From: an uncultured Hoeflea sp.
GTDB taxonomy: Bacteria > Pseudomonadota > Alphaproteobacteria > Rhizobiales > Rhizobiaceae
Direction: 5' to 3'
Assembly: GCF_947501405.1 (NCBI RefSeq)
Contig: NZ_CANMVK010000001.1
Coordinates: forward strand, 496,001-560,000
Length of the DNA: 64,000 bases
Shown: positions 1-64,000 of the stretch, piece after piece
Layout of the letters: every line of letters begins with the position of its first letter
How positions within the stretch are numbered: position 1 is the first letter of the stretch
Notes under the pieces: generated by a model
What the model was told of the DNA's origin: nothing
The model's database searches: none
The model's input: the letters and a program-made list of their open reading frames with translations, nothing else
Made by a program: the position numbers and the translations under genes

Positions 1-1
1 C

Positions 2-718
2 ATTGCACCCACTTACGGGGAATATGCGCTGGCCTATCGAAGGGCCGGTATGGAAGTGGATGAAATCGACACCCTTGAAGCGGCAAGCCAAACCCAGGCG
101 GGCGCTGTGGTGTTCGCCAATCCCAACAATCCCGACGGACGCGAAACGGTGCGTGACGATGTGTTCGGATTTGCGCGCGCGCACCGTCACCGCCTGGTGA
201 TCGTCGATGAAGCCTTCGCGGATATGCGCCACGACCTGTCGATGGCGGGGGCTGCGGGCGCCGAGCCCAATCTGGTGGTGCTGCGTTCCTTCGGCAAATT
301 TTTCGGGCTTGCGGGCCTCAGGCTCGGATTCGTCTTTGCCGAACCGCGGCTGCTGGCGGTTCTGGGCGACCGCCTCGGCCCATGGGCCGTGTCCGGCCCG
401 GCCCTGACGATTGCCGCGCACGGGTTTTCGCGGATGGATCTGGTCTCGGAATTGCGGACGCGGATCGACGCCGCCCACCAGATGACCCGTTCGGCGCTCA
501 ACATGGCCGGCGTTCGTATTGTCGCCGACGCGTCGTTGTTTTTCTATTGCGAGGTCGGCGATGGCGCCGGGTTGCGCGAGGCGCTTGCCGGGCATCAGGT
601 GCTGATCCGGGCGTTTGAGCACAGCCCCTCGCGGGTTCGGGTCGGTCTGGTTCCCGACGAACTGAGCGCCGTGCGGCTTCGCGAGGCGTTGCGGTTCGGC
701 CTCGGCCGCACCTCATGA
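2..718 (+). CDS. cobC: Threonine-phosphate decarboxylase-like aminotransferase (5' truncated by window)
   Basis: PLP-dependent fold-type I enzyme. It probably makes (R)-1-amino-2-propanol phosphate from L-threonine phosphate for the nucleotide loop of cobalamin. The frame is open from base 2 with no start, so the N-terminus lies upstream of the window. Visible motifs are the substrate/cofactor loop FANPNNPDGR, the Asp of VIVDEAFADM that contacts the PLP ring nitrogen, and the PLP-lysine segment SFGKFFGLAGLRLG. The stop codon overlaps the ATG of the next gene (ATGA), a cbiB/cobD homologue, so the two are translationally coupled; cobC-cobD pairing is usual in alphaproteobacteria. A generic histidinol-phosphate aminotransferase is the alternative, but the neighbour favours CobC. 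Confidence 0.85.
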   Translation: MAPTYGEYALAYRRAGMEVDEIDTLEAASQTQAGAVVFANPNNPDGRETVRDDVFGFARAHRHRLVIVDEAFADMRHDLSMAGAAGAEPNLVVLRSFGKFFGLAGLRLGFVFAEPRLLAVLGDRLGPWAVSGPALTIAAHGFSRMDLVSELRTRIDAAHQMTRSALNMAGVRIVADASLFFYCEVGDGAGLREALAGHQVLIRAFEHSPSRVRVGLVPDELSAVRLREALRFGLGRTS

Positions 719-1686
719 CCGGGCATTTGCCGGTCCTGTTTGCGGCTCTGCTGCTCGACCGCTTCATCGGCGACCCGGACTGGCTGTGGCGGCGGATCAG
801 TCACCCGGTGGTGCTGTTCGGTCATGCCATCGCCTGGGCCGACCGAAGGTTCAATCGCGACACCGACGGTGCGGCCCAGCGCCGCCGAAACGGCAAAATC
901 ATCCTCATCGTGCTGCTGACGCTGACGGTTCTTGGCGGCTGGGCGCTGTCGGCCGCCCTCGCGCGGATTGGCATCATCGGGCTGGTGCTGGAAGTGGTGG
1001 TGGTGGCTATCTTCTTGGCACAGAAGAGCCTGGCCGATCATGTCAGCGCGGTGGCGCGCGGATTGCGCGATGACGGACTTGCGGGAGGCCGCCGCGCGGT
1101 GGCGATGATCGTCGGCCGTGATCCCGAAACCCTGGACGAGAGTGGCGTGGCGAGGGCGGCGATTGAAAGCCTTGCGGAAAATTTCTCGGATGGTGTCGTC
1201 GCACCGGCGTTCTGGTACGCGGTCCTGGGGCTGCCGGGGCTGATGGCGTACAAGATGCTCAACACCGCCGATTCCATGATCGGTCATCTCAATGAACGGT
1301 ACCGCGAATTCGGTCGCGCCGCAGCCAAGCTCGACGATCTGGCCAATTGGCCGGCGGCGCGACTGGCGGCGCTGCTGATGGTGGTTGCGGCCTGGGCGGC
1401 CAAGGATGGGGTGGCGATGCGGCGCGCGGCCAATGCGGCGTTGTGCGATTCCGGGCTGCACCGCTCGCCCAATGCGGGATGGCCGGAGGCTGCGATGGCG
1501 GGCGCTTTGAACCTGGCTTTGGCCGGCCCGCGCCGCTATGGCGGCGATCTGGTGATGGAGGCCCGGCTGCATGCGAGTGGTCGCGAGATGGCCGGCGCCA
1601 CGGAGATCGATGACGGGGTCAAAGTCTTTTTCCGGGCGTGCGACGGGCTGGCCGTCGTCACGGTCATGCTCGCGATCCTTTCGTAA
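715..1686 (+). CDS. cobD: Adenosylcobinamide-phosphate synthase CbiB/CobD
   Basis: Integral membrane protein of 323 residues, the usual length of the CbiB/CobD family. It attaches aminopropanol (phosphate) to adenosylcobyric acid, giving adenosylcobinamide (phosphate). Family landmarks are the N-terminal LLLDRFIGDPDWLWR segment with HPV downstream, the central SLAENFSDGVVAPAFWY block, the following AYKMLNTADSMIGH block, and the LHRSPNAGWPEAAMAGAL motif. Several hydrophobic spans lie between these. It starts inside the stop codon of the cobC-like gene. In Pseudomonas and rhizobial nomenclature this is cobD; in Salmonella it is cbiB. Confidence 0.93.
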   Translation: MTGHLPVLFAALLLDRFIGDPDWLWRRISHPVVLFGHAIAWADRRFNRDTDGAAQRRRNGKIILIVLLTLTVLGGWALSAALARIGIIGLVLEVVVVAIFLAQKSLADHVSAVARGLRDDGLAGGRRAVAMIVGRDPETLDESGVARAAIESLAENFSDGVVAPAFWYAVLGLPGLMAYKMLNTADSMIGHLNERYREFGRAAAKLDDLANWPAARLAALLMVVAAWAAKDGVAMRRAANAALCDSGLHRSPNAGWPEAAMAGALNLALAGPRRYGGDLVMEARLHASGREMAGATEIDDGVKVFFRACDGLAVVTVMLAILS

Positions 1687-1817
1687 AACCAATTGATTTC
1701 AAAGGGTTGAAATGTTGCGTAAAACCCGCCCGGGGATTTTAACTTTACTGAGAATGTCAGCTCGTTACACTGAGATTTACGGGGTAATGTAGGGTTAGAG
1801 TAACTGGGGAGAGTATT

Positions 1818-2249
1818 ATGAGAAATCTATTGTTTGTGGCAGCGCTTGCCTTTGGGCTGATGCCCTTGTCTTCCGCGTCGGCGCTGGCAGCCAAGCTGGT
1901 GGCCAAGATCGATCTGTCCTCGCAGACCATGGTGGTCAGCCACAACGGTGTGGTCAAATACAAGTGGCCGGTTTCGACCGGGCGCTCGGGCTATTCGACG
2001 CCGACCGGCAGCTACTCCGCCAAGTGGCTGTCGCGCTACCACCGCTCACGCAAATACAACAATGCCTGGATGCACTATGCGGTGTTTTTCCGCGGCGGGT
2101 ATGCCATCCACGCGACCCGCGACACCAAACGGCTGGGCCGCCGCGCCTCGCATGGATGTGTCCGGCTGGCGCCGAAGCATGCTGCGAAGTTCTTCTCGCT
2201 GGTCAAGCGGTCAGGCAATCGCAACACACGGATCGTCATTCGGCACTGA
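1818..2249 (+). CDS. Small periplasmic L,D-transpeptidase (YkuD fold)
   Basis: Protein of 143 residues with a Sec signal peptide (roughly residues 1-25, ending SASALAAK) and then a bare YkuD catalytic domain. The catalytic signature SHGCVRL is present, with Cys114 as nucleophile and His112 beside it, and an upstream His in the GGYAIHAT segment. Such enzymes make 3-3 meso-DAP cross-links or attach outer-membrane proteins to peptidoglycan. There is no separate LysM or peptidoglycan-binding domain. It is monocistronic, about 130 bases after cobD and convergent with the lipid A operon. The ATG at 1818 follows a GGGGAG Shine-Dalgarno sequence. Confidence 0.9.
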   Translation: MRNLLFVAALAFGLMPLSSASALAAKLVAKIDLSSQTMVVSHNGVVKYKWPVSTGRSGYSTPTGSYSAKWLSRYHRSRKYNNAWMHYAVFFRGGYAIHATRDTKRLGRRASHGCVRLAPKHAAKFFSLVKRSGNRNTRIVIRH

Positions 2250-2287
2250 CGCCGAAAGACAAGTCGCTTTTCTTCAGTTGATCAGAA

Positions 2288-2313
2288 CCGGCCGGGGAAT
2301 GCTTTCCGGCCGG
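2288..2313. terminator. Hairpin between convergent genes
   Basis: Two copies of the self-complementary octamer CCGGCCGG (2288-2295 and 2306-2313) can pair as an 8-bp stem around a 10-base loop. The hairpin lies between the convergent L,D-transpeptidase and lpxXL genes. There is no clear T-run on either side, so it may be only an mRNA-end hairpin. Confidence 0.4.
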
Positions 2314-2348
2314 GTAAGGGCTGGCCGACTCCGGGTTTGGCCAGTTCT

Positions 2349-3290
2349 TCAGAGCTCGTGTTTGATGTTCCAGCGGTCGTGGAACCATTGCCATTGACCG
2401 GGATACTCCCGCACCCAGCTTTCCACCTTGTCATTGAGCAATTGCGAGGTCGCGGCCATATCGACGCTGCCGTCTGACTTGCGCGGGATGTCGATCGCCG
2501 GCTCCACCACCAGTCGGTGACGGCCGCCTGGCAGGCGGATCGAGCGGGCCGGGTAAACGTCGCATTCGAACTGGCGCACCAGCTTGGCAAGCAGCGGGTT
2601 GGTGCGGGCTTTCAGTCCGAAAAAGAGGGTTTCGGTTCCCTTGTGAAACTTCTGGTCGACCAGCATTCCGACGCCGCCGCCGGCATCGAGCCTGCGCGCC
2701 AGTGTGAAGGCTGCGCCGGCGCGCGATGGCACGAGATGACCCATCGAGGTGCGGCGCGCGGCCAGCACCTTGCGCGCGATGTAGCGGTTGTTGGGCGGGC
2801 GGAACAACGCCATCACATCGAGATCATAGGCGGCCGCAGCGATCGGCAGCAGCTCGAAATTCCCGGTATGGGCGGTAAAGACGATGAAGGGCTTGCCGCT
2901 GTCTCGGAGCGCGATGAAAGTGTCAACGCCCTCGACCTCGATGAGGCCGGGCTGCTCCGCATCGGGGTCGAAATCGAAGATCTGGTCGAGAAATACATAT
3001 TCCGCCGCCAGCCGCGCCATGTTGCCCCACATGTCGTTGGCGATTTGCTCGCGCTCGGCTTCGGATTTCTCAGGGTAAGCGTTGCGGAGATTGGTGAGCG
3101 CCAGTCTGTGCCGGGACGTCAGCGGACCGATCCGCCGGGCGGTGCGATCGACAAAGGCGATGGCCTGTTTGGCGGGCAACAGCGATATCAGCTTGAGCAG
3201 CGACAACACGACAACCGCGACGCACCAGTCCTTGGCGCGATTGAGGCCAATCGCCAGCCGGGTAAGCGTCATGCGAAACGGATTTGCCAT
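2349..3290 (-). CDS. lpxXL: Very-long-chain fatty acyltransferase of lipid A (LpxXL-like, LpxL/HtrB family)
   Basis: Inner-membrane lysophospholipid-type acyltransferase of 313 residues. It has an N-terminal hydrophobic anchor (LLKLISLLPA region) and the family active-site motif H-X4-D/E, seen as HTGNFE within VFTAHTGNFELLP. It is the last gene of the acpXL cluster. In rhizobia the enzyme in this position transfers the 27-hydroxyoctacosanoyl chain from AcpXL to the lipid A precursor. From sequence alone it could be an ordinary lauroyltransferase; the operon context decides the call. Confidence 0.88.
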   Translation of the reverse strand: MANPFRMTLTRLAIGLNRAKDWCVAVVVLSLLKLISLLPAKQAIAFVDRTARRIGPLTSRHRLALTNLRNAYPEKSEAEREQIANDMWGNMARLAAEYVFLDQIFDFDPDAEQPGLIEVEGVDTFIALRDSGKPFIVFTAHTGNFELLPIAAAAYDLDVMALFRPPNNRYIARKVLAARRTSMGHLVPSRAGAAFTLARRLDAGGGVGMLVDQKFHKGTETLFFGLKARTNPLLAKLVRQFECDVYPARSIRLPGGRHRLVVEPAIDIPRKSDGSVDMAATSQLLNDKVESWVREYPGQWQWFHDRWNIKHEL

Positions 3291-3353
3291 ATCAGGGCCG
3301 GGATCCCGTTGCAGTGATCGGCGTGTCGCAGCCGGCCGGCCGCGCGCAACGCG

Positions 3354-4382
3354 TCAGCTGATATTTAGGATGATCTTGCCGAAGACGTCGCGGTCTTCCA
3401 TGCGGGCAAGTGCGGTGTCGATTTCGTCAAAGCCAACCTCGGTGTCGATCACCGGCTGCACCTGTCCCGCGGCCATCTTCTGCATGGCGTCGGCCATGTT
3501 CTCCATTCGGCAGCCGAACGAACCGATCAGACGCAGTTGCTGCTGAAACAGCATCATCAGGTTCATCTGCGTGGACACGCCGGAGGTCGACCCACAGGTG
3601 ACCAGTCGGCCGCCGCGTTTCAGCGACAGCATGGAGCCCGCCCAGGTGTCGGCGCCGACATGTTCGAACACAACATCGACGCCGCGCTTTTTGGTCAGCT
3701 TGCGGACAGCGCCTTCGAAACGGTCCTCGCGGTAGTTGATGACGTGGTCGGCGCCCAGCGCCTTGGCCTTTTTGATCTTGTCGTCGGAGCCGACGGTGGT
3801 GATCACCGTGCAGCCGATCTTCTTGGCGAGCTGGATCGCGGCGGTGCCGATGCCCGAGCCGCCGGCCTGAATGAGAATGGTCTCGCCGGGTTCCAGTCGG
3901 GCGTTGTCGAACAGCATGTGCTCGACGGTGCCGAAGGTGACTGGCGCGACGGCGGCGCCAATGGCTGTAACACCGGGCGGGGCAGGGACTAGCAGCCGGG
4001 CCGGTAGGTTGACCTGCTCCTGGGCGAAACCATCGAGGTGAAAGCCGTGAACGCCGCTGACATGTTCGCACAGATTGTCGCGGCCTTCGCGGCACGGACG
4101 GCAAAGCCCGCAGGTGCGCGCGCCGTAGATCGATACCAGTTGTCCCGGAACCAGCCCGGCCACGCCGTGGCCGATGGCGTCGACCACGCCGGACGCTTCC
4201 GCGCCGATCACCAGCGGCATCTTGCGCTTGGCGAAGGCCATGCCGCGCCAGCCCCAGACATCGATGTGATTGAGCGCCACGGCCTTGATCGACACCGTGA
4301 CCTCACCGATGCCTGGCGGCGGTGGCGGCGGCAGATCCACCGTTTCGAGCTTGCGATCCTCGATAAGCTGCAATGCGCGCAT
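3354..4382 (-). CDS. Medium-chain dehydrogenase/reductase of the VLCFA cluster (AdhXL)
   Basis: MDR-superfamily oxidoreductase of 342 residues. The structural-zinc lobe is intact, with four cysteines in CGLCRPCREGRDNLC, and the NADP(H)-binding Rossmann motif is GGSGIGTAAIQ. The GHE motif that normally gives a catalytic zinc ligand reads GAEASG, and the residue equivalent to the first catalytic Cys is not Cys (HIDVWGWRG). It is therefore more likely a zinc-independent enoyl/keto reductase than an alcohol dehydrogenase. I chose the ATG at 4382 (MRALQLIEDRK), which gives the normal family N-terminus; the longer reading frame is unsupported. It lies between fabF1XL and lpxXL, where it probably supplies a reductive step of chain elongation. 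Confidence 0.85.
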   Translation of the reverse strand: MRALQLIEDRKLETVDLPPPPPPGIGEVTVSIKAVALNHIDVWGWRGMAFAKRKMPLVIGAEASGVVDAIGHGVAGLVPGQLVSIYGARTCGLCRPCREGRDNLCEHVSGVHGFHLDGFAQEQVNLPARLLVPAPPGVTAIGAAVAPVTFGTVEHMLFDNARLEPGETILIQAGGSGIGTAAIQLAKKIGCTVITTVGSDDKIKKAKALGADHVINYREDRFEGAVRKLTKKRGVDVVFEHVGADTWAGSMLSLKRGGRLVTCGSTSGVSTQMNLMMLFQQQLRLIGSFGCRMENMADAMQKMAAGQVQPVIDTEVGFDEIDTALARMEDRDVFGKIILNIS

Positions 4383-4549
4383 GATTGTTGTCCCTTGCGG
4401 CCCGACGTTGTTTTGCCCCGCCGGCGTTCGCGCAGCGCGATCAGCCGGTTCGCCGGGCATTCAGCCGGCTGGGCTAATCGCCCGGCCAGCCCGTAGATTG
4501 AATGCATGATCCGTGTGTGCCGGGCCAGTGAACCCGAGCGCGCCCTGCA

Positions 4550-5836
4550 TTAAGCCGGTTCAGCCGTCATGACAAGGCATGCGTTCTGGCCGCCAAAGCC
4601 GAAGGAGTTGGACAGCACGCTCGTCACCTGGGCCGCACGCTTGACATTGGGGACCACGTCGAGCGGGATCGCAGGGTCGGGATTGTCATAATTGATGGTC
4701 GGCGGAATCACTCCGGTGGTGATCGTCATCAGCGAAAACACCGCTTCCACCGCACCGGCGGCGGTCAGCGTATGGCCGATCATCGATTTGTTGGAGGAGA
4801 CCGGTACATCCGCCATGCGATCGCCAAATACGGTCGATAGCGACAGATATTCCATCTTGTCATTTTCCGGCGTCGAGGTGCCGTGGGCATTGATATAGCC
4901 GATGTCGTCCGCGGTGAGGCCTGCGTCATGAAGTGCGGCGTGAATGGTGGCAATCGCCGGCCCGCCATCGGGTGACGACCGGGTGCGGTGGAAGTGATCG
5001 GCTTTTTCGCCGCAACCGCTGATGATGCCGTGGATGCGCGCGCCGCGCGCCATTGCCGCTTCAAGCGATTCGAGCACCAGCGTCGCTGCGCCCTCGGCGA
5101 TCACAAAGCCGTCACGGTCCTTGGTGAAGGGCCGGGAGGCTTTCTCGGGCGGGTCGTTGTTGGTCGACAGCGCAGAAAGCAGCGAAAAGCGGATCAGTGC
5201 CTCGGCACTGACCGAGCCGTCGGTGGCGACGCTGAGCGCCCGGTCGGTGCGGCCCTGGCGGATCGCCTCGACACCGAGCTGAATGGCGGTGGCGCCCGAG
5301 GCGCAAGCCGTCGACAAGGTAACCGGCAATCCCCGGGTTCCGAACTGGTCTGCCAGCCGTTCGGAGATCGAGCCGAACAGGATCGCCTCGTGGTAGGCGG
5401 GGTCCGGTGTCTCGCGCAGCACGGCGAGAAACTGTTCATAGGCGTTGCCGTTCATCTGGTCGGACCGGACCCGGTCGCCGAGATCGAAGCGGGCGCTCCA
5501 TTCCGGCTCAATGGGCGGGGCGGCGAGAAACAGCGGACCACCGAATTCGCCGGAGATGTCAGCCTGCGCCAACGCCTCGACGGTGGTTTCGCGGGCGAAT
5601 GCGAAGGAGCGTTCAACCGCGTTGGGTGCGGGAACATCGATGAAATCCACGGTGCCGCAGATGCGGGTGGAAAGCTCCTCAGAGGGAAAGCGGACGATCG
5701 GGTGGATGCCCGATTCCCCGGCGGTCAGGCGGGTCCAGTTGTCTGCGATCCCCTGACCCAGAGACGTAACCACGCCCATGCCGGTGACGGCGACAAGCGG
5801 GCGGCCAAGATGATCCCTGTATGCAGCGTTGCTCAT
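4550..5836 (-). CDS. Beta-ketoacyl-ACP synthase, catalytic partner (FabF1XL)
   Basis: KAS II-type condensing enzyme of 428 residues. The full Cys-His-His triad is visible: Cys178 in STACASGATA, His in the NAHGTSTPEND motif, and His in SNKSMIGHTLTAAG. The C-terminus is the usual SNSFGFGGQNACLV. It should carry out decarboxylative Claisen condensations on AcpXL-bound chains during synthesis of the C28 hydroxy fatty acid. It starts 13 bases after the stop of the paralogous fabF2XL. In FabF2XL the equivalent of Cys178 is Gln, so the pair may act as a heterodimer with this subunit as the active half. Confidence 0.92.
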   Translation of the reverse strand: MSNAAYRDHLGRPLVAVTGMGVVTSLGQGIADNWTRLTAGESGIHPIVRFPSEELSTRICGTVDFIDVPAPNAVERSFAFARETTVEALAQADISGEFGGPLFLAAPPIEPEWSARFDLGDRVRSDQMNGNAYEQFLAVLRETPDPAYHEAILFGSISERLADQFGTRGLPVTLSTACASGATAIQLGVEAIRQGRTDRALSVATDGSVSAEALIRFSLLSALSTNNDPPEKASRPFTKDRDGFVIAEGAATLVLESLEAAMARGARIHGIISGCGEKADHFHRTRSSPDGGPAIATIHAALHDAGLTADDIGYINAHGTSTPENDKMEYLSLSTVFGDRMADVPVSSNKSMIGHTLTAAGAVEAVFSLMTITTGVIPPTINYDNPDPAIPLDVVPNVKRAAQVTSVLSNSFGFGGQNACLVMTAEPA

Positions 5837-5849
5837 GGCTGTCTCCGTC

Positions 5850-7070
5850 CTACGCCTTCTGGCTTTGTGGCACCCGGCTCAAACGGGCGAGGCCTTCGCC
5901 GCGGATATGACCAATGGTGGTTACGATCGCCGAGTCTGCCGGGGCGGATGTTTCTGCATCAACGCCTGGAGCCATGGGCCGGACCGGACGCGCATCATCA
6001 AGCGCCAGACAGGCAAGCGTCAGGCCGGTCAGGAACTGGGCTTCAAGACCATGGCCGACGACCGCGCCATAGGTTCGCAGCGCCGCCTCGGGGAAGCGAT
6101 CGGTAAAGAACGCGCGCTCACGGGCGCTCAGTTCCCGAATGCCTGAGGCACCGCAGAAGACCAGCGTGTCGGCTCCGGCTTCCGAGGCTCCGGTTTCAGC
6201 GCCGAGGCGGTCCAGTCGTTGTTCCAGATGGCCTTCTTCCCGCTGTCCGCGATCACCCTGGACGCCATCGAGCCGGGCATAGATGCGGGCGCCGCGGGCT
6301 TCTGCATGGGCGCGTGATTCGAGCACCACAAAAGCGCCTGCAGAGCCGAGGTTCATCCCGGTCGCTTCGCCGTCTTCGTTCCAGAACGGCTTGAGCGGAC
6401 CCCTGGCCAGGGCGTGAACTGAATCCATTATCATCAACAGATCGAGCCGTTCGGCCAGGAAAGCGCCGCCTACCAGGCAATGGCTCGATTGACCGGCGGC
6501 GATGCGCGCATAGGCGGTTTCCACCGCCGAAACGCCGGCACCCTGCTCGCCCATCAAGGTTCGTGAAGAGCCGGTGACTTTGTGGACGATGGAGATGTTG
6601 CCGGCCAGCAGATTTGAAAGCTGCGCCAGAAACAGGGTCGGCCGCAGTTCGGTGGTCAGTTTCTCGTTGAGCAGATGCTCGCGGTCGTTGCGCTTGCGGC
6701 TTTCCTCAATGATCAGCGTGTCGACCGCGATGTCGCGTTCGCCGCCGCCGGCGGCAACGATCATGTCCATGGTGGCGCATGCCTCGGCATCGTCCTTGAA
6801 GCCTGCGTCATCCAGCGCCAGACCGGCGGCAAACACGCCCAGCCTTTGCCAGTTTTCCATCTGCCGTTGATCGCCGCGGCGGGGGATTTGTTCCGACCAG
6901 TCGATCTCGGGCAACGGAAACACGGTGTAAGGCGCAAAGTTGTCGCTGTCGTGGGCCTCAGGCCATCCCGCATTCCCCATCAGCAGGTCGCGATGGACCT
7001 CGCCACCCACACCGCATGCGGTTACCAGCCCGATGCCGGTGACCACGACCTCGTGGCTGGTCTTTGTCAT
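5850..7070 (-). CDS. Beta-ketoacyl synthase paralogue lacking the catalytic Cys (FabF2XL, chain-length-factor-like)
   Basis: Condensing-enzyme fold of 406 residues. The start at 7070 (MTKTSHEVVVTGIG) overlaps the fabZXL stop as ATGA, so the longer open frame is discarded. Aligning EQGAGVSAVETAYARIAAG with ACASGATAIQLGVEAIRQG of FabF1XL places Gln176 on the catalytic Cys178. The first catalytic-His motif (NAHGTST) is replaced by CGASGIREL, while GH of the second (VVGHGLEAQ) remains. Cys-to-Gln is the hallmark of KS-beta/chain-length-factor subunits of type II polyketide and aryl polyene systems. I infer a non-condensing partner of FabF1XL that may set the C28 length. Confidence 0.85.
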   Translation of the reverse strand: MTKTSHEVVVTGIGLVTACGVGGEVHRDLLMGNAGWPEAHDSDNFAPYTVFPLPEIDWSEQIPRRGDQRQMENWQRLGVFAAGLALDDAGFKDDAEACATMDMIVAAGGGERDIAVDTLIIEESRKRNDREHLLNEKLTTELRPTLFLAQLSNLLAGNISIVHKVTGSSRTLMGEQGAGVSAVETAYARIAAGQSSHCLVGGAFLAERLDLLMIMDSVHALARGPLKPFWNEDGEATGMNLGSAGAFVVLESRAHAEARGARIYARLDGVQGDRGQREEGHLEQRLDRLGAETGASEAGADTLVFCGASGIRELSARERAFFTDRFPEAALRTYGAVVGHGLEAQFLTGLTLACLALDDARPVRPMAPGVDAETSAPADSAIVTTIGHIRGEGLARLSRVPQSQKA

Positions 7071-7552
7071 CTCCGGTCTCCTGTGGCGTTGTCCATGAGG
7101 GCGAACAGGCCGACCTCGGTGGCGCGCGCGTGCACGACGTCGGCCAACGGGACCTGGTCGAAGGGAACAGTCTTGAGTTTCAACTGGCAATCGGCCGCGC
7201 GCTTGCCCTGGCTTGTGATCCGGGCCTTTGCGACCACGTAACCCGAACCTTCGTGTTCAAGTGCTGCGGTGATTTCCAAGGGAGCCTCCGGCTTGACGAA
7301 ATCCCGCAGCTTGGCACTGTCGACCGACATCAGGAACGGCATCTGGGCAAAACCGTTGCCGGCCAGGACCAGGAAGCCGCAGGCCTGCGCCATTGTTTCA
7401 ATCAACAGCACGCCGGGCACAAGCGGCATGCCAGGAAAATGGCCTTCGAAGACTGGGCTTGCGGCCGGCACGGTGGAGCGGGCAACCAGAGTTCCGGCAT
7501 CGAGATCGAGTGATTCGATCCGGTCGATCATCTGGAAATATTCAAGCTGCAT
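7067..7552 (-). CDS. Beta-hydroxyacyl-ACP dehydratase of the VLCFA cluster (FabZXL)
   Basis: Hot-dog-fold FabZ-like protein of 161 residues. The FabZ active-site region is visible as FEGHFPGMPLVPGVLLIETMAQACG: the catalytic His is in GHFPG and the downstream acid is the Glu of LLIETMAQ. It dehydrates 3-hydroxyacyl-AcpXL intermediates. The stop overlaps the fabF2XL start by four bases (ATGA), and the gene begins 36 bases after acpXL, consistent with one transcript. Confidence 0.9.
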   Translation of the reverse strand: MQLEYFQMIDRIESLDLDAGTLVARSTVPAASPVFEGHFPGMPLVPGVLLIETMAQACGFLVLAGNGFAQMPFLMSVDSAKLRDFVKPEAPLEITAALEHEGSGYVVAKARITSQGKRAADCQLKLKTVPFDQVPLADVVHARATEVGLFALMDNATGDRR

Positions 7553-7588
7553 GGGTCAAACCTGCTGCCCGGACCCGCCGCTCGGGTT

Positions 7589-7867
7589 TCAAGCCTTTGC
7601 GGCCCGCAATTCGTCGATCTTGGTGCAAAGGTTGCCAAGCACGAAATACTCTTCGGTCGAGGCCTTGCCGTCGTTGACTTCCTGGGTCCACTGCTCGAGC
7701 GGAATCTTGATGCCGAATTCCTTGTCGACCGCAAAAACAATGTCGAGGAAGTCGAGGCTGTCAATCCCCAGGTCGTCGATGGTGTGGCTTTCGGGAGTGA
7801 TGCTGTCGCGGTCGATCTCGCTGGTTTCAGCGATGATGTCGGCGACCTTGTCGAATGTTGCGGTCAC
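7589..7867 (-). CDS. acpXL: Specialised acyl carrier protein AcpXL (GTG start)
   Basis: Acyl carrier protein of 92 residues devoted to very-long-chain fatty acid synthesis for lipid A. The phosphopantetheine attachment site is Ser37 in [13 protein letters not shown] place the start at the GTG at 7867 ([12 protein letters not shown]), which has a TGAGG Shine-Dalgarno sequence just upstream and gives the family length. The longer ATG frame adds 21 residues unlike any AcpXL. It is the first gene of the six-gene minus-strand cluster, so its promoter should lie at about 7870-7990. Confidence 0.95.
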
Positions 7868-7993
7868 GCTCAATACCTCATTGGATAACAGATTGGCCGC
7901 AGCTATAGAAAAATCCGGCGCAAAAGCCAATGGCTACTTTGCGCGGGGCAGAGCTTGAACGCGACGCACCGCCACCATCATGCCACAGACCGG

Positions 7994-9343
7994 CTAAACG
8001 GCCAGCGAATGCCGAGCCGCACCCTGGCCGAAATAGCTGTCGAAAGCCGATGCGATGGAGCGAACGAAGGGCCGGCCCTTGGCTGTGACCTGAAACAGGC
8101 CGCCGTTGAGTTCAACCATGCCGTCGGTGTCGCAACCGGCCAGATACTCGGCCTCATCGAGCAGCGATTCGGCGGCACCGCCAAATTCCTGCCGGACAGC
8201 GGCGAATGAAAAGGCGAAATCGCACATCAGCAATTCGATGATTCGGGCGCGAAGACGATCTTCCTCGCTGAGCTCGAAACCGCGGACCACCGGCAGGCGA
8301 CCGAGATTGACCTGGCGCTGATATTCGCCGGTGGAGGGCTGGTTCTGAATGTAGCCCTGCGGCAACTGGCCGATCGAGGATGCGCCCATGCCGATCAGCG
8401 CATCGGCGGTGTCGGATGTGTAGCCCTGGAAGTTGCGGCGCATGACGCCGGAGGCGGCGGCCACGGCGAGACTGTCGGCGGGAAGCGCGAAATGGTCGAT
8501 GCCGATTGCGGTGTAGCCAGCCGTTGTCAGCTGGGAGCTGGCGCGGTTCATCTGCGCAAACCGCTCGGTGACATCGGGCAGCACCGTTTCGTCGATCATT
8601 TTCTGATGGGTCTTCATCCACGGCACGTGGGCATAGCCGAACAACGCGATCCGGTCGGGGCTGAGCGAAACCACCTGCGCAATGGTGCGGTCCAGGGTTT
8701 CCCGCGTCTGGTGCGGAAGGCCGTAGAGCACATCGCAATTGACCGAGCGAACGCCGCGGGCACGGACCTGTTCGACGACTTCGCGGGTCTGTTCGAAGGT
8801 CTGTTCGCGGTTGATCGCCTTCTGAACCTTCTCGTCGAAATCCTGCACCCCGATCGAGGCCCGGGTGAGGCCGATTTCGGCGAGCGCATCATATTTGTCG
8901 GGGTCCAGATCGTTGGGATCCATCTCGACGCTGATTTCCGCCTCGTCGGAGAATGTGAACCGGCTGCGCAGCGCCTTGTCGAGCCAGACCATGTCCTCGG
9001 GTTTGAGCATGGTCGGCGATCCGCCGCCCAGATGCAGCGCCGTGACCTGGCATTCCGGATCGATCAGGCCCGAGATGGTCTCCATCTCGTTCTCAAGCGC
9101 GGAAAGATAGGTCTTGAGCGGGTCGTATTTGAGCGTCTGCTTGGTGTTGCAGCCGCAAAACCAGCACAGACGGTCACACCAGGGAATGTGAATGTAGAGC
9201 GACAGGCTTTGTCCGGGTTTGAGCTTGCCGAGCCAGCGCGCATAGATATCGCCATCCACGCCAGCATGAAAATGCGGCGCGGTGGGGTAGCTGGTGTAGC
9301 GCGGGGCAGGACCAGCATGTTTGCGGACAAACTCTTTTTGCAT
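7994..9343 (-). CDS. hemN: Oxygen-independent coproporphyrinogen III oxidase HemN
   Basis: Radical-SAM enzyme of 449 residues that decarboxylates coproporphyrinogen III to protoporphyrinogen IX under low oxygen. The Cys triad is C56-X3-C60-X2-C63 (WCDRLCWFC), followed by the extra Cys of CGCN typical of HemN, then the SAM-binding HLGGGSPT segment and the HemN N-terminal PRYTSYPTAPHF motif. I prefer the ATG at 9343, preceded by GAGAG at good spacing, to the GTG at 9358. An FNR box lies about 55-68 bases upstream, and the divergent neighbour is an FNR-family regulator, so anaerobic or microaerobic induction is expected. Confidence 0.94.
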   Translation of the reverse strand: MQKEFVRKHAGPAPRYTSYPTAPHFHAGVDGDIYARWLGKLKPGQSLSLYIHIPWCDRLCWFCGCNTKQTLKYDPLKTYLSALENEMETISGLIDPECQVTALHLGGGSPTMLKPEDMVWLDKALRSRFTFSDEAEISVEMDPNDLDPDKYDALAEIGLTRASIGVQDFDEKVQKAINREQTFEQTREVVEQVRARGVRSVNCDVLYGLPHQTRETLDRTIAQVVSLSPDRIALFGYAHVPWMKTHQKMIDETVLPDVTERFAQMNRASSQLTTAGYTAIGIDHFALPADSLAVAAASGVMRRNFQGYTSDTADALIGMGASSIGQLPQGYIQNQPSTGEYQRQVNLGRLPVVRGFELSEEDRLRARIIELLMCDFAFSFAAVRQEFGGAAESLLDEAEYLAGCDTDGMVELNGGLFQVTAKGRPFVRSIASAFDSYFGQGAARHSLAV

Positions 9344-9397
9344 GTGCAAATCTCTCACGGTTGGGCCTGTACAATGCCGATACAGGGCGGGCTCGCC

Positions 9398-9411
9398 TTG
9401 ACTTTGATCAA
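9398..9411. promoter_or_regulatory. FNR/FnrN box
   Basis: TTGAC-TTTG-ATCAA differs from the FNR/Anr/FixK consensus TTGAT-N4-ATCAA at one position. It lies in the divergent hemN-fnrN intergenic region, centred about 61 bases from the hemN ATG and about 117 from the fnrN ATG. The position fits a class II activation site for hemN, and it could also autoregulate fnrN. Confidence 0.8.
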
Positions 9412-9521
9412 ACCCCGCTGTTGTTTGAGGCCGTTAGCGGCGCGCTGGGCGATGAGATATGCGGCAGCGTGTTGCGCTTGCCGGAATGAATTGCGGCAGC
9501 ACGGGCGGCACTGAGGGTGGA

Positions 9522-10247
9522 ATGGACGCGCACCGCAAAGATATCCACAATTCCGACGTACCGGCGTTGTGTCGCGCCTGCGAAGCGCGGCATCGCGGCG
9601 TATGCGGCGCGCTGTCTCCGGCGCAGTTGGTCACGCTTAACAAGCAATCGACGCGCAAGAATGTCAGTCCCGGAACCGAGCTGGTCGGCGAGAGCCAGGA
9701 AGCCAACAGCTACGCCAACATCATCGCCGGTGTCGTCAAGCTCACCAAGATGATGGCGGATGGCCGGCAGCAGATCGTCGGGCTTCAGTTTGCGCCCGAT
9801 TTCTTGGGGCGGCCATTTCGCGCCGACAGCGGCATTACCGCGGATGCGGCGACGGACGTGAATGTGTGCAGTTTTCCAAAAGCGGTGATCGACCGGATGA
9901 TCAGGGAGACGCCGGAGCTTGAGCACAAGCTGCTGGAGCAGACGCTGAAGGAACTCGACGAGGCGCGCGACTGGATGCTGACGCTGGGCCGCAAGACCGC
10001 GTCGGAGAAGGTTGCGAGCTTTGTGTATCTGATCGCCACCCACATCAATCCCGAAGCAGAGACCGAATCAGCGAGTTTCGATCTGCCGCTCACACGGTCC
10101 GACATTGCCGACTTTCTCGGTCTGACAATCGAAACGGTGAGCCGGCAACTGACCAAATTGCGCAAGGACGGGATCATCGAGATCCGCAACAATCGCCGGG
10201 TGGATGTGCCGGATCTCGCCAAACTGGCCGAGCGCGCTTCGTACTAG
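9522..10247 (+). CDS. fnrN: Oxygen-sensing Crp/Fnr regulator (FnrN/FnrL)
   Basis: CRP/FNR-family protein of 241 residues from the ATG at 9522, which has GAGGG five bases upstream; the longer frame from 9459 is less likely. Four cysteines (C17, C20, C28 and C116) match the [4Fe-4S] cluster ligands of FNR, so it should sense oxygen directly. The C-terminal helix-turn-helix reads TIETVSRQLTKLRKDG and keeps the E-x-x-SR recognition residues that read TTGAT half-sites. The adjacent hemN and the FNR box identify at least one target. FixK is excluded because it lacks the N-terminal cysteines. Confidence 0.92.
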   Translation: MDAHRKDIHNSDVPALCRACEARHRGVCGALSPAQLVTLNKQSTRKNVSPGTELVGESQEANSYANIIAGVVKLTKMMADGRQQIVGLQFAPDFLGRPFRADSGITADAATDVNVCSFPKAVIDRMIRETPELEHKLLEQTLKELDEARDWMLTLGRKTASEKVASFVYLIATHINPEAETESASFDLPLTRSDIADFLGLTIETVSRQLTKLRKDGIIEIRNNRRVDVPDLAKLAERASY

Positions 10248-10641
10248 TTGCGCGCGGGCACGCGGGATCGCCGCGGCCCCTTGAGCTTCTCAAGCCGAAC
10301 CTGGATTTCGGGTCATGGTTGCAAAGTACAACCTATTGGAAACCCTCACTTGTGGACTGTGCGATAACATTTTTGTGAGGGCTGGAATCCTGTGAGCGTA
10401 TTGTGCTGTGCAAAAGACGCAGTTCCTGATCGAAAGGCAGGCCGGCCGGTCTGTTGACGGTCGTTACATCGCCGGTTTTGCTGGTCTGCGCTGGGCGGGA
10501 ACTTGCGTTACTTACTGTTTGTGCATGAGATTGCAGCAAACTTGAGTGCCCGTATCTGAGAGACATCAGTGTGATCGACAAACACAGTTCTCCATTGTAG
10601 AGGAGTGGGCAAATTTATTTAAGAAATGACCAGAGGTTTCG
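10248..10641. other. Intergenic region, 394 bases, no gene seen
   Basis: Between fnrN and the PAS gene. It is less G/C-rich than its surroundings near 10320-10400 and 10500-10640. I see no convincing ORF, tRNA or strong hairpin. The AT-richer part just before 10642 probably holds the promoter of the PAS gene. Confidence 0.5.
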
Positions 10642-11331
10642 ATGCTGCTGAAATTAATTGAGGAGTTTGACGATCTGTGCGCCAGCCTGCTTGCCTCTGT
10701 GCGCCGCGGCGACGAGACAAGTGTTGATCTGATTGACGCAGAGATTCAACCGCTGGTGCGGCGGATCTTTGGCCTTCATGCGCAGGACCGCGAGGAGATC
10801 CGGCTGCAACTCGAGTTCTTTGCGCGGCTGGCGGTCCAGAACTCCGAGGATGACGACAGCGTGTGCCGTTACACCACGATGATGACGGCGCTGTTTGACC
10901 GCTATCTCGGATCGTCTCCGGCGCTTGCGCCACTGCAGTCGCCTCCGCGCCTGGCCAGCGGTTACGATGCCTCGCTGCATGAACTTCTGCTTGATTCAGT
11001 GCCTGAGCGCGTGGCGGTGGTTGGCCTCGACTATCGCTACATCTATTGCAACGAGCGCAATGCGGACTTTCATGAAAAGCCGGCCTCGTCTTTCATCGGC
11101 AAGCATCTGACGGATTTTATCGATGCGGAACGGTTCGAGACTCGCGCCAAGCCGCGGCTGGACCAGTGTTTCGGCGGGGCGAGGGTGTCCTACCGCTACG
11201 AAGCGGCGGACGCCGGAGGGCGGATGTATGATGTCAGTTGCCGAATGACGCCGTTTCACGGCCCTGACCGCTCGATCGTTGGGGCGGTAATCTTGCTGTC
11301 GTCCCAGCCGATGTTTGCCCGCGTCGCCTGA
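10642..11331 (+). CDS. PAS-domain protein without an output domain
   Basis: Soluble protein of 229 residues. Residues 1-100 are a charged, probably all-helical segment of unknown family (LLKLIEEFDDLCASLLASVR onward). Residues about 112-225 form a PAS fold: the region VPERVAVVGLDYRYIYCNERNADFHEKP is followed by FIGKHLTDFI and ends with a beta-sheet segment carrying MYDVSCRMTPF. No kinase, GGDEF or HTH domain follows, so it may sense a ligand or pass a signal by protein contact. It stands alone between fnrN and the ETF-QO gene. The ligand is unknown. Confidence 0.75.
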   Translation: MLLKLIEEFDDLCASLLASVRRGDETSVDLIDAEIQPLVRRIFGLHAQDREEIRLQLEFFARLAVQNSEDDDSVCRYTTMMTALFDRYLGSSPALAPLQSPPRLASGYDASLHELLLDSVPERVAVVGLDYRYIYCNERNADFHEKPASSFIGKHLTDFIDAERFETRAKPRLDQCFGGARVSYRYEAADAGGRMYDVSCRMTPFHGPDRSIVGAVILLSSQPMFARVA

Positions 11332-11811
11332 CAGCCGCGCAAGATCGCGGGCTTTCTCCGCTTTGCGTCCTGATGACGCACCTCTTTCGACATGGATCTT
11401 GCGAACCAGCCTCGCGCGGCGCTCCCCACTGCCGGTTGCGGCGTAGGGGCCAATGGTTTGGCGTGGTGTTAACACCGGTTGAACCGCGCCCGATGCTGTC
11501 CTCGGAGCTTTTTTTGCGAAGCGGGTGGAGCCACCCAAATCGGCAGTCAACGCAAACAGCGCTGCAAATATTGACGTTTACGTTAACGTCAATATTTGAT
11601 AGAAACAGATTCCTGAAGGCTTCCGTCTCGACTTCGCGCGCGTCTTTTGACATGAGAGTAGCGAGAGGTACACAGGCGGCCCGACGGGCGGCCGGCTCCA
11701 AGGCGACGCCTGAGGATGGCGGCGACGCTGAACAAGTGGGGCCTGACAACTGGATTGGTTGGCTGGCGGCGCAACAATCGCGCTCGGGCGGACAGAAGGT
11801 GAGGATGATCG
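11332..11811. other. Long leader/intergenic region upstream of ETF-QO
   Basis: About 480 bases without a convincing gene. It contains the perfect 13-bp-arm palindrome at 11565-11598. An open frame running into the ETF-QO start (about 11652-11819) lacks a Shine-Dalgarno sequence and any recognisable motif, so it is not called. Confidence 0.5.
11565..11598. promoter_or_regulatory. Large palindrome, candidate operator upstream of ETF-QO
   Basis: Perfect inverted repeat: left arm CAAATATTGACGT (11565-11577), 8-base spacer, right arm ACGTCAATATTTG (11586-11598). The inner part contains TTACGTTAACGTCAA, closely matching the palindrome in front of the DUF2147 gene at 18070. From memory, operators of MerR-type LiuR regulators of branched-chain and fatty-acyl catabolism have this ACGT-NN-ACGT form, which would suit an ETF-QO gene. 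The regulator assignment is tentative. Confidence 0.55.
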
Positions 11812-13512
11812 ATGACTGATGCGACCGAGCTTGCGGAACGCGAGAGCATGGAATTTGACGTGGTGATCGTCGGCGCCGGGCCGGCGGGCCTGTCGGCGGC
11901 GATCAGACTCAAGCAGATCGATCCGGAGCTTACCGTGGTTGTGCTCGAAAAGGGCGGCGAGGTCGGCGCGCATGTTCTCTCGGGCGCGGTCGTTGACCCC
12001 ATCGGGATCGACAAGCTGATCCCTGACTGGCGCGATGACCCCGATCATCCGTTCAAGACGCCGGTCAACGCTGATCACTTCCTGGTGCTGGGTCCGGCCG
12101 GCTCGGTGCGGCTGCCCAATTTCATGATGCCGCCCTTGATGAACAATCACGGCAATTTCATCGTTTCGCTGTCCAACGTCGCCAAATGGCTGGGGGATCG
12201 CGCGGAAGCTCTGGGCGTAGAGATTTATCCCGGTTTTGCGGCCACCGAAGTTCTGACCAATGATGAGGGTGCTGTCATCGGTGTGGCCACCGGCGATATG
12301 GGCGTCGAGCGCAATGGCGAGCCCGGTCCGAACTACGCTCGCGGCATGGCGCTGCTGGGCAAATATGTGCTGATCGGCGAGGGTGTGCGCGGATCCCTGG
12401 CCAAGCAATTGATCGACCGGTTTGAGCTCTCCAAAGACCGCGAGCCGCAAAAATATGGCATCGGCCTCAAGGAGCTGTGGGAGATCAAGCCCGAGCACCA
12501 CAAGCCCGGCCTGGTGCAGCATTCCTTCGGATGGCCGCTGGACATGAAAACCGGCGGCGGATCCTTTCTCTATCATCTCGAGAACAATCAGGTGGCCGTC
12601 GGCTTTGTCGTCCACCTCAACTACAAGAACCCCTATTTGTCTCCGTTCGAGGAGTTCCAGCGCTTCAAGACCCATCCGGCGATCGCGTCGGTGTTTGAAG
12701 GCGGCAAGCGCATCGGCTATGGCGCCCGCGCCATTTCCGAGGGCGGTTGGCAATCGGTGCCCAAGCTGGTTTTTCCGGGCGGCGCGCTGATCGGCTGCTC
12801 GGCGGGCTTCGTCAATGTCGCGCGCATCAAGGGATCGCACAATGCGGTGCTGTCGGGCATGCTGGCTGCCGATCATACCGCGGAGGCCATTGCCGCAGGC
12901 CGTGCGCAGGATACGCTCGACGGCTATGAAGCGGCCTGGCGCGCCACGGAGATTGGCAAGGACCTCAAGAAGGTGCGCAACGTCAAACCGTTGTGGTCGA
13001 AGCTCGGCACCATCGGTGGCGTCGCGCTCGGCGGTCTCGACATGTGGCTCAATACGCTTTTCGGGATTTCGCCTTTCGGCACCATGGGTCACGGCAAGGC
13101 TGATTATGCGGCGCTCGACAAGGCGTCCAAATACAAGAAGATCGACTACCCCAAGCCTGACGGCGTGCTGACCTTCGACCGGCTGTCCTCGGTGTATCTG
13201 TCCAACACCAACCATGAAGAAGATCAGCCGGTGCATTTGCAGCTCAAGGATCTCGCGCTGCAAAAGGCCTCGGAACTGCACGAATTCGCAGGGCCGTCGA
13301 CCCGCTATTGCCCGGCCGGCGTCTATGAATGGGTCGACAGTGACGGCAATGCAATTCCGGCAGCAGATATGACCAGCGCCACCGATGCGACGTTTGTGAT
13401 CAACGCGCAGAACTGCGTGCACTGCAAGACCTGCGACATCAAGGACCCCAACCAGAACATCAACTGGGTGCCGCCGCAGGGCGGCGAAGGGCCGGTCTAT
13501 ACCAATATGTGA
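11812..13512 (+). CDS. etfD: Electron-transfer flavoprotein:ubiquinone oxidoreductase
   Basis: Membrane-associated FAD/[4Fe-4S] enzyme of 566 residues. It passes electrons from reduced ETF (fatty-acid and amino-acid acyl-CoA dehydrogenases) to ubiquinone. It has an N-terminal dinucleotide motif VIVGAGPAGLSAAIRL, the family GVRGSLAKQLI and GWPLDMKTGGGSF regions, and the C-terminal ferredoxin-like cluster site formed by the Cys of STRYCPAGVYEW plus NCVHCKTCDIKDP. The final Q-N-I-N-W-V-P-P-Q-G-G-E-G-P segment is diagnostic. The start ATG lies about 214 bases downstream of a strong palindrome. Confidence 0.96.
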   Translation: MTDATELAERESMEFDVVIVGAGPAGLSAAIRLKQIDPELTVVVLEKGGEVGAHVLSGAVVDPIGIDKLIPDWRDDPDHPFKTPVNADHFLVLGPAGSVRLPNFMMPPLMNNHGNFIVSLSNVAKWLGDRAEALGVEIYPGFAATEVLTNDEGAVIGVATGDMGVERNGEPGPNYARGMALLGKYVLIGEGVRGSLAKQLIDRFELSKDREPQKYGIGLKELWEIKPEHHKPGLVQHSFGWPLDMKTGGGSFLYHLENNQVAVGFVVHLNYKNPYLSPFEEFQRFKTHPAIASVFEGGKRIGYGARAISEGGWQSVPKLVFPGGALIGCSAGFVNVARIKGSHNAVLSGMLAADHTAEAIAAGRAQDTLDGYEAAWRATEIGKDLKKVRNVKPLWSKLGTIGGVALGGLDMWLNTLFGISPFGTMGHGKADYAALDKASKYKKIDYPKPDGVLTFDRLSSVYLSNTNHEEDQPVHLQLKDLALQKASELHEFAGPSTRYCPAGVYEWVDSDGNAIPAADMTSATDATFVINAQNCVHCKTCDIKDPNQNINWVPPQGGEGPVYTNM

Positions 13513-13615
13513 GGTCGGGCGGGCTCCGAGGAGGAGTTCGCCACGGCGATCCTCGCCTCGGCAAGCGTGGCGATGGAATGGCTGAAGCCCGGCGCGGTCG
13601 GGGCTGCGGCAGCCG

Positions 13616-14512
13616 TCAACCGGTCTGGTTGCGTTCAATTGTTGCAAGACGGTCGAGCAAACGATGCTGCTCGGTGGCTAGGCCCTTGTAGGCGCGTTCG
13701 GCGGGGCTGAGGGATTTGACCTGATCGGCGATAGCAGAAGCCAGCCTTGCGCCATCGGGATGGGTTTCAAGCCGCTCCAGCGGATCGTTGTAGATCCGGA
13801 TCGTGAACAGGATATCGCCGCTTTCGGGCAGTTTGCGCAAGGTTTGGCGTTCAAGCCGCAGATAGATGTTCCTGGCAATCGGTCCGGGTCCGAACTTGCC
13901 TTCACTGCTGTCATTGGACTGCGGATGAAACAGCCTGGCATCGCCATAGATCGACCAGTTCCAGCGCAGCACCGGCATGTCGATCTGCAGATTGTCGAAA
14001 ATCCGAGTGATAAGGGCCGCGTTGCGGGTGCCTGATGAAAATCCCGGAACCGGTCCATGGATGTCCTCCATGACGCGCCCGAATTTCTCCGAAAGTCTCC
14101 AGGAGGAAGGGAAGCAGACGGAGGCCGCCGCAAGCCGCCATCCCGCATCTCCTTTTCGCATCAACACCAGATCTTCCTGCACCTGAAACGCTGCCTGATG
14201 CAGCACGGGCAGGGCTTCGTCATCAGGACCTGCAAGCGCGGCGCTCTCACCGGCAACGTTGTCCGGTGTGCAGTGGTCGCACACATGCGCGCTGATCAAC
14301 TCGGCGACTTCCCGCTGGGCCGCTTCGGTGCCCGGTTCGGCTACGAACACGTCATCGAACCGTTCGCGGGTCAGGCGATGCTTTTCCTGGATGTACTGCT
14401 CGAAATGGTGATCGATATCGATCCAGGTGGCTGGATCCAGACGCGCAAGCCCGATGCCGAAGGGCATGGCCGATCCGTCATAGGGCGTGTGGAGTGTTTC
14501 CATGTCGACCAT
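13616..14512 (-). CDS. DUF3445 haem-dependent oxidative N-demethylase family protein
   Basis: Soluble protein of 298 residues in the DUF3445 family, whose characterised members are haem-dependent oxidative N-demethylases/dimethylamine monooxygenase subunits. Recognisable family features are the early MPFGIGLARLDPATWIDID segment, the QVQEDLVLMRKGDAGWRLAAASVCFPSSW block, the IHGPVPGF motif, and the late RLERQTLRKLPESGDILFTIR block with nearby Arg/His. The family places the haem ligand in the later half. It is convergent with ETF-QO and 58 bases downstream of amn. The substrate is not evident here, because the usual Dmm reductase partners are absent. Confidence 0.8.
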   Translation of the reverse strand: MVDMETLHTPYDGSAMPFGIGLARLDPATWIDIDHHFEQYIQEKHRLTRERFDDVFVAEPGTEAAQREVAELISAHVCDHCTPDNVAGESAALAGPDDEALPVLHQAAFQVQEDLVLMRKGDAGWRLAAASVCFPSSWRLSEKFGRVMEDIHGPVPGFSSGTRNAALITRIFDNLQIDMPVLRWNWSIYGDARLFHPQSNDSSEGKFGPGPIARNIYLRLERQTLRKLPESGDILFTIRIYNDPLERLETHPDGARLASAIADQVKSLSPAERAYKGLATEQHRLLDRLATIERNQTG

Positions 14513-14570
14513 ATCTGCAGCTCAGCCGTTCGCCCGCGCGCTTCTCACAGCGAAGGATACGGCGACGGGC

Positions 14571-16070
14571 CTACTGGAACGCCGTCTCGAAGAAGCTTCT
14601 GAGTTTGCGTGAATGCAGCCGCTCGGGGGGCATGGCGGCCAATCTTTCCATCGCCTGGATGCCGATCTTGAGGTGCTGGTTGACCTGGGTCTTGTAGAAG
14701 GCCGAGGCCATGCCGGGCAGCTTGAGTTCGCCGTGCAGCGGCTTGTCCGAAACGCACAGTAGTGTGCCGTAGGGAACCCGGAAGCGGAAGCCGTTGGCGG
14801 CGATGGTGGCCGATTCCATATCGAGTGCGATGGCGCGCGACTGCGACAGCCGCTGCACCGGGCCGCGCTGGTCCCTGAGTTCCCAGTTGCGGTTGTCGAT
14901 GGTGGCCACGGTGCCGGTGCGCATGATCCGCTTGAGGTCGTAACCGTCGAGTCCCGTGACGTCGGCGACTGCCTCCTGCACGGCGACCTGCACCTCGGCC
15001 AGCGCCGGGATCGGCACCCAGGCCGGCAGGTCATCGTCGAGCACATGGTCTTCGCGCACATAGGCGTGGGCGAGCACGTAGTCGCCCAGCGCCTGGCTGT
15101 TGCGCAGGCCCGCGCAATGGCCAAGCATCAGCCAGGCATGCGGCCTGAGGACTGCGACATGGTCGGTGATGGTCTTGGCGTTGGAAGGCCCGACGCCGAT
15201 ATTGACCATGGTAATGCCGCCATGATTGCCGCGCTTGAGGTGATAGGCGGGCATTTGCGGCAGCCGCGGCGGGGAGACGCCTTCGGTGGGGTCGGAATGT
15301 CCGGCCGGAGTGATCAGATTGCCCGGTTCGACAAAATAGTCGTAACCGCCGCCGCCTTCCTGCATCAGCGAGCGGGCATGGGCACAGAATTCGTCGATGT
15401 AGAACTGGTAGTTGGTAAACAGCACGAAATTCTGGAAATGATGCGGCGAGGTCGCGGTGTAGTGCGACAGCCGCGCCAGCGAGTAATCGATGCGCTGGGC
15501 CTTGAACGGCGCCAGCGGCAGCAGTTCGCCCGGGCCGGGTTCATAAAGCCCGTTGACGATTTCGTCGTCGGTTGTGGCGAGATCGGGTGTGTCGAACAGA
15601 TCGCGCAGCGGCATGTCGAGTTTTTCCGCCACTGCCGCCTCGACATAGGCGCCTTCGCCGAAGGCGAAATGCAGCGGGATGGGCGTTTCGGATTCCGAAA
15701 CCGTCAGCGGCGAATCGTGATTGCGCAGCAGCAATTCGAGCTGGGTGGTCAAATACTCGCGAAACAGCGCCGGCCGCGTCACCGTTGTGGCGTAGTGTCC
15801 GGGTGAGACGACATGTCCGAAAGACAGCCGCGAATCCACCATGCCGAAAGAGGTCGTTTCAAGGCTGACCTGAGGATAATAGGCACGGTAGCGGCCCTTG
15901 GGTTTGTCGGTGGCGAGGCTTTCAAAAGCTGCGCACAGGAAGCGGGTGTTGCGGTCGTAGATCGCCTCAAGCGCCGCTACCGCCTCGGCCGCGTCGGTGT
16001 ATTGCCGCGGTTCGATCGGGTCGGGTGAAATGAAGCTGCTAATTGCGGAGGAAGAGATTCGTTGGTCCAT
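14571..16070 (-). CDS. amn: AMP nucleosidase
   Basis: Protein of 499 residues, the normal length for bacterial AMP nucleosidase, which hydrolyses AMP to adenine and ribose 5-phosphate. It has the N-terminal Amn-specific domain (RYRAYYPQVSLETTSFGMVDSR) and a C-terminal nucleoside-phosphorylase-like domain. The latter includes GGITMVNIGVGPSNAKT, HAWLMLGHCAGLR and IALDMESATIAANG; the Asp-Met-Glu segment contacts ribose. No Shine-Dalgarno sequence precedes the ATG. A TATAAT hexamer lies five bases upstream of it on the coding strand, so the transcript may be leaderless. Confidence 0.95.
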   Translation of the reverse strand: MDQRISSSAISSFISPDPIEPRQYTDAAEAVAALEAIYDRNTRFLCAAFESLATDKPKGRYRAYYPQVSLETTSFGMVDSRLSFGHVVSPGHYATTVTRPALFREYLTTQLELLLRNHDSPLTVSESETPIPLHFAFGEGAYVEAAVAEKLDMPLRDLFDTPDLATTDDEIVNGLYEPGPGELLPLAPFKAQRIDYSLARLSHYTATSPHHFQNFVLFTNYQFYIDEFCAHARSLMQEGGGGYDYFVEPGNLITPAGHSDPTEGVSPPRLPQMPAYHLKRGNHGGITMVNIGVGPSNAKTITDHVAVLRPHAWLMLGHCAGLRNSQALGDYVLAHAYVREDHVLDDDLPAWVPIPALAEVQVAVQEAVADVTGLDGYDLKRIMRTGTVATIDNRNWELRDQRGPVQRLSQSRAIALDMESATIAANGFRFRVPYGTLLCVSDKPLHGELKLPGMASAFYKTQVNQHLKIGIQAMERLAAMPPERLHSRKLRSFFETAFQ

Positions 16071-16075
16071 GCACC

Positions 16076-16081
16076 ATTATA
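16076..16081 (-). promoter_or_regulatory. Candidate -10 element placing amn on a leaderless transcript
   Basis: Perfect TATAAT on the minus strand ending five bases before the amn ATG. Transcription would then begin at or near the A of the start codon. A clear -35 at ideal spacing is not seen (a TTGTCA lies upstream at short spacing), so this is suggestive only. Confidence 0.35.
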
Positions 16082-16203
16082 TACGAGAAACTTTGACAAG
16101 GAAAAGACGGGTTTGGCCGAAAGCAGTTTCAACCAGGCGGGGGAAGCCGATAGTGCGCCGGCATCGCCATTTGTTGTGGAGGCGTCCCGTCCGGTTCGTC
16201 GCT

Positions 16204-16377
16204 TCAGCCGGCGTTGCGCTGCAGGCTGACATAGAGCACGAAGCCCGCGCCGGTGAGGCTTGAGCTCTTGTCGCCGGTCTGGGCGTAGGCAAAGGCGCCG
16301 ACCGGACCCACCAGAAAGGCGGTGATGGCGGCGATGCGCAGAAGAGTTGCAAGCGAACGATGGATACGGCGGCTCAT
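16204..16377 (-). CDS. Small exported or membrane peptide (57 aa), unknown
   Basis: ORF of 57 residues with an AAGGA Shine-Dalgarno sequence at suitable distance from the ATG at 16377. An upstream in-frame ATG is too close to it. The Arg-rich N-terminus MSRRIHRSLATLLR is followed by a hydrophobic segment IAAITAFLVGPVGAFAYAQ that looks like a signal peptide or single membrane anchor. A short tail TGDKSSSLTGAGFVLYVSLQ follows. I recognise no family. It shares size, strand and topology with the next small gene at 16402-16572, and the two are probably co-transcribed ahead of amn. Confidence 0.55.
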   Translation of the reverse strand: MSRRIHRSLATLLRIAAITAFLVGPVGAFAYAQTGDKSSSLTGAGFVLYVSLQRNAG

Positions 16378-16401
16378 GAGCATATTCCTTTGTGGCCGGG
16401 T

Positions 16402-16572
16402 TCAGCGGTGAAACCGGCAATTCGATCCGAAACGAAACACGCAAGTGTCGATCATGCCGCCGCGCCAGCCAGAGGTCTGGCGTCCTGCATCGGCCACTGC
16501 CGCAGCCATCAGCAATGCGAAGATCACGAAGATCAGGCAGATGATGGTGAAGCGGCGGGCAAGTTTGGACAT
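16402..16572 (-). CDS. Small single-pass membrane peptide (56 aa), unknown
   Basis: ORF of 56 residues starting MSKLARRF, with AGAGGA upstream of the ATG at 16572. A strongly hydrophobic segment (TIICLIFVIFALLMAAAVADA) is followed by a short tail with two cysteines (DTCVFRFGSNC), which suggests a periplasmic tail with a possible disulfide. No family is recognised. It is followed after 24 bases by another small membrane peptide gene in the same orientation. Confidence 0.55.
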   Translation of the reverse strand: MSKLARRFTIICLIFVIFALLMAAAVADAGRQTSGWRGGMIDTCVFRFGSNCRFHR

Positions 16573-16819
16573 GCGTTTCGTTTCCTCTTTGATGACGCCA
16601 CAATCGCATTGCCGGGCTGAACGACGCCTGAGCCCTCCATTCATCCACCGTTCAAGTCCGTTAAGCCGGGTTAGGATCTGGTTCGAACAGCGTCGGGGTC
16701 TGGGCCGGAACGGGCGTGAATGCCTGCAAATCAGAGAGACTTGCGGCCGGGGTGGCAGCGCGGGCTTGCCAAGCGGGGCAGAGCGTTTCACAACATGGCG
16801 GTTGCCAAGGAGTGGACCC

Positions 16820-17521
16820 GTGAGCACCCAGACCCAGCCCATCGAACTCTATTACTGGCCGACGCCGAACGGCTGGAAGGTCACCGTGATGCTGGAGGAA
16901 CTCGGCGCAGCCTACCGGGTGCACTTCGTCAACATCGGTCAGGGCGAGCAATTCGCGCCGTCGTTCCTGGCGATCGCGCCCAATAACCGGATGCCGGCGA
17001 TCATCGATCCGGAAGGACCGGGCGGCGCGCCGATATCGGTGTTTGAATCCGGCGCCATCCTGCAGTATCTCGGCCGCAAGTTTGGCCGCTTCTATCCGTC
17101 AGAGGAACGGGCACGGGTTGAGGTTGAGGAATGGCTATTCTGGCAAATGGGCGGGCTGGGGCCAATGGCGGGGCAGGCGCATCATTTCCGGCATTACGCG
17201 CCCGAACAGGTGCCCTATGCCATCGAGCGCTATACCAACGAAGTCAATCGGCTCTATGGCGTGATGAACCGGCGGCTTCAGGACCGGGCGTTTCTGGCCG
17301 GCGATTATTCGATTGCCGACATCTCGGCAATCGGCTGGGTCAAATCCTATGCGCGACAGGGCCAGGATCTCGATGAGTTTCCCGATCTCAAGCGCTGGTT
17401 TAAAACCATGATGGCGCGGCCGGCGGTCGCCCGGGGCTGTGAGGTGGGAATCGAGCACCGCAAAAATCTGGCGGACGACAAGGATGCGCAAAAGGTGCTG
17501 TTTGGCCAAAGGGCACGATAG
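16820..17521 (+). CDS. Glutathione S-transferase, YghU/YfcG (disulfide-bond oxidoreductase) type
   Basis: Protein of 233 residues from the GTG at 16820, which has AAGGAG seven bases upstream. The N-terminal thioredoxin-like domain begins IELYYWPTPNGWKVTVMLEELG. The glutathione-binding cis-Pro region is NRMPAIIDPEG and the loop is VFESGAILQYLGRK. The all-alpha C-terminal half includes FLAGDYSIADISAIGWV. In the Nu-class/YfcG group, Thr-Asn residues rather than Ser/Cys act at the N-terminal active site, and TPNG fits this. Likely roles are GSH-dependent disulfide or peroxide reduction. It is followed by a good terminator. Confidence 0.88.
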   Translation: MSTQTQPIELYYWPTPNGWKVTVMLEELGAAYRVHFVNIGQGEQFAPSFLAIAPNNRMPAIIDPEGPGGAPISVFESGAILQYLGRKFGRFYPSEERARVEVEEWLFWQMGGLGPMAGQAHHFRHYAPEQVPYAIERYTNEVNRLYGVMNRRLQDRAFLAGDYSIADISAIGWVKSYARQGQDLDEFPDLKRWFKTMMARPAVARGCEVGIEHRKNLADDKDAQKVLFGQRAR

Positions 17522-17581
17522 ACACTTTCGATCTTGATGCCGGCTCTGGCCACCGTTCCCGGTCGGCAGTAGCGCAAAGAA

Positions 17582-17611
17582 AAACCCGCGCGGGCGAGCC
17601 TGCGCGGGTTT
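17582..17611 (+). terminator. Rho-independent terminator after the GST gene
   Basis: Stem AAACCCGCGC (17582-17591) pairs perfectly with GCGCGGGTTT (17602-17611) around a 10-base loop. The A/T ends give an A-tract before and a T-tract after the stem. It lies 60 bases after the GST stop. Confidence 0.85.
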
Positions 17612-17679
17612 GTGTGGCAATACGGTTTTTGCAAAGGCCTGTTATGCTGAAGCGGCCCGCTGGTTGCCTGCGGAGTTGA

Positions 17680-18018
17680 TCAGAGCTTTGACCAGGTCTC
17701 CGAGCGGCAGAGAACGCCCAGCACGCAGCCGCGCATTTTCAGCGTGCTGCCCGACAGGGTCGCAGATCCTGAATATTCCTTGTCATTGGCCGGATCGGTG
17801 ATGGTGCCGGAGTATTTTCCGCCCTTGGCCTTCATCTTGCCGATCTGCTTGCCAGCGTGGTTGCCGGTTCTCAGCTTGACGCAGAAGGAGCCGCCACAAG
17901 CGGAAATGGCTGCGGTTTCGCCGCTCTTGGTTTTCCAGTTGCCCTCAATCGGATCGGCCAGCGCCGGCGCCGTCATGGCTGCAACGAGAATGCCTGCTGC
18001 GAGTATTTTGCGGATCAT
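17680..18018 (-). CDS. Secreted DUF2147 protein
   Basis: Protein of 112 residues with a clear signal peptide (MIRKILAAGILVAAMTAPALA, cleavage after ALA) and a DUF2147 domain. The domain begins DPIEGNWKTKSGETAAISACGG, and GKMKAKGGKYSGTITDPANDKEYSG is its second conserved block. Two cysteine pairs (ACGGSFC and GCVLGVLC) suggest disulfides in the periplasm. DUF2147 proteins are widespread lipocalin-like periplasmic proteins of unknown function. A palindrome (18070-18083) lies 52 bases upstream of its ATG. Confidence 0.85.
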   Translation of the reverse strand: MIRKILAAGILVAAMTAPALADPIEGNWKTKSGETAAISACGGSFCVKLRTGNHAGKQIGKMKAKGGKYSGTITDPANDKEYSGSATLSGSTLKMRGCVLGVLCRSETWSKL

Positions 18019-18490
18019 GTCGTTCCTCCCAGAATGTGTGCCCGTCGTCGGGTGTGCCCTATAAATAGCTTACGTCAACGTAAAGGTAAACTGGAATCCT
18101 GAAGGCAGACCGCGCACTTTCCACACGGAATTCCGTTGGCCGCGGCCTCTCGATCCGGGCGAAGATGAACAGCCGCGAGAAGATTTTCAGAAAATGCGAT
18201 GGATGTTTGGTTAGCCGTCCGTAACTTTTTTTACCCGCGTCAAAACCCTAGTTTTGGCCGTTCCCGCCGGATCGCAACGGTTTGGATGTTTAACAAAACC
18301 GCAAATTTACCAAGCGTTTGAACTTTGTTCGTCGCAAATTAAGCATGCCGTTTAACGCGGCCTTCAACCGATCCGCCGACACTCCAATCCAACAAACACA
18401 GCGCCGGAACGAACCGGTGCCAGCATGATTGAGACGGCTCCTCAAGAGCTGACAGGGACACCAAGTTTAACCTTACGGGGACAGAAAAAA
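18019..18490. other. Divergent intergenic region, about 470 bases
   Basis: Between the DUF2147 gene (minus) and the Sel1-like gene (plus). It holds the ACGT palindrome at 18070-18083 and AT-richer stretches around 18180-18350 that probably contain both promoters. No ORF or RNA gene is recognised. Confidence 0.5.
18070..18083. promoter_or_regulatory. ACGT palindrome, candidate operator of the DUF2147 gene
   Basis: Inverted repeat TTACGT-CA-ACGTAA, 52 bases upstream of the DUF2147 start. It matches the inner core of the large palindrome upstream of ETF-QO (TTACGTTAACGTCAA), so one regulator may bind both. Confidence 0.5.
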
Positions 18491-18757
18491 ATGGCACGTT
18501 TTGAAATCAGGGATCAGGAACAGGCAATCATCGGCGGCGAAGCCAAGGCTGACGTTTTTTGCGAGATGGGGCTGATGTACGCCACCGGCCGGGAATGCGA
18601 AATCGACTATGTCGCTGCCCACAAATGGCTCAACATTGCGGCCATCAAGGGCTCCGACCGGGCCGCATCGCTGCGCGCCGAACTGGCTGAAAGCATGAGC
18701 AAGGCCGAACTCGCCGCAGCGCTTCGCTCGGCCCGCGAATGGATGACCATGCACTGA
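18491..18757 (+). CDS. Small Sel1-repeat-like protein
   Basis: Protein of 88 residues starting MARFEIRDQEQ. I chose the ATG at 18491, just after GGGGACAG, over the in-frame ATG at 18425. The centre (VFCEMGLMYATGRECEIDYVAAHKWLNIAAIKGS) is one Sel1-type helical repeat: G-L-M-Y-A-x-G, then D-Y-x-x-A-x-K-W-x-x-x-A-A. The C-terminus is a charged helix. A single repeat implies a small protein-interaction module. It is monocistronic and followed by a terminator; function is unknown. Confidence 0.75.
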   Translation: MARFEIRDQEQAIIGGEAKADVFCEMGLMYATGRECEIDYVAAHKWLNIAAIKGSDRAASLRAELAESMSKAELAAALRSAREWMTMH

Positions 18758-18863
18758 TGCGGTTTCGGGCGCCGTGCCCACGGCCACACCGAACCGAACA
18801 CAAATTGCCTCGAGGGGAAGGGGCGGAAGCCGGAACTCCGGACAAAACGGAGAGGCTTTCTGC

Positions 18864-18901
18864 AAAGGCCGCGACTGACCGGAATGGTTGGCGCGGCCTT
18901 T
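18864..18901 (+). terminator. Hairpin terminator after the Sel1-like gene
   Basis: AAAGGCCGCG (18864-18873) pairs with CGCGGCCTTT (18892-18901) across an 18-base loop, with T residues at the end of the right arm. It can serve both the Sel1-like gene and the convergent aminotransferase gene. Confidence 0.7.
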
Positions 18902-18919
18902 CTGCATAACGGCGTGGGG

Positions 18920-20044
18920 CTAGCCGATGGTTGCCGGCACCCCGGCTAACACCTCTGGCAGCACCTGTTCGAAAACACTGATCTCGGCATCGGGTGCGGC
19001 TGATACCCGGATGCAGCGGTTGAGCGGGGCTACGCCCGGCATGCGGATGAACACGCCGCGGGCTCCCAGACCTTCGAGAATGGATTTGGCCCGATTGACA
19101 TCACTGCCACAATCCATGGTCACGAAATTGGTGGCCGATGGAATAGGCACCAGCCCGTTGGCGCGGCCGATCCCGGCGATCCGGTCGCGCGATTTTGCCA
19201 CTTCCTCCACCACATGGGTGAGCCAGTCCCGGTCTTGCAGTGCGGCCAGCGCCGCGGCCTGACCAAGCCGGTTGACGCCGAAATGATTGCGCACCCGGTG
19301 AAACCGGGACACGGTTTCCGCCACACCGAACACATAGCCCATGCGCTGACCCGCCAGGCCGTAGGCTTTGGAGAAGGTGCGGTAGCGCAGCACATTGGGC
19401 ATGTCGGAAAGCGCGTCAATCGCCGGGATGGCTTCTGGCGGCGCGGTTTCGCCATAGGCTTCGTCAAGTACCAGCATCGTGGTTTCCGGCAGGGATTTGG
19501 CGAACGCCACGATCTTGTCGGCCTTGTGCCAGGTGCCCATCGGGTTGTCGGGGTTGGAGAGATAGACCAGCGGCGCGTCGTGCTGCCGCACCGCCTCAAG
19601 GAGCGCCTCAAGGTCCTCGTGGTCGTCCCTGTAAGGCACCGTCACCAGCCGTCCGCCAAAACCGGCAACATGGAAATTGAAGGTCGGATAGGCGCCGAGC
19701 GAGGTGACCACCGGCGTGTCCGGCCCGGCGATCAGCCGCGCCGTCAGGCCGAGCAGGCCGTCAATGCCCTCGCCGACCACCACGCAGTCGGGCGCAAGCC
19801 CCAGATGCGCAGCCAGAGCCTGCCGCAGATCATGGTTTTCCGGATCGCCATAGCGCCAGCACAACGCCGCCTCGCGGGTGATCGCCTCGATGACCGAAGG
19901 TGCGGGGCCGAAGCCGCTCTCATTGGCGCCGAGCCGGGCCCGGAAGGCTTCGCCGCGGGCCCGCTCCTGGGTCTCGGGGCCGACAAAGGGCACGGTCGCG
20001 GGCAGCGATTCGGCAAGAGCGGTAAAGCGAGGGAAAGCGGGCAT
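18920..20044 (-). CDS. PLP-dependent aminotransferase, HisC-like
   Basis: Fold-type I aminotransferase of 374 residues. The start at 20044 (MPAFPRFTAL) gives a normal N-terminus; the 63-residue longer frame runs into the palindromic repeat and is discarded. Motifs are LGANESGFGPAP near the N-terminus, YLSNPDNPMGT, LVLDEAYGE (the Asp contacting PLP), TFSKAYGLAGQRMGY (PLP-Lys in SKAYG) and the C-terminal Arg in NRCIRVSAA. The sequence is closest to histidinol-phosphate aminotransferase, but no his genes are nearby, so another amino acid (for example an aromatic one) is possible. Confidence 0.85.
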   Translation of the reverse strand: MPAFPRFTALAESLPATVPFVGPETQERARGEAFRARLGANESGFGPAPSVIEAITREAALCWRYGDPENHDLRQALAAHLGLAPDCVVVGEGIDGLLGLTARLIAGPDTPVVTSLGAYPTFNFHVAGFGGRLVTVPYRDDHEDLEALLEAVRQHDAPLVYLSNPDNPMGTWHKADKIVAFAKSLPETTMLVLDEAYGETAPPEAIPAIDALSDMPNVLRYRTFSKAYGLAGQRMGYVFGVAETVSRFHRVRNHFGVNRLGQAAALAALQDRDWLTHVVEEVAKSRDRIAGIGRANGLVPIPSATNFVTMDCGSDVNRAKSILEGLGARGVFIRMPGVAPLNRCIRVSAAPDAEISVFEQVLPEVLAGVPATIG

Positions 20045-20141
20045 GGCGGGATCCGGGGTCGGTGAAGGCCCGAAATCCCTAACGGCAATGGGGCACGGCT
20101 TCAAGCGGGTGGAGGGAGTTTTGAGGGGTGGGCGACGTACG

Positions 20142-20312
20142 ATCTCCCCCCTTGTGGGGGAGATGTCACGAAGTGACAGAGGGGGGGCGATCTCGCCCCG
20201 GCTGCCGAGGTCACGGCTTGCATGCACGCACACCCCCCTCTGTCGGTTTCACCGACTGAGGGCGAGCCACGGGTCTCGCCCGTCCTTCGGACCCCGCCGC
20301 AAGAGGGGGAGT
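20142..20312. repeat. Palindromic mosaic repeat of rhizobial type
   Basis: Composite of inverted modules in the gap between the aminotransferase and TIR genes. The left module begins with a 9-bp stem ATCTCCCCC/GGGGGAGAT (20142-20164), then TGTCAC/GTGACA, then a G-run. The right module is roughly its inverted counterpart: it starts with C-rich CCCCCCTCTGTCG and ends CGCAAGAGGGGGAG. Short hairpins lie inside it, such as GTCC/GGAC at about 20283. Extragenic repeats of this kind (RIME-like) are common in Rhizobiales. No target-site duplication or ORF is seen. Confidence 0.75.
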
Positions 20313-20411
20313 TTGTGCTCAGTGCTCGCCAGTCATGCAAATACCCGTTGGCAACCACCGGTGGCGCGGCTAGCATCCGCCTATACGAGATTGCAGGCGG
20401 GCGGAAACGGT

Positions 20412-22856
20412 TTGGCGACATACTTCATAAGTTACAACAGTGCTGATGCGGAGATCGCCGAGAAGGTTGCGACGGCGTTGGAGGACGTCGGACAGAGAGT
20501 GCGTTACGCCGGCTGGGAAGTGGTCATCGGGACCAATATCGCAATCTGGATGAATGAAGCGCTTGAGGATTGCGACCGGCTGGTCGCCATTGTCTCGCCG
20601 GACTATCTCAAGCCCGGTGCCAAATATTCGGCGGCCGAGCGTGTGGCTGTGCTTTGGACGGACATTGACGGCAGGAAGGCCGCTGTGATTCCGCTGGTGG
20701 TGCGTCCTGCCGAGATGCCAAAGCTCTTCGGCGCCATCAGACGTTATGATTTGGCTGATGGCACCATGGATCGGTTTGTTGCGGAGGTGCTTCGCCAGCC
20801 CCGCCCTCCCGGTGTTGAAGGTGTTTCGCCCGGTGAGCCCAAGCGCCACACGCAATTTGTCAACATCCCTCCCGGGCGGGCGGTGATCGGTCGCAACGAG
20901 GAGGTGGCCGAGCTCAGGGAAAAGCTGATGGCTTCGTCCGGGGGCAGTGTTTCCCTGGTCAATTCCGGGGTGGTGCTGCGCGGGCAGGGGGGCTTGGGCA
21001 AATCGACACTGGCGCGGCGCTATGCGGAAGTGCATGGCGGCGCCTATGACGGGGCCATCTGGGTCGAGGCGCAGACGCGGCAGGCGATCATCGAGGGTCT
21101 GGTGGCGCTGTGCGGCCATTTCGATCTGGATGTTCCCGACACACCACAGCTCCAGCACGCCCAGGCGGCGCTCGCCCGGATCGCGCAAAGCGGCCAGTCC
21201 TGGCTGTTCATCTATGACAATGTCGAGACCTATGCGGATCTTAAGGATTTGCTGCCACCGCCCGGCGCGCATCTGATCGTCACGACAAGGCAGGGCGAGG
21301 GCTGGCCCGGCTTCGATGTGATGCCGCTCGACCGGCTGAGTTTTGAAAGCGAAGATGCCTCGGCGGTCAATTTGTTGATGCTCGAGGCGGGGCGCACGGA
21401 TGGGGCGGACGAAGCACGGGCGCTGGCCGAGGATCTGGGCGGGCTGCCACTGGCGCTGGTGGTGGCCGGCGCGCTGATCAGATCCACCGGCGAAAGCTTT
21501 TCCGCCTACCGTGAGCGGCTCTCGGAAATCCTCAGCCACACGCCCGACAATGAGGACTACCCGACCTCGGTGCTCGGCGCGGTGCAGATGTCCTATAAAT
21601 ATTTGCCAGAGGACGCCAAGCTAGTGGCCGATCTCTGCGCCTGGTGGGCGGCGGAGGGGCTGGAACCGGCACTGCTGACCGATGCGCCGGACGGGTGGGA
21701 TTGGGAGGATCGGGCTGAGGATATTTCCGAGGCGATCCAGTTTCTTGCGCGCGACGGGGCCCGGGTACGAGCCGCCTTTGCGGCGCTGACGGGGCGATCG
21801 TTGCTGGAGAGTGGTGAGGGCGCTTGGTCGATGCACCGGATGACGGCGGCGGCGCTCCGGCATTTGCAACAGGACCGAGAGGATGGGGCTATGGCCAAGG
21901 CAGCGGCGGCGTTGTTGGCGGCGGTTTACCCTAGCGATCCAAATGTATCAGCCACTTGGTCAGCTTGCGCTCGGCTGACTCCGCATGTCCGGGCGCTGTG
22001 GGTCAGCGGCGCTGCGCCGGAGACCGAGGCGATGGATTATCTCTTCAATCAGGCGGCGGTCTATCTTGGCAAGATCGCCGATTTTTTCGGCAATCTAGAG
22101 ATGGCGCGTGCATCATTTGCATTGACAGAGAAGCGGCTGCCAGAAGCACATGTCGAAATCGCACTCGGCCTCGCCACTCTTGGACTGGCGTTGATGCGGG
22201 CCGGGGAGTTGGGCCAGGCCGAGGAACATCTCGCTCGCGCTTTGGAGCTGGACGAGGCGCACCGGCCGGAAACGGTTAATTTGGCAAATCGCTATGATCA
22301 GCATGGCGCCGTTCTTAGTAGACTGGCGCAAGCCGGTGATGCGACGGCGCTGCCAAGATCGTTGAAACGACACCAGCAGGCGCTGGCTCTGTTCCGGCAG
22401 CAATCAGGGCGCACCAGTGACGGCACGGCGCAAGCGCTGAACAATCTTGCCGGCGTCCGCGACCTGCAGGGGCGCACCGCGGCGGCGGCGCGGTTGTCCC
22501 AGGCAGCGTTAGTGATACGTCGCGAAGTGCTTGACCCGGGCGACGCCAGATTGGGTTACAGCCTGGTGAACACCGGTTCGTACTGGCTCCAATCCGGGTC
22601 CGCCAATCGCGCCGAAGCTTTGCTGCGGGAAGCCCTGGAGCTCAGGCGAACGGTCTTTGCTGCGCAGCCGCAGCATCCGGAGACGCGGAACGCTGCTAGC
22701 TGGTTGATCTCCTGCCTGCTGGTGCTGGCGCGGGCGGGGGACGATCCCGATGCACGGCAGGCGGGAGCGCGGGCGCTGTGCGCGCAATACAGCTTCGATT
22801 TCGCCGAGCGGGAAGAATCTGCCAGGCAATATCCGCTCGCGCCGCCAGTCGATTGA
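20412..22856 (+). CDS. TIR-NB-ARC-TPR STAND protein (candidate antiphage/NADase effector)
   Basis: Multidomain protein of 814 residues from the TTG at 20412; the TIR fold begins immediately after it (ATYFISYNSADAEIAEKVATA). Domains in order: TIR about 1-130, with the probable catalytic Glu76 in SAAERVAVLW after a SPDYLKPG loop; NB-ARC/STAND ATPase about 160-420, with Walker A GQGGLGKST (191-199), Walker B WLFIYDN (264-270) and GLPLA (344-348); an HTH-like winged region about 430-510; then TPR-like helical repeats about 520-790. By analogy with bacterial TIR-STAND immunity proteins, the TPRs would sense a ligand, the ATPase would oligomerise, and TIR would degrade NAD+. It stands alone, next to a mosaic repeat, with no obvious partner. 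The longer upstream frame is rejected. Confidence 0.85.
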   Translation: MATYFISYNSADAEIAEKVATALEDVGQRVRYAGWEVVIGTNIAIWMNEALEDCDRLVAIVSPDYLKPGAKYSAAERVAVLWTDIDGRKAAVIPLVVRPAEMPKLFGAIRRYDLADGTMDRFVAEVLRQPRPPGVEGVSPGEPKRHTQFVNIPPGRAVIGRNEEVAELREKLMASSGGSVSLVNSGVVLRGQGGLGKSTLARRYAEVHGGAYDGAIWVEAQTRQAIIEGLVALCGHFDLDVPDTPQLQHAQAALARIAQSGQSWLFIYDNVETYADLKDLLPPPGAHLIVTTRQGEGWPGFDVMPLDRLSFESEDASAVNLLMLEAGRTDGADEARALAEDLGGLPLALVVAGALIRSTGESFSAYRERLSEILSHTPDNEDYPTSVLGAVQMSYKYLPEDAKLVADLCAWWAAEGLEPALLTDAPDGWDWEDRAEDISEAIQFLARDGARVRAAFAALTGRSLLESGEGAWSMHRMTAAALRHLQQDREDGAMAKAAAALLAAVYPSDPNVSATWSACARLTPHVRALWVSGAAPETEAMDYLFNQAAVYLGKIADFFGNLEMARASFALTEKRLPEAHVEIALGLATLGLALMRAGELGQAEEHLARALELDEAHRPETVNLANRYDQHGAVLSRLAQAGDATALPRSLKRHQQALALFRQQSGRTSDGTAQALNNLAGVRDLQGRTAAAARLSQAALVIRREVLDPGDARLGYSLVNTGSYWLQSGSANRAEALLREALELRRTVFAAQPQHPETRNAASWLISCLLVLARAGDDPDARQAGARALCAQYSFDFAEREESARQYPLAPPVD

Positions 22857-22949
22857 ATGGTTGGGCCGGGAGGGAGCGGCGGCAGTTTGCGGCAACACAT
22901 CGAATGATCCCTGGCGCTTTGCCTGGCGGCTCTGACGGTCTATGACGGC

Positions 22950-23933
22950 TTGGCCTGTCCTACATCCGAGTTCCGCTTGCCTCTGTTTGCCGAAACCATT
23001 CTTGTTGTCTTTGCGCTGATCGCCATTGGTTATGGCGCGTCGGCTGTTCGGCTGATCAAGCCTACCACCGGCGACGGGCTGTCGGATTTCGTGTTCACGG
23101 TCGCCGTGCCGCTGTTGCTGTTTCGCACCATTGCCACGGCGAGCTTCGATCATGGCGCGCCCTGGGCGCTGTGGCTGACCTATTTCACCGCCATCCTGAT
23201 CACCTGGACGGTGGCCCATGGCACAATCCGTGCAGGCTTTGACCGCGATGCGCGCTCGGGCGTGGTCGCAGGCGTGACGGCGGGTTTTTCCAATCTGGTG
23301 CTGCTCGGCATTCCCTTTGTCAGCGGGCTTTATGGCGAGGCCGGGCTTGCGGCGCTGTCGCAGATCGTCTCGATCCACCTGCCGATCATGATGGCGGCGT
23401 CGATTATCCTTTATGAATGGGCGCTCAGGCGCGATGGCGCGGCGACCAAGGCGGCAAGCGTGCCGGCGCTGATCACGGGGTTCCTGCGGCAATTGTTCTC
23501 CAACCCGCTGATCATCGGCATTCTGGCGGGGTTGCTCGCGCGGATGTCGGGCCTTGCCATCCCGAGCGTGATTGACAGCGTGATCGCCAGCCTGGCCGGG
23601 GTCGCAGGTCCGGTGGCGCTGTTTGCCATGGGGGTTTCGCTGCGCGGCTACGGCATTCGCGGCCAGGTGAAACAGGCGCTTTCGCTGGTCACGTTGAAAC
23701 TGATGTTGATGCCCGCCGTGGCGCTTGGCGTGGCGCTGGTGTTGGGGCTGCCGGAATTTCAGGCCAAGGTCGCCGTTGCCGCGGCGTCGCTGCCGGCAGG
23801 CGTCAATTCCTGGCTGATCGCCAACCGGCTGGGCACCGGACAGCGGCTGGCGTCAACCTCGATGACCATCGGCACGGCGCTGGCGGCGGTGACAACCGGG
23901 GGGTGGTTGATCATCGTCAATGCGGTGTTCTGA
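22950..23933 (+). CDS. AEC-family transporter (auxin efflux carrier fold)
   Basis: Integral membrane protein of about 327 residues with around ten hydrophobic spans in the AEC arrangement, beginning LFAETILVVFALIAIGYGA. The family signature near the middle (GVTAGFSNLVLLGIPFV) and the repeat-half helix with the NPLIIGILAGLLARM motif are present. The last region reads AVAAASLPAGVNSWLIANRLGTG. It exports or imports small carboxylates or similar solutes. The start is uncertain: TTG at 22950 is the longest, TTG at 22977 would also serve, and neither has a strong Shine-Dalgarno sequence. It is 93 bases after the TIR gene. Confidence 0.82.
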   Translation: MACPTSEFRLPLFAETILVVFALIAIGYGASAVRLIKPTTGDGLSDFVFTVAVPLLLFRTIATASFDHGAPWALWLTYFTAILITWTVAHGTIRAGFDRDARSGVVAGVTAGFSNLVLLGIPFVSGLYGEAGLAALSQIVSIHLPIMMAASIILYEWALRRDGAATKAASVPALITGFLRQLFSNPLIIGILAGLLARMSGLAIPSVIDSVIASLAGVAGPVALFAMGVSLRGYGIRGQVKQALSLVTLKLMLMPAVALGVALVLGLPEFQAKVAVAAASLPAGVNSWLIANRLGTGQRLASTSMTIGTALAAVTTGGWLIIVNAVF

Positions 23934-23969
23934 GCGGCCTTGTATACGCGCATCAAAATTGTGTTTTAC

Positions 23970-23988
23970 TTTCGTTTGTTTTCTTTTG
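23970..23988. promoter_or_regulatory. Candidate GlpR/DeoR operator upstream of glpD
   Basis: TTTCGTTTGTTTTCTTTTG, 62-80 bases upstream of the glpD ATG. It resembles a sequence found immediately upstream of the GlpR-like gene (TTTCGTTTCTTTCGTTTT at 38525), with TTTCGTTT followed by a second TTT(C)-rich half after the same spacing. T/C-rich direct repeats of this type are typical of DeoR-family operators. Confidence 0.55.
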
Positions 23989-24049
23989 ACATTCGTAATG
24001 GGTTCGAATTAGAAAACTTAGGTGAAACGTCGCTGGACGGGAGGTGCCA

Positions 24050-25555
24050 ATGACGCAGGACAAACTCTTTGACGTTTTCGTCATCGGCGGAGGAATCAAT
24101 GGCTGCGGCATCGCCCGCGATGCGGTCGGTCGCGGCTATTCCGTGTTTCTGGCCGAAATGAACGATCTCGCCTCGGGAACCTCGTCCTGGTCGTCCAAGC
24201 TCATCCATGGCGGTTTCCGCTATCTCGAATATTACGAGTTCCGGCTGGTGCGTGAAGCGCTGGGCGAGCGCGAAGTGCTGCTCGCCAATGCGCCGCATAT
24301 CATCTGGCCGCTGCGCTTTGTGCTGCCGCACCACAAGGAGATGCGGCCGGCCTGGCTCTTGCGGCTGGGCCTGTTCTTGTATGACCATATCGGCAAACGC
24401 AAATTGCTGCCCGGCACGACGACCGTCAATCTCAAGAGCTCTCCCGTGGGAAAGCCGCTCAAGCCCTTGTTTGCCAAGGGGTTTGAGTATTCCGATTGCT
24501 GGGTCAACGACGCCCGGCTGGTGGTGTTGAATGCCCGCGACGCCGCCGATCGCGGCGCAGTGATCCGCACGCGCACCGAGGTGGTGAGCGCCGAGCGCAA
24601 AGACTGCGTCTGGAACGTCACCATCGCCGACCGGGCCAGCGGGGCGCGGGAAACCATTCGGGCCAGGCTGATCGTCAATGCCGGCGGGCCGTGGGTGGAC
24701 CGGATCCTGAACGGTGTGGTGGGCCGCAACGACGCCCACAATGTGCGGCTGGTTCAGGGCAGCCACATTGTTGTGCCGAAGCTGCATGATCACGATCGCG
24801 CCTACATCTTCCAGAATGGCGACGGGCGGATCATTTTCGCGCTTCCCTATGAGGACGACTTCACGCTGATCGGCACCACCGACCAGGATTACGAAGGCGA
24901 TCCGAAGGAGGTCGCCATCACCGACGCCGAGGTGGATTATCTGTGCGCGGCGGCGAGCGAGTATTTCGAAAAGCCGATCGAGCGCGCCTCCATCGTCTGG
25001 ACCTATTCCGGTGTGCGCCCGCTCTATGATGACGGCGCATCAGCCGCGCAGGAAGCCACCCGGGATTATGTGCTCAAGGCCGACCCGTCCGATGGCGCGC
25101 CGCTGATCAATATTTTCGGCGGCAAGATTACCACCTATCGCAAACTGTCCGAATCCATGCTGGAGCTGATCGAGGAGCAGCTCGGGGCGAAATCCGGCCG
25201 CTGGACCCATCGCGCGGCGCTGCCGGGCGGCAATTTCGCGGTCGAGGCGTTCGACAACGAAGCCGCGCAGTTGCACCGCGATTATCCGTTTCTCGAGCCG
25301 GGCCAGGCGCGGCGCTACATGCGCCAGTACGGCACCCGCGCGCGCCTACTGTTAAGCGATGCCAAGGCGATCGAAGATCTCGGGCAGGATTTCGGCCATG
25401 GTGTGTACCAGGCCGAGGTGGATTATCTGATGGCGCATGAATGGGCGGTAGAGGCCGCCGACGTCCTGTGGCGGCGCACCAAGCGCGGTCTCAGGCTGGA
25501 AGCGGCACAGGTCAAGGCGCTCGACACTTATATGGCGCAAAAACGCGCGGCCTAG
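24050..25555 (+). CDS. glpD: Glycerol-3-phosphate dehydrogenase, FAD-dependent
   Basis: Membrane-associated flavoenzyme of 501 residues oxidising sn-glycerol 3-phosphate to dihydroxyacetone phosphate with electrons to ubiquinone. The ATG at 24050 has GGGAGGT directly upstream. Motifs are the FAD-binding [17 protein letters not shown], the family block [33 protein letters not shown], the [11 protein letters not shown] region, and the late [10 protein letters not shown]. It is followed after about 100 bases by glpK. A T/C-rich candidate GlpR operator is upstream. Confidence 0.95.
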
Positions 25556-25658
25556 GCCGGATGCGCATTCCAGGGCAGGGATGCTGCGGCAGTCGCTGCA
25601 CATGCCCTTTTCGAGGGACGCGAATCCGGGTCAAATGGCGGCAGCGAGGGAGGACAGC

Positions 25659-27152
25659 ATGAGCGGATATATTCTGGCAATTGATCAGGGCACGACATCG
25701 AGCCGCGCCATTGTGTTTGACGGTCAAATGCGGATCGCCGGCGTCGGGCAAAGGGAATTCACCCAGTTCTATCCGCAATCGGGCTGGGTCGAGCACGATC
25801 CGGAAGAGATCTGGAAGAGTGTGGTCTCAACGGTCAGGCAGGCTCTCAAGAAGGCCGGCATTTCGGCAAGCGATGTGGCGGCAATCGGCATCACCAATCA
25901 GCGCGAAACGGTGGTGGTGTGGGAGCGCGACACCGGCAAGCCGATCCACAACGCGATCGTCTGGCAGGACCGCCGCACGGCGGCCTTTTGCGAGAAGCTC
26001 AAACGCCAGGGGCTGGAAAAGACCTTCAACCGCAAGACCGGGCTGCTGCTCGATCCCTATTTCTCGGGAACCAAGCTGTCCTGGATGCTCTCCAGTGTAA
26101 AAGGCGCGCGGGCCCGGGCGGCGCGGGGCGAATTGTGCTTCGGCACAATCGACACCTTCCTGATCTGGCGGCTGACCGGTGGCAAGTCCTTTGTCACCGA
26201 CGCCACCAATGCATCACGGACGCTGATGTTCAACATCGGCAACCAGACCTGGGACGAGGAACTGCTGGATGTTCTCAAGGTGCCTGCCAAAATGCTGCCG
26301 GAGGTCAAGGACTGCGCCGCCGATTTCGGCGTAACCGACGCCAAGCTGTTTGGTGCGGAGATCCCGATCCTGGGTGTTGCCGGCGATCAGCAGGCGGCGA
26401 CCATCGGCCAGGCCTGTTTCGAGCCGGGGATGCTCAAATCCACCTATGGCACCGGCTGCTTCGCGCTGCTCAACACCGGTGAGGATATGGTTCGCTCGAA
26501 AAACCGGCTTTTGACCACGGTCGCCTACCGGCTCAATGGCAAACCCACCTATGCGCTGGAAGGCTCGATCTTCATTGCGGGCGCCGCCGTGCAGTGGCTG
26601 CGTGACGGCATTAAGGTGATCAAGAAGGCCGAACACAGCGGCGAACTCGCCGCCGAGGCGGATCCCACGCAGGAGGTCTATCTGGTGCCGGCATTCACCG
26701 GACTGGGCGCGCCGCACTGGGACGCCGAGGCGCGCGGTGCGATCTTCGGCATGACCCGCAACACCGGCCCTGCGGAGTTCGCCCGCGCGGCATTGGAGGC
26801 GGTCTGCTACCAGACCCGCGATCTTCTGGACGCCATGCACAAGGACTGGAAGCGGTCGAAGGGCGACACGGTGTTGCGCGTTGATGGCGGCATGGTGGCT
26901 TCGGACTGGACCATGCAGCGGCTGGCCGACATCCTCGATGCGCCGGTCGACAGGCCGATGATCCTTGAGACTACGGCTCTGGGCGCTGCCTGGCTTGCCG
27001 GTCAGCGCGCCGGCGTATGGCCCAACCAGAAGGCCTTCGCCAAGGCCTGGGCGCGCGACATCACCTTCAAACCGAAGATGGATGACAAGACCCGCAAGTC
27101 AAAGCTCAAGGGATGGAAGGACGCGGTGCGGCGAACCCTGAGCAGCACCTAA
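25659..27152 (+). CDS. glpK: Glycerol kinase
   Basis: FGGY-family kinase of 497 residues that phosphorylates glycerol to glycerol 3-phosphate, the substrate of the preceding GlpD. The start at 25659 ([17 protein letters not shown]) has GGGAGGA upstream. Recognisable segments are the phosphate-1 loop [38 protein letters not shown], the [15 protein letters not shown] block and the C-terminal [15 protein letters not shown]. No glpF or ABC transporter gene is adjacent. Confidence 0.97.
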
Positions 27153-27261
27153 AACCTGCCGCAGACCGGGACCAATAGGCAGGGCGCACAAGAGCGGCTA
27201 TCCTCGGCATGTGCCGGGTCCGGGAGGCGGGCCCGGGCAACCGGAACCGAGGAGCGAACCC

Positions 27262-27633
27262 ATGCAGCTTGGCGCATTTTCGATCAGTCTGGCGGTCAAG
27301 GACCTGGCCGCGTCGAAGGCTTTCTACGAAAAACTGGGTTTCAGGGCGTTCGGCGGCAAGCAGAGCGAGGGCTGGCTGATCCTCAACAATGGCGGCTGTG
27401 TGATCGGGCTGTTTGAAGGCATGCTGGAAAAGAACATGCTCACCTTCAATCCAGGCTGGAGCGAGAGCGCGGTGCCGCTGGACGAGTTCACCGACGTTCG
27501 GGATCTGCAAAAACAACTCAAGTCCAAGGGCCTCGAGTTCGACGCCGAGGCCGACGAGACCACCACCGGCCCCGCCAGCTTCATGATCACCGATCCTGAC
27601 GGCAATCCGATCCTGGTCGATCAGCACCGCTGA
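27262..27633 (+). CDS. VOC-superfamily (glyoxalase/bleomycin-resistance fold) protein
   Basis: Protein of 123 residues starting MQLGAFSISLAVKDLAASKAFYEKLGF, with GGAG before the ATG at 27262. It has the two beta-alpha-beta-beta-beta modules of the VOC fold and ends SFMITDPDGNPILVDQH, the usual module with a metal-binding Asp/His region. No specific substrate can be assigned. It is about 110 bases after glpK on the same strand and may be co-transcribed. Confidence 0.85.
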   Translation: MQLGAFSISLAVKDLAASKAFYEKLGFRAFGGKQSEGWLILNNGGCVIGLFEGMLEKNMLTFNPGWSESAVPLDEFTDVRDLQKQLKSKGLEFDAEADETTTGPASFMITDPDGNPILVDQHR

Positions 27634-27655
27634 GGCAGTCTGGCGTCAGCCGGTC

Positions 27656-29020
27656 TTATTCGACAAAGCTGACGTTGACGCCCGGCGCCACCATGCCGGC
27701 CAATTCTTCCGCGTCCCAATTGGTCAGCCGCACGCAGCCATTTGAGCTGGTCTTGCCGATCTTGGCCGGATCCGGCGTTCCATGGATGCCGTAGGTGGGC
27801 TTGGAGAGCGCGATCCAGATCGAGCCGACCGGGCCATTGGGCCCCGGGGGAACTTCGAGGATCCTGTCGTTGTCGCCCTGCTTGAAGTTGATCTTCGGAT
27901 TGTAGGTGTAGCCCGGATTGCGCACCACGCGCTCGATCGTCACCTCACCGGACGGCGAGGGTGTCGAGGCCGAGCCGATGGTGGCCGGGTAGGCGGCGAC
28001 CAGCTTGCCGGATGCGTCATAGGCGCGGACCTGCTTGCGGGCCTTGTCGGCAACGATGCGGGTGACGATCGCGGTTTTCTTTTCGCCGGTTTCGACCACC
28101 TTGATCTGCACGCCGGGACGGTCGAACTCGACGCCGGGATTGAGCTCTCTGAGATAGCGCTCATCCATGTGAAAGCGCTCGGCCAGCATTTCCAGCGTCG
28201 AGGTGTAGGAGAGCCGCTCGAGCCTGGCCTTGTCGGCATAGTCGCTCGGCACCGAGGCGATGAAGGGGCCTGCGGCATCCTCCGGCGTGATGGTGTAGGT
28301 GGTAAACGCCAGACCGCCATCGGCAGCCAGACGGCTCAGGATAAGATCGGTGTCGGCGGGATCGATCTGCTCGCCGCTGATCTCGCGCCATGCCTCCAGC
28401 GCCTTGCGGACATTCGATCCCATGCGGCCGTCAATGACGCCGGGCGAGACGCCGTTGCGGTCGAGATAGACCTGCAGCGCTGCCACCTGGGCACGCGTGA
28501 GCTTCGGTGCCTGGGGTTCCTGAACGGTTGCCGGACCGGCCGGATTGTCGAGATCCGGAGCCTCGATAATTGCCGGCGCGTTGCGGCCCGTCGGCACGGT
28601 TCCGGTCGTGGGATTGAGGTCGCGGCGCTCGATGCGCCAGTCGGGATCGACTTCGGCGAAGCGATCGCGCGGACGGCGCGGCACGGGCGGGAAGGCATCA
28701 CGATCGAGGTCGCGTTGGAAATCGCGTCCCCGATTGCGATCAAAATCGCTATCACCGCCACCGCGTTGCTGACGGTACTGCCAGGCGGGGATTTCGAAGC
28801 CGATCACGGTGTCCCACTGGTCAAGCACCAGACGGCGGCCCTGGGTGTCGACCACAATCCGCACCGAACCATATTCGGGCACGTCGCGCATAAGCTTGCC
28901 GTCGGTGGTGACAAGCACGGTCGCGCGGCCATCATAGGGGCCGGCATTGGCCATCGGGGCGGCAAGCACACCAAGGGCGAGGGCAAGGGTTGTTAAACGG
29001 GCTCTGGATAGCGTGATCAT
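27656..29020 (-). CDS. L,D-transpeptidase with peptidoglycan-binding domain
   Basis: Exported protein of 454 residues from the ATG at 29020; a TTG nine bases upstream is less likely. It has a signal peptide (about 1-27, ending MANAGPYD) and an Arg/Asp-rich, low-complexity linker (DRNRGRDFQRDLDRD). A peptidoglycan-binding-1-like domain follows (LTRAQVAALQVYLDRNGVSP, GVIDGRMGSNVRKALEAW), then a segment resembling LysM-domain spacing, then the YkuD catalytic domain with His413 in GIHGTPDP and Cys429 in SNGCVRLTNWD. It makes 3-3 cross-links in peptidoglycan. It is longer and more complex than the small L,D-transpeptidase at 1818. Confidence 0.9.
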   Translation of the reverse strand: MITLSRARLTTLALALGVLAAPMANAGPYDGRATVLVTTDGKLMRDVPEYGSVRIVVDTQGRRLVLDQWDTVIGFEIPAWQYRQQRGGGDSDFDRNRGRDFQRDLDRDAFPPVPRRPRDRFAEVDPDWRIERRDLNPTTGTVPTGRNAPAIIEAPDLDNPAGPATVQEPQAPKLTRAQVAALQVYLDRNGVSPGVIDGRMGSNVRKALEAWREISGEQIDPADTDLILSRLAADGGLAFTTYTITPEDAAGPFIASVPSDYADKARLERLSYTSTLEMLAERFHMDERYLRELNPGVEFDRPGVQIKVVETGEKKTAIVTRIVADKARKQVRAYDASGKLVAAYPATIGSASTPSPSGEVTIERVVRNPGYTYNPKINFKQGDNDRILEVPPGPNGPVGSIWIALSKPTYGIHGTPDPAKIGKTSSNGCVRLTNWDAEELAGMVAPGVNVSFVE

Positions 29021-29111
29021 GGCGGACAACCTGCGTCTGGATCGGCGATGTGAGCTGCATCATTGTCAGTTTATGGTGAATGCAAGCTGAACAAACGATC
29101 CGAAACGGGCG

Positions 29112-31348
<2,237 letters not shown>

Positions 31349-31349
31349 G

Positions 31350-32555
31350 TCAGATCCGTTCCAGCGCGATGGCGATGCCCTGACCGACACCGATGCACAT
31401 GGTGGCCAGGGCCAGCTTCTCGTTGCGGATCCCGAGTTCCAGCGCCGCCGTTCCGGTGATGCGCGCGCCCGACATGCCAAGCGGGTGGCCGAGGGCAATC
31501 GCCCCGCCATTGGGGTTGATGTGCTCGCCGTCTTCGTCGAGACCGAGTTCACGGAGGACCGCAAGTCCCTGGCTGGCGAAGGCTTCGTTCAGCTCGACGA
31601 CGCCAAAGTCGGACGGTTTCATCCCGAGGCGCTGACACAGCTTCTTGGTAGCCGGAGCCGGGCCGATGCCCATGATCCGCGGCTCCACACCGGCGGTGGC
31701 ACCGCCCAGGATGCGGGCTATCGGCGTCAGGCCATGGACCTTGGCGGCCTGTTCACTGGCGATGATCAAAGCCGCTGCGCCATCATTGACGCCGGAGGCG
31801 TTACCGGCGGTGACGCTGCCGCCGGACCGGAACGGCGTGGGCAGCTTGGCCAGTTGCTCGATCGTTGTGCCGGGGCGCGGGTGCTCGTCGCTGTCGACCA
31901 CGACGGGATCGCCCTTGCGGCGCGGGATTTCCACCGCAACGATTTCCCTGGCGAACCGACCCGAGGCCTGGGCTTTTCCCGCGCGGTTCTGACTTCGAAG
32001 CGCAAACGCATCCTGGTCATCGCGGCTGATCTTGAAATCCTCGGCCACGTTTTCCCCGGTTTCCGGCATGGAATCGATGCCGTATTGGGCTTTGAGCACC
32101 GGGTTGACGAAGCGCCAGCCAATGGTGGTGTCGTAGATTTCCGCCTTGCGGGAGAAGGCAGCATCGGCCTTGGGCATGACGAAGGGCGCGCGCGACATGC
32201 TTTCAACGCCGCCGGCGATCACCAGGCCGGCCTCATCGGCACGGATCATGCGCGCGGCGGCAAGCACGGCGTCCATGCCCGACCCGCACAGGCGGTTTAG
32301 CGTGGTGCCGGGGACCGAGGTCGGCAAGCCCGCAAGCAGGGTGGCCATGCGCGCGACATTGCGGTTGTCCTCGCCTGCCTGGTTGGCGCAACCATAGTAG
32401 ACTTCGTCGACAGCGCCCCAATCCACGCCGGGATTGCGTTCGCTCAGCGCACGGATCGGGATCGCACCCAGATCATCGGCGCGGACGGCGGACAGGGCGC
32501 CGCCATAACGGCCAATCGGAGTGCGGATATAATCGCAAATGAATGCATCGGCCAT
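31350..32555 (-). CDS. pcaF: Beta-ketoadipyl-CoA thiolase
   Basis: Thiolase of 401 residues that cleaves 3-oxoadipyl-CoA to succinyl-CoA and acetyl-CoA, the last step of the pathway. The three catalytic regions are intact: nucleophilic Cys in [12 protein letters not shown], His in [17 protein letters not shown], and the second Cys in [10 protein letters not shown]. The start at 32555 ([15 protein letters not shown]) overlaps the pcaJ stop by one base. This locus's Cys-containing thiolase contrasts with the Cys-less thiolase-like protein at 55122. Confidence 0.95.
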
Positions 32556-33352
32556 CAGGCGGCTTCTCCATCTTTGTCGCCGCCGGAATGGGCAGCCTTG
32601 GTACGGGCGTTGAGATCGCGCAGCGTGGACAGCTCGATCCCGGTGGGCCGCGGGGTTTCGGTCAGCGCAGTTGCGAATCGGACCGGCCAGCCGCATGTGG
32701 CCTGGACCATGTCCCGGCTAACTCCGGGATGCAACGAAACCACTGTAAATTCACGGCTTTCCGGATCAGCTTTCCAGACCGCCAGGTCGGTGACCATCAA
32801 TGTCGGCCCCTTGGTGTCTAGACCCAGCCGGCCGCGATGATTGCCGCCTTCGCCGTGTCCGAAGCTGGTGACGAAGTCGATTCTATCGACCATGGCGCGT
32901 TTGGATTGCTTGAGAGTGATGAAGATTTCGCCGCACGACGAGGCGATCTCCGGCGCGCCGCCGCCGCCGGGCAACCGGGTCTTCGGGCTGTCATAATCAC
33001 CGATCACTGTGGTGTTGATGTTACCGAAGCGATCAATTTGGGCTGCGCCGAGAAATCCGATCGTCACCCGCCCGCCCTGCAACCAGTAACGGAACATCTC
33101 CGGCACCGACACGGTGGTGACCGCGGTGTCGGAGAGCTCGCCGTCGCCGATCGACAGCGGCAGCACGGACGGCGCGGTGCCAATGGTGCCGCTTTCGTAG
33201 ATCAGGGTGATATCTGGCGCGTGGGTGAGCCGTGCGACGTTGCAGGCGGCCGATGGCGCGCCGATGCCCACGAAGCAGACATCGTCGTTGGACAGAGCGC
33301 GGGCTGCGGCAATGGTCATCATTTCGTCAGGCGTGAAATCGACCTCGCTCAT
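32555..33352 (-). CDS. pcaJ: 3-Oxoadipate CoA-transferase, subunit B
   Basis: Family I CoA-transferase beta subunit of 265 residues. The catalytic Glu lies in LIYESGTIG and the substrate-side motif GGGGAPEIASSC follows later. With PcaI it transfers CoA from succinyl-CoA to 3-oxoadipate. Its ATG overlaps the pcaI stop by four bases and its stop overlaps the pcaF start, consistent with tight translational coupling in one operon. Confidence 0.94.
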   Translation of the reverse strand: MSEVDFTPDEMMTIAAARALSNDDVCFVGIGAPSAACNVARLTHAPDITLIYESGTIGTAPSVLPLSIGDGELSDTAVTTVSVPEMFRYWLQGGRVTIGFLGAAQIDRFGNINTTVIGDYDSPKTRLPGGGGAPEIASSCGEIFITLKQSKRAMVDRIDFVTSFGHGEGGNHRGRLGLDTKGPTLMVTDLAVWKADPESREFTVVSLHPGVSRDMVQATCGWPVRFATALTETPRPTGIELSTLRDLNARTKAAHSGGDKDGEAA

Positions 33353-34203
33353 GCCGCGCTCCTCAAATGACGGGTTCGGGAGGCAAAATCCTCAGGCCGG
33401 GCGTCAAGCACATGCTGCTTCATCCAGGCCAGAAATGTATCCCGGTCCGCGGCGATGCTGTCCCAGGCGATATAGCTGGCGTTGTCACGCGGGTAGTAGC
33501 CATGGGCATAGGAGGGGTGCGCACCGCCTGGCACCACGGCAATGGCGGTCACGGTCCAGTGCGGCAGAACACAGGCATTGGGGTGGCTTGCAAGATCGTC
33601 GACGATCTCTTCCACCGTGACAACGGACCGCCTGGCTGCCAGCACCGCCTCTTTTTGCACGCCAACGATGCCCTCGATCAGCACGTTGCCCTTCCGGTCA
33701 GCCTTTTGGGCGTGAATGAACGTGACATCGGGCCTGATTGCGGGCACTGCTGCCAGTTCCTCGCCGGTGAAGGGGCAGGTGACAGAGCGGATGTTGAGAT
33801 TGACCCGCGCCAGCTCGGCGCCCTTGTAGCCGCGGAACACGGCGAACGGCAGGCCTGCGGCGCCGGCCTCGTAGGCATTGGCCATGGCGGCGTGGGAATG
33901 CTCCTCAAGCTCGATGCGGTGCGGCCAGCCGTTCTCGACGCTGTCGCGCAAGCGCCTGAGCAGCCCCACGCCCGGGTTTCCCGCATAGGAAAAGATCAGC
34001 TTGCGCACAGCACCGATGCCGATCAACTGGTCGTAGATGACATCCGGGGTCATGCGCACCAAGGTGAGATCCTTCACGCCCTGCCTGATCGCCTCATGGG
34101 CGCTGGCGTGCGGAATGAGATGGGTGAAACCCTCGAAGGCGGCGGTATCGCCGGAGCCGAGGTTCTGCGCCACCGCATCGGCAAGCGGCATGAATTGAGC
34201 CAT
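33349..34203 (-). CDS. pcaI: 3-Oxoadipate CoA-transferase, subunit A
   Basis: Alpha subunit of the succinyl-CoA:3-oxoadipate CoA-transferase, 284 residues. The N-terminal region contains the glycine-rich oxyanion/CoA segment (GSGDTAAFEGFTHLIPHAS), and the middle GNPGVGLLRRLRDSVE block is family-typical. It overlaps pcaJ by four bases and is 13 bases downstream of pcaG. Confidence 0.93.
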   Translation of the reverse strand: MAQFMPLADAVAQNLGSGDTAAFEGFTHLIPHASAHEAIRQGVKDLTLVRMTPDVIYDQLIGIGAVRKLIFSYAGNPGVGLLRRLRDSVENGWPHRIELEEHSHAAMANAYEAGAAGLPFAVFRGYKGAELARVNLNIRSVTCPFTGEELAAVPAIRPDVTFIHAQKADRKGNVLIEGIVGVQKEAVLAARRSVVTVEEIVDDLASHPNACVLPHWTVTAIAVVPGGAHPSYAHGYYPRDNASYIAWDSIAADRDTFLAWMKQHVLDARPEDFASRTRHLRSAA

Positions 34204-34216
34204 GGATTGAGCGTCC

Positions 34217-34843
34217 CTAGATGTCGAAGAACACGGTTTCGTTGGGGCCTTGCAGGTGGATGTCGTGGCGGTAGGTGTCGCCGTCGCGCGAAGCGATCAG
34301 GGTTTTGACCCGATCTCGATGCTCGATGCGGGCCAACACCGGATCGTCCGTGTTGGCCGCCGCTTCATCGTCGAAATAGAGCCTTGTGTTGAGCCCCAGA
34401 TTGATGCCGCGGGCGACGATCCAGAGATTGATGTGCGGGGCCTGCAGGCGGTCAGCGGAGAACGGCACCGGGCCCGGCTTGATGGTCTCAAACCGGATCC
34501 ATCCGGTTTCCGCATCAGCCGGGGAGCGGCCCCAGCCGGCAAAATTCGGATCAGCTTCGCCGCGCGGATCGCTGGCTCCCGGATAGAGCCCGTCCGCGTC
34601 CGCTTGCCAGATCTCCACCAGGGCGTCCCTGAGCGGAGTGCCGGAACCATCAAGCACCCGCAGTTCGAGGGTGATGCGCTCGCCTTTGGTCTCAGTCACC
34701 AGCATCGTTCCGCCCAGATCGGATCTGTAGACCCCTTCGATGCCGCAGAAATTCGGAGTGAGACCGATGTGCACATAGGGGCCTGCGGTCTGTGAAGGCG
34801 ATTCCTTGTGCGGATAAAGAGGGGTGTCGCCGGCGTTTGCCAT
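34217..34843 (-). CDS. pcaG: Protocatechuate 3,4-dioxygenase, alpha subunit
   Basis: Intradiol dioxygenase subunit of 208 residues (start MANAGDTPLYPHKE at 34843). The alpha subunit contributes the active-site pocket but no iron ligands. Recognisable segments are SQTAGPYVHIGL, the VEIWQADADGLYPG block shared with PcaH, and PHINLWIVARGINLGLNTRLYFDDE. It starts one base after the pcaH stop region, as usual for pcaHG. The complex opens the protocatechuate ring between the two hydroxyls. Confidence 0.95.
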   Translation of the reverse strand: MANAGDTPLYPHKESPSQTAGPYVHIGLTPNFCGIEGVYRSDLGGTMLVTETKGERITLELRVLDGSGTPLRDALVEIWQADADGLYPGASDPRGEADPNFAGWGRSPADAETGWIRFETIKPGPVPFSADRLQAPHINLWIVARGINLGLNTRLYFDDEAAANTDDPVLARIEHRDRVKTLIASRDGDTYRHDIHLQGPNETVFFDI

Positions 34844-34844
34844 G

Positions 34845-35585
34845 TCAATTTCCCTCCATGCGGTTTTCAAACAGGGTTGATCGATTGCCGCGCAGGACAA
34901 TGTCGAAGCGATAGGCCAGCGCATCCATCGGTTCAGCGGCGTTCATGTCCAGCCGGGCCGTGAGTTGCGCGATGGCGCGGGGATCGTTGATGGTGCGCAC
35001 GATCGGGCAACGGTCAATCAGCGGATCGCCCTCGAAATACATCTGGGTGATCAGCCGCTGGGCAAAGCCATGGCCGAACACGGAGAAATGGATATGCGCC
35101 GGCCGCCAGTCATTGGGGCCGTTGGGCCAGGGGTAGGGGCCGGGGCGGATGGTGCGGAAATCATAGCTGCCGTCTTCACCGGAGATGGTGCGTCCGCAGC
35201 CACCGAAATTCGGATCGAGCGGAGCGAGATAGCTGTCTTTCTTGTGACGGTAGCGGCCGCCGGCATTGGCCTGCCAGAATTCGATCAGCACGCCGGGAAC
35301 CGGTAACCCGCGCTCATCGAGAACACGCCCGGCAACGATGATGCGTTCGCCGATGGCGCTCATGCCCGATTGGGCGAAATTCAGCGTCAGATCATTGTCG
35401 AGCGCGCCGATGATGTCGTGGCCGAAGGCCGGGCCGCTGGTTTCCGACAGCGTGTTGGCAACGGCGATGAGCGGCCGTGTCGGCGCCCGCAACACGGAAG
35501 ATTTGTAACCGGGATCAAGCGGTTTGGGGTGCCAGGCCCGGTCCCGGGGGAAATAGGCTGCGACAGGGGGTCGGCCGGGTTTCAT
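34845..35585 (-). CDS. pcaH: Protocatechuate 3,4-dioxygenase, beta subunit
   Basis: Catalytic iron subunit of 246 residues from the ATG at 35585, overlapping the pcaC stop by four bases. Fe(III) ligands of the family lie in GGRYRHKKD (Tyr), the PGPYPW region (Tyr) and [11 protein letters not shown] (two His). The start region [25 protein letters not shown] is typical of PcaH. The longer open frame upstream overlaps pcaC and is discarded. Confidence 0.95.
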
Positions 35586-35995
35586 GGTGGGTCTCCTGCT
35601 GCGGTGGCATTCGGTTCTGCCAGTTCGGCGAGAGTGCGCTTTGCGATCCGGAAAGCGGTGTTTGCCGCAGGCACACCGGCATAGATCGCCACATGCATCA
35701 GGCTCTCGCGAATGTCTTCGGCGCTGGCGCCGGTGTTGGCGGTGGCGCGGATGTGCATGGCCAGTTCTTCCTCGTGACCCAGTGCCGCAAGCAGCGCGAT
35801 GGTGACCATCGAGCGTTCGCGCGGGCTCCAGTCGGCGCGCGACCAGACACGTTCCCAGGCGCTCGATGTAATCAGATCCTGAAACGGTGCATCGAACTCG
35901 GTGGTTGCGGCCTGGGCGGCGTCGACATGGGCGTCGCCCAGCACGGCGCGGCGCGTGCGCTCGCCCGCGGGCAGGGCGTCTTCGGTGTCGGCCAT
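35582..35995 (-). CDS. pcaC: 4-Carboxymuconolactone decarboxylase
   Basis: AhpD-like fold protein of 137 residues that decarboxylates gamma-carboxymuconolactone to beta-ketoadipate enol-lactone. Family blocks are [34 protein letters not shown] and the C-terminal [25 protein letters not shown]. The ATG at 35995 has GGGAGGA upstream and is the first gene of the pca operon. The enzyme after it, the enol-lactone hydrolase PcaD, is not encoded in this operon. Confidence 0.94.
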
Positions 35996-36048
35996 CTGGT
36001 CCTCCCGACCGGTTCCGTTCATTTGCAGGTTTACATACAGAAATGGAA

Positions 36049-36080
36049 ATGAATAATGATTTTTGCAAGCATAATTCATT
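36049..36080. promoter_or_regulatory. Candidate PcaQ operator between pcaC and pcaQ
   Basis: Inverted repeat AATGAAT (36049-36055) / ATTCATT (36074-36080), separated by 18 bases of AT-rich sequence, in the 96-base divergent gap. Its location fits a LysR-type site controlling both directions. It does not obviously match the ATAACC-type PcaQ box known from Sinorhizobium, so it is tentative. Confidence 0.4.
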
Positions 36081-36091
36081 CCGGAATTGAT

Positions 36092-37009
36092 ATGGATATA
36101 TCCCGACGCATCAAGATCCGCCACCTTGAAGCTTTTGTCGAAGTGGCGCGCCAGAAGAGTGTCGGGCGCGCGGCGATCACCCTGTCGCTGACCCAGCCGG
36201 CGGTCACCCGCACCATCCGCGAGCTTGAGGAGATCGTCGGCGCGGCGCTGGTGGAGCGCGACGGGCGCGGCATCAAGCTTTCGCATCAGGGCGAGGTGTT
36301 TCTCTCGCATGCCGGATCCGGGCTTGCGGCGGTGCGCGGCGGCATTGCTGCGCTGGCCAATGTCGCCACCGTGTCGGGCCCGCCGGTCCGGATCGGCGCG
36401 CTGCCGACGGTTTCGGCGACGGTGATGCCGGCCGCGGTGGTGGACTTTCTGGCCTCCGGGGTCAAAAGCCCGTTGCGGGTGATCACCGGCGAAAACTGGG
36501 TGCTGCTTGACCAGTTGCGCAAGGGGGATCTCGATCTGGTGATGGGGCGGATGCCGGCGCCGGAGATGATGACCAGCCTGCGGTTCGAACCTTTGTATCG
36601 CGACAGGGTAATCTTTGTCGTTTCGCGCAATCATCCGCTGGCCGTTCAACGCCAGGTCGCGGCCGATATTCTCGCCCGTCATCCGGTGCTGGTGCCGCCG
36701 GCAGGCTCAATCATTCATCCCTATGTGGAGCGGGTGATGGTGGAACAGGGTATGTCGAGGCCAATAAGGGCAATTGAAACGGTTTCGGACAGTTTCGGCC
36801 GCGCTTTTCTGCGCGCCAGCGACGCAATCTGGATCATTTCCCGCGGAGTAGTGTCTGCCGAGATCGCATCTGGAGAGTTTGTGGAACTGCCGATCGACAC
36901 CGGTTCGACACTCGGCGCGGTCGGGCTCGTAACCCGCGAAGCCGACCGGTTGCACGACGCGGCGGTGTTTTTTGCCGATATCCTGCGGCGGCATACGCCA
37001 ATGAGCTGA
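36092..37009 (+). CDS. pcaQ: LysR-type regulator of the pca operon (PcaQ)
   Basis: LysR regulator of 305 residues from the ATG at 36092 ([15 protein letters not shown]). The N-terminal winged helix-turn-helix is [28 protein letters not shown], and the rest is the two-lobed effector domain. It is transcribed divergently from pcaC. In rhizobia and Agrobacterium PcaQ activates pca genes with beta-carboxymuconate or its lactone as inducer, and gene order here supports the same role. Confidence 0.9.
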
Positions 37010-37108
37010 TTTTTCCACCGTCTGCGCACAATTGCATCTCAGGCACTGGCGCTTTCAGGTCAGTCCCCTTAAATCCTCCGGTCACGACAAGAGGGGACTT
37101 AGGGGCTG

Positions 37109-38104
37109 ATGCAGGATATTCTGGCGCTCGCAACCGCGAACCTGCTTTCACCGGCGGTGTTGTTTTTCGCGCTCGGCTTCGCGGGCACAATGGCCGGATC
37201 GCAATTGACCCTGCCGGAGGCGGTGGCCAAGACCCTGTCGATCTATCTGATGCTGGCGATCGGCTTCAAGGGCGGTGTAGCGGTGGCCGAGCACGGGCTT
37301 GGCATCGACATCGCACTGGCGCTGATTGCCGGTATGGTGCTTTCAGCGCTGATTCCGCTGGCAGCGTTTGCGCTGCTCACAGTGATGGCTCGGCTCGACC
37401 GGGTCGACCGCGCGGCAGTGGCTGCTCATTACGGCTCGATTTCGATCGTGACCTTCGTGGCCGGTAGCGAGGCGCTGCGGCTGGCGGGTCTGGAGTTCGA
37501 AGGTTACCTGGTGGCGGTGGCCGCGGTGATGGAAACGCCGGCCATTTTGGTGGCGCTCTATCTTGCCCGGTCGGCGCGCCCGGCAACGGGCGCAGGAGAG
37601 GCCAAGGGCGACCCGCGCAATGAGGGCCTGATGTCGGAGGTCATGCTCAACTCTTCGGTGGTGGTCCTGGTGGGTTCGTTCGTGATCGGCTTTCTGGCCG
37701 GGCCCAAGGGGCTCGCCGATATCGGGCCGTTCATCGTCGATCCGTTCAAGGGTGTTTTGTGCCTGTTTCTGCTTGATATGGGCGCCGTTGCTGGCCGCGG
37801 TATTCGATCCGGATGGAAGCACATGAACCCGGGGCTGGTGCTGTTCGGCCTGATCATGCCCTATGTCGGCGCTGCCTTCGCGCTGGCTGCCGGCATAGCT
37901 ATCGGGCTGTCGACCGGCGGTGTAGCGTTGCTGATGGTGCTGGGCGCCTCGGCGTCCTACATCGCAGTACCGGCGGCATTGCGGCTGGCGCTTCCCGAAG
38001 CGCGGCCGGCAATCTATCTTACATTGTCGCTCGGCATTACATTTCCCATGAACCTGACCATCGGCATCCCGGCCTATATCGCGCTGGCGCAGATGGCGGC
38101 CTAA
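37109..38104 (+). CDS. sbtA: SbtA-type sodium-dependent bicarbonate permease
   Basis: Membrane protein of 331 residues in the SbtA/DUF897 family, with about ten hydrophobic spans in two inverted halves. Recognisable blocks are LSIYLMLAIGFKGGVAVAEHG, HYGSISIVTFVAGSEAL and the second-half SASYIAVPAALRLALPEA followed by LTLSLGITFPMNLTIGIP. In cyanobacteria SbtA imports bicarbonate with Na+. It is preceded by AGGGG and followed 20 bases later by a PII-like gene, exactly as in cyanobacterial sbtAB. In a heterotroph the physiological role may be anaplerotic bicarbonate supply. Confidence 0.88.
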   Translation: MQDILALATANLLSPAVLFFALGFAGTMAGSQLTLPEAVAKTLSIYLMLAIGFKGGVAVAEHGLGIDIALALIAGMVLSALIPLAAFALLTVMARLDRVDRAAVAAHYGSISIVTFVAGSEALRLAGLEFEGYLVAVAAVMETPAILVALYLARSARPATGAGEAKGDPRNEGLMSEVMLNSSVVVLVGSFVIGFLAGPKGLADIGPFIVDPFKGVLCLFLLDMGAVAGRGIRSGWKHMNPGLVLFGLIMPYVGAAFALAAGIAIGLSTGGVALLMVLGASASYIAVPAALRLALPEARPAIYLTLSLGITFPMNLTIGIPAYIALAQMAA

Positions 38105-38124
38105 CCGGACCGCGGAGTTCAACC

Positions 38125-38436
38125 ATGCATACCTTCGCTAAGAAACAGATCCAGATCATTTGCGAACGGCCGATTCTCAAACGCGTTCGCCGCCATCTCG
38201 CCAGCACGGGCGTGAAGGGTTTTACGGTGTTGCCGGTGCTTTCGGGTTCGGGCTCTGAGGGCGAGTGGGACCGCGAGGGGCTGATTGGTGACGCCGGCCA
38301 GATGGTCATGGTGCTGGTGATTCTCGATGCGGATGATCTAGACCGGGTTCTGACCGACATTTTCGATGTCGTAAGCCCGCAAATGGGGGTGATAACCATC
38401 TCGGATGTGGAAGTGGTCAGGCCCGACCGGTTCTAG
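38125..38436 (+). CDS. sbtB: PII-like regulator of SbtA (SbtB-like)
   Basis: Protein of 103 residues with the ferredoxin-like PII fold: QIQIICERPILKRVRRHLASTGVKGFTVLPVLSG, followed by a short T-loop region (SGSEGEWDREGLIGDAGQMVMVLVILDADDL) and a C-terminal strand. In cyanobacteria SbtB binds AMP/cAMP and gates SbtA. The gene is 20 bases after sbtA on the same strand. GlnB/GlnK are unlikely because the T-loop is short and lacks the uridylylated Tyr motif. Confidence 0.85.
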   Translation: MHTFAKKQIQIICERPILKRVRRHLASTGVKGFTVLPVLSGSGSEGEWDREGLIGDAGQMVMVLVILDADDLDRVLTDIFDVVSPQMGVITISDVEVVRPDRF

Positions 38437-38524
38437 CCGGGCATTTGGATCGCGCGCGATCGGCTGCCGGCAAATGGCTTGACCGGTAAACCCGCCACGA
38501 TGTCGCGGGTCACGGTCTTGTGAT

Positions 38525-38542
38525 TTTCGTTTCTTTCGTTTT
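38525..38542. promoter_or_regulatory. Candidate GlpR autoregulatory operator
   Basis: TTTCGTTTCTTTCGTTTT, a near-perfect direct repeat of TTTCGTTT, 42-59 bases upstream of the glpR-like ATG. It closely matches the sequence in front of glpD at 23970. Confidence 0.6.
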
Positions 38543-38583
38543 AAACTGACAGCGAAACCATTTCCTCCGGCCTGTCTCGCATA

Positions 38584-39354
38584 ATGTATCTCTCTCCACG
38601 CCATGCTGAAATCATCGATCTCGCCAAACTCGAGGGGCGGGTGCTTGTCGATGAGCTCGCCACCCGGTTCGATGTTACCCCGCAGACGATCCGCAAGGAT
38701 CTCAACGATTTGTGCGAGCGGCAATTGCTCACCCGTATTCACGGCGGCGCGGTGGCCCCTTCGGGCACGCAGAACATGGAGTATGAGCAGCGCGGCAAAA
38801 TCGCGGCGGAGGAAAAGCAGGCGATTGGCACCGCCGCGGCGGCGCTTATTCCCGACCACGCATCACTGTTTATCAACATCGGCACCACCACCGAGGCGGT
38901 GAGCCAGGCGTTGCTGAAGCATGGCCGGTTGATGATCATCACCAACAACATCAACGTCGCCAACCGGATGCGGCCTTTCCCGCAGTTCGAGGTGGTGATC
39001 GCCGGTGGTGTGGTGCGGGCCTCCGATGGCGGCATTGTCGGCGAGGCGGCGGTGGATTTCATCCGCCAGTTCAAGGTGGATTATGCGGTGATCGGCACGT
39101 CGGCAATCGATCATGACGGCGCTTTGCTGGACTATGATTTCCGCGAGGTGAAGGTGGCGCAGGCGATCATCGCAAATGCGCGGCAGGTGATTCTTGTGGC
39201 CGATTCCACCAAGTTCGAGCGCACCGCTCCGGTGCGAATCGGTCATCTCGAACAGGTTGACACTTTCGTCACCGATCATTGTCCGGATGACAGGATCCGG
39301 GAGATTTGCGGTGAATTCGGCGTTGAGTTGATCGAGACAACCCGGATTTCCTGA
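38584..39354 (+). CDS. glpR: DeoR-family repressor, GlpR-like
   Basis: Regulator of 256 residues. The N-terminal DeoR helix-turn-helix (VLVDELATRFDVTPQTIRKDLNDLCERQLLTRIHGGAV) matches the family signature. The C-terminal sugar-phosphate sensor domain is of the DeoR ISOCOT fold, with INIGTTTEAVSQALLKH, ITNNINVANRM and VADSTKFER. GlpR repressors are relieved by glycerol 3-phosphate. It is 14 kb from glpDK, but near-identical T/C-rich operators stand upstream of both, supporting GlpR over other DeoR members. Confidence 0.85.
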   Translation: MYLSPRHAEIIDLAKLEGRVLVDELATRFDVTPQTIRKDLNDLCERQLLTRIHGGAVAPSGTQNMEYEQRGKIAAEEKQAIGTAAAALIPDHASLFINIGTTTEAVSQALLKHGRLMIITNNINVANRMRPFPQFEVVIAGGVVRASDGGIVGEAAVDFIRQFKVDYAVIGTSAIDHDGALLDYDFREVKVAQAIIANARQVILVADSTKFERTAPVRIGHLEQVDTFVTDHCPDDRIREICGEFGVELIETTRIS

Positions 39355-39652
39355 CCTGTTCACAGCGTGACGCGGGGCTCGCCGATCAAGGCTGGTTTTG
39401 ACCGTGTCGGACCTTCCGGCGAGACATATGGCGATTTTTCCACCTGTTGCTCACAAGTCACCCTTGCCCCCATGAAGCGTGTTTTGCTGAATGAATACGC
39501 GCTCAGGTTCTTTTTACGCCCGCTTGTTGCCACTATATAGCCCCACATAGTATGGCCCGCCTCTGCCCTTCGTGACCGCAGCGGAAGTGCCGCTGGCCCG
39601 GTTGCGGGCTGATCCGGGCCGGATGCAATTTTTTTGACAAAGCAGGTTTATA
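39355..39652. other. Intergenic region upstream of the RND pump
   Basis: About 300 bases between glpR and the efflux adaptor gene. It holds AT-rich patches around 39480-39555 (including CTATATAG) that probably carry the promoter. No regulator gene is present beside the pump and no convincing operator is seen. Confidence 0.4.
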
Positions 39653-40798
39653 ATGGCCAAGCCAAGGTTTCACACCGTCGCCGCGTTTGTGGTTTTCATC
39701 GCTGCGGCCGCATGGGTGCTGACAGGGGAATTCTCTTCGATCGGCAGTGCCGCAGAGGAAGGCGCCGATGAGCCGGTGCAGGCCGAAGTGTCTGCTGAAG
39801 CAGCAGAGCGGCCGTTGCGCACCGTCGCCGTGGTTGAGCCTGATTTTATCGATCACAGCCGCATCATCCGGATTTCCGGCGTGACCGCGCCGGACAAGCG
39901 TGTGACCCTTGCGACCCGCAGCGCGGGGATTCTGGGCGATCTCAATGTCGACAAGGGCGACCGGGTCAATGCCGGTGAAATCATTTTGGTGCTCGACGGC
40001 TCTGAGAAGGCGGCGATGGTTGTGACCGCCCGGGCGCTGCTCGACCAGCGCCAAAGGGAGGCCGAAAACATAGAGCGGTTGGTCAAGAACGGCATCGCGC
40101 CAACCACGCAAAGCGATACCGCCCGCTCCGCACTGGCCTCCGCAAGGTCCCAGCTTGAAATGGCCGAGGCCGATGTTGACCGGTTGACGGTGACCGCACC
40201 GTTTTCAGGCGTGATCGACCAGGTCATGGTCGAGGAGGGCGGCTGGATGCCGTCGGGCGAGGCGGTCGCGGTGCTGCTGCAGCTCGACCCTGTGGTGGCG
40301 CGTGGCGAAGTGAGCGAACGCGACATTGCGCAAGTGGCGGTGGGGCGGCCAGCGGATGTGCGGCTGATCAGCGGCGACGTGGTGACCGGTCGCGTGCGCC
40401 ATATCAGCCTGGAAGCCACACCCGGCACCCGCACATTTCCCATCGAAATCGAGATCGACAATCCCGATAACCGGGTTCCTGCCGGGATGACGGCAGAAAT
40501 CATGATCAAGTCGGAGACGGTCACTGCGGTCAAGCTGCCGCGCTCGGTGGTCACGCTCGACGCGGCCGGCAATCTGGGCCTGCGCATTCTCCGGGCCAAT
40601 TCCACCGTCGGCTTTGTGCCCATAGACCTGATTGATGACGCGCCTGACGGGCTGGTGCTCGGCGGCGTGCCGCTGGATGCGACCATCATCGTCGCCGGGC
40701 AGGACCTGGTCAGCGAAGGCGAGACCGTTAATGCGGTGGTGACCGATGGCAACACGGTTGCCGGCGTGGCCGCGCAGACGCCGGATGCGTCGCGATGA
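39653..40798 (+). CDS. RND efflux periplasmic adaptor (membrane fusion protein)
   Basis: HlyD/AcrA-type adaptor of 381 residues with an N-terminal hydrophobic anchor (VAAFVVFIAAAAWVLTG). It has the split lipoyl domain (ATRSAGILGDLNVDKGDRVNAGEIILVLD and the matching TVTAPFSGVIDQVMVEEGGWM half), a coiled-coil hairpin between them (about residues 120-185), a beta-barrel and a membrane-proximal domain. It links the inner-membrane pump encoded next to an outer-membrane channel encoded elsewhere. Its stop overlaps the pump start by four bases. Confidence 0.92.
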   Translation: MAKPRFHTVAAFVVFIAAAAWVLTGEFSSIGSAAEEGADEPVQAEVSAEAAERPLRTVAVVEPDFIDHSRIIRISGVTAPDKRVTLATRSAGILGDLNVDKGDRVNAGEIILVLDGSEKAAMVVTARALLDQRQREAENIERLVKNGIAPTTQSDTARSALASARSQLEMAEADVDRLTVTAPFSGVIDQVMVEEGGWMPSGEAVAVLLQLDPVVARGEVSERDIAQVAVGRPADVRLISGDVVTGRVRHISLEATPGTRTFPIEIEIDNPDNRVPAGMTAEIMIKSETVTAVKLPRSVVTLDAAGNLGLRILRANSTVGFVPIDLIDDAPDGLVLGGVPLDATIIVAGQDLVSEGETVNAVVTDGNTVAGVAAQTPDASR

Positions 40799-43700
40799 AT
40801 TTCGTCGACCTCGCCATTCGCAATGCGCGGCTGACCATTGCCGTGCTTATGTTCCTGGTGGTCGCCGGGACGATGTCCTACATCTCGATTCCCAAGGAAG
40901 CCGAGCCGGACATCAAGATTCCGATCATCTATGTCTCGCTGAGCTATTCGGGGATATCGCCGGAGGATTCGGAGCGGCTGCTGTTGCGTCCGATGGAAGC
41001 CAAGCTCAAGAACATCACCGGCATCAAGGAGATGCGCTCCACCGCCTATCAGGGCGGCGGCAATGTGGTGATCGAATTCACCGCCGGCGCCGATCTTGCC
41101 AAGGCGCTGGATGACGTGCGCAACAAGGTTTCCGACGCCAAGCCGGATTTGCCCGAAGGCGCGGACGAACCGTCGGTCAACGAGGTCAATATCTCCGAAT
41201 TTCCGGTGTTGGTGGTCACGCTGTCGGGCGATGTGCCCGAGCGGGCGCTGACCCGGGCGGCGCGCGAATTGCGCGACCGGATGGAAGAGGTATCCGGGGT
41301 GCTGGAAGCCTCGCTTCAGGGCGCGCGCGACGATCTGGTTGAGGTGATCATCGATCCGGTCAAACTGTCATCTTATGACATGAAGCTCGATCAGTTGATC
41401 GCCGGGGTCAATGCGTCCAACTCCGTTGTCGCTGCCGGCGCGTTGGAAGGCGAGGAAGGCCGTTACGCGGTCAAGGTGCCGCTGCTGATTGAAACGGTCG
41501 AGGACGTCGCCAATCTGCCTATCATTGCCGGACCCAACGCGGTGGTGCGGGCGCGTGATCTCGCAACCATCCGCTCGACTTTCAAGGACGCCACCACGGT
41601 AACACGGCTTGACGGCAAACCGGCGATCGCCATCGAGGTGTCCAAACGCACCGGCGCCAATCTCGTGGAGACCGTGGATGCGGTCAAAGAGGTGGCGCAA
41701 GAGTTCGAGCCCTTGCTGCCTGAAGGCGCGGAGATCGGGTTTAGCCAGGACAAGTCGACTTCGATCCGGCAGTTGCTCAGCGATTTGCAGAATTCGGTGC
41801 TGACTGCGGTGATCCTCGTGTTCATCGTCATCCTGTATGCGCTGTCGGGCCGCGCCTCGCTGCTGATCGGTTTCGCGATTCCGGCTTCGTTCCTGATGGG
41901 CATTCTGGCTCTGTCGCTGGCCGGGCTGACCGTCAACATCGTGGTTTTGTTCAGCCTTATTCTGGCGGTGGGTATGCTGGTCGATGACGCGATCATCGTC
42001 ACCGAGTTCGCTGAGCGGCGGATGGCCGAGGGTATGGACCGCAAGGAGGCGTTCTCGCTTGCGGCCAAGCGCATGGCAGGGCCGGTGACGGCGGCGACGC
42101 TCACACGTGTGGCCGCGTTTTCGCCTCTGCTTTTCTGGCCGGGCGTTGTCGGCGAGTTCATGAAATACATGCCGATTACGCTGATCGCCACGCTGTCGGC
42201 GTCACTGCTTTACGCGCTGGTGTTCACGCCTACGCTGGGGGCGATGTTCGCCAAACCGGCGATTGAGGACGGCCCGAAGCGCGACGGGCTTTACATGCGC
42301 TTTGTTGCGCGCGCGGTGCGTCACCCCTTCATCGTGGTGTTCTTCACGCTTGCAGCGCTGGTGGCGGTGCCCGCAACCTACGGGTTCTACGGAAAAGGCG
42401 TCGAGTTCTTCCCGGATGTGGAGCCTGAATACGGCCTTTTGTATGTGCATGCCCGCGGCAATCTTTCGCTCGAAGAGAAAGATCGCGCCGTGCGGCTGGT
42501 CGAGGAACGTATTCTCGGCTGGCCGGGGCTGAGCAGCGTTTACACCCGGGTCGGCAATGTCGGCGGCGGCGGCAATGATGTCGCCGAGGATGTGGTTGGA
42601 GTCATCCAGTATGAGTTCGTGGATTGGCGCGAGCGCAAGCCTGCCGGCGAGATTCTTGAGGATTTCCGCCGCGAACTGACCGGATTCCCGGGCGTGGAGA
42701 TCGAGGTGCAGGTGCCCGAGGGCGGACCGCCCACCGGCAAGGCGATCCAGATCCAGCTTTCAGCCGTCGATCCGGCCGGGCTTGCCGATGTCGCGCGCCG
42801 GGTTGCTGCACAACTTGAACAGACGCCGGGGGTGATCGACATCACCGACGGCCTGCCGCCGCCCGGGGTGGACTGGGAGATCAAGGTCGACCGGTCGATC
42901 GCTGCGCGTTACGGCATCGGTCCATCCTCGGTGGGCACCGTGGTGCAGCTGGTCACCTCGGGTCTCAAACTCACCGACTACCGGCCGGCCGGTGTCGATG
43001 ACGCCGTCGACATCCGATTGCGCTTGCCCGAGGAGCGGCGGACCTTGTCGACGCTGGACGATCTTAGAATCGAGACGGCTCAAGGCTCGGTCCCGATTTC
43101 CAATTTTGTCACCCGCGAACCTGCCCCGAGCGTCGGCACCCTCAACCGCATCGATGGCGTGCGCACCATCACCGTGGAGGCTGGGATTACCGAAGGTCTG
43201 CAGGCCGACCCGGTGCGCAAGGGCATTGTTGCCGAGCTCGAAAAAGCCAATCTCGAAGCGCTGGGCATTCGCTGGAAGCTGGCGGGCGAGGACGAGGAAC
43301 AGCAGGCGGCAATGGCGTTCCTGTCCAAGGCCTTTGGCGCTGCGATCTTTCTGATCTTCGTTGTGCTGCTGGCGCAGTTCAACCGGTTCCTGTCGGTGGC
43401 GCTGGTGCTCTCCGCGGTGGTGATGTCGACCATCGGCGTGTTTCTAGGTTTGCTGATCATGGCCCAGCCGTTCGGGATCGTCATGACCGGCATCGGCGTC
43501 ATCGCGCTGGCCGGCGTGGTGGTCAACAACAACATCGTGCTGATTGACACCTATGATCATCTGCGCCGCGAGGGCCGCGACAAGCTCGACGCCATTCTCG
43601 AAACCTGCCGGGAACGCGCGCGGCCGGTGGTGCTGACCGCGGTCACGGCGATTCTGGGCGTTTTGCCGATTGCGTTCGGCTTCAACCTGGAACTGATGGC

Positions 43701-43941
43701 CCATGAGACCACCTATGGCGCTCCGTCTACCCAATGGTGGATCTCGCTGTCGAGCGCGATCGTGTTCGGCCTGGCGTTCTCCACCGTTCTCACACTGGTG
43801 GTGACGCCTTCGCTGTTGATGATCGTCACCCGCTCCAAAGACAGCAAGGTGACGGCCTGGTGGCAACGCGTGAAGGCGAGGATCGGGCTGGGAGCCAAGC
43901 GGCGCGACGCCGGCAAGGCAATCAGCGAACCGGCCGAGTGA
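40795..43941 (+). CDS. RND-family efflux transporter permease
   Basis: Proton-driven exporter of 1048 residues, standard RND length, with twelve transmembrane spans and two large periplasmic loops. The N-terminus is NFVDLAIRNARLTIAVLMFLVV. TM4 carries the proton-relay Asp pair in GMLVDDAIIVTEF, and the pseudo-repeat in the second half has VNNNIVLIDTYDHL. The sequence is nearer to the lesser-studied HAE-1-like RND pumps of alphaproteobacteria than to AcrB, so the substrate is not predictable. No TolC-type gene is nearby. Confidence 0.93.
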   Translation: MNFVDLAIRNARLTIAVLMFLVVAGTMSYISIPKEAEPDIKIPIIYVSLSYSGISPEDSERLLLRPMEAKLKNITGIKEMRSTAYQGGGNVVIEFTAGADLAKALDDVRNKVSDAKPDLPEGADEPSVNEVNISEFPVLVVTLSGDVPERALTRAARELRDRMEEVSGVLEASLQGARDDLVEVIIDPVKLSSYDMKLDQLIAGVNASNSVVAAGALEGEEGRYAVKVPLLIETVEDVANLPIIAGPNAVVRARDLATIRSTFKDATTVTRLDGKPAIAIEVSKRTGANLVETVDAVKEVAQEFEPLLPEGAEIGFSQDKSTSIRQLLSDLQNSVLTAVILVFIVILYALSGRASLLIGFAIPASFLMGILALSLAGLTVNIVVLFSLILAVGMLVDDAIIVTEFAERRMAEGMDRKEAFSLAAKRMAGPVTAATLTRVAAFSPLLFWPGVVGEFMKYMPITLIATLSASLLYALVFTPTLGAMFAKPAIEDGPKRDGLYMRFVARAVRHPFIVVFFTLAALVAVPATYGFYGKGVEFFPDVEPEYGLLYVHARGNLSLEEKDRAVRLVEERILGWPGLSSVYTRVGNVGGGGNDVAEDVVGVIQYEFVDWRERKPAGEILEDFRRELTGFPGVEIEVQVPEGGPPTGKAIQIQLSAVDPAGLADVARRVAAQLEQTPGVIDITDGLPPPGVDWEIKVDRSIAARYGIGPSSVGTVVQLVTSGLKLTDYRPAGVDDAVDIRLRLPEERRTLSTLDDLRIETAQGSVPISNFVTREPAPSVGTLNRIDGVRTITVEAGITEGLQADPVRKGIVAELEKANLEALGIRWKLAGEDEEQQAAMAFLSKAFGAAIFLIFVVLLAQFNRFLSVALVLSAVVMSTIGVFLGLLIMAQPFGIVMTGIGVIALAGVVVNNNIVLIDTYDHLRREGRDKLDAILETCRERARPVVLTAVTAILGVLPIAFGFNLELMAHETTYGAPSTQWWISLSSAIVFGLAFSTVLTLVVTPSLLMIVTRSKDSKVTAWWQRVKARIGLGAKRRDAGKAISEPAE

Positions 43942-43996
43942 CCGGCTGGCGTCCGGGGCTCGTGTTCCCGGGCGTCGGTCTTTGGTGACGACCGTG

Positions 43997-44968
43997 TCAC
44001 TCCGGGCGGCAGATCTGTTTGGCTCTGATGGCCTGCGCGGTGCGCACGATCAGGGTGGCGACCGAAAAGGCCAGGACTGTGGTGAGCGCAAAGCCGATGA
44101 TGCGGTGGTATTGCGATCCGGTCTCGTGTGCAAACACGAATGACGCCACGGCAAGGGCAGCGACCGGGAAGGTCAACGCCCACCAGGACAGGGCGAAAGG
44201 CAGGCGGAAAAACCGCGGTGCCTGGGTCAGCACCACCAGCGCAAACACATAGCCGGCATTGAGCAGGATACGGCCGAAGGCATCGACGTCTCCGGTCAGC
44301 CGCACCCAGGCCACGAAAGCCACCGCTGGCGGTGCGATGAGAATGACCAGGGTCGGCATCAACCGGCCCGGAAGCGGGTCGTGAAAGATCAACCGGTTCA
44401 TTACCAGGGTCAGCAGCACCAGCCAGAACATCAATCCGGCGGAGAAGAACAGCCAGGAGAGTTCGATCGCGCCAAAGCCGACGCCGGCGAGCGGCACGAT
44501 GACATTGCCCACTGCGGGAATGAACCAGGCCGGCGACAGATGCACGGCCTGAAACGAGCGATGGCCGATCCAGTTGGCGATAACGCTGAGCGCCAGCACG
44601 GCCTGGGCTGCGGCGCCGACGCCCCAGATCGCGTAGGCCAGGCCGGGATAGAGCGGGGCAAGTGCTGTGCCCAGAAGCAACAGCGATATCGAGATCGTCG
44701 GGAAGAATGCGACGCGAACAGGGTGGTTCCATTCCGAGCGCACGGCCTCGGGGTGACGCCGCAGTTTGAGTGCGTAGAAAAATCCCAGCACCAGGAACAC
44801 AACCACGGCCGCGCCCAAAACGGCTTGTGAAAGAGGCAATGTCGAACCAGCAGCGCGTTCGGCCGCCGCGAGCGCCAGCGTCAGGCCCAACAGGCCCATC
44901 ATGACGGCGAAGAAGGTGACCGGGAAATTCTCAAGCCGGTCCGGCTCGGATGAGGACATATCGACCAT
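43997..44968 (-). CDS. SLAC1/TehA-family anion channel or transporter
   Basis: Membrane protein of 323 residues with ten hydrophobic helices typical of the TDT (tellurite-resistance/dicarboxylate, SLAC1-like) family. It starts LENFPVTFFAVMMGLLGLTLAL and contains the HLSPAWFIPAVGNVIVPLAG block. I prefer the ATG at 44968, with AAGGA upstream, over 44989, which has none. Substrates of family members include anions such as nitrate, chloride, sulfite and malate. It is convergent with the RND pump. Confidence 0.85.
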   Translation of the reverse strand: MVDMSSSEPDRLENFPVTFFAVMMGLLGLTLALAAAERAAGSTLPLSQAVLGAAVVVFLVLGFFYALKLRRHPEAVRSEWNHPVRVAFFPTISISLLLLGTALAPLYPGLAYAIWGVGAAAQAVLALSVIANWIGHRSFQAVHLSPAWFIPAVGNVIVPLAGVGFGAIELSWLFFSAGLMFWLVLLTLVMNRLIFHDPLPGRLMPTLVILIAPPAVAFVAWVRLTGDVDAFGRILLNAGYVFALVVLTQAPRFFRLPFALSWWALTFPVAALAVASFVFAHETGSQYHRIIGFALTTVLAFSVATLIVRTAQAIRAKQICRPE

Positions 44969-45457
44969 GATCGGCAGGCTTCCTTTCATCGCTGCATGGG
45001 TCCGGCAGACGGCGGAATGTGGCGCTAACCTAGTCTTTGTCAGCCGACGCGGCGCAAATCCTTGACACTGATCAATCCGCAGACCGTCCTCGTGTCTGGC
45101 AACGGCTGTTCCGAGCTTAGCCGAACCGAACAGGGTTCGGCCACCAGGCGAGGTTTTCGAGAAAGGAGATCAGTACGGCTTCGCCGGCGCATGTAGCTCA
45201 AGCGTGCAATGGCTGGTGTGTTGAGCGGCTGTGGCGTCACCCGAACGGCGAAAATCGATGCAGCCTTTGCCGGTTTTGAAAGCTGATCGTCCGGCCTACC
45301 ACCGCTTGTCAAACATGTTTCGGTTTGAACGTGCCGGACTCACAGGATCCGAATTGCGGGATTTGGCGCGGTGGAAGCGATGCTGTATGAGATTCCCGGC
45401 GCTTGAACGGATTTTTTGGCCAGGTTGGCAAAGGCATTTTTGTTGGGGAGCGGGCAT
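44969..45457. other. Divergent intergenic region, about 490 bases, no gene seen
   Basis: Between the TehA/SLAC1-like gene and the MscS channel gene. Open frames here lack Shine-Dalgarno sequences and protein-like composition. I found no tRNA or other RNA structure by eye. It probably contains both promoters. Confidence 0.45.
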
Positions 45458-46879
45458 TTGAACGGACGCATTCGGGCATGGGCGGTGGTGGCAGCGATTG
45501 CGCTCATGCTGCCGGTATCCGGTTACGCACAAGAGGCCATGGAGGCCAATGAGGCCGCGCCGATCGCGCTCGAGCAAACCACGCAGGGCGACGCTGAAAT
45601 CCGCCAGCGGCTGATGGCCATTTTCGATGAGATCGACTCGCTTGCGCAGGTCACCGTCTGGGTGCGTGAGGGTGTGGTTGTGCTGTCGGGCAAGGTCGCC
45701 AATGACAGCGGGGCAGCGCGCGCAGTGCGTCTGGCGCAACGCGTCCAGGGCGCGGTGGAAGTGGAGGACGAGATTGCCCGCACGCTCAGCGTCGAGGACA
45801 ATCTCAACCCGCTGATCGAGCGCACCGAAGATGCGATCGGCACCGTCAGCCGCGCCTGGCCGCTCTATGCGATTGCGTTGGCGGCAATGATCCTGGTGGC
45901 CTTTGTCGGCCATTTGATCGCTTCGGCCGGGCGCTTCTGGCGCTGGGTCGCGCCCAATCCCTTCATCGCCCGGCTGATCGGCCAGTCAATCCGCATCGTC
46001 AGCATCCTGGGTGGTGTGTTGCTGGCGCTGAGCATTCTCGATGCGATGGCGCTGTTCGGCGCGGCAGCGGGCGGCGCCGGTCTGGTTGGTCTCGCGGTGG
46101 GCTTTGCGGTCAAGGATACGATCGAAAACTACATCGCCAGCGTGATGCTGAGCCTGCGCCAGCCGTTCCGGGCGGATGATCACGTGGTCATCAACGACAT
46201 GGAGGGCGTGGTGGTGCGGCTGACTTCGCGGGCCACGATATTGATGACGCTGGATGGAAATCATCTGCGAATCCCCAATGCGGAGGTCTTCAAGGGCGTC
46301 ATTTTGAATTACACCACCAACCCGCAACGGCGGCTGAGTTTCAAACTCGGGGTCGACGCCAATGACAATCCGATCGACGCTTCCAATGCCGGTCTGGAGG
46401 CGCTCAAGGCGCTGGATTTCATTCTCGATGCGCCGCAAACATCGGCCTACATCGTCGAGGTCGGCGATTCCAATATCGTTTTGGGCTTCTCGGCCTGGGT
46501 CGACCAGCGCGACACCGATTTTCTCAAGGCCCGCAGTGCCGCGATCAATTCCGTCAAAACCATGCTTGAAGACAAAGGGTTCACACTGCCCGAGCCGATC
46601 TACCGGGTGCGGCTCGACGGCGCAGCCGGGGTGTCGGATAGCTTGCGGGGCGGTGGCGATAGCGGTTCGCCCGCCGACCGTCCGGGCGATCGGGGCAAGG
46701 CTTCGGACGCGCCAAGCCAGGAGGGTGTTCAGCCGGCCGAGGCCAAGACTTCGGAGGAAATCGCCAGGAGCGTTGAGGTGGATGTCTCGCCCGACGAGGA
46801 TGTTCGCCGTCAGGCAGCTCAAGATCGCGCCGTGGACGGCACCGAGGATCTGCTGAGCGATCAGCGTCCCGTCGAATAG
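45458..46879 (+). CDS. Mechanosensitive channel (MscS family) with N-terminal periplasmic BON domain
   Basis: Protein of 473 residues from the TTG at 45458, preceded by GGGGAG at seven bases. A signal peptide (ending SGYAQ) precedes a BON domain (about 43-107; ITVW-type strand, VVVLSGKVANDSGAARAVRLAQRVQGAVEVEDEI). Three TM helices follow, and TM3 is the Gly/Ala-rich pore helix AAGGAGLVGLAVGFAVKDTIENYIASV. The MscS beta domain includes DHVVINDMEGVVVRLTSRATILMTLDGNHLRIPNAEV. The last 85 residues are an acidic, disordered tail. It protects against hypo-osmotic shock; BON may bind the envelope. Confidence 0.88.
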   Translation: MNGRIRAWAVVAAIALMLPVSGYAQEAMEANEAAPIALEQTTQGDAEIRQRLMAIFDEIDSLAQVTVWVREGVVVLSGKVANDSGAARAVRLAQRVQGAVEVEDEIARTLSVEDNLNPLIERTEDAIGTVSRAWPLYAIALAAMILVAFVGHLIASAGRFWRWVAPNPFIARLIGQSIRIVSILGGVLLALSILDAMALFGAAAGGAGLVGLAVGFAVKDTIENYIASVMLSLRQPFRADDHVVINDMEGVVVRLTSRATILMTLDGNHLRIPNAEVFKGVILNYTTNPQRRLSFKLGVDANDNPIDASNAGLEALKALDFILDAPQTSAYIVEVGDSNIVLGFSAWVDQRDTDFLKARSAAINSVKTMLEDKGFTLPEPIYRVRLDGAAGVSDSLRGGGDSGSPADRPGDRGKASDAPSQEGVQPAEAKTSEEIARSVEVDVSPDEDVRRQAAQDRAVDGTEDLLSDQRPVE

Positions 46880-46914
46880 GCGGCCCGTCGAACAGGCCGC
46901 CCGGGCGCCCGGCG

Positions 46915-48228
46915 TCACATTTGTGAGGGCAGCACCAGCACCAGCCAGGGGAACAGCACCAGGAGCAATAGCCGGACGATGTCCATGATCCAGAACGGTG
47001 TGACCCCCCGGAAAATGGTTCCCACGGTGATGTCGCCGACCACGCTTTTCAAGATGAACACATTGAGCCCCACTGGCGGCGTGATCAGGCTGATCTCGGT
47101 CACGACGACGACAATGATGCCGAACCAGACCGCATCGAAGCCAAGACCGGTGACCAGCGGGAAGAAGATCGGCACCGTGAGCAAGAGCATCGACAGGCTC
47201 TCGAACACACAGCCGAGCGCGACATAGATCAGGATTATCACCGCCATCACCAGCCAGGGCGACAATTCGGCGTCGATGATCATCTGCCTGAGTCCTTCGG
47301 GCAGCCCGGCGAGATTGACGAAATTCGAAAAAATCCAGGCGCCGATCAGCACCGCAAACAATTGCGCAGTGGTCGCAGCGGTTTCCTTGAGCACCTCAAG
47401 GGTGGAGCCGATGCTCAAGCCGCCGCGGAACAGCGCGATCAGAAACGCGCCCATGGCGCCCATGCCTGCGGCTTCGGTCGGCGAGAAGGTGAGGTTGATC
47501 GGCCAGAAATCCAGCGCGCCGTAAAGCCCGCCGATCACCAGGAAGAACAAAAGCAACACCGACCAGACGCCGCGCACGGCCTGCAGTTTCTCACCCATGC
47601 TAAAGCGCCGCCCGGCAGGCCCGGCTTCGGGATTGCGATAGACCGAAATCTGCACGGCGATGAGATAGAAAATGATGCCGAGCGCGCCGGGAATGATGCC
47701 GGCGATGAACAGTTTGCCGATCGAGGTTTCGGTCAGCAAGCCGTAGATCACCAGTATGACCGAGGGCGGGATCAGGATGCCCAGCGTGCCGCCTGCGGCG
47801 ATCGAGGCGGAGGAGAGCTCGTCGGAATAGCCGAGCTTGCGCATTTCCGGCATCACCACCTTGGACATGGTCGCAGCAGTTGCCAGTGACGAGCCGCAAA
47901 TCGCCGCGAAGCCGCCGCAGGCGGCGATGGTCGCCATGGCGAGGCCGCCGCGGAAGTGGCCGAGAAAGGCGTTGGAGACCTGATACAGTTCGCGGCTGAT
48001 GCCGCCCTTGTTGACGAACAGGCCCATGAGAATGAACAGCGGCACCACCGAGAGCCCGTAATCCTGGCTGGTGTCGATCAGCAGCCGGGCGACCAGCGAA
48101 ATCGCGGCCCTGAAATTGGTTTCGTAGGCGAGGCCAGCCATGCCGACGGCGGCCATGGCGAAGGCTATCGGCATGCGCATGAGCACCAGCAGCAGGACTG
48201 CTGCAAAACCCAGGAGTGATTCAAGCAT
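46915..48228 (-). CDS. dctM: TRAP transporter large permease (DctM)
   Basis: Membrane protein of 437 residues with about 12 spans, the ion-coupled subunit of a tripartite ATP-independent periplasmic transporter. Family blocks are SLLGFAAVLLLVLMRMPIAFAMA, KGGISRELYQVSNAFLGHFRGGLAMATIAACGGFAAICGSS and the IPPSVILVIYGLLTE motif. It overlaps dctQ by eight bases. It acts with dctQ and dctP in this cluster to import an organic acid with Na+. The adjacent aromatic-degradation operon suggests an aromatic acid as substrate. Confidence 0.94.
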   Translation of the reverse strand: MLESLLGFAAVLLLVLMRMPIAFAMAAVGMAGLAYETNFRAAISLVARLLIDTSQDYGLSVVPLFILMGLFVNKGGISRELYQVSNAFLGHFRGGLAMATIAACGGFAAICGSSLATAATMSKVVMPEMRKLGYSDELSSASIAAGGTLGILIPPSVILVIYGLLTETSIGKLFIAGIIPGALGIIFYLIAVQISVYRNPEAGPAGRRFSMGEKLQAVRGVWSVLLLFFLVIGGLYGALDFWPINLTFSPTEAAGMGAMGAFLIALFRGGLSIGSTLEVLKETAATTAQLFAVLIGAWIFSNFVNLAGLPEGLRQMIIDAELSPWLVMAVIILIYVALGCVFESLSMLLLTVPIFFPLVTGLGFDAVWFGIIVVVVTEISLITPPVGLNVFILKSVVGDITVGTIFRGVTPFWIMDIVRLLLLVLFPWLVLVLPSQM

Positions 48229-48727
48229 TCTCGCCTCGCAGCAGGCTCGGTTTGAAAAGTGTGATCAGACCGCGAACGGCCATGGCGACGGCCGAGACAA
48301 GCGTCATCAGCGCGATAAACCAGGCGATGTAGAAGGTAGGAATCGATAAATATTCCGTCAGGTCGCCGTAGCTGCGGGCGCGCTCGGCAAGGTCGGAGGC
48401 GCGATTGGCGGGCCAGAACAGCAGCACGCCGCAAATCAGGGTAATCAGCCCTTCCAGCACCCGCGCCACGCCCAGGCGGTTGAAAACCGGATCGAGCAGA
48501 TCGACGATGATGTGTTGCGCCTTGCCGGAGATCACCGGCAGTGCCGAGAACACGATCACCGCCATGGCGATCCGGGTGAGCTCGGTGGCGGCCTCGATCG
48601 GCGCGGAGAACACCGAGCGCATAACAACATCGCTAAATGTCAGCAGCATCAGGACGAACAATGTCACCGCGGCAAGCAGCATGGGCAGTTCGGCGACCGG
48701 TTTGAGCAGGCTTGCGAAACGTTTCAT
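48221..48727 (-). CDS. dctQ: TRAP transporter small permease (DctQ)
   Basis: Membrane protein of 168 residues with four hydrophobic spans (for example LPMLLAAVTLFVLMLLTFSDVVMRSVF), matching DctQ. It lies between dctP and dctM with an eight-base overlap into dctM. The gap before dctP (48728-48872) holds a perfect 11-bp hairpin. Confidence 0.92.
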   Translation of the reverse strand: MKRFASLLKPVAELPMLLAAVTLFVLMLLTFSDVVMRSVFSAPIEAATELTRIAMAVIVFSALPVISGKAQHIIVDLLDPVFNRLGVARVLEGLITLICGVLLFWPANRASDLAERARSYGDLTEYLSIPTFYIAWFIALMTLVSAVAMAVRGLITLFKPSLLRGENA

Positions 48728-48752
48728 GGTTTGACGGTCCTCGGGGGCGGAC

Positions 48753-48778
48753 CCCGGACGCGGACAGCCGCGTCCGGG
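48753..48778. terminator. Perfect 11-bp hairpin between dctP and dctQ
   Basis: CCCGGACGCGG (48753-48763), loop ACAG, CCGCGTCCGGG (48768-48778). On the coding (minus) strand no T-run follows, so it more likely stabilises or partially attenuates the polycistronic mRNA after the abundantly needed dctP message than terminates fully. Confidence 0.55.
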
Positions 48779-48872
48779 TTTGTCTCAAGCCGTGCGGCCA
48801 AGGCCGCCATTGTCGCTGTCGGCGTGGCGAGTGCCACCCCTTGCTCACAAGGGACGGCGGCTGCCGGCCGTC

Positions 48873-49895
48873 TTAGTTGCCGTAGGCGGCCATTTCGGCT
48901 TTGACCATCTCGGCTGCGGCGTTGGCGTCGATGCCTTTCTCCGAGATCTCGGCCAGCACCTTGGTGCGCACCCGTTCGGCCATTTCGGCAAAGGCTGCCT
49001 GGTCTTCCTCGCTTGCGGTGACGATGGTGTTGTCACCGGCTGCCATCGTGGCTTCGCGTGCACGGACGTCGCTTGCGTCCCAGGCGACACCCATCATCTT
49101 CGACGCGGTTTCACCAAACACCTTTTCTTCAAGCGCTGTCTTGACGTCGTCGGGCAGGGAATCGAATTTTTCCTGGCTCATGATGACGGCAAAAGCGCCG
49201 CGGTAAAAGCCGCCGGGCATCTCATAGACGTTCTTGGCGACTTCGTTGAGCTTGAAGCTGATGCGTTCGCCCATATTCATGGCGACGGCATCGGCAGCAC
49301 CCGAAGCCAGTGTTTCATAGACCTTGGGGGCGGGCACCTGAATGCCGATCAGGCCGAGCTCGGCTCCGACATCGGCGGATACACCGCCGCCAAGCCGGGT
49401 CTTGAGATCCTGGAGATCCGCGAGGCCCGAAACCGCCTTGTTGGAGTGGATCTGGCCGGGGCCATGGGTGGTCAGCGCAACCACCTTGGTGCCCTTGAAC
49501 TCGTCGAGTTCGGCCAGGTATTTCTCATGCACGCGCCAGTAGGCCACCGAAGCGGCTTCGGCGTTGCCTTCATAGCCGGGCAGTTCGATCAGCTTGGTGC
49601 CGACGAAGCGGCCGGGCTGATAGCCGTTGAACAAAATGGTGATGTCGGCCGCGCCATCGAGAATCAGGTCCATCTGCGCAGGCGGCGGGGCAAGGCCCAT
49701 CTTGATTTCGCCACCGACCTTGCCGTCGGTTGCTTCGCCCATCATGTCGATCAGGCCCTGCAACATGTCGGTGTTGATCGGATGGGTGGGCGGCAGCCAA
49801 CTCGAGATGGTCAGATTGATGTCGGCGGCCATGGCCGATGTCGTCATGCCAAACGCGACCACTGTGCTTGCCAGAAATGAGGTGAGTTTTGTCAT
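48873..49895 (-). CDS. dctP: TRAP transporter solute-binding protein (DctP)
   Basis: Periplasmic DctP-family binding protein of 340 residues from the ATG at 49895, which has GGGAGGA upstream. It has a signal peptide (1-25, ending SAMAADINL) and the DctP-fold blocks SWLPPTHPIN, PPPAQMDLILDGAADITILF and a GLADLQDLKTRLGG segment in which the family's carboxylate-binding Arg lies. It captures an organic acid for DctQM. The upstream region has a striking ATGCAATATCAT direct repeat. It is divergent from nothing: the MarR gene lies further upstream on the same strand. Confidence 0.92.
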   Translation of the reverse strand: MTKLTSFLASTVVAFGMTTSAMAADINLTISSWLPPTHPINTDMLQGLIDMMGEATDGKVGGEIKMGLAPPPAQMDLILDGAADITILFNGYQPGRFVGTKLIELPGYEGNAEAASVAYWRVHEKYLAELDEFKGTKVVALTTHGPGQIHSNKAVSGLADLQDLKTRLGGGVSADVGAELGLIGIQVPAPKVYETLASGAADAVAMNMGERISFKLNEVAKNVYEMPGGFYRGAFAVIMSQEKFDSLPDDVKTALEEKVFGETASKMMGVAWDASDVRAREATMAAGDNTIVTASEEDQAAFAEMAERVRTKVLAEISEKGIDANAAAEMVKAEMAAYGN

Positions 49896-49952
49896 GCGGT
49901 TCCTCCCGTTGGTGATGGTCCGGATCCCAGCGCCGGCCTTCATATTAAAAAC

Positions 49953-49984
49953 ATGCAATATCATATAAAAATATGCAATATCAT
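49953..49984. promoter_or_regulatory. Direct repeat ATGCAATATCAT, candidate operator of the TRAP operon
   Basis: Two exact 12-base copies (49953-49964 and 49973-49984) with a 20-base period, about two helical turns, in an AT-rich gap between marR and dctP. The lower GC of this patch and its place 58-90 bases upstream of the dctP ATG suggest a repressor or activator site, possibly for the adjacent MarR protein. Confidence 0.55.
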
Positions 49985-50019
49985 GTATCGAGCTTTTTTC
50001 GTACCGCTTGAAGCGTGTA

Positions 50020-50562
50020 TCAAGCCTGCTTTTGCACCCGATCCCGGACCGGTGTTGTCATGGCCGTTTCATTGGCACGGCCATCGCTTTGACCCGACAA
50101 TTCCGAACTGTCCTCTTCCAGGCGCTGGATCAGCGCGCGCAATGTGTGTTTGATCTCTTCGCCGGCACTGCCTTGCAGGGTGGCCAGCAACTCCACTTCG
50201 TTGGTCTTGGCGTCGGCGATCAGATCCTGTGCGATTTTGCGGCCCGCCTCGGTGAGGTAGATGCGGACCCGGCGTCCATCTTTGGGATCGTTGCCGCGCC
50301 GAACCAGGCCGCGCTTGTCCATCTGTATGATAATCTTGGTCAACCGCGATTGTTCGATCATCGCGTAGCGTGCCAGCTCCGTCACCATGGAGCCGTCCCA
50401 GTCAGTGAGACAAGCGAGCACTCTCCACTCCGGTACGCGCAGACCGCGGGTGCGAACATGGGCGTGAAAGCGGGCGCTGGCGGCCTCGCTGGCAGCAGCC
50501 AGAAGGTATAGCAGGTAGTTGGGAACGAATGTCTCCCGCGGCGTGTCGCTGGTCTGCTTCAT
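50020..50562 (-). CDS. MarR-family transcriptional regulator
   Basis: Winged-helix regulator of about 180 residues. The recognition region is MVTELARYAMIEQSRLTKIIIQMDKRGLVRR, followed by the wing DGRRVRIYLTEAGRKIAQ. The start is uncertain (ATG at 50562 or 50595; the latter has a GGA at good spacing). It is divergent from the eight-gene catabolic operon and on the same strand as the TRAP genes, so it is likely to repress both in the absence of an aromatic acid or its CoA thioester, as do BadR- and HcaR-type MarR proteins. Confidence 0.88.
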   Translation of the reverse strand: MKQTSDTPRETFVPNYLLYLLAAASEAASARFHAHVRTRGLRVPEWRVLACLTDWDGSMVTELARYAMIEQSRLTKIIIQMDKRGLVRRGNDPKDGRRVRIYLTEAGRKIAQDLIADAKTNEVELLATLQGSAGEEIKHTLRALIQRLEEDSSELSGQSDGRANETAMTTPVRDRVQKQA

Positions 50563-50630
50563 TCGGTCTGGCCGTCCCTCGTGTGTGCGTTTCATCGCAT
50601 TCCGGTCTGAAATCATCAACAAAAACCTCT

Positions 50631-50655
50631 TGACAAGAAATATATGAAAATTCAT
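50631..50655 (+). promoter_or_regulatory. Promoter and palindrome ahead of the catabolic operon
   Basis: A TTGACA -35 hexamer begins at 50631 in the marR-reductase gap. Around 50645-50655 lies the short inverted repeat ATGAA-AA-TTCAT. A MarR dimer there would sit between the -35 and the transcription start. The -10 is weak (CATGTT-like at 17-base spacing). Confidence 0.5.
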
Positions 50656-50681
50656 GTTTCGGCAATCTCAGGGAGGATGAT

Positions 50682-51635
50682 TTGAACGATCCGGTCAAAT
50701 TGCAGCTCGTATCGGCGCGGATGCTGACCGGATCAGTGCGCGAATTGGTGTTCGCCGCGACCGGTGGCGCAGCGCTTTCTGGCTACGCTCCGGGCGCTCA
50801 TTTCAAATTCCAGCTTCCGGTTGGCGAGCGATGCTATTCGCTCATCGATTTCGAGCCCCGCGCCTCTGACGCCGGCCACTACAGGTTTGCCGTGCTTCTG
50901 GAAGCCGACGGATCGGGCGGTTCCAAACACATGCATGGGCTTGAGCCGGGCGACGAGGTCGAGATTCTGGGCCCGGTCAATGAATTCCCGCTGCAGCCCA
51001 GCAAGCCCGCGCTGCTGATTGCCGGCGGCATCGGTGTGACCCCCATCATCAGCATGGCCACAGCGCACAAGGCGGCGGGCACTGCGTTCCGGTTTCACTA
51101 CGCCTGCCGGACGGAGGCAGCCATGGCCTACCGCGCGGAGCTCGAGGCCGCCTTTGGCGATCAGCTGACCCTGCATTTTGACGACCGGGCGGAAATGGCG
51201 CTGGATTTGGCCGGCCTGATGCAATCCTGCGGCTCGGAAGAGCATATCTATGTATGCGGTCCCAAGGGCATGATCGAAGCGGTCAAGAGAGCAGCCGATG
51301 CGGCGGGCATCGCTGGTACCCGGGTGCATTTTGAACTTTTCACCACAGCGGCCGAGCAGGCCGGTGACGAGGCCTTCGAGGTCGAGGTCAAATCGACCGG
51401 CGAGGTGTTCGTGGTGCCGGCCGGCAAGACCATCATCGACGTGCTCGAGGAGGGCGGCGTCGACCTGGTTTATGATTGCCAGCGCGGCGATTGCGGGATT
51501 TGCCAGACCGATGTGATCGATGGCGTGCCCGATCACCGCGACGTGGTGCTGTCCGACAGCGAAAAGGCCGAGGGCAAGGTGATGCAGATTTGCGTGAGCC
51601 GCGCCAAATCGGCCCGGCTGGTGCTGGATTTGTAA
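50682..51635 (+). CDS. Oxygenase reductase (FNR-like with C-terminal [2Fe-2S], VanB/phthalate-reductase type)
   Basis: Protein of 317 residues from the TTG at 50682, preceded by GGGAGG; the nearby ATG reads straight into a stop. Order of domains: FMN/FAD-binding barrel (about 1-100), NAD-binding domain (about 105-220, with LLIAGGIGVTPIISMA and YVCGPKGMIEAV), then plant-type ferredoxin (about 230-317) with Cys266, Cys271, Cys274 and Cys304. It passes electrons from NADH to the Rieske oxygenase encoded next. The same layout is used by phthalate dioxygenase reductase. Confidence 0.9.
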   Translation: MNDPVKLQLVSARMLTGSVRELVFAATGGAALSGYAPGAHFKFQLPVGERCYSLIDFEPRASDAGHYRFAVLLEADGSGGSKHMHGLEPGDEVEILGPVNEFPLQPSKPALLIAGGIGVTPIISMATAHKAAGTAFRFHYACRTEAAMAYRAELEAAFGDQLTLHFDDRAEMALDLAGLMQSCGSEEHIYVCGPKGMIEAVKRAADAAGIAGTRVHFELFTTAAEQAGDEAFEVEVKSTGEVFVVPAGKTIIDVLEEGGVDLVYDCQRGDCGICQTDVIDGVPDHRDVVLSDSEKAEGKVMQICVSRAKSARLVLDL

Positions 51636-51674
51636 GCAGGATGTTTAGAGCAAGTGGCAATTGGGGAGGAAGTG

Positions 51675-53009
51675 ATGGGACGGTATGAAGGCAATCCCGC
51701 AGCGGTCAGGGCGCTGTTTCGCGGGCACGAGGTTCACCGGGACGTCTATATCGATCCCGAAATCTACCGGCTGGAGATGAAGCACCTGTTCGCCAATGCC
51801 TGGGTGTTTGTCGGCCATGAGAGCCAGACACCGAACAAGGGCGATTATTTCGCTACGCAGGTCGGCGATCAACCTGTCATCCAGGTGCGCCACAGCGATG
51901 GCGAGGTGCATGTGCTTTACAATCGCTGTCCGCACAAGGGCACCAAGATCGTCATTGACCGGGCGGGCAACACCGGCAAGTTCTTCCGTTGTCCCTATCA
52001 CGCCTGGTCGTTCAAAACCGATGGCTGCCTGCTCGCGATCCCGCTCAAGAAAGGCTACGAGAACACCGGCTTTGAAAACAGCGGCAAGGGCATGCGCGCG
52101 GTCGGTGAGGTGAAGAACTATCGCGGCTTCATTTTCTGCCGTTTGGCCGATGAGGGCATCTCGTTTGAGGAGTTCTTCGGCGGATCGCTGTCCTCGATCG
52201 ACAATATGGTGGAGCGCTCGCCGGCCGGACGGCTCGAAGTCGCCGGACCGCCGCTTCGCTACCTGCATCATTGCAACTGGAAAATGCTGGTCGAAAACCA
52301 GACCGACACCTGCCATCCGATGGTGGCGCATGAAAGTTCGGCCGGCACCGCGGTGAAGCTGTGGAAAGAGCTTGATATGCCCGAAGGCACGCCGTTGCCG
52401 CCGGCGATGGAGATCATCGCGCCATTCACATCGCCTTACGAGTTTTTCGAAAACATGGGCATCCGCACTTGGCCCAACGGCCACGGTCACACCGGGGTGC
52501 ATCATTCGATCCACTCGGATTACTCGGAAATTCCCGGCTATATGGCCAAGATGACCGAGGCCTATGGCGAGGAGAAGGCCAAGGCGATCCTCGGCGAAAA
52601 CCGGCACAATACGGTCTATTTCCCCAACATCATGATCAAGGGGCCGATCCAGCAGCTTCGGGTGTTTATCCCGCTCGCCGCCGACAAGACCATGGTGGAA
52701 AGCTACGCCTACCGCCTTGTCGACGGGCCGGAGGAACTGACGGCGCGCACGGCAATGTACAACCGGATGATCAACGCGCCGACGTCCATCGTCGGCCATG
52801 ACGATCTGGAAATGTATGAGCGCGCCCAGGAGGGGCTGCAGGCCAACAGCCTCGAATGGGTCAATGTGCAAAGGCTTTACGAAGAGGACGAGGATTTCAG
52901 CGAGGAAGCCGTCGAAAACGGCACCACCGAACGCCAGATGCGCAATCAGTTCGACGCCTGGGTCAAGTTCATGACCGCGGACAGGGCTATGCAGGAGGCC
53001 GCGGAATGA
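51675..53009 (+). CDS. Rieske non-haem iron oxygenase, alpha subunit
   Basis: Ring-hydroxylating oxygenase large subunit of 444 residues from the ATG at 51675, which has GGGGAGG upstream; the longer start is not needed. The Rieske [2Fe-2S] ligands are Cys85/His87 (CPHKG) and Cys106/His109 (CPYHAW). The mononuclear iron site contains the bridging Asp211 and ligands His214 and His219 in ENQTDTCHPMVAHES. It resembles benzoate/anthranilate-type dioxygenases in length and in having a small partner subunit. The substrate is not determined. Its stop overlaps the beta-subunit start (ATGA). Confidence 0.9.
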   Translation: MGRYEGNPAAVRALFRGHEVHRDVYIDPEIYRLEMKHLFANAWVFVGHESQTPNKGDYFATQVGDQPVIQVRHSDGEVHVLYNRCPHKGTKIVIDRAGNTGKFFRCPYHAWSFKTDGCLLAIPLKKGYENTGFENSGKGMRAVGEVKNYRGFIFCRLADEGISFEEFFGGSLSSIDNMVERSPAGRLEVAGPPLRYLHHCNWKMLVENQTDTCHPMVAHESSAGTAVKLWKELDMPEGTPLPPAMEIIAPFTSPYEFFENMGIRTWPNGHGHTGVHHSIHSDYSEIPGYMAKMTEAYGEEKAKAILGENRHNTVYFPNIMIKGPIQQLRVFIPLAADKTMVESYAYRLVDGPEELTARTAMYNRMINAPTSIVGHDDLEMYERAQEGLQANSLEWVNVQRLYEEDEDFSEEAVENGTTERQMRNQFDAWVKFMTADRAMQEAAE

Positions 53010-53485
53010 GCGTTTCCAAGGAGCAATTGATCGACTTCATCTATGACGAAGTGCGCATGCTTGATGAAGGCCGCTACGACGACTGGCTGGCGCTGTGGCT
53101 GAAAGACGGCCATTACTGGATGCCTCTCGATTACAAGCAGACCGATCCGCACAATGTCACGTCCTTGATGTATGAAGACCTGTTCATGCTCAAATTGCGC
53201 GTGGAACGGCTCAATGGCGCGCGGACATTCTCGCAAAAGCCCAAGAGCCGCTGTCATCACGTCATCCAGCGCCCCTTTGTCGATGTCATGGACGATGCCG
53301 CCGGGACCTATGTGACCACCACTTTCATGCACTATGTGGAAACGCGGCTGGACGAGCAATTCCTGCTGGCGCTGACGGCGCGGCATGAGCTGGCGCTGGT
53401 CGATGGATCGCTCAGGATTGCCAATAAGCGGGTCGACATCCTCAACTGCGATGCGGCCTTCCGCAATATCCAGTTGCTGCCATGA
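53006..53485 (+). CDS. Rieske oxygenase, beta subunit
   Basis: Small subunit of 159 residues (SnoaL/NTF2-like fold), starting MSVSKEQLIDFIYDEVRMLDEGRYDDWLALW and containing the family MYEDLFMLKLRVERL and SRCHHVIQRPFV blocks. It forms the structural partner of the alpha subunit (alpha3beta3). It overlaps both neighbours by four bases and is therefore strictly co-translated. Confidence 0.9.
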   Translation: MSVSKEQLIDFIYDEVRMLDEGRYDDWLALWLKDGHYWMPLDYKQTDPHNVTSLMYEDLFMLKLRVERLNGARTFSQKPKSRCHHVIQRPFVDVMDDAAGTYVTTTFMHYVETRLDEQFLLALTARHELALVDGSLRIANKRVDILNCDAAFRNIQLLP

Positions 53486-55125
53486 GCTTGGCCGGTGCGC
53501 AGTCGATATGGGATGCGTTTGCCGCGACCGCGCGGCGCTTCCCCGACCGGCCGTTGTTCAATGTGCTTGAGGAGACCGCGCGGATTTATGGGATCGCGCC
53601 GGGCGAGCTGAGCTATCGCGAGGTCCACGGTCTGGCGACCGAGCTTGCCGCAGCGCTTCAGCAACGGGGCTATGGCCCGGGTTGCCGGGTGATGCTGCTG
53701 GTGGAAAACCGGCCAGTGTTTTTCACCTGGCTGCTGGCGCTTAATCGCATCGGCGCCTCAGTGGTTCCGGTCAATCCGGATCTCCGGCATGCCGAACTCA
53801 CCTATATGGCGGGGCACTCCGAACCGTCTCTGATTGTGTCGGTGGCGGCGCGCTGCGTTGATCTTGAAGCCGCAGCGCGGGAGGCCGGGATCGACGCTCC
53901 CGTGATCAAGCCGGAAGACGACATTCCGGCGCCCGGAGGGGCAGGTGCGGTTGCACTGCGCCACTCGGCGGAGGGAGATCTGCTTGCCGGTGAGGAAATG
54001 GAAGCGGCGCTGCTCTATACCTCCGGCACCACCGGCAATCCCAAAGGTTGCGTGCTGACCAACACCTATTTTCTCGAAGCTGGACGCTGGTATGCGACGG
54101 CCGGTGGATTGTGCGCCCTGAACGAGGACGGCGAGCGGATGATCACGCCGCTGCCGATCTTCCACATGAACGCCATGGCCTACTCCTTCATGGCAATGGT
54201 GACGGTGGGAGGTTGCCTGACTGCGCTCGATCGGTTCCACCCTTCAAGCTGGTGGTCCAGCGTGCGCGCCAGCCGGGCCACCTGCCTGCACTATCTTGGT
54301 GTCATGCCATCGATGCTGATGGGTGCCGATCCGCGTCCAGACGACCGGGACCACACAGTCCGGTTCGGCTTCGGCGCGGGCGTCGATCCCAAACTGCATG
54401 CGCATTTCGAGACCCGTTTCGGATTTCCGCTGGTCGAGGCCTGGGCGATGACCGAAACCGGCGCGGGCGCGGTAATCTGCGCCAATGACACGCCGCGCCG
54501 GGTGGGCGAGAGCTGTCTCGGCAAGCCCGGGCCGGAGCTGGAGGTCCGGCTCGTCGATGGCAACGGTAATGACAGCGAGACCGGCCCTGGTGAATTGCTG
54601 GTGCGGCGCAAGGGCACTGAACCGCGGCGCGGATTTTTCGCAAGTTACTTCAAGAACCAGGAAGCCACCGCCGAAGCTTGGTCGGAAGGCTGGTTCCACA
54701 CCGGCGACATCGTTCGCCGGGAAGCCGACGGGTCGATGTTCTTTGTCGACCGCAAGAAGAACGTCATCCGCCGCTCAGGCGAAAATATCGCCGCCGTCGA
54801 GGTGGAATCGACGCTCATGCGCCATCCCGCGGTTAATGCCGCCGGCGTGGCCGCGGTGGCCGATCCGGTGCGCGGCGACGAGGTGTTTGCCTGCCTCAAG
54901 GTCGATGGCACACCGGGAGACGAGCTGGCGCGCGAGATTGTCGGCTGGTGTCTCACCCAGCTCGCCTATTACAAGGCGCCGGGCTATATCGCCTTTGTCG
55001 AGGGGCTGCCGCTCACCTCGACCCAGAAGATTCAGCGGCGTGAACTCAAGGCGTTGGCCCACAGTCTTGTCGATGACGGCGCAACCGTCGATACTCGCTC
55101 CATGAAAAAGCGGGCTGCGGCGTGA
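53482..55125 (+). CDS. Acyl-/aryl-CoA ligase (adenylate-forming)
   Basis: ANL-superfamily ligase of 547 residues that activates a carboxylic acid through an acyl-AMP. The P-loop-like motif LLYTSGTTGNPKGCVLTN, the A5-like GFPLVEAWAMTETGAG segment, the A7/A8 hinge WFHTGDIVRREADGSMFFVDRKKNVIRRSGENI and the catalytic Lys region STQKIQRREL are all present. It is nearest to the crotonobetaine/carnitine or medium-chain acyl-CoA ligase type. In this operon it probably activates the carboxyl or side chain of the oxygenase product or substrate. Confidence 0.9.
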   Translation: MSLAGAQSIWDAFAATARRFPDRPLFNVLEETARIYGIAPGELSYREVHGLATELAAALQQRGYGPGCRVMLLVENRPVFFTWLLALNRIGASVVPVNPDLRHAELTYMAGHSEPSLIVSVAARCVDLEAAAREAGIDAPVIKPEDDIPAPGGAGAVALRHSAEGDLLAGEEMEAALLYTSGTTGNPKGCVLTNTYFLEAGRWYATAGGLCALNEDGERMITPLPIFHMNAMAYSFMAMVTVGGCLTALDRFHPSSWWSSVRASRATCLHYLGVMPSMLMGADPRPDDRDHTVRFGFGAGVDPKLHAHFETRFGFPLVEAWAMTETGAGAVICANDTPRRVGESCLGKPGPELEVRLVDGNGNDSETGPGELLVRRKGTEPRRGFFASYFKNQEATAEAWSEGWFHTGDIVRREADGSMFFVDRKKNVIRRSGENIAAVEVESTLMRHPAVNAAGVAAVADPVRGDEVFACLKVDGTPGDELAREIVGWCLTQLAYYKAPGYIAFVEGLPLTSTQKIQRRELKALAHSLVDDGATVDTRSMKKRAAA

Positions 55126-56288
55126 AGCGTAAAGACTATCAGGGCGTGGTGATTGCGGCGCCCGTTTCGGTTCCCTATGTGCGTTACAGCCAGGAAACCG
55201 CGCAATGGTGGATTGCGCGCGCGCTTAAGGACATGCTCAAGTCGGCCAGCCTGACGCCAGTTGATCTCGACGGGCTGTCTGTTTCCAGCTTCACCCTGTT
55301 TCCCGATACCCCGGTCGGGTTGACCCAGCATCTGGGTTTGAGCCCGCGCTGGCTCGACAGCATTCCCATGGGCGGGGCGAGCGGGGTCATCGCGCTCAGG
55401 CGCGCCGCACGCGCGGTGCAGGCGGGGGACGCCGACATCGTCGCATGCGTGGCGGGCGACGCCAACCGGATCGACAGCTTCCGGCAGTTGCTGTCGTCGT
55501 TCTCGCGCTTTGCGATGGATGCGTCCTATCCCTATGGATCGGGCGGGCCCAATGCCAGTTTCGCGCTGATTGCCGACGCCTATATGGCTGAATATGGCGC
55601 TAAGCCGGAGCATTTCGGCCGTATCGCCGTGGCGCAGCGGGCCAATGCGCTGCGTTACAAAAACGCCATTATGAAATCGCCGCTGAGCCTTGAGCAATAT
55701 CTGTCTGCCCGGCCGATCTCGGAGCCGTTCGGGCTTTACGACTGCGTTATGCCGTGCGCCGGGGCCGAGGGTTTTCTGGTGATGCGCGAAGAGGAGGCGG
55801 AAGCGCGCGGGCTCACCTTCGCGCGGCTTGCCGGCACGATCGAGCGTCACAACGCGTTTCCTCAGGATCCGGTGCAAATGCGTGGCGGTTGGGCGATGGA
55901 TATCGATGAATTGTACGGCATGTCCGGGTGCGGCCCTGGCGATATCGATCTGCTGCAGACCTATGATGATTATCCGGTGATCTCGATGATGCAGTTCGAG
56001 GATCTCGGGTTTTGCGACAAGGGCGAGGGTGCGCATTTCGTGAGTTCCCATGATCTGACCATCGATGGTGACTTTCCGCACAACACATCAGGCGGGCAAT
56101 TGTCTGCCGGGCAGGCGGGGGCCGCGGGGGGCTATCTCGGGCTGGTCGAGGCGGTTCGGCAGTTGACCGGTTTGGCTGGCGGCACGCAGGTCAAGGGCGC
56201 GAAAACCGCGATGGTCTCGGGTTTCGGGATGATCAATTACGACCGTGGCCTGTGCTCCTCGGCGGCAATCCTGCGGAGTGGCGGATGA
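55122..56288 (+). CDS. Thiolase-fold protein lacking the catalytic Cys (Ltp2-like)
   Basis: Protein of 388 residues from the GTG at 55122, overlapping the ligase stop. It has the SCP2/lipid-transfer type of thiolase fold (KDYQGVVIAAPVSVPYVRYS), but the active-site motif C-A-S-G reads G85-A-S-G (IPMGGASGV). The C-terminal GHP-type motif reads NTSGGQLSAGQAGAAGG, with Gln in place of His. It cannot be a normal thiolase. Ltp2-type proteins with this loss act as retro-aldolases on beta-hydroxy acyl-CoA thioesters in complex with DUF35 proteins. The next gene encodes a DUF35 domain, supporting that view. Confidence 0.85.
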   Translation: MKRKDYQGVVIAAPVSVPYVRYSQETAQWWIARALKDMLKSASLTPVDLDGLSVSSFTLFPDTPVGLTQHLGLSPRWLDSIPMGGASGVIALRRAARAVQAGDADIVACVAGDANRIDSFRQLLSSFSRFAMDASYPYGSGGPNASFALIADAYMAEYGAKPEHFGRIAVAQRANALRYKNAIMKSPLSLEQYLSARPISEPFGLYDCVMPCAGAEGFLVMREEEAEARGLTFARLAGTIERHNAFPQDPVQMRGGWAMDIDELYGMSGCGPGDIDLLQTYDDYPVISMMQFEDLGFCDKGEGAHFVSSHDLTIDGDFPHNTSGGQLSAGQAGAAGGYLGLVEAVRQLTGLAGGTQVKGAKTAMVSGFGMINYDRGLCSSAAILRSGG

Positions 56289-57532
56289 GCGAGAAACTGC
56301 CGCCGCCCGCCAAGAAAAACCCGCAATTGCGACAACGGGTGCCGACGCTGCCGCCGGTTGCGCGTTCGCGTGCCGCGCTGGGTCTGACAGCGGCAGCGGC
56401 GCGCGGCCGGTTTATGTTGCAGCACTGCGCGGAGTGCGGCGCGGTGCAATATCCGCCGCGCGATGCCTGTGCGTCCTGTCTGTGCGTGGCGCTTGAATGG
56501 CGCGACACCGGGCGCAAGGCCAGAATTATCGCCGAAACCCGGATCCATGTGTCACCCGATCCTTATTTTCGTGAACGCCTGCCGTGGCGAACCGGCCTTG
56601 CGCGGCTTGAGGCCGGGCCGACGGTGTTGTGCCATCTGCATGGCGACGTTGGCCGCGGCGACGCGGTGATGATGGATCTCAAGCTCGACAAGGCGGGGCA
56701 GGGCGTGATGATTGCGCTGCCGGAAACAAGGAGTGCCGATATGGAGGATGATCCGCTGTTGAGAGCCCTGACCGCAGATCCCAAGCACCGGCGAATACTC
56801 GTCACCGACCTCAGATCGGCGATTGCCAAGCCGCTGATTGAAGCTCTTCTGGCCGCGGGCGCGTCCCACGTGTTTGCCGGTGAGCCGGAAGCCTGGCGGC
56901 GCGGTTCCGAGCGTGACGCGATTGCGGCATTGGACCAGGTCTCCGTGATGCCGCTCGATGTCACCGATCAGGCCTCGGTTTCGCGGCTCGCCGGCGAGAT
57001 CGGCGGAAAGACCGACATTGTGATCAACACCGCGCGGCACGTGCGGCCCGGCGGTGTGCTTGGTTCCGACACGGTTTTCGCGCGTGAAGAGTTCGAGATC
57101 AATGCGCTAGGCCTGATGCGGCTCGCGCAGGGGTTCGGGCCGGCCATGTGCTCGCGGACCGCGGACGGGACGAATTCCGCCGCAGCCTTCGTCAATATCC
57201 TGTCGGTTCATGCGCTTTCGGCGGATCCGGGATATGGCGCCTTCTCCGCCAGCCAAGCGGCGGCCTATTCGATCAGCCAGACGCTCCGCTCTGAATTCCG
57301 CAGTTCAGGCTTGCGGGTGATGAACGTGTTTACCGGACCCACGGATGACGAATGGCACCAGCCCTTGCCGCCGCCCAAGGTGACTGCTGGCGCGCTGGCC
57401 AAGGCGATTGTCGCCGGGCTGAAATCCGGTGTTGAAGACGTGTTTTGCGGCGATGTGGCCAAGGATCTGGAAGAACGCTGGCGGCGTGATCCAAAGGTGC
57501 TGGAGCGCGAATTGACGGGAGGTGGAGCATGA
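56285..57532 (+). CDS. DUF35 zinc-ribbon/OB protein fused to a degenerate SDR domain
   Basis: Fusion of 415 residues from the ATG at 56285, overlapping the thiolase-like stop. Residues 1-145 are a DUF35 protein: a zinc ribbon with C48, C51, C62 and C65 (HCAECGAVQYPPRDACASC), then an OB-like beta region. Residues about 165-410 resemble an SDR Rossmann fold (ILVTDLRSAIAKPLIEAL). Its glycine motif is degraded, Ser307 is kept, and the usual Tyr-x3-Lys is Phe320-SAS-Gln324. The SDR half is thus probably structural or acyl-binding. DUF35 partners thiolase-fold aldolases, so it most likely complexes with the preceding protein. Confidence 0.8.
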   Translation: MSEKLPPPAKKNPQLRQRVPTLPPVARSRAALGLTAAAARGRFMLQHCAECGAVQYPPRDACASCLCVALEWRDTGRKARIIAETRIHVSPDPYFRERLPWRTGLARLEAGPTVLCHLHGDVGRGDAVMMDLKLDKAGQGVMIALPETRSADMEDDPLLRALTADPKHRRILVTDLRSAIAKPLIEALLAAGASHVFAGEPEAWRRGSERDAIAALDQVSVMPLDVTDQASVSRLAGEIGGKTDIVINTARHVRPGGVLGSDTVFAREEFEINALGLMRLAQGFGPAMCSRTADGTNSAAAFVNILSVHALSADPGYGAFSASQAAAYSISQTLRSEFRSSGLRVMNVFTGPTDDEWHQPLPPPKVTAGALAKAIVAGLKSGVEDVFCGDVAKDLEERWRRDPKVLERELTGGGA

Positions 57533-58311
57533 CCAGCCCACTGAAGACGCTGAGCGCCGCGCTTGCAGGAGGATCGGTTGAGGTGATCGATCTTACCCAC
57601 ACACTCGATCCCGATTTTCCGGTGATCGTGTTGCCTCCGGAATTTGGCCAGTGCGCCCGGTTCCGGATGGAGGAGGTTTCGGCCTATGACGGCCGCGGGC
57701 CGGCCTGGAAATGGCACAACATCTCGATGAACGAGCACACCGGCACGCATTTCGATGCGCCGATCCACTGGATTTCCGGCAAGGATGTCGCTCATGGGGC
57801 GGTCGACGAGATCGATGTTTCGGTGTTCGTCGGCCCGGTCGTGGTGATCGATTGCTCGGCTGGGGCTGCCGAAAACGACGATTTTGAACTCACACCGGAG
57901 ATTATTACGACGTGGGAGCGCGAGCATGGCCCGATCCCCGCTGACAGTTGGGTGCTGATGCGGACCGACTGGTCGAAGCGCAAAGGCGCTGATTATCTCA
58001 ATATGGCCGATGACGGGCCGCATTCCCCGGGCCCGACGCCCGCGGCGATTGCCTTGCTGCTTGAGCGGGGCATTCGCGGCTTTGGTACCGAGACGGTGGG
58101 AACCGACGCAGGGCAGGGGATGCACTACTCGCCGCCCTATCCGGCGCATTTTCTGCTGCACGGGGCCGGCAAATACGGGCTTCAGTGCCTCACCAATCTC
58201 GATCTTCTGCCTGCGACCGGCGCGGTGCTGGTCGCGCCGCCGCTGAAGATCAAGGGCGGAACCGGCAGTCCCTTACGGGTTCTGGCCATGGTCGACCGGA
58301 GTAACGCGTAA
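57529..58311 (+). CDS. Cyclase-family metal hydrolase (kynurenine-formamidase-like)
   Basis: Protein of 260 residues in the cyclase family (PF04199). The metal-binding signature H70-T-G-T-H74-F-D76-A-P-I-H80 in NEHTGTHFDAPIHW is intact, as is the later HSPGPTPAAI region with the catalytic His. Characterised members hydrolyse N-formylkynurenine or related amides and lactones. In this operon it may open a ring lactone or hydrolyse an intermediate. It starts inside the stop of the DUF35-SDR gene (ATGA). Confidence 0.85.
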   Translation: MTSPLKTLSAALAGGSVEVIDLTHTLDPDFPVIVLPPEFGQCARFRMEEVSAYDGRGPAWKWHNISMNEHTGTHFDAPIHWISGKDVAHGAVDEIDVSVFVGPVVVIDCSAGAAENDDFELTPEIITTWEREHGPIPADSWVLMRTDWSKRKGADYLNMADDGPHSPGPTPAAIALLLERGIRGFGTETVGTDAGQGMHYSPPYPAHFLLHGAGKYGLQCLTNLDLLPATGAVLVAPPLKIKGGTGSPLRVLAMVDRSNA

Positions 58312-58322
58312 GGAGCGACAGG

Positions 58323-59048
58323 ATGAGTGAATTCACAGCCGTCATTACCGGGGCGAGCAAAGGGATCGGGGCCGATCTGGCGTCCCGTCTCATCGAACGC
58401 GGCTACACGGTGATCAACATCTCCCGTAACGCCTCGGACATGACCCATGAGCGCTTCGTCAATGTTGAATGCGATCTGCTGGATCCAGAGGCGGTGGCCG
58501 GGGCGGCTGCATCGATCGCGGCGGAGCACCGGGTTACCCATCTCGTCCACAATGCCGGTCTGATCTGGCCCAACCTGGTGGAGGACGCCAAGCCCGAGGA
58601 CATTACCGGCCTGGCGCAACTGCACCTGGGCTCGGCGCTGACTTTGTTGCAGGCATTTTTGCCCGCCATGAAAGAAGCCCGGTTCGGCCGGGTGATGTTC
58701 AATGGATCGCGCGCGGCCCTGGGCGTGCCCACCCGCACCGCCTATTCTGCCAGCAAGGCGGGCATGATCGGCATGGCGCGAACTTGGGCGCTGGAACTGG
58801 CGCCGCACGGGATCACCGTCAATGTGGTGGCGCCGGGACCGGTGCAGACCGACAATTTCTGGGGCATCATTCCCAAGGGCAGCGATCGGGAATCGGAACT
58901 CGCCAGCAAGATCCCGGTGGGCCGGTTGGGCGCTGTTGAGGATGTCAGCAACGCCTTCCTGTTCTTCTGTGATCCGGCCAGCAGTTTCGTGACAGGTCAG
59001 ACGCTCTATGTATGCGGTGGCACCAGCATCGGGATGCTCAGCCTTTGA
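58323..59048 (+). CDS. Short-chain dehydrogenase/reductase (classical SDR)
   Basis: Classical SDR of 241 residues with the TGASKGIG cofactor motif at the N-terminus, NAG in HNAGLIWPN, and the complete Ser-Tyr-Lys triad (NGSRAALGVPTRTAYSASKAGM). It contrasts with the degenerate SDR domain of the DUF35 fusion two genes upstream. By position it is a candidate cis-dihydrodiol dehydrogenase for the Rieske oxygenase product, or a hydroxyacyl-CoA dehydrogenase. It is the last gene of the operon, followed by a terminator. Confidence 0.9.
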   Translation: MSEFTAVITGASKGIGADLASRLIERGYTVINISRNASDMTHERFVNVECDLLDPEAVAGAAASIAAEHRVTHLVHNAGLIWPNLVEDAKPEDITGLAQLHLGSALTLLQAFLPAMKEARFGRVMFNGSRAALGVPTRTAYSASKAGMIGMARTWALELAPHGITVNVVAPGPVQTDNFWGIIPKGSDRESELASKIPVGRLGAVEDVSNAFLFFCDPASSFVTGQTLYVCGGTSIGMLSL

Positions 59049-59069
59049 GCTCATGCCTGCAAACGTGAA

Positions 59070-59101
59070 AAGCCCGCCAGTGAACGCGCCGGCGGGCCTT
59101 T
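59070..59101 (+). terminator. Rho-independent terminator of the catabolic operon
   Basis: GCCCGCC (59072-59078) pairs with GGCGGGC (59091-59097), followed by CTTTGTGT. It lies 23 bases after the SDR stop and before the convergent porin gene. Confidence 0.8.
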
Positions 59102-59129
59102 GTGTGGGATATGAGAACCCGCAGCCTGT

Positions 59130-59903
59130 CTAAAAAGCGACGTAGAGGCCTACCCGACCGAGCAGCGTCTGGTTCTTGAAGTGGTAACTGATGGTTTCGC
59201 CCGGGAAGGTGACATTGTCGACGGCGTTGACCACCGTGTCACCGAGATCGACATGCAGGGCCTCGAGCTTGACACCGACCCGGTCGGTCAGCCGGTGCTC
59301 GACACCGACGCCGATGGCGTAGCCCCATTCGGTACTCTCCGCACTCCAACCCGGTGATGAATAGCCAAGTCCGGGCAGGTCCAGTGTGAAGCGGTTGGTC
59401 ACCTTGCCTACGGCTGCGCCGGCGCTGGCGAAGATCAAGGTCCGGTCGAAGGTGACGCCACCACGAATTCGTGCCGTGGCGATCGTCCCGAAATCCGTCT
59501 GATAGCTGGTGTTGGTGTCCTGACCGGTGAAGGGCGGATTGGGATTGGGGTCAACTCGCGAGAAGAAGCTTACGGCGTTGAGATCGTTGAAGGTCACATC
59601 GGCTTCCAGACCTGTGACGAAGCGGCCGTATTGCCGGTTGTAGCCCGCCGAGACGCCGCCACTGAAACGCGTGGTCATGTTGTCGATCGAGGCAGGGAAC
59701 AGTCCGTTTTGCACATCGAGCGTGAGCAGCGGCCCCCCGTAGGCACCGCGATTGGCCTCACCGTCGCTACTGATGGATCCGACGAAAGCGCCCAAATAGA
59801 AACCCGACCAGTCGGTGGCCGATGGCGCGGAATGATCCGACATATCGGCTGCGAGCGCCGATGTCGAAGTTAAAAGCCCAAAAATCAATAGGTAGCGGAC
59901 CAT
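59130..59903 (-). CDS. Outer-membrane beta-barrel protein (Omp25/31-like)
   Basis: Porin-family protein of 257 residues with a signal peptide (ending TSALAADM) and an eight-strand Omp25/31-type barrel. It starts DWSGFYLGAFVGS and ends with the phenylalanine-terminated strand RVGLYVAF required for BAM recognition. Alternating hydrophobic strands with Gly/Tyr/Asn turns run throughout (for example GGVSAGYNRQYGRFVTGLEADVTF). It is a small structural outer-membrane protein common in Rhizobiales. It is divergent from the sensor kinase gene. Confidence 0.9.
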   Translation of the reverse strand: MVRYLLIFGLLTSTSALAADMSDHSAPSATDWSGFYLGAFVGSISSDGEANRGAYGGPLLTLDVQNGLFPASIDNMTTRFSGGVSAGYNRQYGRFVTGLEADVTFNDLNAVSFFSRVDPNPNPPFTGQDTNTSYQTDFGTIATARIRGGVTFDRTLIFASAGAAVGKVTNRFTLDLPGLGYSSPGWSAESTEWGYAIGVGVEHRLTDRVGVKLEALHVDLGDTVVNAVDNVTFPGETISYHFKNQTLLGRVGLYVAF

Positions 59904-60207
59904 CTATCCAGCCTCCGAATAAGCCACCCGCAGCAGCGGGAAACACACTGCAGGCCAAAAACAACGTGAGGGGATTAAATCGGATTATAGCTAACAGAAG
60001 CTTAATTTGAGGGCCTGAATTTGCGCACTCCGGCCGAAAACGGGGAACTCCAGGCCCTGCGACTTTTGCGGCTTAACGTAATTGAAAAGCAATTGTGCCC
60101 ATTATGGCGGGTCTAGTTTTGTGCCGAAAGCTTGGAAACAAGCCGTTGGCGACGCAAGGCGCTGCGGCTCTGTCGAGCGGCGCTTAGGAACTCAAAGGGG
60201 CCGGGCA
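59904..60207. other. Divergent promoter region between porin and sensor kinase
   Basis: About 300 bases, AT-richer near 59960-60000 and 60065-60115. No gene or clear operator is seen. The start of the kinase is decided by AAAGGGG before the ATG at 60208. Confidence 0.4.
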
Positions 60208-61650
60208 ATGTTGAGGACACTCGCGAAATCCTATCAGGACCTGATCGACTATTTTGTGCCGGCGTCGCTGAAAGATGATCGCGAGGCCACCAATCAGGCG
60301 CGTATGTTCCTGATCAGTCACACATTCGGTCCGGTGCTTGGCAACACGGTGCCGCTGGCGCTGTTTGTGTTCGATCCGACGCCTGGCTGGGACATTCTGG
60401 TGCTGGCCTTGAGCATCACCTCGTTCTGGGTGTTCCCGTTTTTGTTGCGCGCCGGTGCGCGCTACGACAGCCTGGTTATCACCTCGGTGATCAATCTGAA
60501 TTTCTGCATTCTGTGGAGCTGCTATTTCAACGGCGGCGTCACCTCGCCGACCTTGCCCTGGCTCTTGATCATACCGATCCTGTCGCTGTTTTACATCGGT
60601 GGCGCAAAGCGGTTGCAGGTGCACCTGCTGTCGCTGTTCGGGATCTCGTTCGTGCTGTTTCTGGGGCTTTACAACCTGATCGATCCGCCCATAAATGATA
60701 TTCCCGATGTCGCCCTGCAGGCGCTCGGCGTTGTCTCGACCTCCGCGGCGCTTGCCTATGTTGCGACCATGGCAATCTACTATGCGCGCATATTTGACGC
60801 CGGTGTGGAACTCGAAAACGAAGTGCAGCGGCGGCGCAAGGCGATGCATGAGCTGCGCGAGGCGGTGGCGACCGCAGACCGTGCCGGCCTGATGAAAGCC
60901 GAATTCCTGGCGCGCATGAGCCATGAACTGCGTACCCCGCTCAATGCCGTGATCGGCTACAGCCAGATCCTCAAGGAAGATGCCTATGACATCGGCGGCG
61001 CCCAGATGGACGAGGATGTCGACCGCATTCATGATGCGGGCCAGTATTTGCTGCGGTTGATCAACATGATTCTGGATCTCTCCAAGATCGAAGCGGGCCG
61101 GATGCAGTTCGACATGAAGACCCTTACGGTCACTGATCTGATCCAGTCGGCCATCGACGGCGCCCGCGACACCATCGACAGCAACCACAACACGCTTTCG
61201 CTTGAAATCGATCCGAACGTTGCGGAGATCGAGACCGATGGCGCCCGGATGGTTCAGATTATGGATGCGATTCTGCAAAATGCCGCCATCTACACCGAAG
61301 GCGGAGATATCGAAATCCATTGCTCATTGGCGGCGAACGCTGCGGGTCAGGACGAATACACGATCCTCATCCGCGACACGGGTTGTGGTATCGCGCCGGA
61401 GCGGATGACCAACCTGTTTGAAACGCTGGTGGATTCGCGCGATGCCTCGACAAGCAAATATGGCGGCACCGGCATGAACCTCACGGTGACCAAGAGGCTT
61501 TGCGAGGCCATGGGCGGAGGGATTGATGTGGAAAGCACACTCGGAGAGGGCAGCTGCTTTACCATTCGCATGCCGCGCAAGGACACCACTCAGACCGTCA
61601 AGCCGGCCGCGAGCCCGATCGAACTCGCCGATGAAGCCGTCGCTGCATAA
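60208..61650 (+). CDS. Membrane-bound sensor histidine kinase, six-TM sensor type (sensor A)
   Basis: Protein of 480 residues from the ATG at 60208. Residues about 25-200 form around six hydrophobic helices with almost no periplasmic domain. This input module carries the blocks LISHTFGPVLGNTVP and GGVTSPTLPWLLIIPILSLFYIGG. A short coiled coil (AGVELENEVQRRRKAMHELREAV) leads into HisKA, with the phospho-acceptor His239 in MSHELRTPLNAVIGY. The HATPase follows with ILQNAAIY (N-box), DTGCGIAPE (G1) and GGTGMNL (G2). The short sensor region is homologous to that of the gene at 63412. It lies next to an alpha-oxoamine synthase, suggesting perception of a membrane-permeable signal. Confidence 0.88.
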   Translation: MLRTLAKSYQDLIDYFVPASLKDDREATNQARMFLISHTFGPVLGNTVPLALFVFDPTPGWDILVLALSITSFWVFPFLLRAGARYDSLVITSVINLNFCILWSCYFNGGVTSPTLPWLLIIPILSLFYIGGAKRLQVHLLSLFGISFVLFLGLYNLIDPPINDIPDVALQALGVVSTSAALAYVATMAIYYARIFDAGVELENEVQRRRKAMHELREAVATADRAGLMKAEFLARMSHELRTPLNAVIGYSQILKEDAYDIGGAQMDEDVDRIHDAGQYLLRLINMILDLSKIEAGRMQFDMKTLTVTDLIQSAIDGARDTIDSNHNTLSLEIDPNVAEIETDGARMVQIMDAILQNAAIYTEGGDIEIHCSLAANAAGQDEYTILIRDTGCGIAPERMTNLFETLVDSRDASTSKYGGTGMNLTVTKRLCEAMGGGIDVESTLGEGSCFTIRMPRKDTTQTVKPAASPIELADEAVAA

Positions 61651-61999
61651 TTTCGGCGGAGCCTGATCTTACGGCTGTGTCACTATCAACGCTTGATCGA
61701 ACGATGAGGTTCATCGGCTTCCGCCTTTGGGTTGCCAATGAACACAGCGCCTATACTGCTACAATTGCTGCGCTGCAAACTCGAATATCTTAATTGGCGG
61801 ATGTTATGGCTACCTTTGTATTGTTTAATATACGAAATAGGAAAGCGTAAAATCGTTATTAACCAAAACGGTTCGGCCTTCTTTAGTTATAATTTGTGTA
61901 AAATTCTATAGTTGCTTGTTTGAACTGCCCGGATTTACACCGATTTAGCTTTTTCCCTGGAAACTGATGGCATCCAAAAAAGGATGACAGGGGATAAAA
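61651..61999. other. AT-rich 349-base regulatory region ahead of the oxoamine synthase
   Basis: It differs sharply in composition from its surroundings, being AT-rich between about 61740 and 61999. It holds a perfect TATAAT (61888-61893) without a matching -35. Just before the synthase there is a small hairpin, CATCC (61971-61975)/GGATG (61982-61986) around an A-loop, which stops three bases before the AGGGG Shine-Dalgarno sequence at 61989. No ORF is recognised; an sRNA cannot be excluded. Confidence 0.5.
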
Positions 62000-63340
62000 A
62001 TGAAAACTCAATTCAACTATGACGGCGTTCCCGTGGAAGCACTTGAAGGCAGCATGCGTGACTTCCGGGTCCTGTCGGACACCGATCTGGTCAGCCGCTG
62101 CGACGCGTTTTTCAACTGGCAAGAGACCCGCCGGCATTCCGGCACATGGCCGTTTTCGCGGTCAACCGAAACCGGTCCTGCAGCAAGCTGTGGCGTGCGC
62201 GATGACCGTGGAAACCTGGTCAATGGCGTGAATTTCGCCTCGCAGGACTATCTGAGCCTTTCTTCGCACCCGGCCGTCGCAGACGCCGCCCGTGAGGCGA
62301 TTGACGTATTCGGTGTGCATTCGGCCGGATCGCCGGCCTTGGTGGGCAATACCTCGACGTCGGTCGAGCTGGAGCGCCGCATCGCCGAATTTCTCAACAT
62401 GAAGGAAGCGATCCTTTATCCCACCGGTTGGGCCGCGGGCTTCGGCGTTCTCAAGGGGCTGGTCCGCTCGCATGACTACATCGTCATGGACGCGCTGGCC
62501 CATGCCTGCCTCCAGACCGGTGCGCAAGCCGCGACCCGCAATGTCTCGCTGTTCCGCCATCTCGACAATGAGCACTGCCGCGACCGTCTTGTCGCCATTC
62601 GCAAGCGCGATCCCAAGGCCGGGATCATGATCGTCACCGAAGGTCTGTTCTCGATGGACAGCGATACGCCCGATATCGAAGGCCTGCAGGAACTGGCCCG
62701 CGAGTTCGGCGCCACGCTAATGGTCGACGTGGCACATGACCTGGGCTGCCTGGGCGAGGATGGTACCGGCCATATCGGCATCCAGGACATGCTGGGCAAG
62801 GTTGATCTGGTGATGGGCAGTTTCTCCAAGACCTTCGGTTCCAATGGCGGCTTCGTTGCCACCAACAGCCGTGCGGTTAAGGAATATCTGCGGTTTTACA
62901 GCCCGTCCTGCACGTTTTCCAACTCATTGTCGCCGGTTCAGGTGGCCACCATCACCAAAGCGCTGGACATCGTCGAGTCCGATGAGGGCAAGCAACTGCG
63001 CCGGGCCTTGATGAACAACGTGGTCTCGCTTCGCGCCCAGATCCGTGCCCGTGGCATGGATGTCTATGGCGATCCGTCGGCCATTGTCGCGGTGAAAACC
63101 GGTGATGAGGCGCTGGCGCGGATGACCTCGCGGTCACTGCCGGAGCTGGGCTTGATCTCCAACCTGGTCGAGTATCCCGCCGTGGGCAAGGGCCAGGCGC
63201 GGTTCCGCCTGCAGGTGATGGCCGGGCACACCGCCCAGGAAATCACCGCTGCGGCTGACCGCATGGAAGCGGCCATGAAAGCAGGCCAGCAGGCGCTTGA
63301 AACGGTAACCGAACCGTTCGAGCAGCGTCTTGCGGGATAA
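62000..63340 (+). CDS. Alpha-oxoamine synthase, CqsA/LqsA-like (candidate signal synthase)
   Basis: PLP enzyme of 446 residues in the alpha-oxoamine synthase family (relatives: CqsA/LqsA, serine palmitoyltransferase, KBL, ALAS). The family core begins at about residue 65 (VNGVNFASQDYLSLSSHP). The PLP-stacking His is in DALAHACLQTG, the Asp/His pair in MVDVAHDLGCLGEDGTGHI, and the Schiff-base Lys in GSFSKTFGSNGG. An N-terminal extension of about 60 residues is unusual for CqsA. Such enzymes condense an acyl-CoA with an amino acid. Being sandwiched between two sensor kinases argues for an alpha-hydroxyketone-type autoinducer synthase; a sphingoid or other lipid precursor role is the alternative. 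Confidence 0.82.
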   Translation: MKTQFNYDGVPVEALEGSMRDFRVLSDTDLVSRCDAFFNWQETRRHSGTWPFSRSTETGPAASCGVRDDRGNLVNGVNFASQDYLSLSSHPAVADAAREAIDVFGVHSAGSPALVGNTSTSVELERRIAEFLNMKEAILYPTGWAAGFGVLKGLVRSHDYIVMDALAHACLQTGAQAATRNVSLFRHLDNEHCRDRLVAIRKRDPKAGIMIVTEGLFSMDSDTPDIEGLQELAREFGATLMVDVAHDLGCLGEDGTGHIGIQDMLGKVDLVMGSFSKTFGSNGGFVATNSRAVKEYLRFYSPSCTFSNSLSPVQVATITKALDIVESDEGKQLRRALMNNVVSLRAQIRARGMDVYGDPSAIVAVKTGDEALARMTSRSLPELGLISNLVEYPAVGKGQARFRLQVMAGHTAQEITAAADRMEAAMKAGQQALETVTEPFEQRLAG

Positions 63341-63351
63341 TTGACGACATC

Positions 63352-63378
63352 GACGCCGGCGGGCCAACCGCCGGCGTC
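63352..63378 (+). terminator. Strong hairpin between the synthase and sensor B
   Basis: GACGCCGGCGG (63352-63362), loop GCCAA, CCGCCGGCGTC (63368-63378): a perfect 11-bp stem 10 bases after the synthase stop. The following sequence has only a short AT stretch (ATTCATAA), so termination may be partial, letting sensor B be read at a lower level. Confidence 0.6.
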
Positions 63379-63411
63379 ATTCATAACGCGAACCCGGCAC
63401 GGGGACTGCAC

Positions 63412-64000
63412 ATGCTAATGGACAACAAGATCATCAACTGGTTCATTCCGACCCGTTTTATCCACGGCAGGACCAACATTGAACTGGCGCGTGTGTTTGT
63501 CTTTACGCATCTTTTCGGTCCGGTGATCGCCCAGCCGATGGTGATCTATCTGTGGATGATCTCGCCCGAGGTCACCGCCCCGCTTGAAGTGATGATGATC
63601 GGCATCAACAGCTTCCTGCTGCTGCCCTTCGTGATGCGCTGGACCGGCAACATGACCCTTGCGGCGCTGTTGTCCTATCAGGGATTGGCGTCGATATCGC
63701 TGTTTGGCACGCTGTGTTATGGCGGTTTCAGCTCGCCGTTTCTGCCTTGGCTGATCGTCAGCCTGCTGTTGGGATTTTTCTATCTTTCGAAGAAGGCGCT
63801 GCTGGTGCTGGGGCTGTTTGCGGCCGATTTGGCGGTGTTCCTGATCGTCCTGGCCTGGAAAGGTCTTCCCAACACGGTTCCAATCGCAGATCTCAGGATC
63901 CTGGGCTGGCTGTCGATCGTCGCGGCCATGGTCTACATGTCGTGGATGGCGCTGTACTACGCGCGGATGATTGCGCTCAGAAGTGAGCTTCAAACCGAAG
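63412..64000 (+). CDS. Membrane sensor homologous to sensor A (sensor B, truncated by window end)
   Basis: The first 196 residues of a membrane protein, starting at the ATG at 63412 with GGGGA upstream. It has about six hydrophobic helices and the same module as the upstream kinase: ARVFVFTHLFGPVIAQP aligns with ARMFLISHTFGPVLGNT, GGFSSPFLPWLIVSLLLGFFYL with GGVTSPTLPWLLIIPILSLFYI, and YYARMIALRSELQTE with YYARIFDAGVELENE. The rest presumably encodes a histidine kinase or another output domain. It lies 71 bases after the synthase. Confidence 0.8.
   Translation, partial: MLMDNKIINWFIPTRFIHGRTNIELARVFVFTHLFGPVIAQPMVIYLWMISPEVTAPLEVMMIGINSFLLLPFVMRWTGNMTLAALLSYQGLASISLFGTLCYGGFSSPFLPWLIVSLLLGFFYLSKKALLVLGLFAADLAVFLIVLAWKGLPNTVPIADLRILGWLSIVAAMVYMSWMALYYARMIALRSELQTE

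What the first reader, a model, noticed from the sequence alone, without database searches (positions are those of the whole stretch)
60208..64000. Oxoamine-synthase cassette flanked by two homologous six-helix sensors: candidate new quorum-sensing-type system
Seen: an alpha-oxoamine synthase (Lys in GSFSKTFG, His in DALAHAC) lies between a complete membrane histidine kinase and a second protein whose first 196 residues share the kinase's sensor module (F-G-P-V and G-G-x-x-S-P-x-L-P-W-L blocks). Known: CqsA/CqsS of Vibrio and LqsA/LqsS of Legionella pair an oxoamine synthase making alpha-hydroxyketones with a membrane kinase having a six-helix sensor and almost no periplasmic domain. Inferred: one diffusible amino- or hydroxyketone signal read by two related sensors in a rhizobial-type bacterium. 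No response regulator is seen in the window, and the synthase has an extra N-terminal segment of about 60 residues.
Basis: partly seen in the sequence, partly recalled or inferred. Interest (0 to 1): 0.88.

Follow-up and report, generated by a model that had tools for sequence, protein, structure and literature searches.

The report
Synthase–twin-sensor–c-di-GMP signalling cassette

Summary
An alpha-oxoamine synthase (AOS, 62000-63340) lies between two histidine kinases with homologous six-helix membrane sensors. Kinase B ends past the window and is followed 78 bp later by the missing output, a REC-GGDEF-EAL response regulator. HKA-AOS-HKB-REC-GGDEF-EAL recurs as a unit in other alphaproteobacteria. 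A sensor of this family lies in the fetched stretch of 40 of 61 AOS-clade rows; in one genus it is fused straight to GGDEF-EAL. Sensor-only searching also led to kinases beside genuine CqsA/LqsA-type autoinducer synthases. The synthase is not CqsA, LqsA, SPT, KBL, BioF or ALAS by curated cut-offs, and the sensor has no detectable sequence relation to CqsS-type sensors. Its predicted fold best matches, short of significance, the Rv1625c 6TM module, which CqsS can replace (PMC4821796). An outer-membrane barrel family accompanies many of the cassettes. Best reading: a lipophilic aminoketone-type signal, two receptors, c-di-GMP output. No product has been shown. I found no earlier description in the listings seen.

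The parts
59130..59903 (-). Outer-membrane small beta-barrel (OMP_b-brl), divergent from HKA; cassette-associated family
   Evidence: Pfam PF13505. A profile of this family hits the 64 kb window once, here; a hit lies within 2.5 kb of the AOS or a sensor in 29 of 61 AOS-clade rows (one of them, L084, a weak 30-bit fragment); one hit in 410 kb of loci where no AOS-clade hit passed, and that one is 28 bp from a sensor frame.
60208..61650 (+). HKA: six-helix membrane sensor plus histidine kinase (480 aa), no receiver domain found
   Evidence: H-box SHELRTPLN at 238.
62000..63340 (+). AOS: PLP-dependent alpha-oxoamine synthase of a separate clade (446 aa)
63412..64000 (+). HKB: second sensor kinase of the same family; continues to 64857 in the genome (481 aa). 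The REC-GGDEF-EAL regulator follows outside the window at 64935-66806
   Evidence: H-box at 229; GGDEF at 279 and EALL at 407 of the regulator.

Best explanation
The cassette is a self-contained cell-to-cell signalling circuit. The AOS condenses an amino acid with a fatty acyl thioester to give a lipophilic alpha-aminoketone, or a hydroxyketone derived from it (inferred from the enzyme class). The compound leaves the cell, and a cassette-associated outer-membrane barrel (or OmpW in some relatives) may help it across or load it into vesicles (inferred). It is bound inside the membrane by the six-helix sensors of HKA and HKB (inferred from linkage and fold). The two kinases set the phosphorylation of the REC-GGDEF-EAL protein, so signal level controls c-di-GMP (domain chain shown, flow inferred). 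In one genus the same sensor is fused directly to GGDEF-EAL, which shortens the path to one protein. Two homologous kinases reading one signal resembles LqsS/LqsT with LqsR.
For: Conserved gene order. Sensor in the fetched stretch of 40 of 61 AOS-clade rows (window and L005 are one locus counted as two rows). On the same 385 class genomes, 5 of the 6 AOS genomes carry the sensor against 4 of the other 379. Of those 4, G061 and G341 carry CqsA/LqsA-type synthases over the cut-off, in G061 beside the sensor (L133). The own genome has two sensor matches, both at this locus. The sensor model is confident (pLDDT 87.3, pTM 0.83) and its best solved match is the 6TM cyclase Rv1625c (TM 0.62, prob 1.00), for whose membrane anchor CqsS can substitute (PMC4821796, abstract and passages). 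Catalytic Lys, His, the Asp-His pair and the C-terminal Arg are kept (roles recalled). Kinase, GGDEF and EAL motifs are intact. Sensor-GGDEF-EAL fusions lie next to the AOS in three genomes of one genus. OmpW genes beside the AOS in L011, L013 and L016. LqsS and LqsT are both given as cognate sensors of one system (PMC10692735, passages).
Against: No product, export or ligand binding is shown. 21 of 61 AOS-clade rows have no sensor in the fetched stretch; several are contig ends, but of the 23 AOS genomes thirteen gave no sensor anywhere at E 1e-6, nine of them with an AOS under 575 bits. In two of the five overlapping class genomes (G257, G350) and in G951 and G831 the sensors are elsewhere in the genome, not beside the AOS. 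G256 and G427 have a sensor but no synthase over the NF005526 cut-off and no AOS-clade hit. The PDB fold match is not significant by E-value (0.023; no match at 0.001). Where the AOS clade attaches among oxoamine synthases is unresolved: being sister to CqsA or to SPT is not rejected (AU p 0.343 and 0.345). Omp25-like barrels are common in rhizobia in general (recalled), and the barrel profile was built from these same loci.
Confidence: 0.7

Rival explanations
1. Envelope-lipid control: the AOS makes a long-chain base or other aminolipid for the outer membrane, and the two kinases watch membrane state or the lipid pool and tune c-di-GMP (surface attachment) accordingly; nothing is exchanged between cells.
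For: The solved relatives include serine palmitoyltransferases and a cysteate-C-fatty acyltransferase; SPT models score close to others and a sister relation to SPT is not rejected; an outer-membrane protein accompanies many cassettes; some AOS-clade members have no sensor.
Against: The AOS is not SPT by cut-off or by clade. SPT of these bacteria normally comes with dedicated ACP and acyl-CoA/acyl-ACP synthetase genes (PMC9386255, passages); none was recognised among the neighbours that I scanned or read, though not every small ORF was tested. The same sensor family also pairs with CqsA/LqsA-type synthases.
Confidence: 0.2
2. Self-sensing of an intracellular or secreted specialised metabolite: the AOS product is an antibiotic-like or interference compound and the sensors time its production, so quorum reading is incidental.
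For: Two distant AOS-clade members lie by very large ORFs of unscanned content (a 1937-aa ORF with a second AOS domain in L128, a 2564-aa ORF near a split AOS in L129); the sensorless L115 lies with dehydrogenase genes.
Against: Besides the synthase, the families met in the most loci are kinases, receivers, GGDEF-EAL and the barrel; the next are generic: an ABC-ATPase family (11 loci, one member scanned) and an SDR family (8 loci, one member scanned), without a fixed place. SDR matches to the window's own SDR are only 28-34% identical.
Confidence: 0.07
3. Chance neighbourhood: an ordinary oxoamine synthase next to unrelated two-component genes.
For: Rare in the genus: 0 of the 17 other same-genus genomes searched have it at E 1e-80.
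Against: Conserved order in distant genera and reciprocal finding by sensor and by synthase.
Confidence: 0.01

Closest known systems
CqsA/CqsS of Vibrio
   Same: PLP oxoamine synthase beside a membrane histidine kinase with a six-helix sensor; ligands lipophilic (PMC3376566, PMC4821796, passages).
   Different: AOS 176.5 bits against a 428-bit cut-off for NF005526; sensor not homologous to CqsS type by profile, probability 0.2%; two kinases without receiver domains; output is a REC-GGDEF-EAL protein next door instead of a hybrid kinase feeding a separate relay (the Vibrio relay recalled).
LqsA/LqsS/LqsT/LqsR of Legionella and JqsA/JqsS/JqsR of Janthinobacterium
   Same: Synthase, membrane sensor kinase (two in Legionella, LqsS and LqsT) and a response regulator (PMC10692735, PMC3566124, passages).
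   Different: LqsR has no known output domain (PMC3376566, passage); here the regulator carries GGDEF and EAL. Synthase and sensor families differ as above.
Serine palmitoyltransferase (SPT)
   Same: Fold and catalytic residues.
   Different: Separate clade; 243.3, 238.4 and 183.6 bits against cut-offs of 500, 640 and 670.
6TM anchors of class III adenylyl cyclases (Rv1625c)
   Same: Best structural match of the sensor model (TM 0.62, E 0.023).
   Different: No sequence-profile match in the PDB at E 10; effector is a kinase or GGDEF-EAL instead of a cyclase.

Membership tests
CqsA/LqsA alpha-hydroxyketone synthase family (NF005526) | Score over the curated cut-off of 428 bits | tested here: not met
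   176.5 bits; own genome has no match at E 1e-90.
CqsA/LqsA alpha-hydroxyketone synthase family (NF005526) | Falls in the CqsA clade of a tree | tested here: not met
   The 15 CqsA-type rows form a 100/100 clade and the 26 rows of the window clade another; a sister relation is not rejected (AU p 0.343).
CqsS/LqsS receptor family | Sensor homologous to CqsS-type sensors | tested here: not met
   Kinases beside nine NF005526 synthases fetched; hhalign probability 0.1-0.2%.
CqsS/LqsS receptor family | Six-helix membrane sensor joined to a histidine kinase, gene adjacent to an oxoamine synthase | tested here: met
   Hydropathy alone shows six peaks in HKB and five in HKA over the threshold used; the model shows six long helices in HKA.
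AHK-type quorum sensing | Extracellular alpha-hydroxyketone or aminoketone made by the synthase and read by the sensor | not testable with these tools
   Needs mutant, extract and LC-MS.
Serine palmitoyltransferase | Over an SPT cut-off, or inside the SPT clade | tested here: not met
Serine palmitoyltransferase | Dedicated ACP and acyl-CoA/acyl-ACP synthetase genes nearby | tested here: inconclusive
   None among the proteins scanned or read; small ORFs were not all scanned.
ALAS, KBL, BioF | Over the curated cut-off | tested here: not met
   194.1 of 338.55, 232.3 of 493, 276.5 of 426.45 bits. The genome's ALAS is a different gene (L007, 675.3 bits).

The most novel reading that the evidence does not exclude
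A third, so far unrecognised class of oxoamine-synthase signalling, centred on alphaproteobacteria: its own synthase clade, its own six-helix receptor family unrelated in sequence to CqsS, and direct wiring to c-di-GMP, ranging from a twin-kinase relay to a one-protein receptor (sensor-GGDEF-EAL). The receptor family has been paired at least twice with different synthase lineages, so it would be a general receptor for this chemical class.
Probability: 0.5. Interest if true: 0.87.

Novelty: new variant of a known kind. Interest (0 to 1): 0.8.

Why it matters
Quorum sensing in rhizobia is usually described through acyl-homoserine lactones (abstracts of PMC5977203 and PMC7022240 in the listing), and oxoamine-synthase signals were described as apparently restricted to a group of aquatic gammaproteobacteria, with related gene clusters in some environmental bacteria (PMC3376566, passages). 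A conserved alphaproteobacterial circuit with its own receptor and a c-di-GMP output would give a new signal to look for in these bacteria. The sensor-GGDEF-EAL fusion would be a single-protein ligand receptor whose activity can be measured directly, and a second case for the idea that 6TM modules such as that of Rv1625c are receptors.

Tried and rejected
SPT, KBL, BioF, ALAS and CqsA as the identity of the synthase: rejected by curated cut-offs and clades. Homology of the sensor to CqsS-type sensors: not found at profile level. A named Pfam, NCBIfam or PDB-sequence family for the sensor: none over a cut-off (sub-threshold matches to DUF3810, PspB and ActS/PrrB). A conserved upstream motif: the HKA-AOS and OMP-HKA intergenic stretches of 5 and 6 loci do not align well. 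Rfam RNA in 57000-64000: none at the gathering score. The upstream run 55122-59048 (thiolase C-terminal, ChsH2-SDR, cyclase, SDR) as part of the system: the cyclase has no relative in the fetched neighbourhoods, the thiolase has relatives only in L119/L120 (about 31% identity), the ChsH2-SDR a partial one only in L120, and the SDR only generic ones of 28-34% in 8 loci. The RND pump downstream of the regulator as a conserved exporter: the pumps of four loci are 28-40% alike outside the sister pair L125/L126, so no orthology is claimed. AOS model: low confidence (72.4), used only to confirm the fold. Deep placement of the AOS clade: unresolved.

Literature on earlier descriptions: searches of the open-access library listed no paper that I recognised as describing this synthase-sensor pair. 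Most listings were capped (for example 20 of 1,055 and 15 of 2,509), and most listed papers were seen only as title and start of abstract; subscription papers and bioRxiv preprints are not held. R. vannielii ATCC 17100 (an alphaproteobacterium, recalled) is in the figure legend of CqsA-like synthases in PMC3566124 (passage), so CqsA-type synthases in this class were not wholly unseen.

Rows left out before counts: L017, L111 and L112 (same genome as L018), L077 and L078 (duplicates of L010 and L011) were not used, and L129 (AOS split by a stop) fell under the threshold; window and L005 are one locus in two rows, L013 and L014 are near copies, L018, L084 and others are partial. In one search, 18 of 102 AOS rows were dropped: 10 duplicate fetches, 2 partial, and 6 other low-scoring AOS; one search uses 51 rows, its 26 clade rows picked by hand. 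In one search, sensor matches under 60 bits or 150 residues were dropped (70 rows kept). Nine of the ten NF005526 genomes were followed.
Full report
Observation. The window is G000:C1:496001-560000 of a 4.45 Mb genome. The genome continues, so I read on (L005): HKB is a complete histidine kinase of 481 aa, and 78 bp after its stop begins a REC-GGDEF-EAL protein of 623 aa. HisKA, HATPase, REC, GGDEF and EAL domains all pass Pfam cut-offs, with H-boxes, GGDEF and EAL motifs intact. The two sensor modules are homologous (hhalign 100%, E 2.4e-46), and this genome has no further sensor match at E 1e-12.

Conservation. A scan of the genome collection (84,980 species) with the AOS gave 10 loci; BLAST on them showed the order HKA-AOS-HKB-REC-GGDEF-EAL again in L009-L014. 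Profile searches found the AOS clade in 42 of 297 genomes of the family and 6 of 385 of the class at E 1e-110, and 8 of 398 of the phylum at E 1e-95. It is patchy: of 61 near relatives searched, only the own genome and one other hold it at E 1e-80, and none of the 17 other same-genus species, which suggests gain by transfer. It also lies on a large plasmid of Pseudorhodobacter turbinis, where the AOS is followed by HKB and a 162-aa receiver ORF like that of the regulator, with an HKA-type kinase about 10 kb away.

Architectures. Type I: HKA-AOS-HKB-REC-GGDEF-EAL in a row in the window genome, L009-L014 and L080 (L013 and L014 are near copies), and in L081 with an in-frame stop in HKA; rearranged but within one fetched stretch in L015, L082 and L124; in L175 and L176 the two kinases, a single receiver and the regulator sit together, away from the AOS. 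Where HKA is followed by its own receiver that is a stand-alone REC (L082, L083, L175, L176), while HKB is followed by the GGDEF-EAL regulator. Type II: a hybrid sensor-kinase-REC gene, one or two small receivers, the AOS on the other strand and a GGDEF-EAL gene (most of L085-L106; the one scanned, in L087, also has PAS). Type III: AOS followed by a sensor-GGDEF-EAL fusion (L107-L109, three genomes of one genus; GGDEF and EAL by Pfam in L107; sensor by profile). L127, from outside the class, has a weak sensor match (41 bits) on a GGDEF-GGDEF-EAL protein beside its AOS.

Independent link to known autoinducer synthases. Searching with the sensor alone in the same 385 class genomes gave 9 positive genomes. 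Five carry the AOS clade; in two of these, G257 and G350, the sensor is not near the AOS. In G061, G247 and G419 a sensor kinase lies next to another, more distant oxoamine synthase (L132-L134). The two of these three that I scanned against NCBIfam pass the NF005526 cut-off of 428 bits for alpha-hydroxyketone-type autoinducer synthases with 489.3 and 460.7, and the genome search gives 489, 460.6 and 452.3 bits for all three. G341 has two such synthases, on another contig than its sensors; G256 and G427 have none over the cut-off. G061 also holds a second CqsA-type synthase beside a kinase with a CqsS-type sensor (L209). The sensor family is therefore tied to two separate synthase lineages. This is the strongest evidence that it reads the product of such enzymes.

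What the synthase is. It scores 276.5 bits to BioF, 250.2 to PRK06939, 243.3 to an SPT model and 176.5 to NF005526, each well below its cut-off. In a careful tree of 51 rows the clade is one side of a branch with 100/100 support, as are SPT, CqsA and ALAS. Its attachment is unresolved. In the rows printed (up to four per group) it keeps the PLP lysine, the stacking histidine, the Asp-His pair and the C-terminal Arg and His seen in KBL, SPT, BioF and ALAS rows; the eight CqsA-type rows lack that last His (roles of residues recalled). Clade marks are SQDYL and HSAGS-A-L-GNT where most others have NDYL or NNYL and, outside CqsA, a glycine-rich loop. This argues for an amino acid plus acyl donor giving an aminoketone, with altered substrate choice. 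That is inference.

What the sensor is. AlphaFold2 gives six long helices with little outside the membrane (pLDDT 87.3, pTM 0.83); hydropathy alone shows six peaks in HKB and five in HKA. Twenty columns are invariant over the 19 A and B sensors aligned, among them His38, Gly41-Pro42, Ser113-Pro114 and Trp118. In a quick tree A (18 rows) and B (16 rows) form separate clades (starred, 95 and 98), with one L016 sensor outside both; types II and III form a third group and the CqsA-linked sensors a fourth together with two hybrid kinases that have no AOS in their stretch. No Pfam or NCBIfam family over its cut-off and no PDB sequence matches. Against nine CqsS-type sensors fetched beside NF005526 synthases the profile probability is 0.2%. 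The best solved fold is the 6TM cyclase Rv1625c (E 0.023, prob 1.00, TM 0.62; the other 49 listed matches have a query TM of 0.27 or below). In PMC4821796 (abstract and passages) the Vibrio receptor replaced that cyclase's own 6TM anchor and made it ligand-regulated. The fold match is suggestive, not significant by E-value.

Outer-membrane partner. The gene at 59130-59903, divergent from HKA, is a small beta-barrel. A profile of its family finds a member within 2.5 kb of the AOS or a sensor in 29 of 61 AOS-clade rows (one a weak fragment), four more lie within 2.7 kb, and in 410 kb of fetched DNA where no AOS-clade hit passed there is one hit, 28 bp from a sensor frame. The profile was built from these loci, so it cannot say how common kin are elsewhere in the genomes. 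In L096, L101 and L102 the barrel sits next to the AOS though no sensor was found in those genomes. OmpW-type barrels lie beside the AOS in L011, L013 and L016. LAI-1 is hydrophobic and travels in outer-membrane vesicles (PMC10692735, passages), so a barrel or vesicle route for this signal is a reasonable guess.

Statistics and limits. On the 385 genomes, 5 of 6 AOS genomes have the sensor and 4 of 379 others do (Fisher p 1.1e-8); relatedness is not corrected for. Of 23 AOS genomes searched mostly because a sensor was missing or the contig was cut, 10 gave a sensor at E 1e-6 and 13 did not. Of the 21 rows without a sensor in their stretch, nine have an AOS of only 480-573 bits, while the lowest full AOS with a sensor has 557. 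Sensorless members are real, so not every member of the clade need be a signal synthase.

Novelty. Nine searches of the open library, with capped listings, showed no description of this pair. A review speaks of the signal class as apparently restricted to a group of aquatic gammaproteobacteria, with lqsA-lqsS clusters also in some environmental bacteria (PMC3376566, passages). A survey of c-di-GMP genes in five alphaproteobacterial orders holds neither 'quorum' nor 'oxoamine' in its main text (PMC9756655). Verdict: works like CqsA/CqsS and LqsA/LqsS, is a member of neither, and is best called a new variant of a known kind.

Noticed in passing
L208:6939-10514 (genome G341): A CqsA/LqsA-type synthase domain (residues about 821-1168) is fused to an MMPL-type RND transporter in one 1191-aa ORF, just after a second CqsA-type synthase and near an AcrB-type pump: a possible synthase-exporter fusion for a ketone signal.
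   Followed up: partly
L209 (genome G061): A CqsA-type synthase beside a kinase with a CqsS-type sensor in an alphaproteobacterium, with another kinase of unknown membrane sensor on its other side.
   Followed up: partly
L011, L013, L014, L082, L016: OmpW-family genes sit next to the synthase in several loci (Pfam-checked in L011, L013 and L016; L014 and L082 have members of the same sequence family as L011 and L013).
   Followed up: partly
L087:8496-8972 and similar in type II loci: A second, diverged small receiver protein is encoded next to the synthase on its own strand (family f5, 16 loci): a possible phosphate sink or adaptor.
   Followed up: no
L125 and L126: HlyD-AcrB pump genes directly precede the synthase in these two sister genomes; the window genome has another pump, about 31% alike, some 3.5 kb after the regulator.
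   Followed up: partly
window 55122-59048: Operon-like run of a thiolase C-terminal-type protein, a ChsH2-type zinc ribbon/OB protein fused to an SDR, a PF04199 cyclase and an SDR; relatives in the other cassette neighbourhoods are few and distant.
   Followed up: partly
L128 and L129: Distant AOS-clade members beside very large ORFs: a 608-aa AOS ORF followed by a 1937-aa ORF with a second AOS domain, and a split AOS near a 2564-aa ORF.
   Followed up: no
L179 (Salipiger sp. CCB-MM3 plasmid): A sensorless AOS-clade gene directly follows a LuxR-type (GerE) regulator gene of 376 aa, perhaps another way of reading the product.
   Followed up: no
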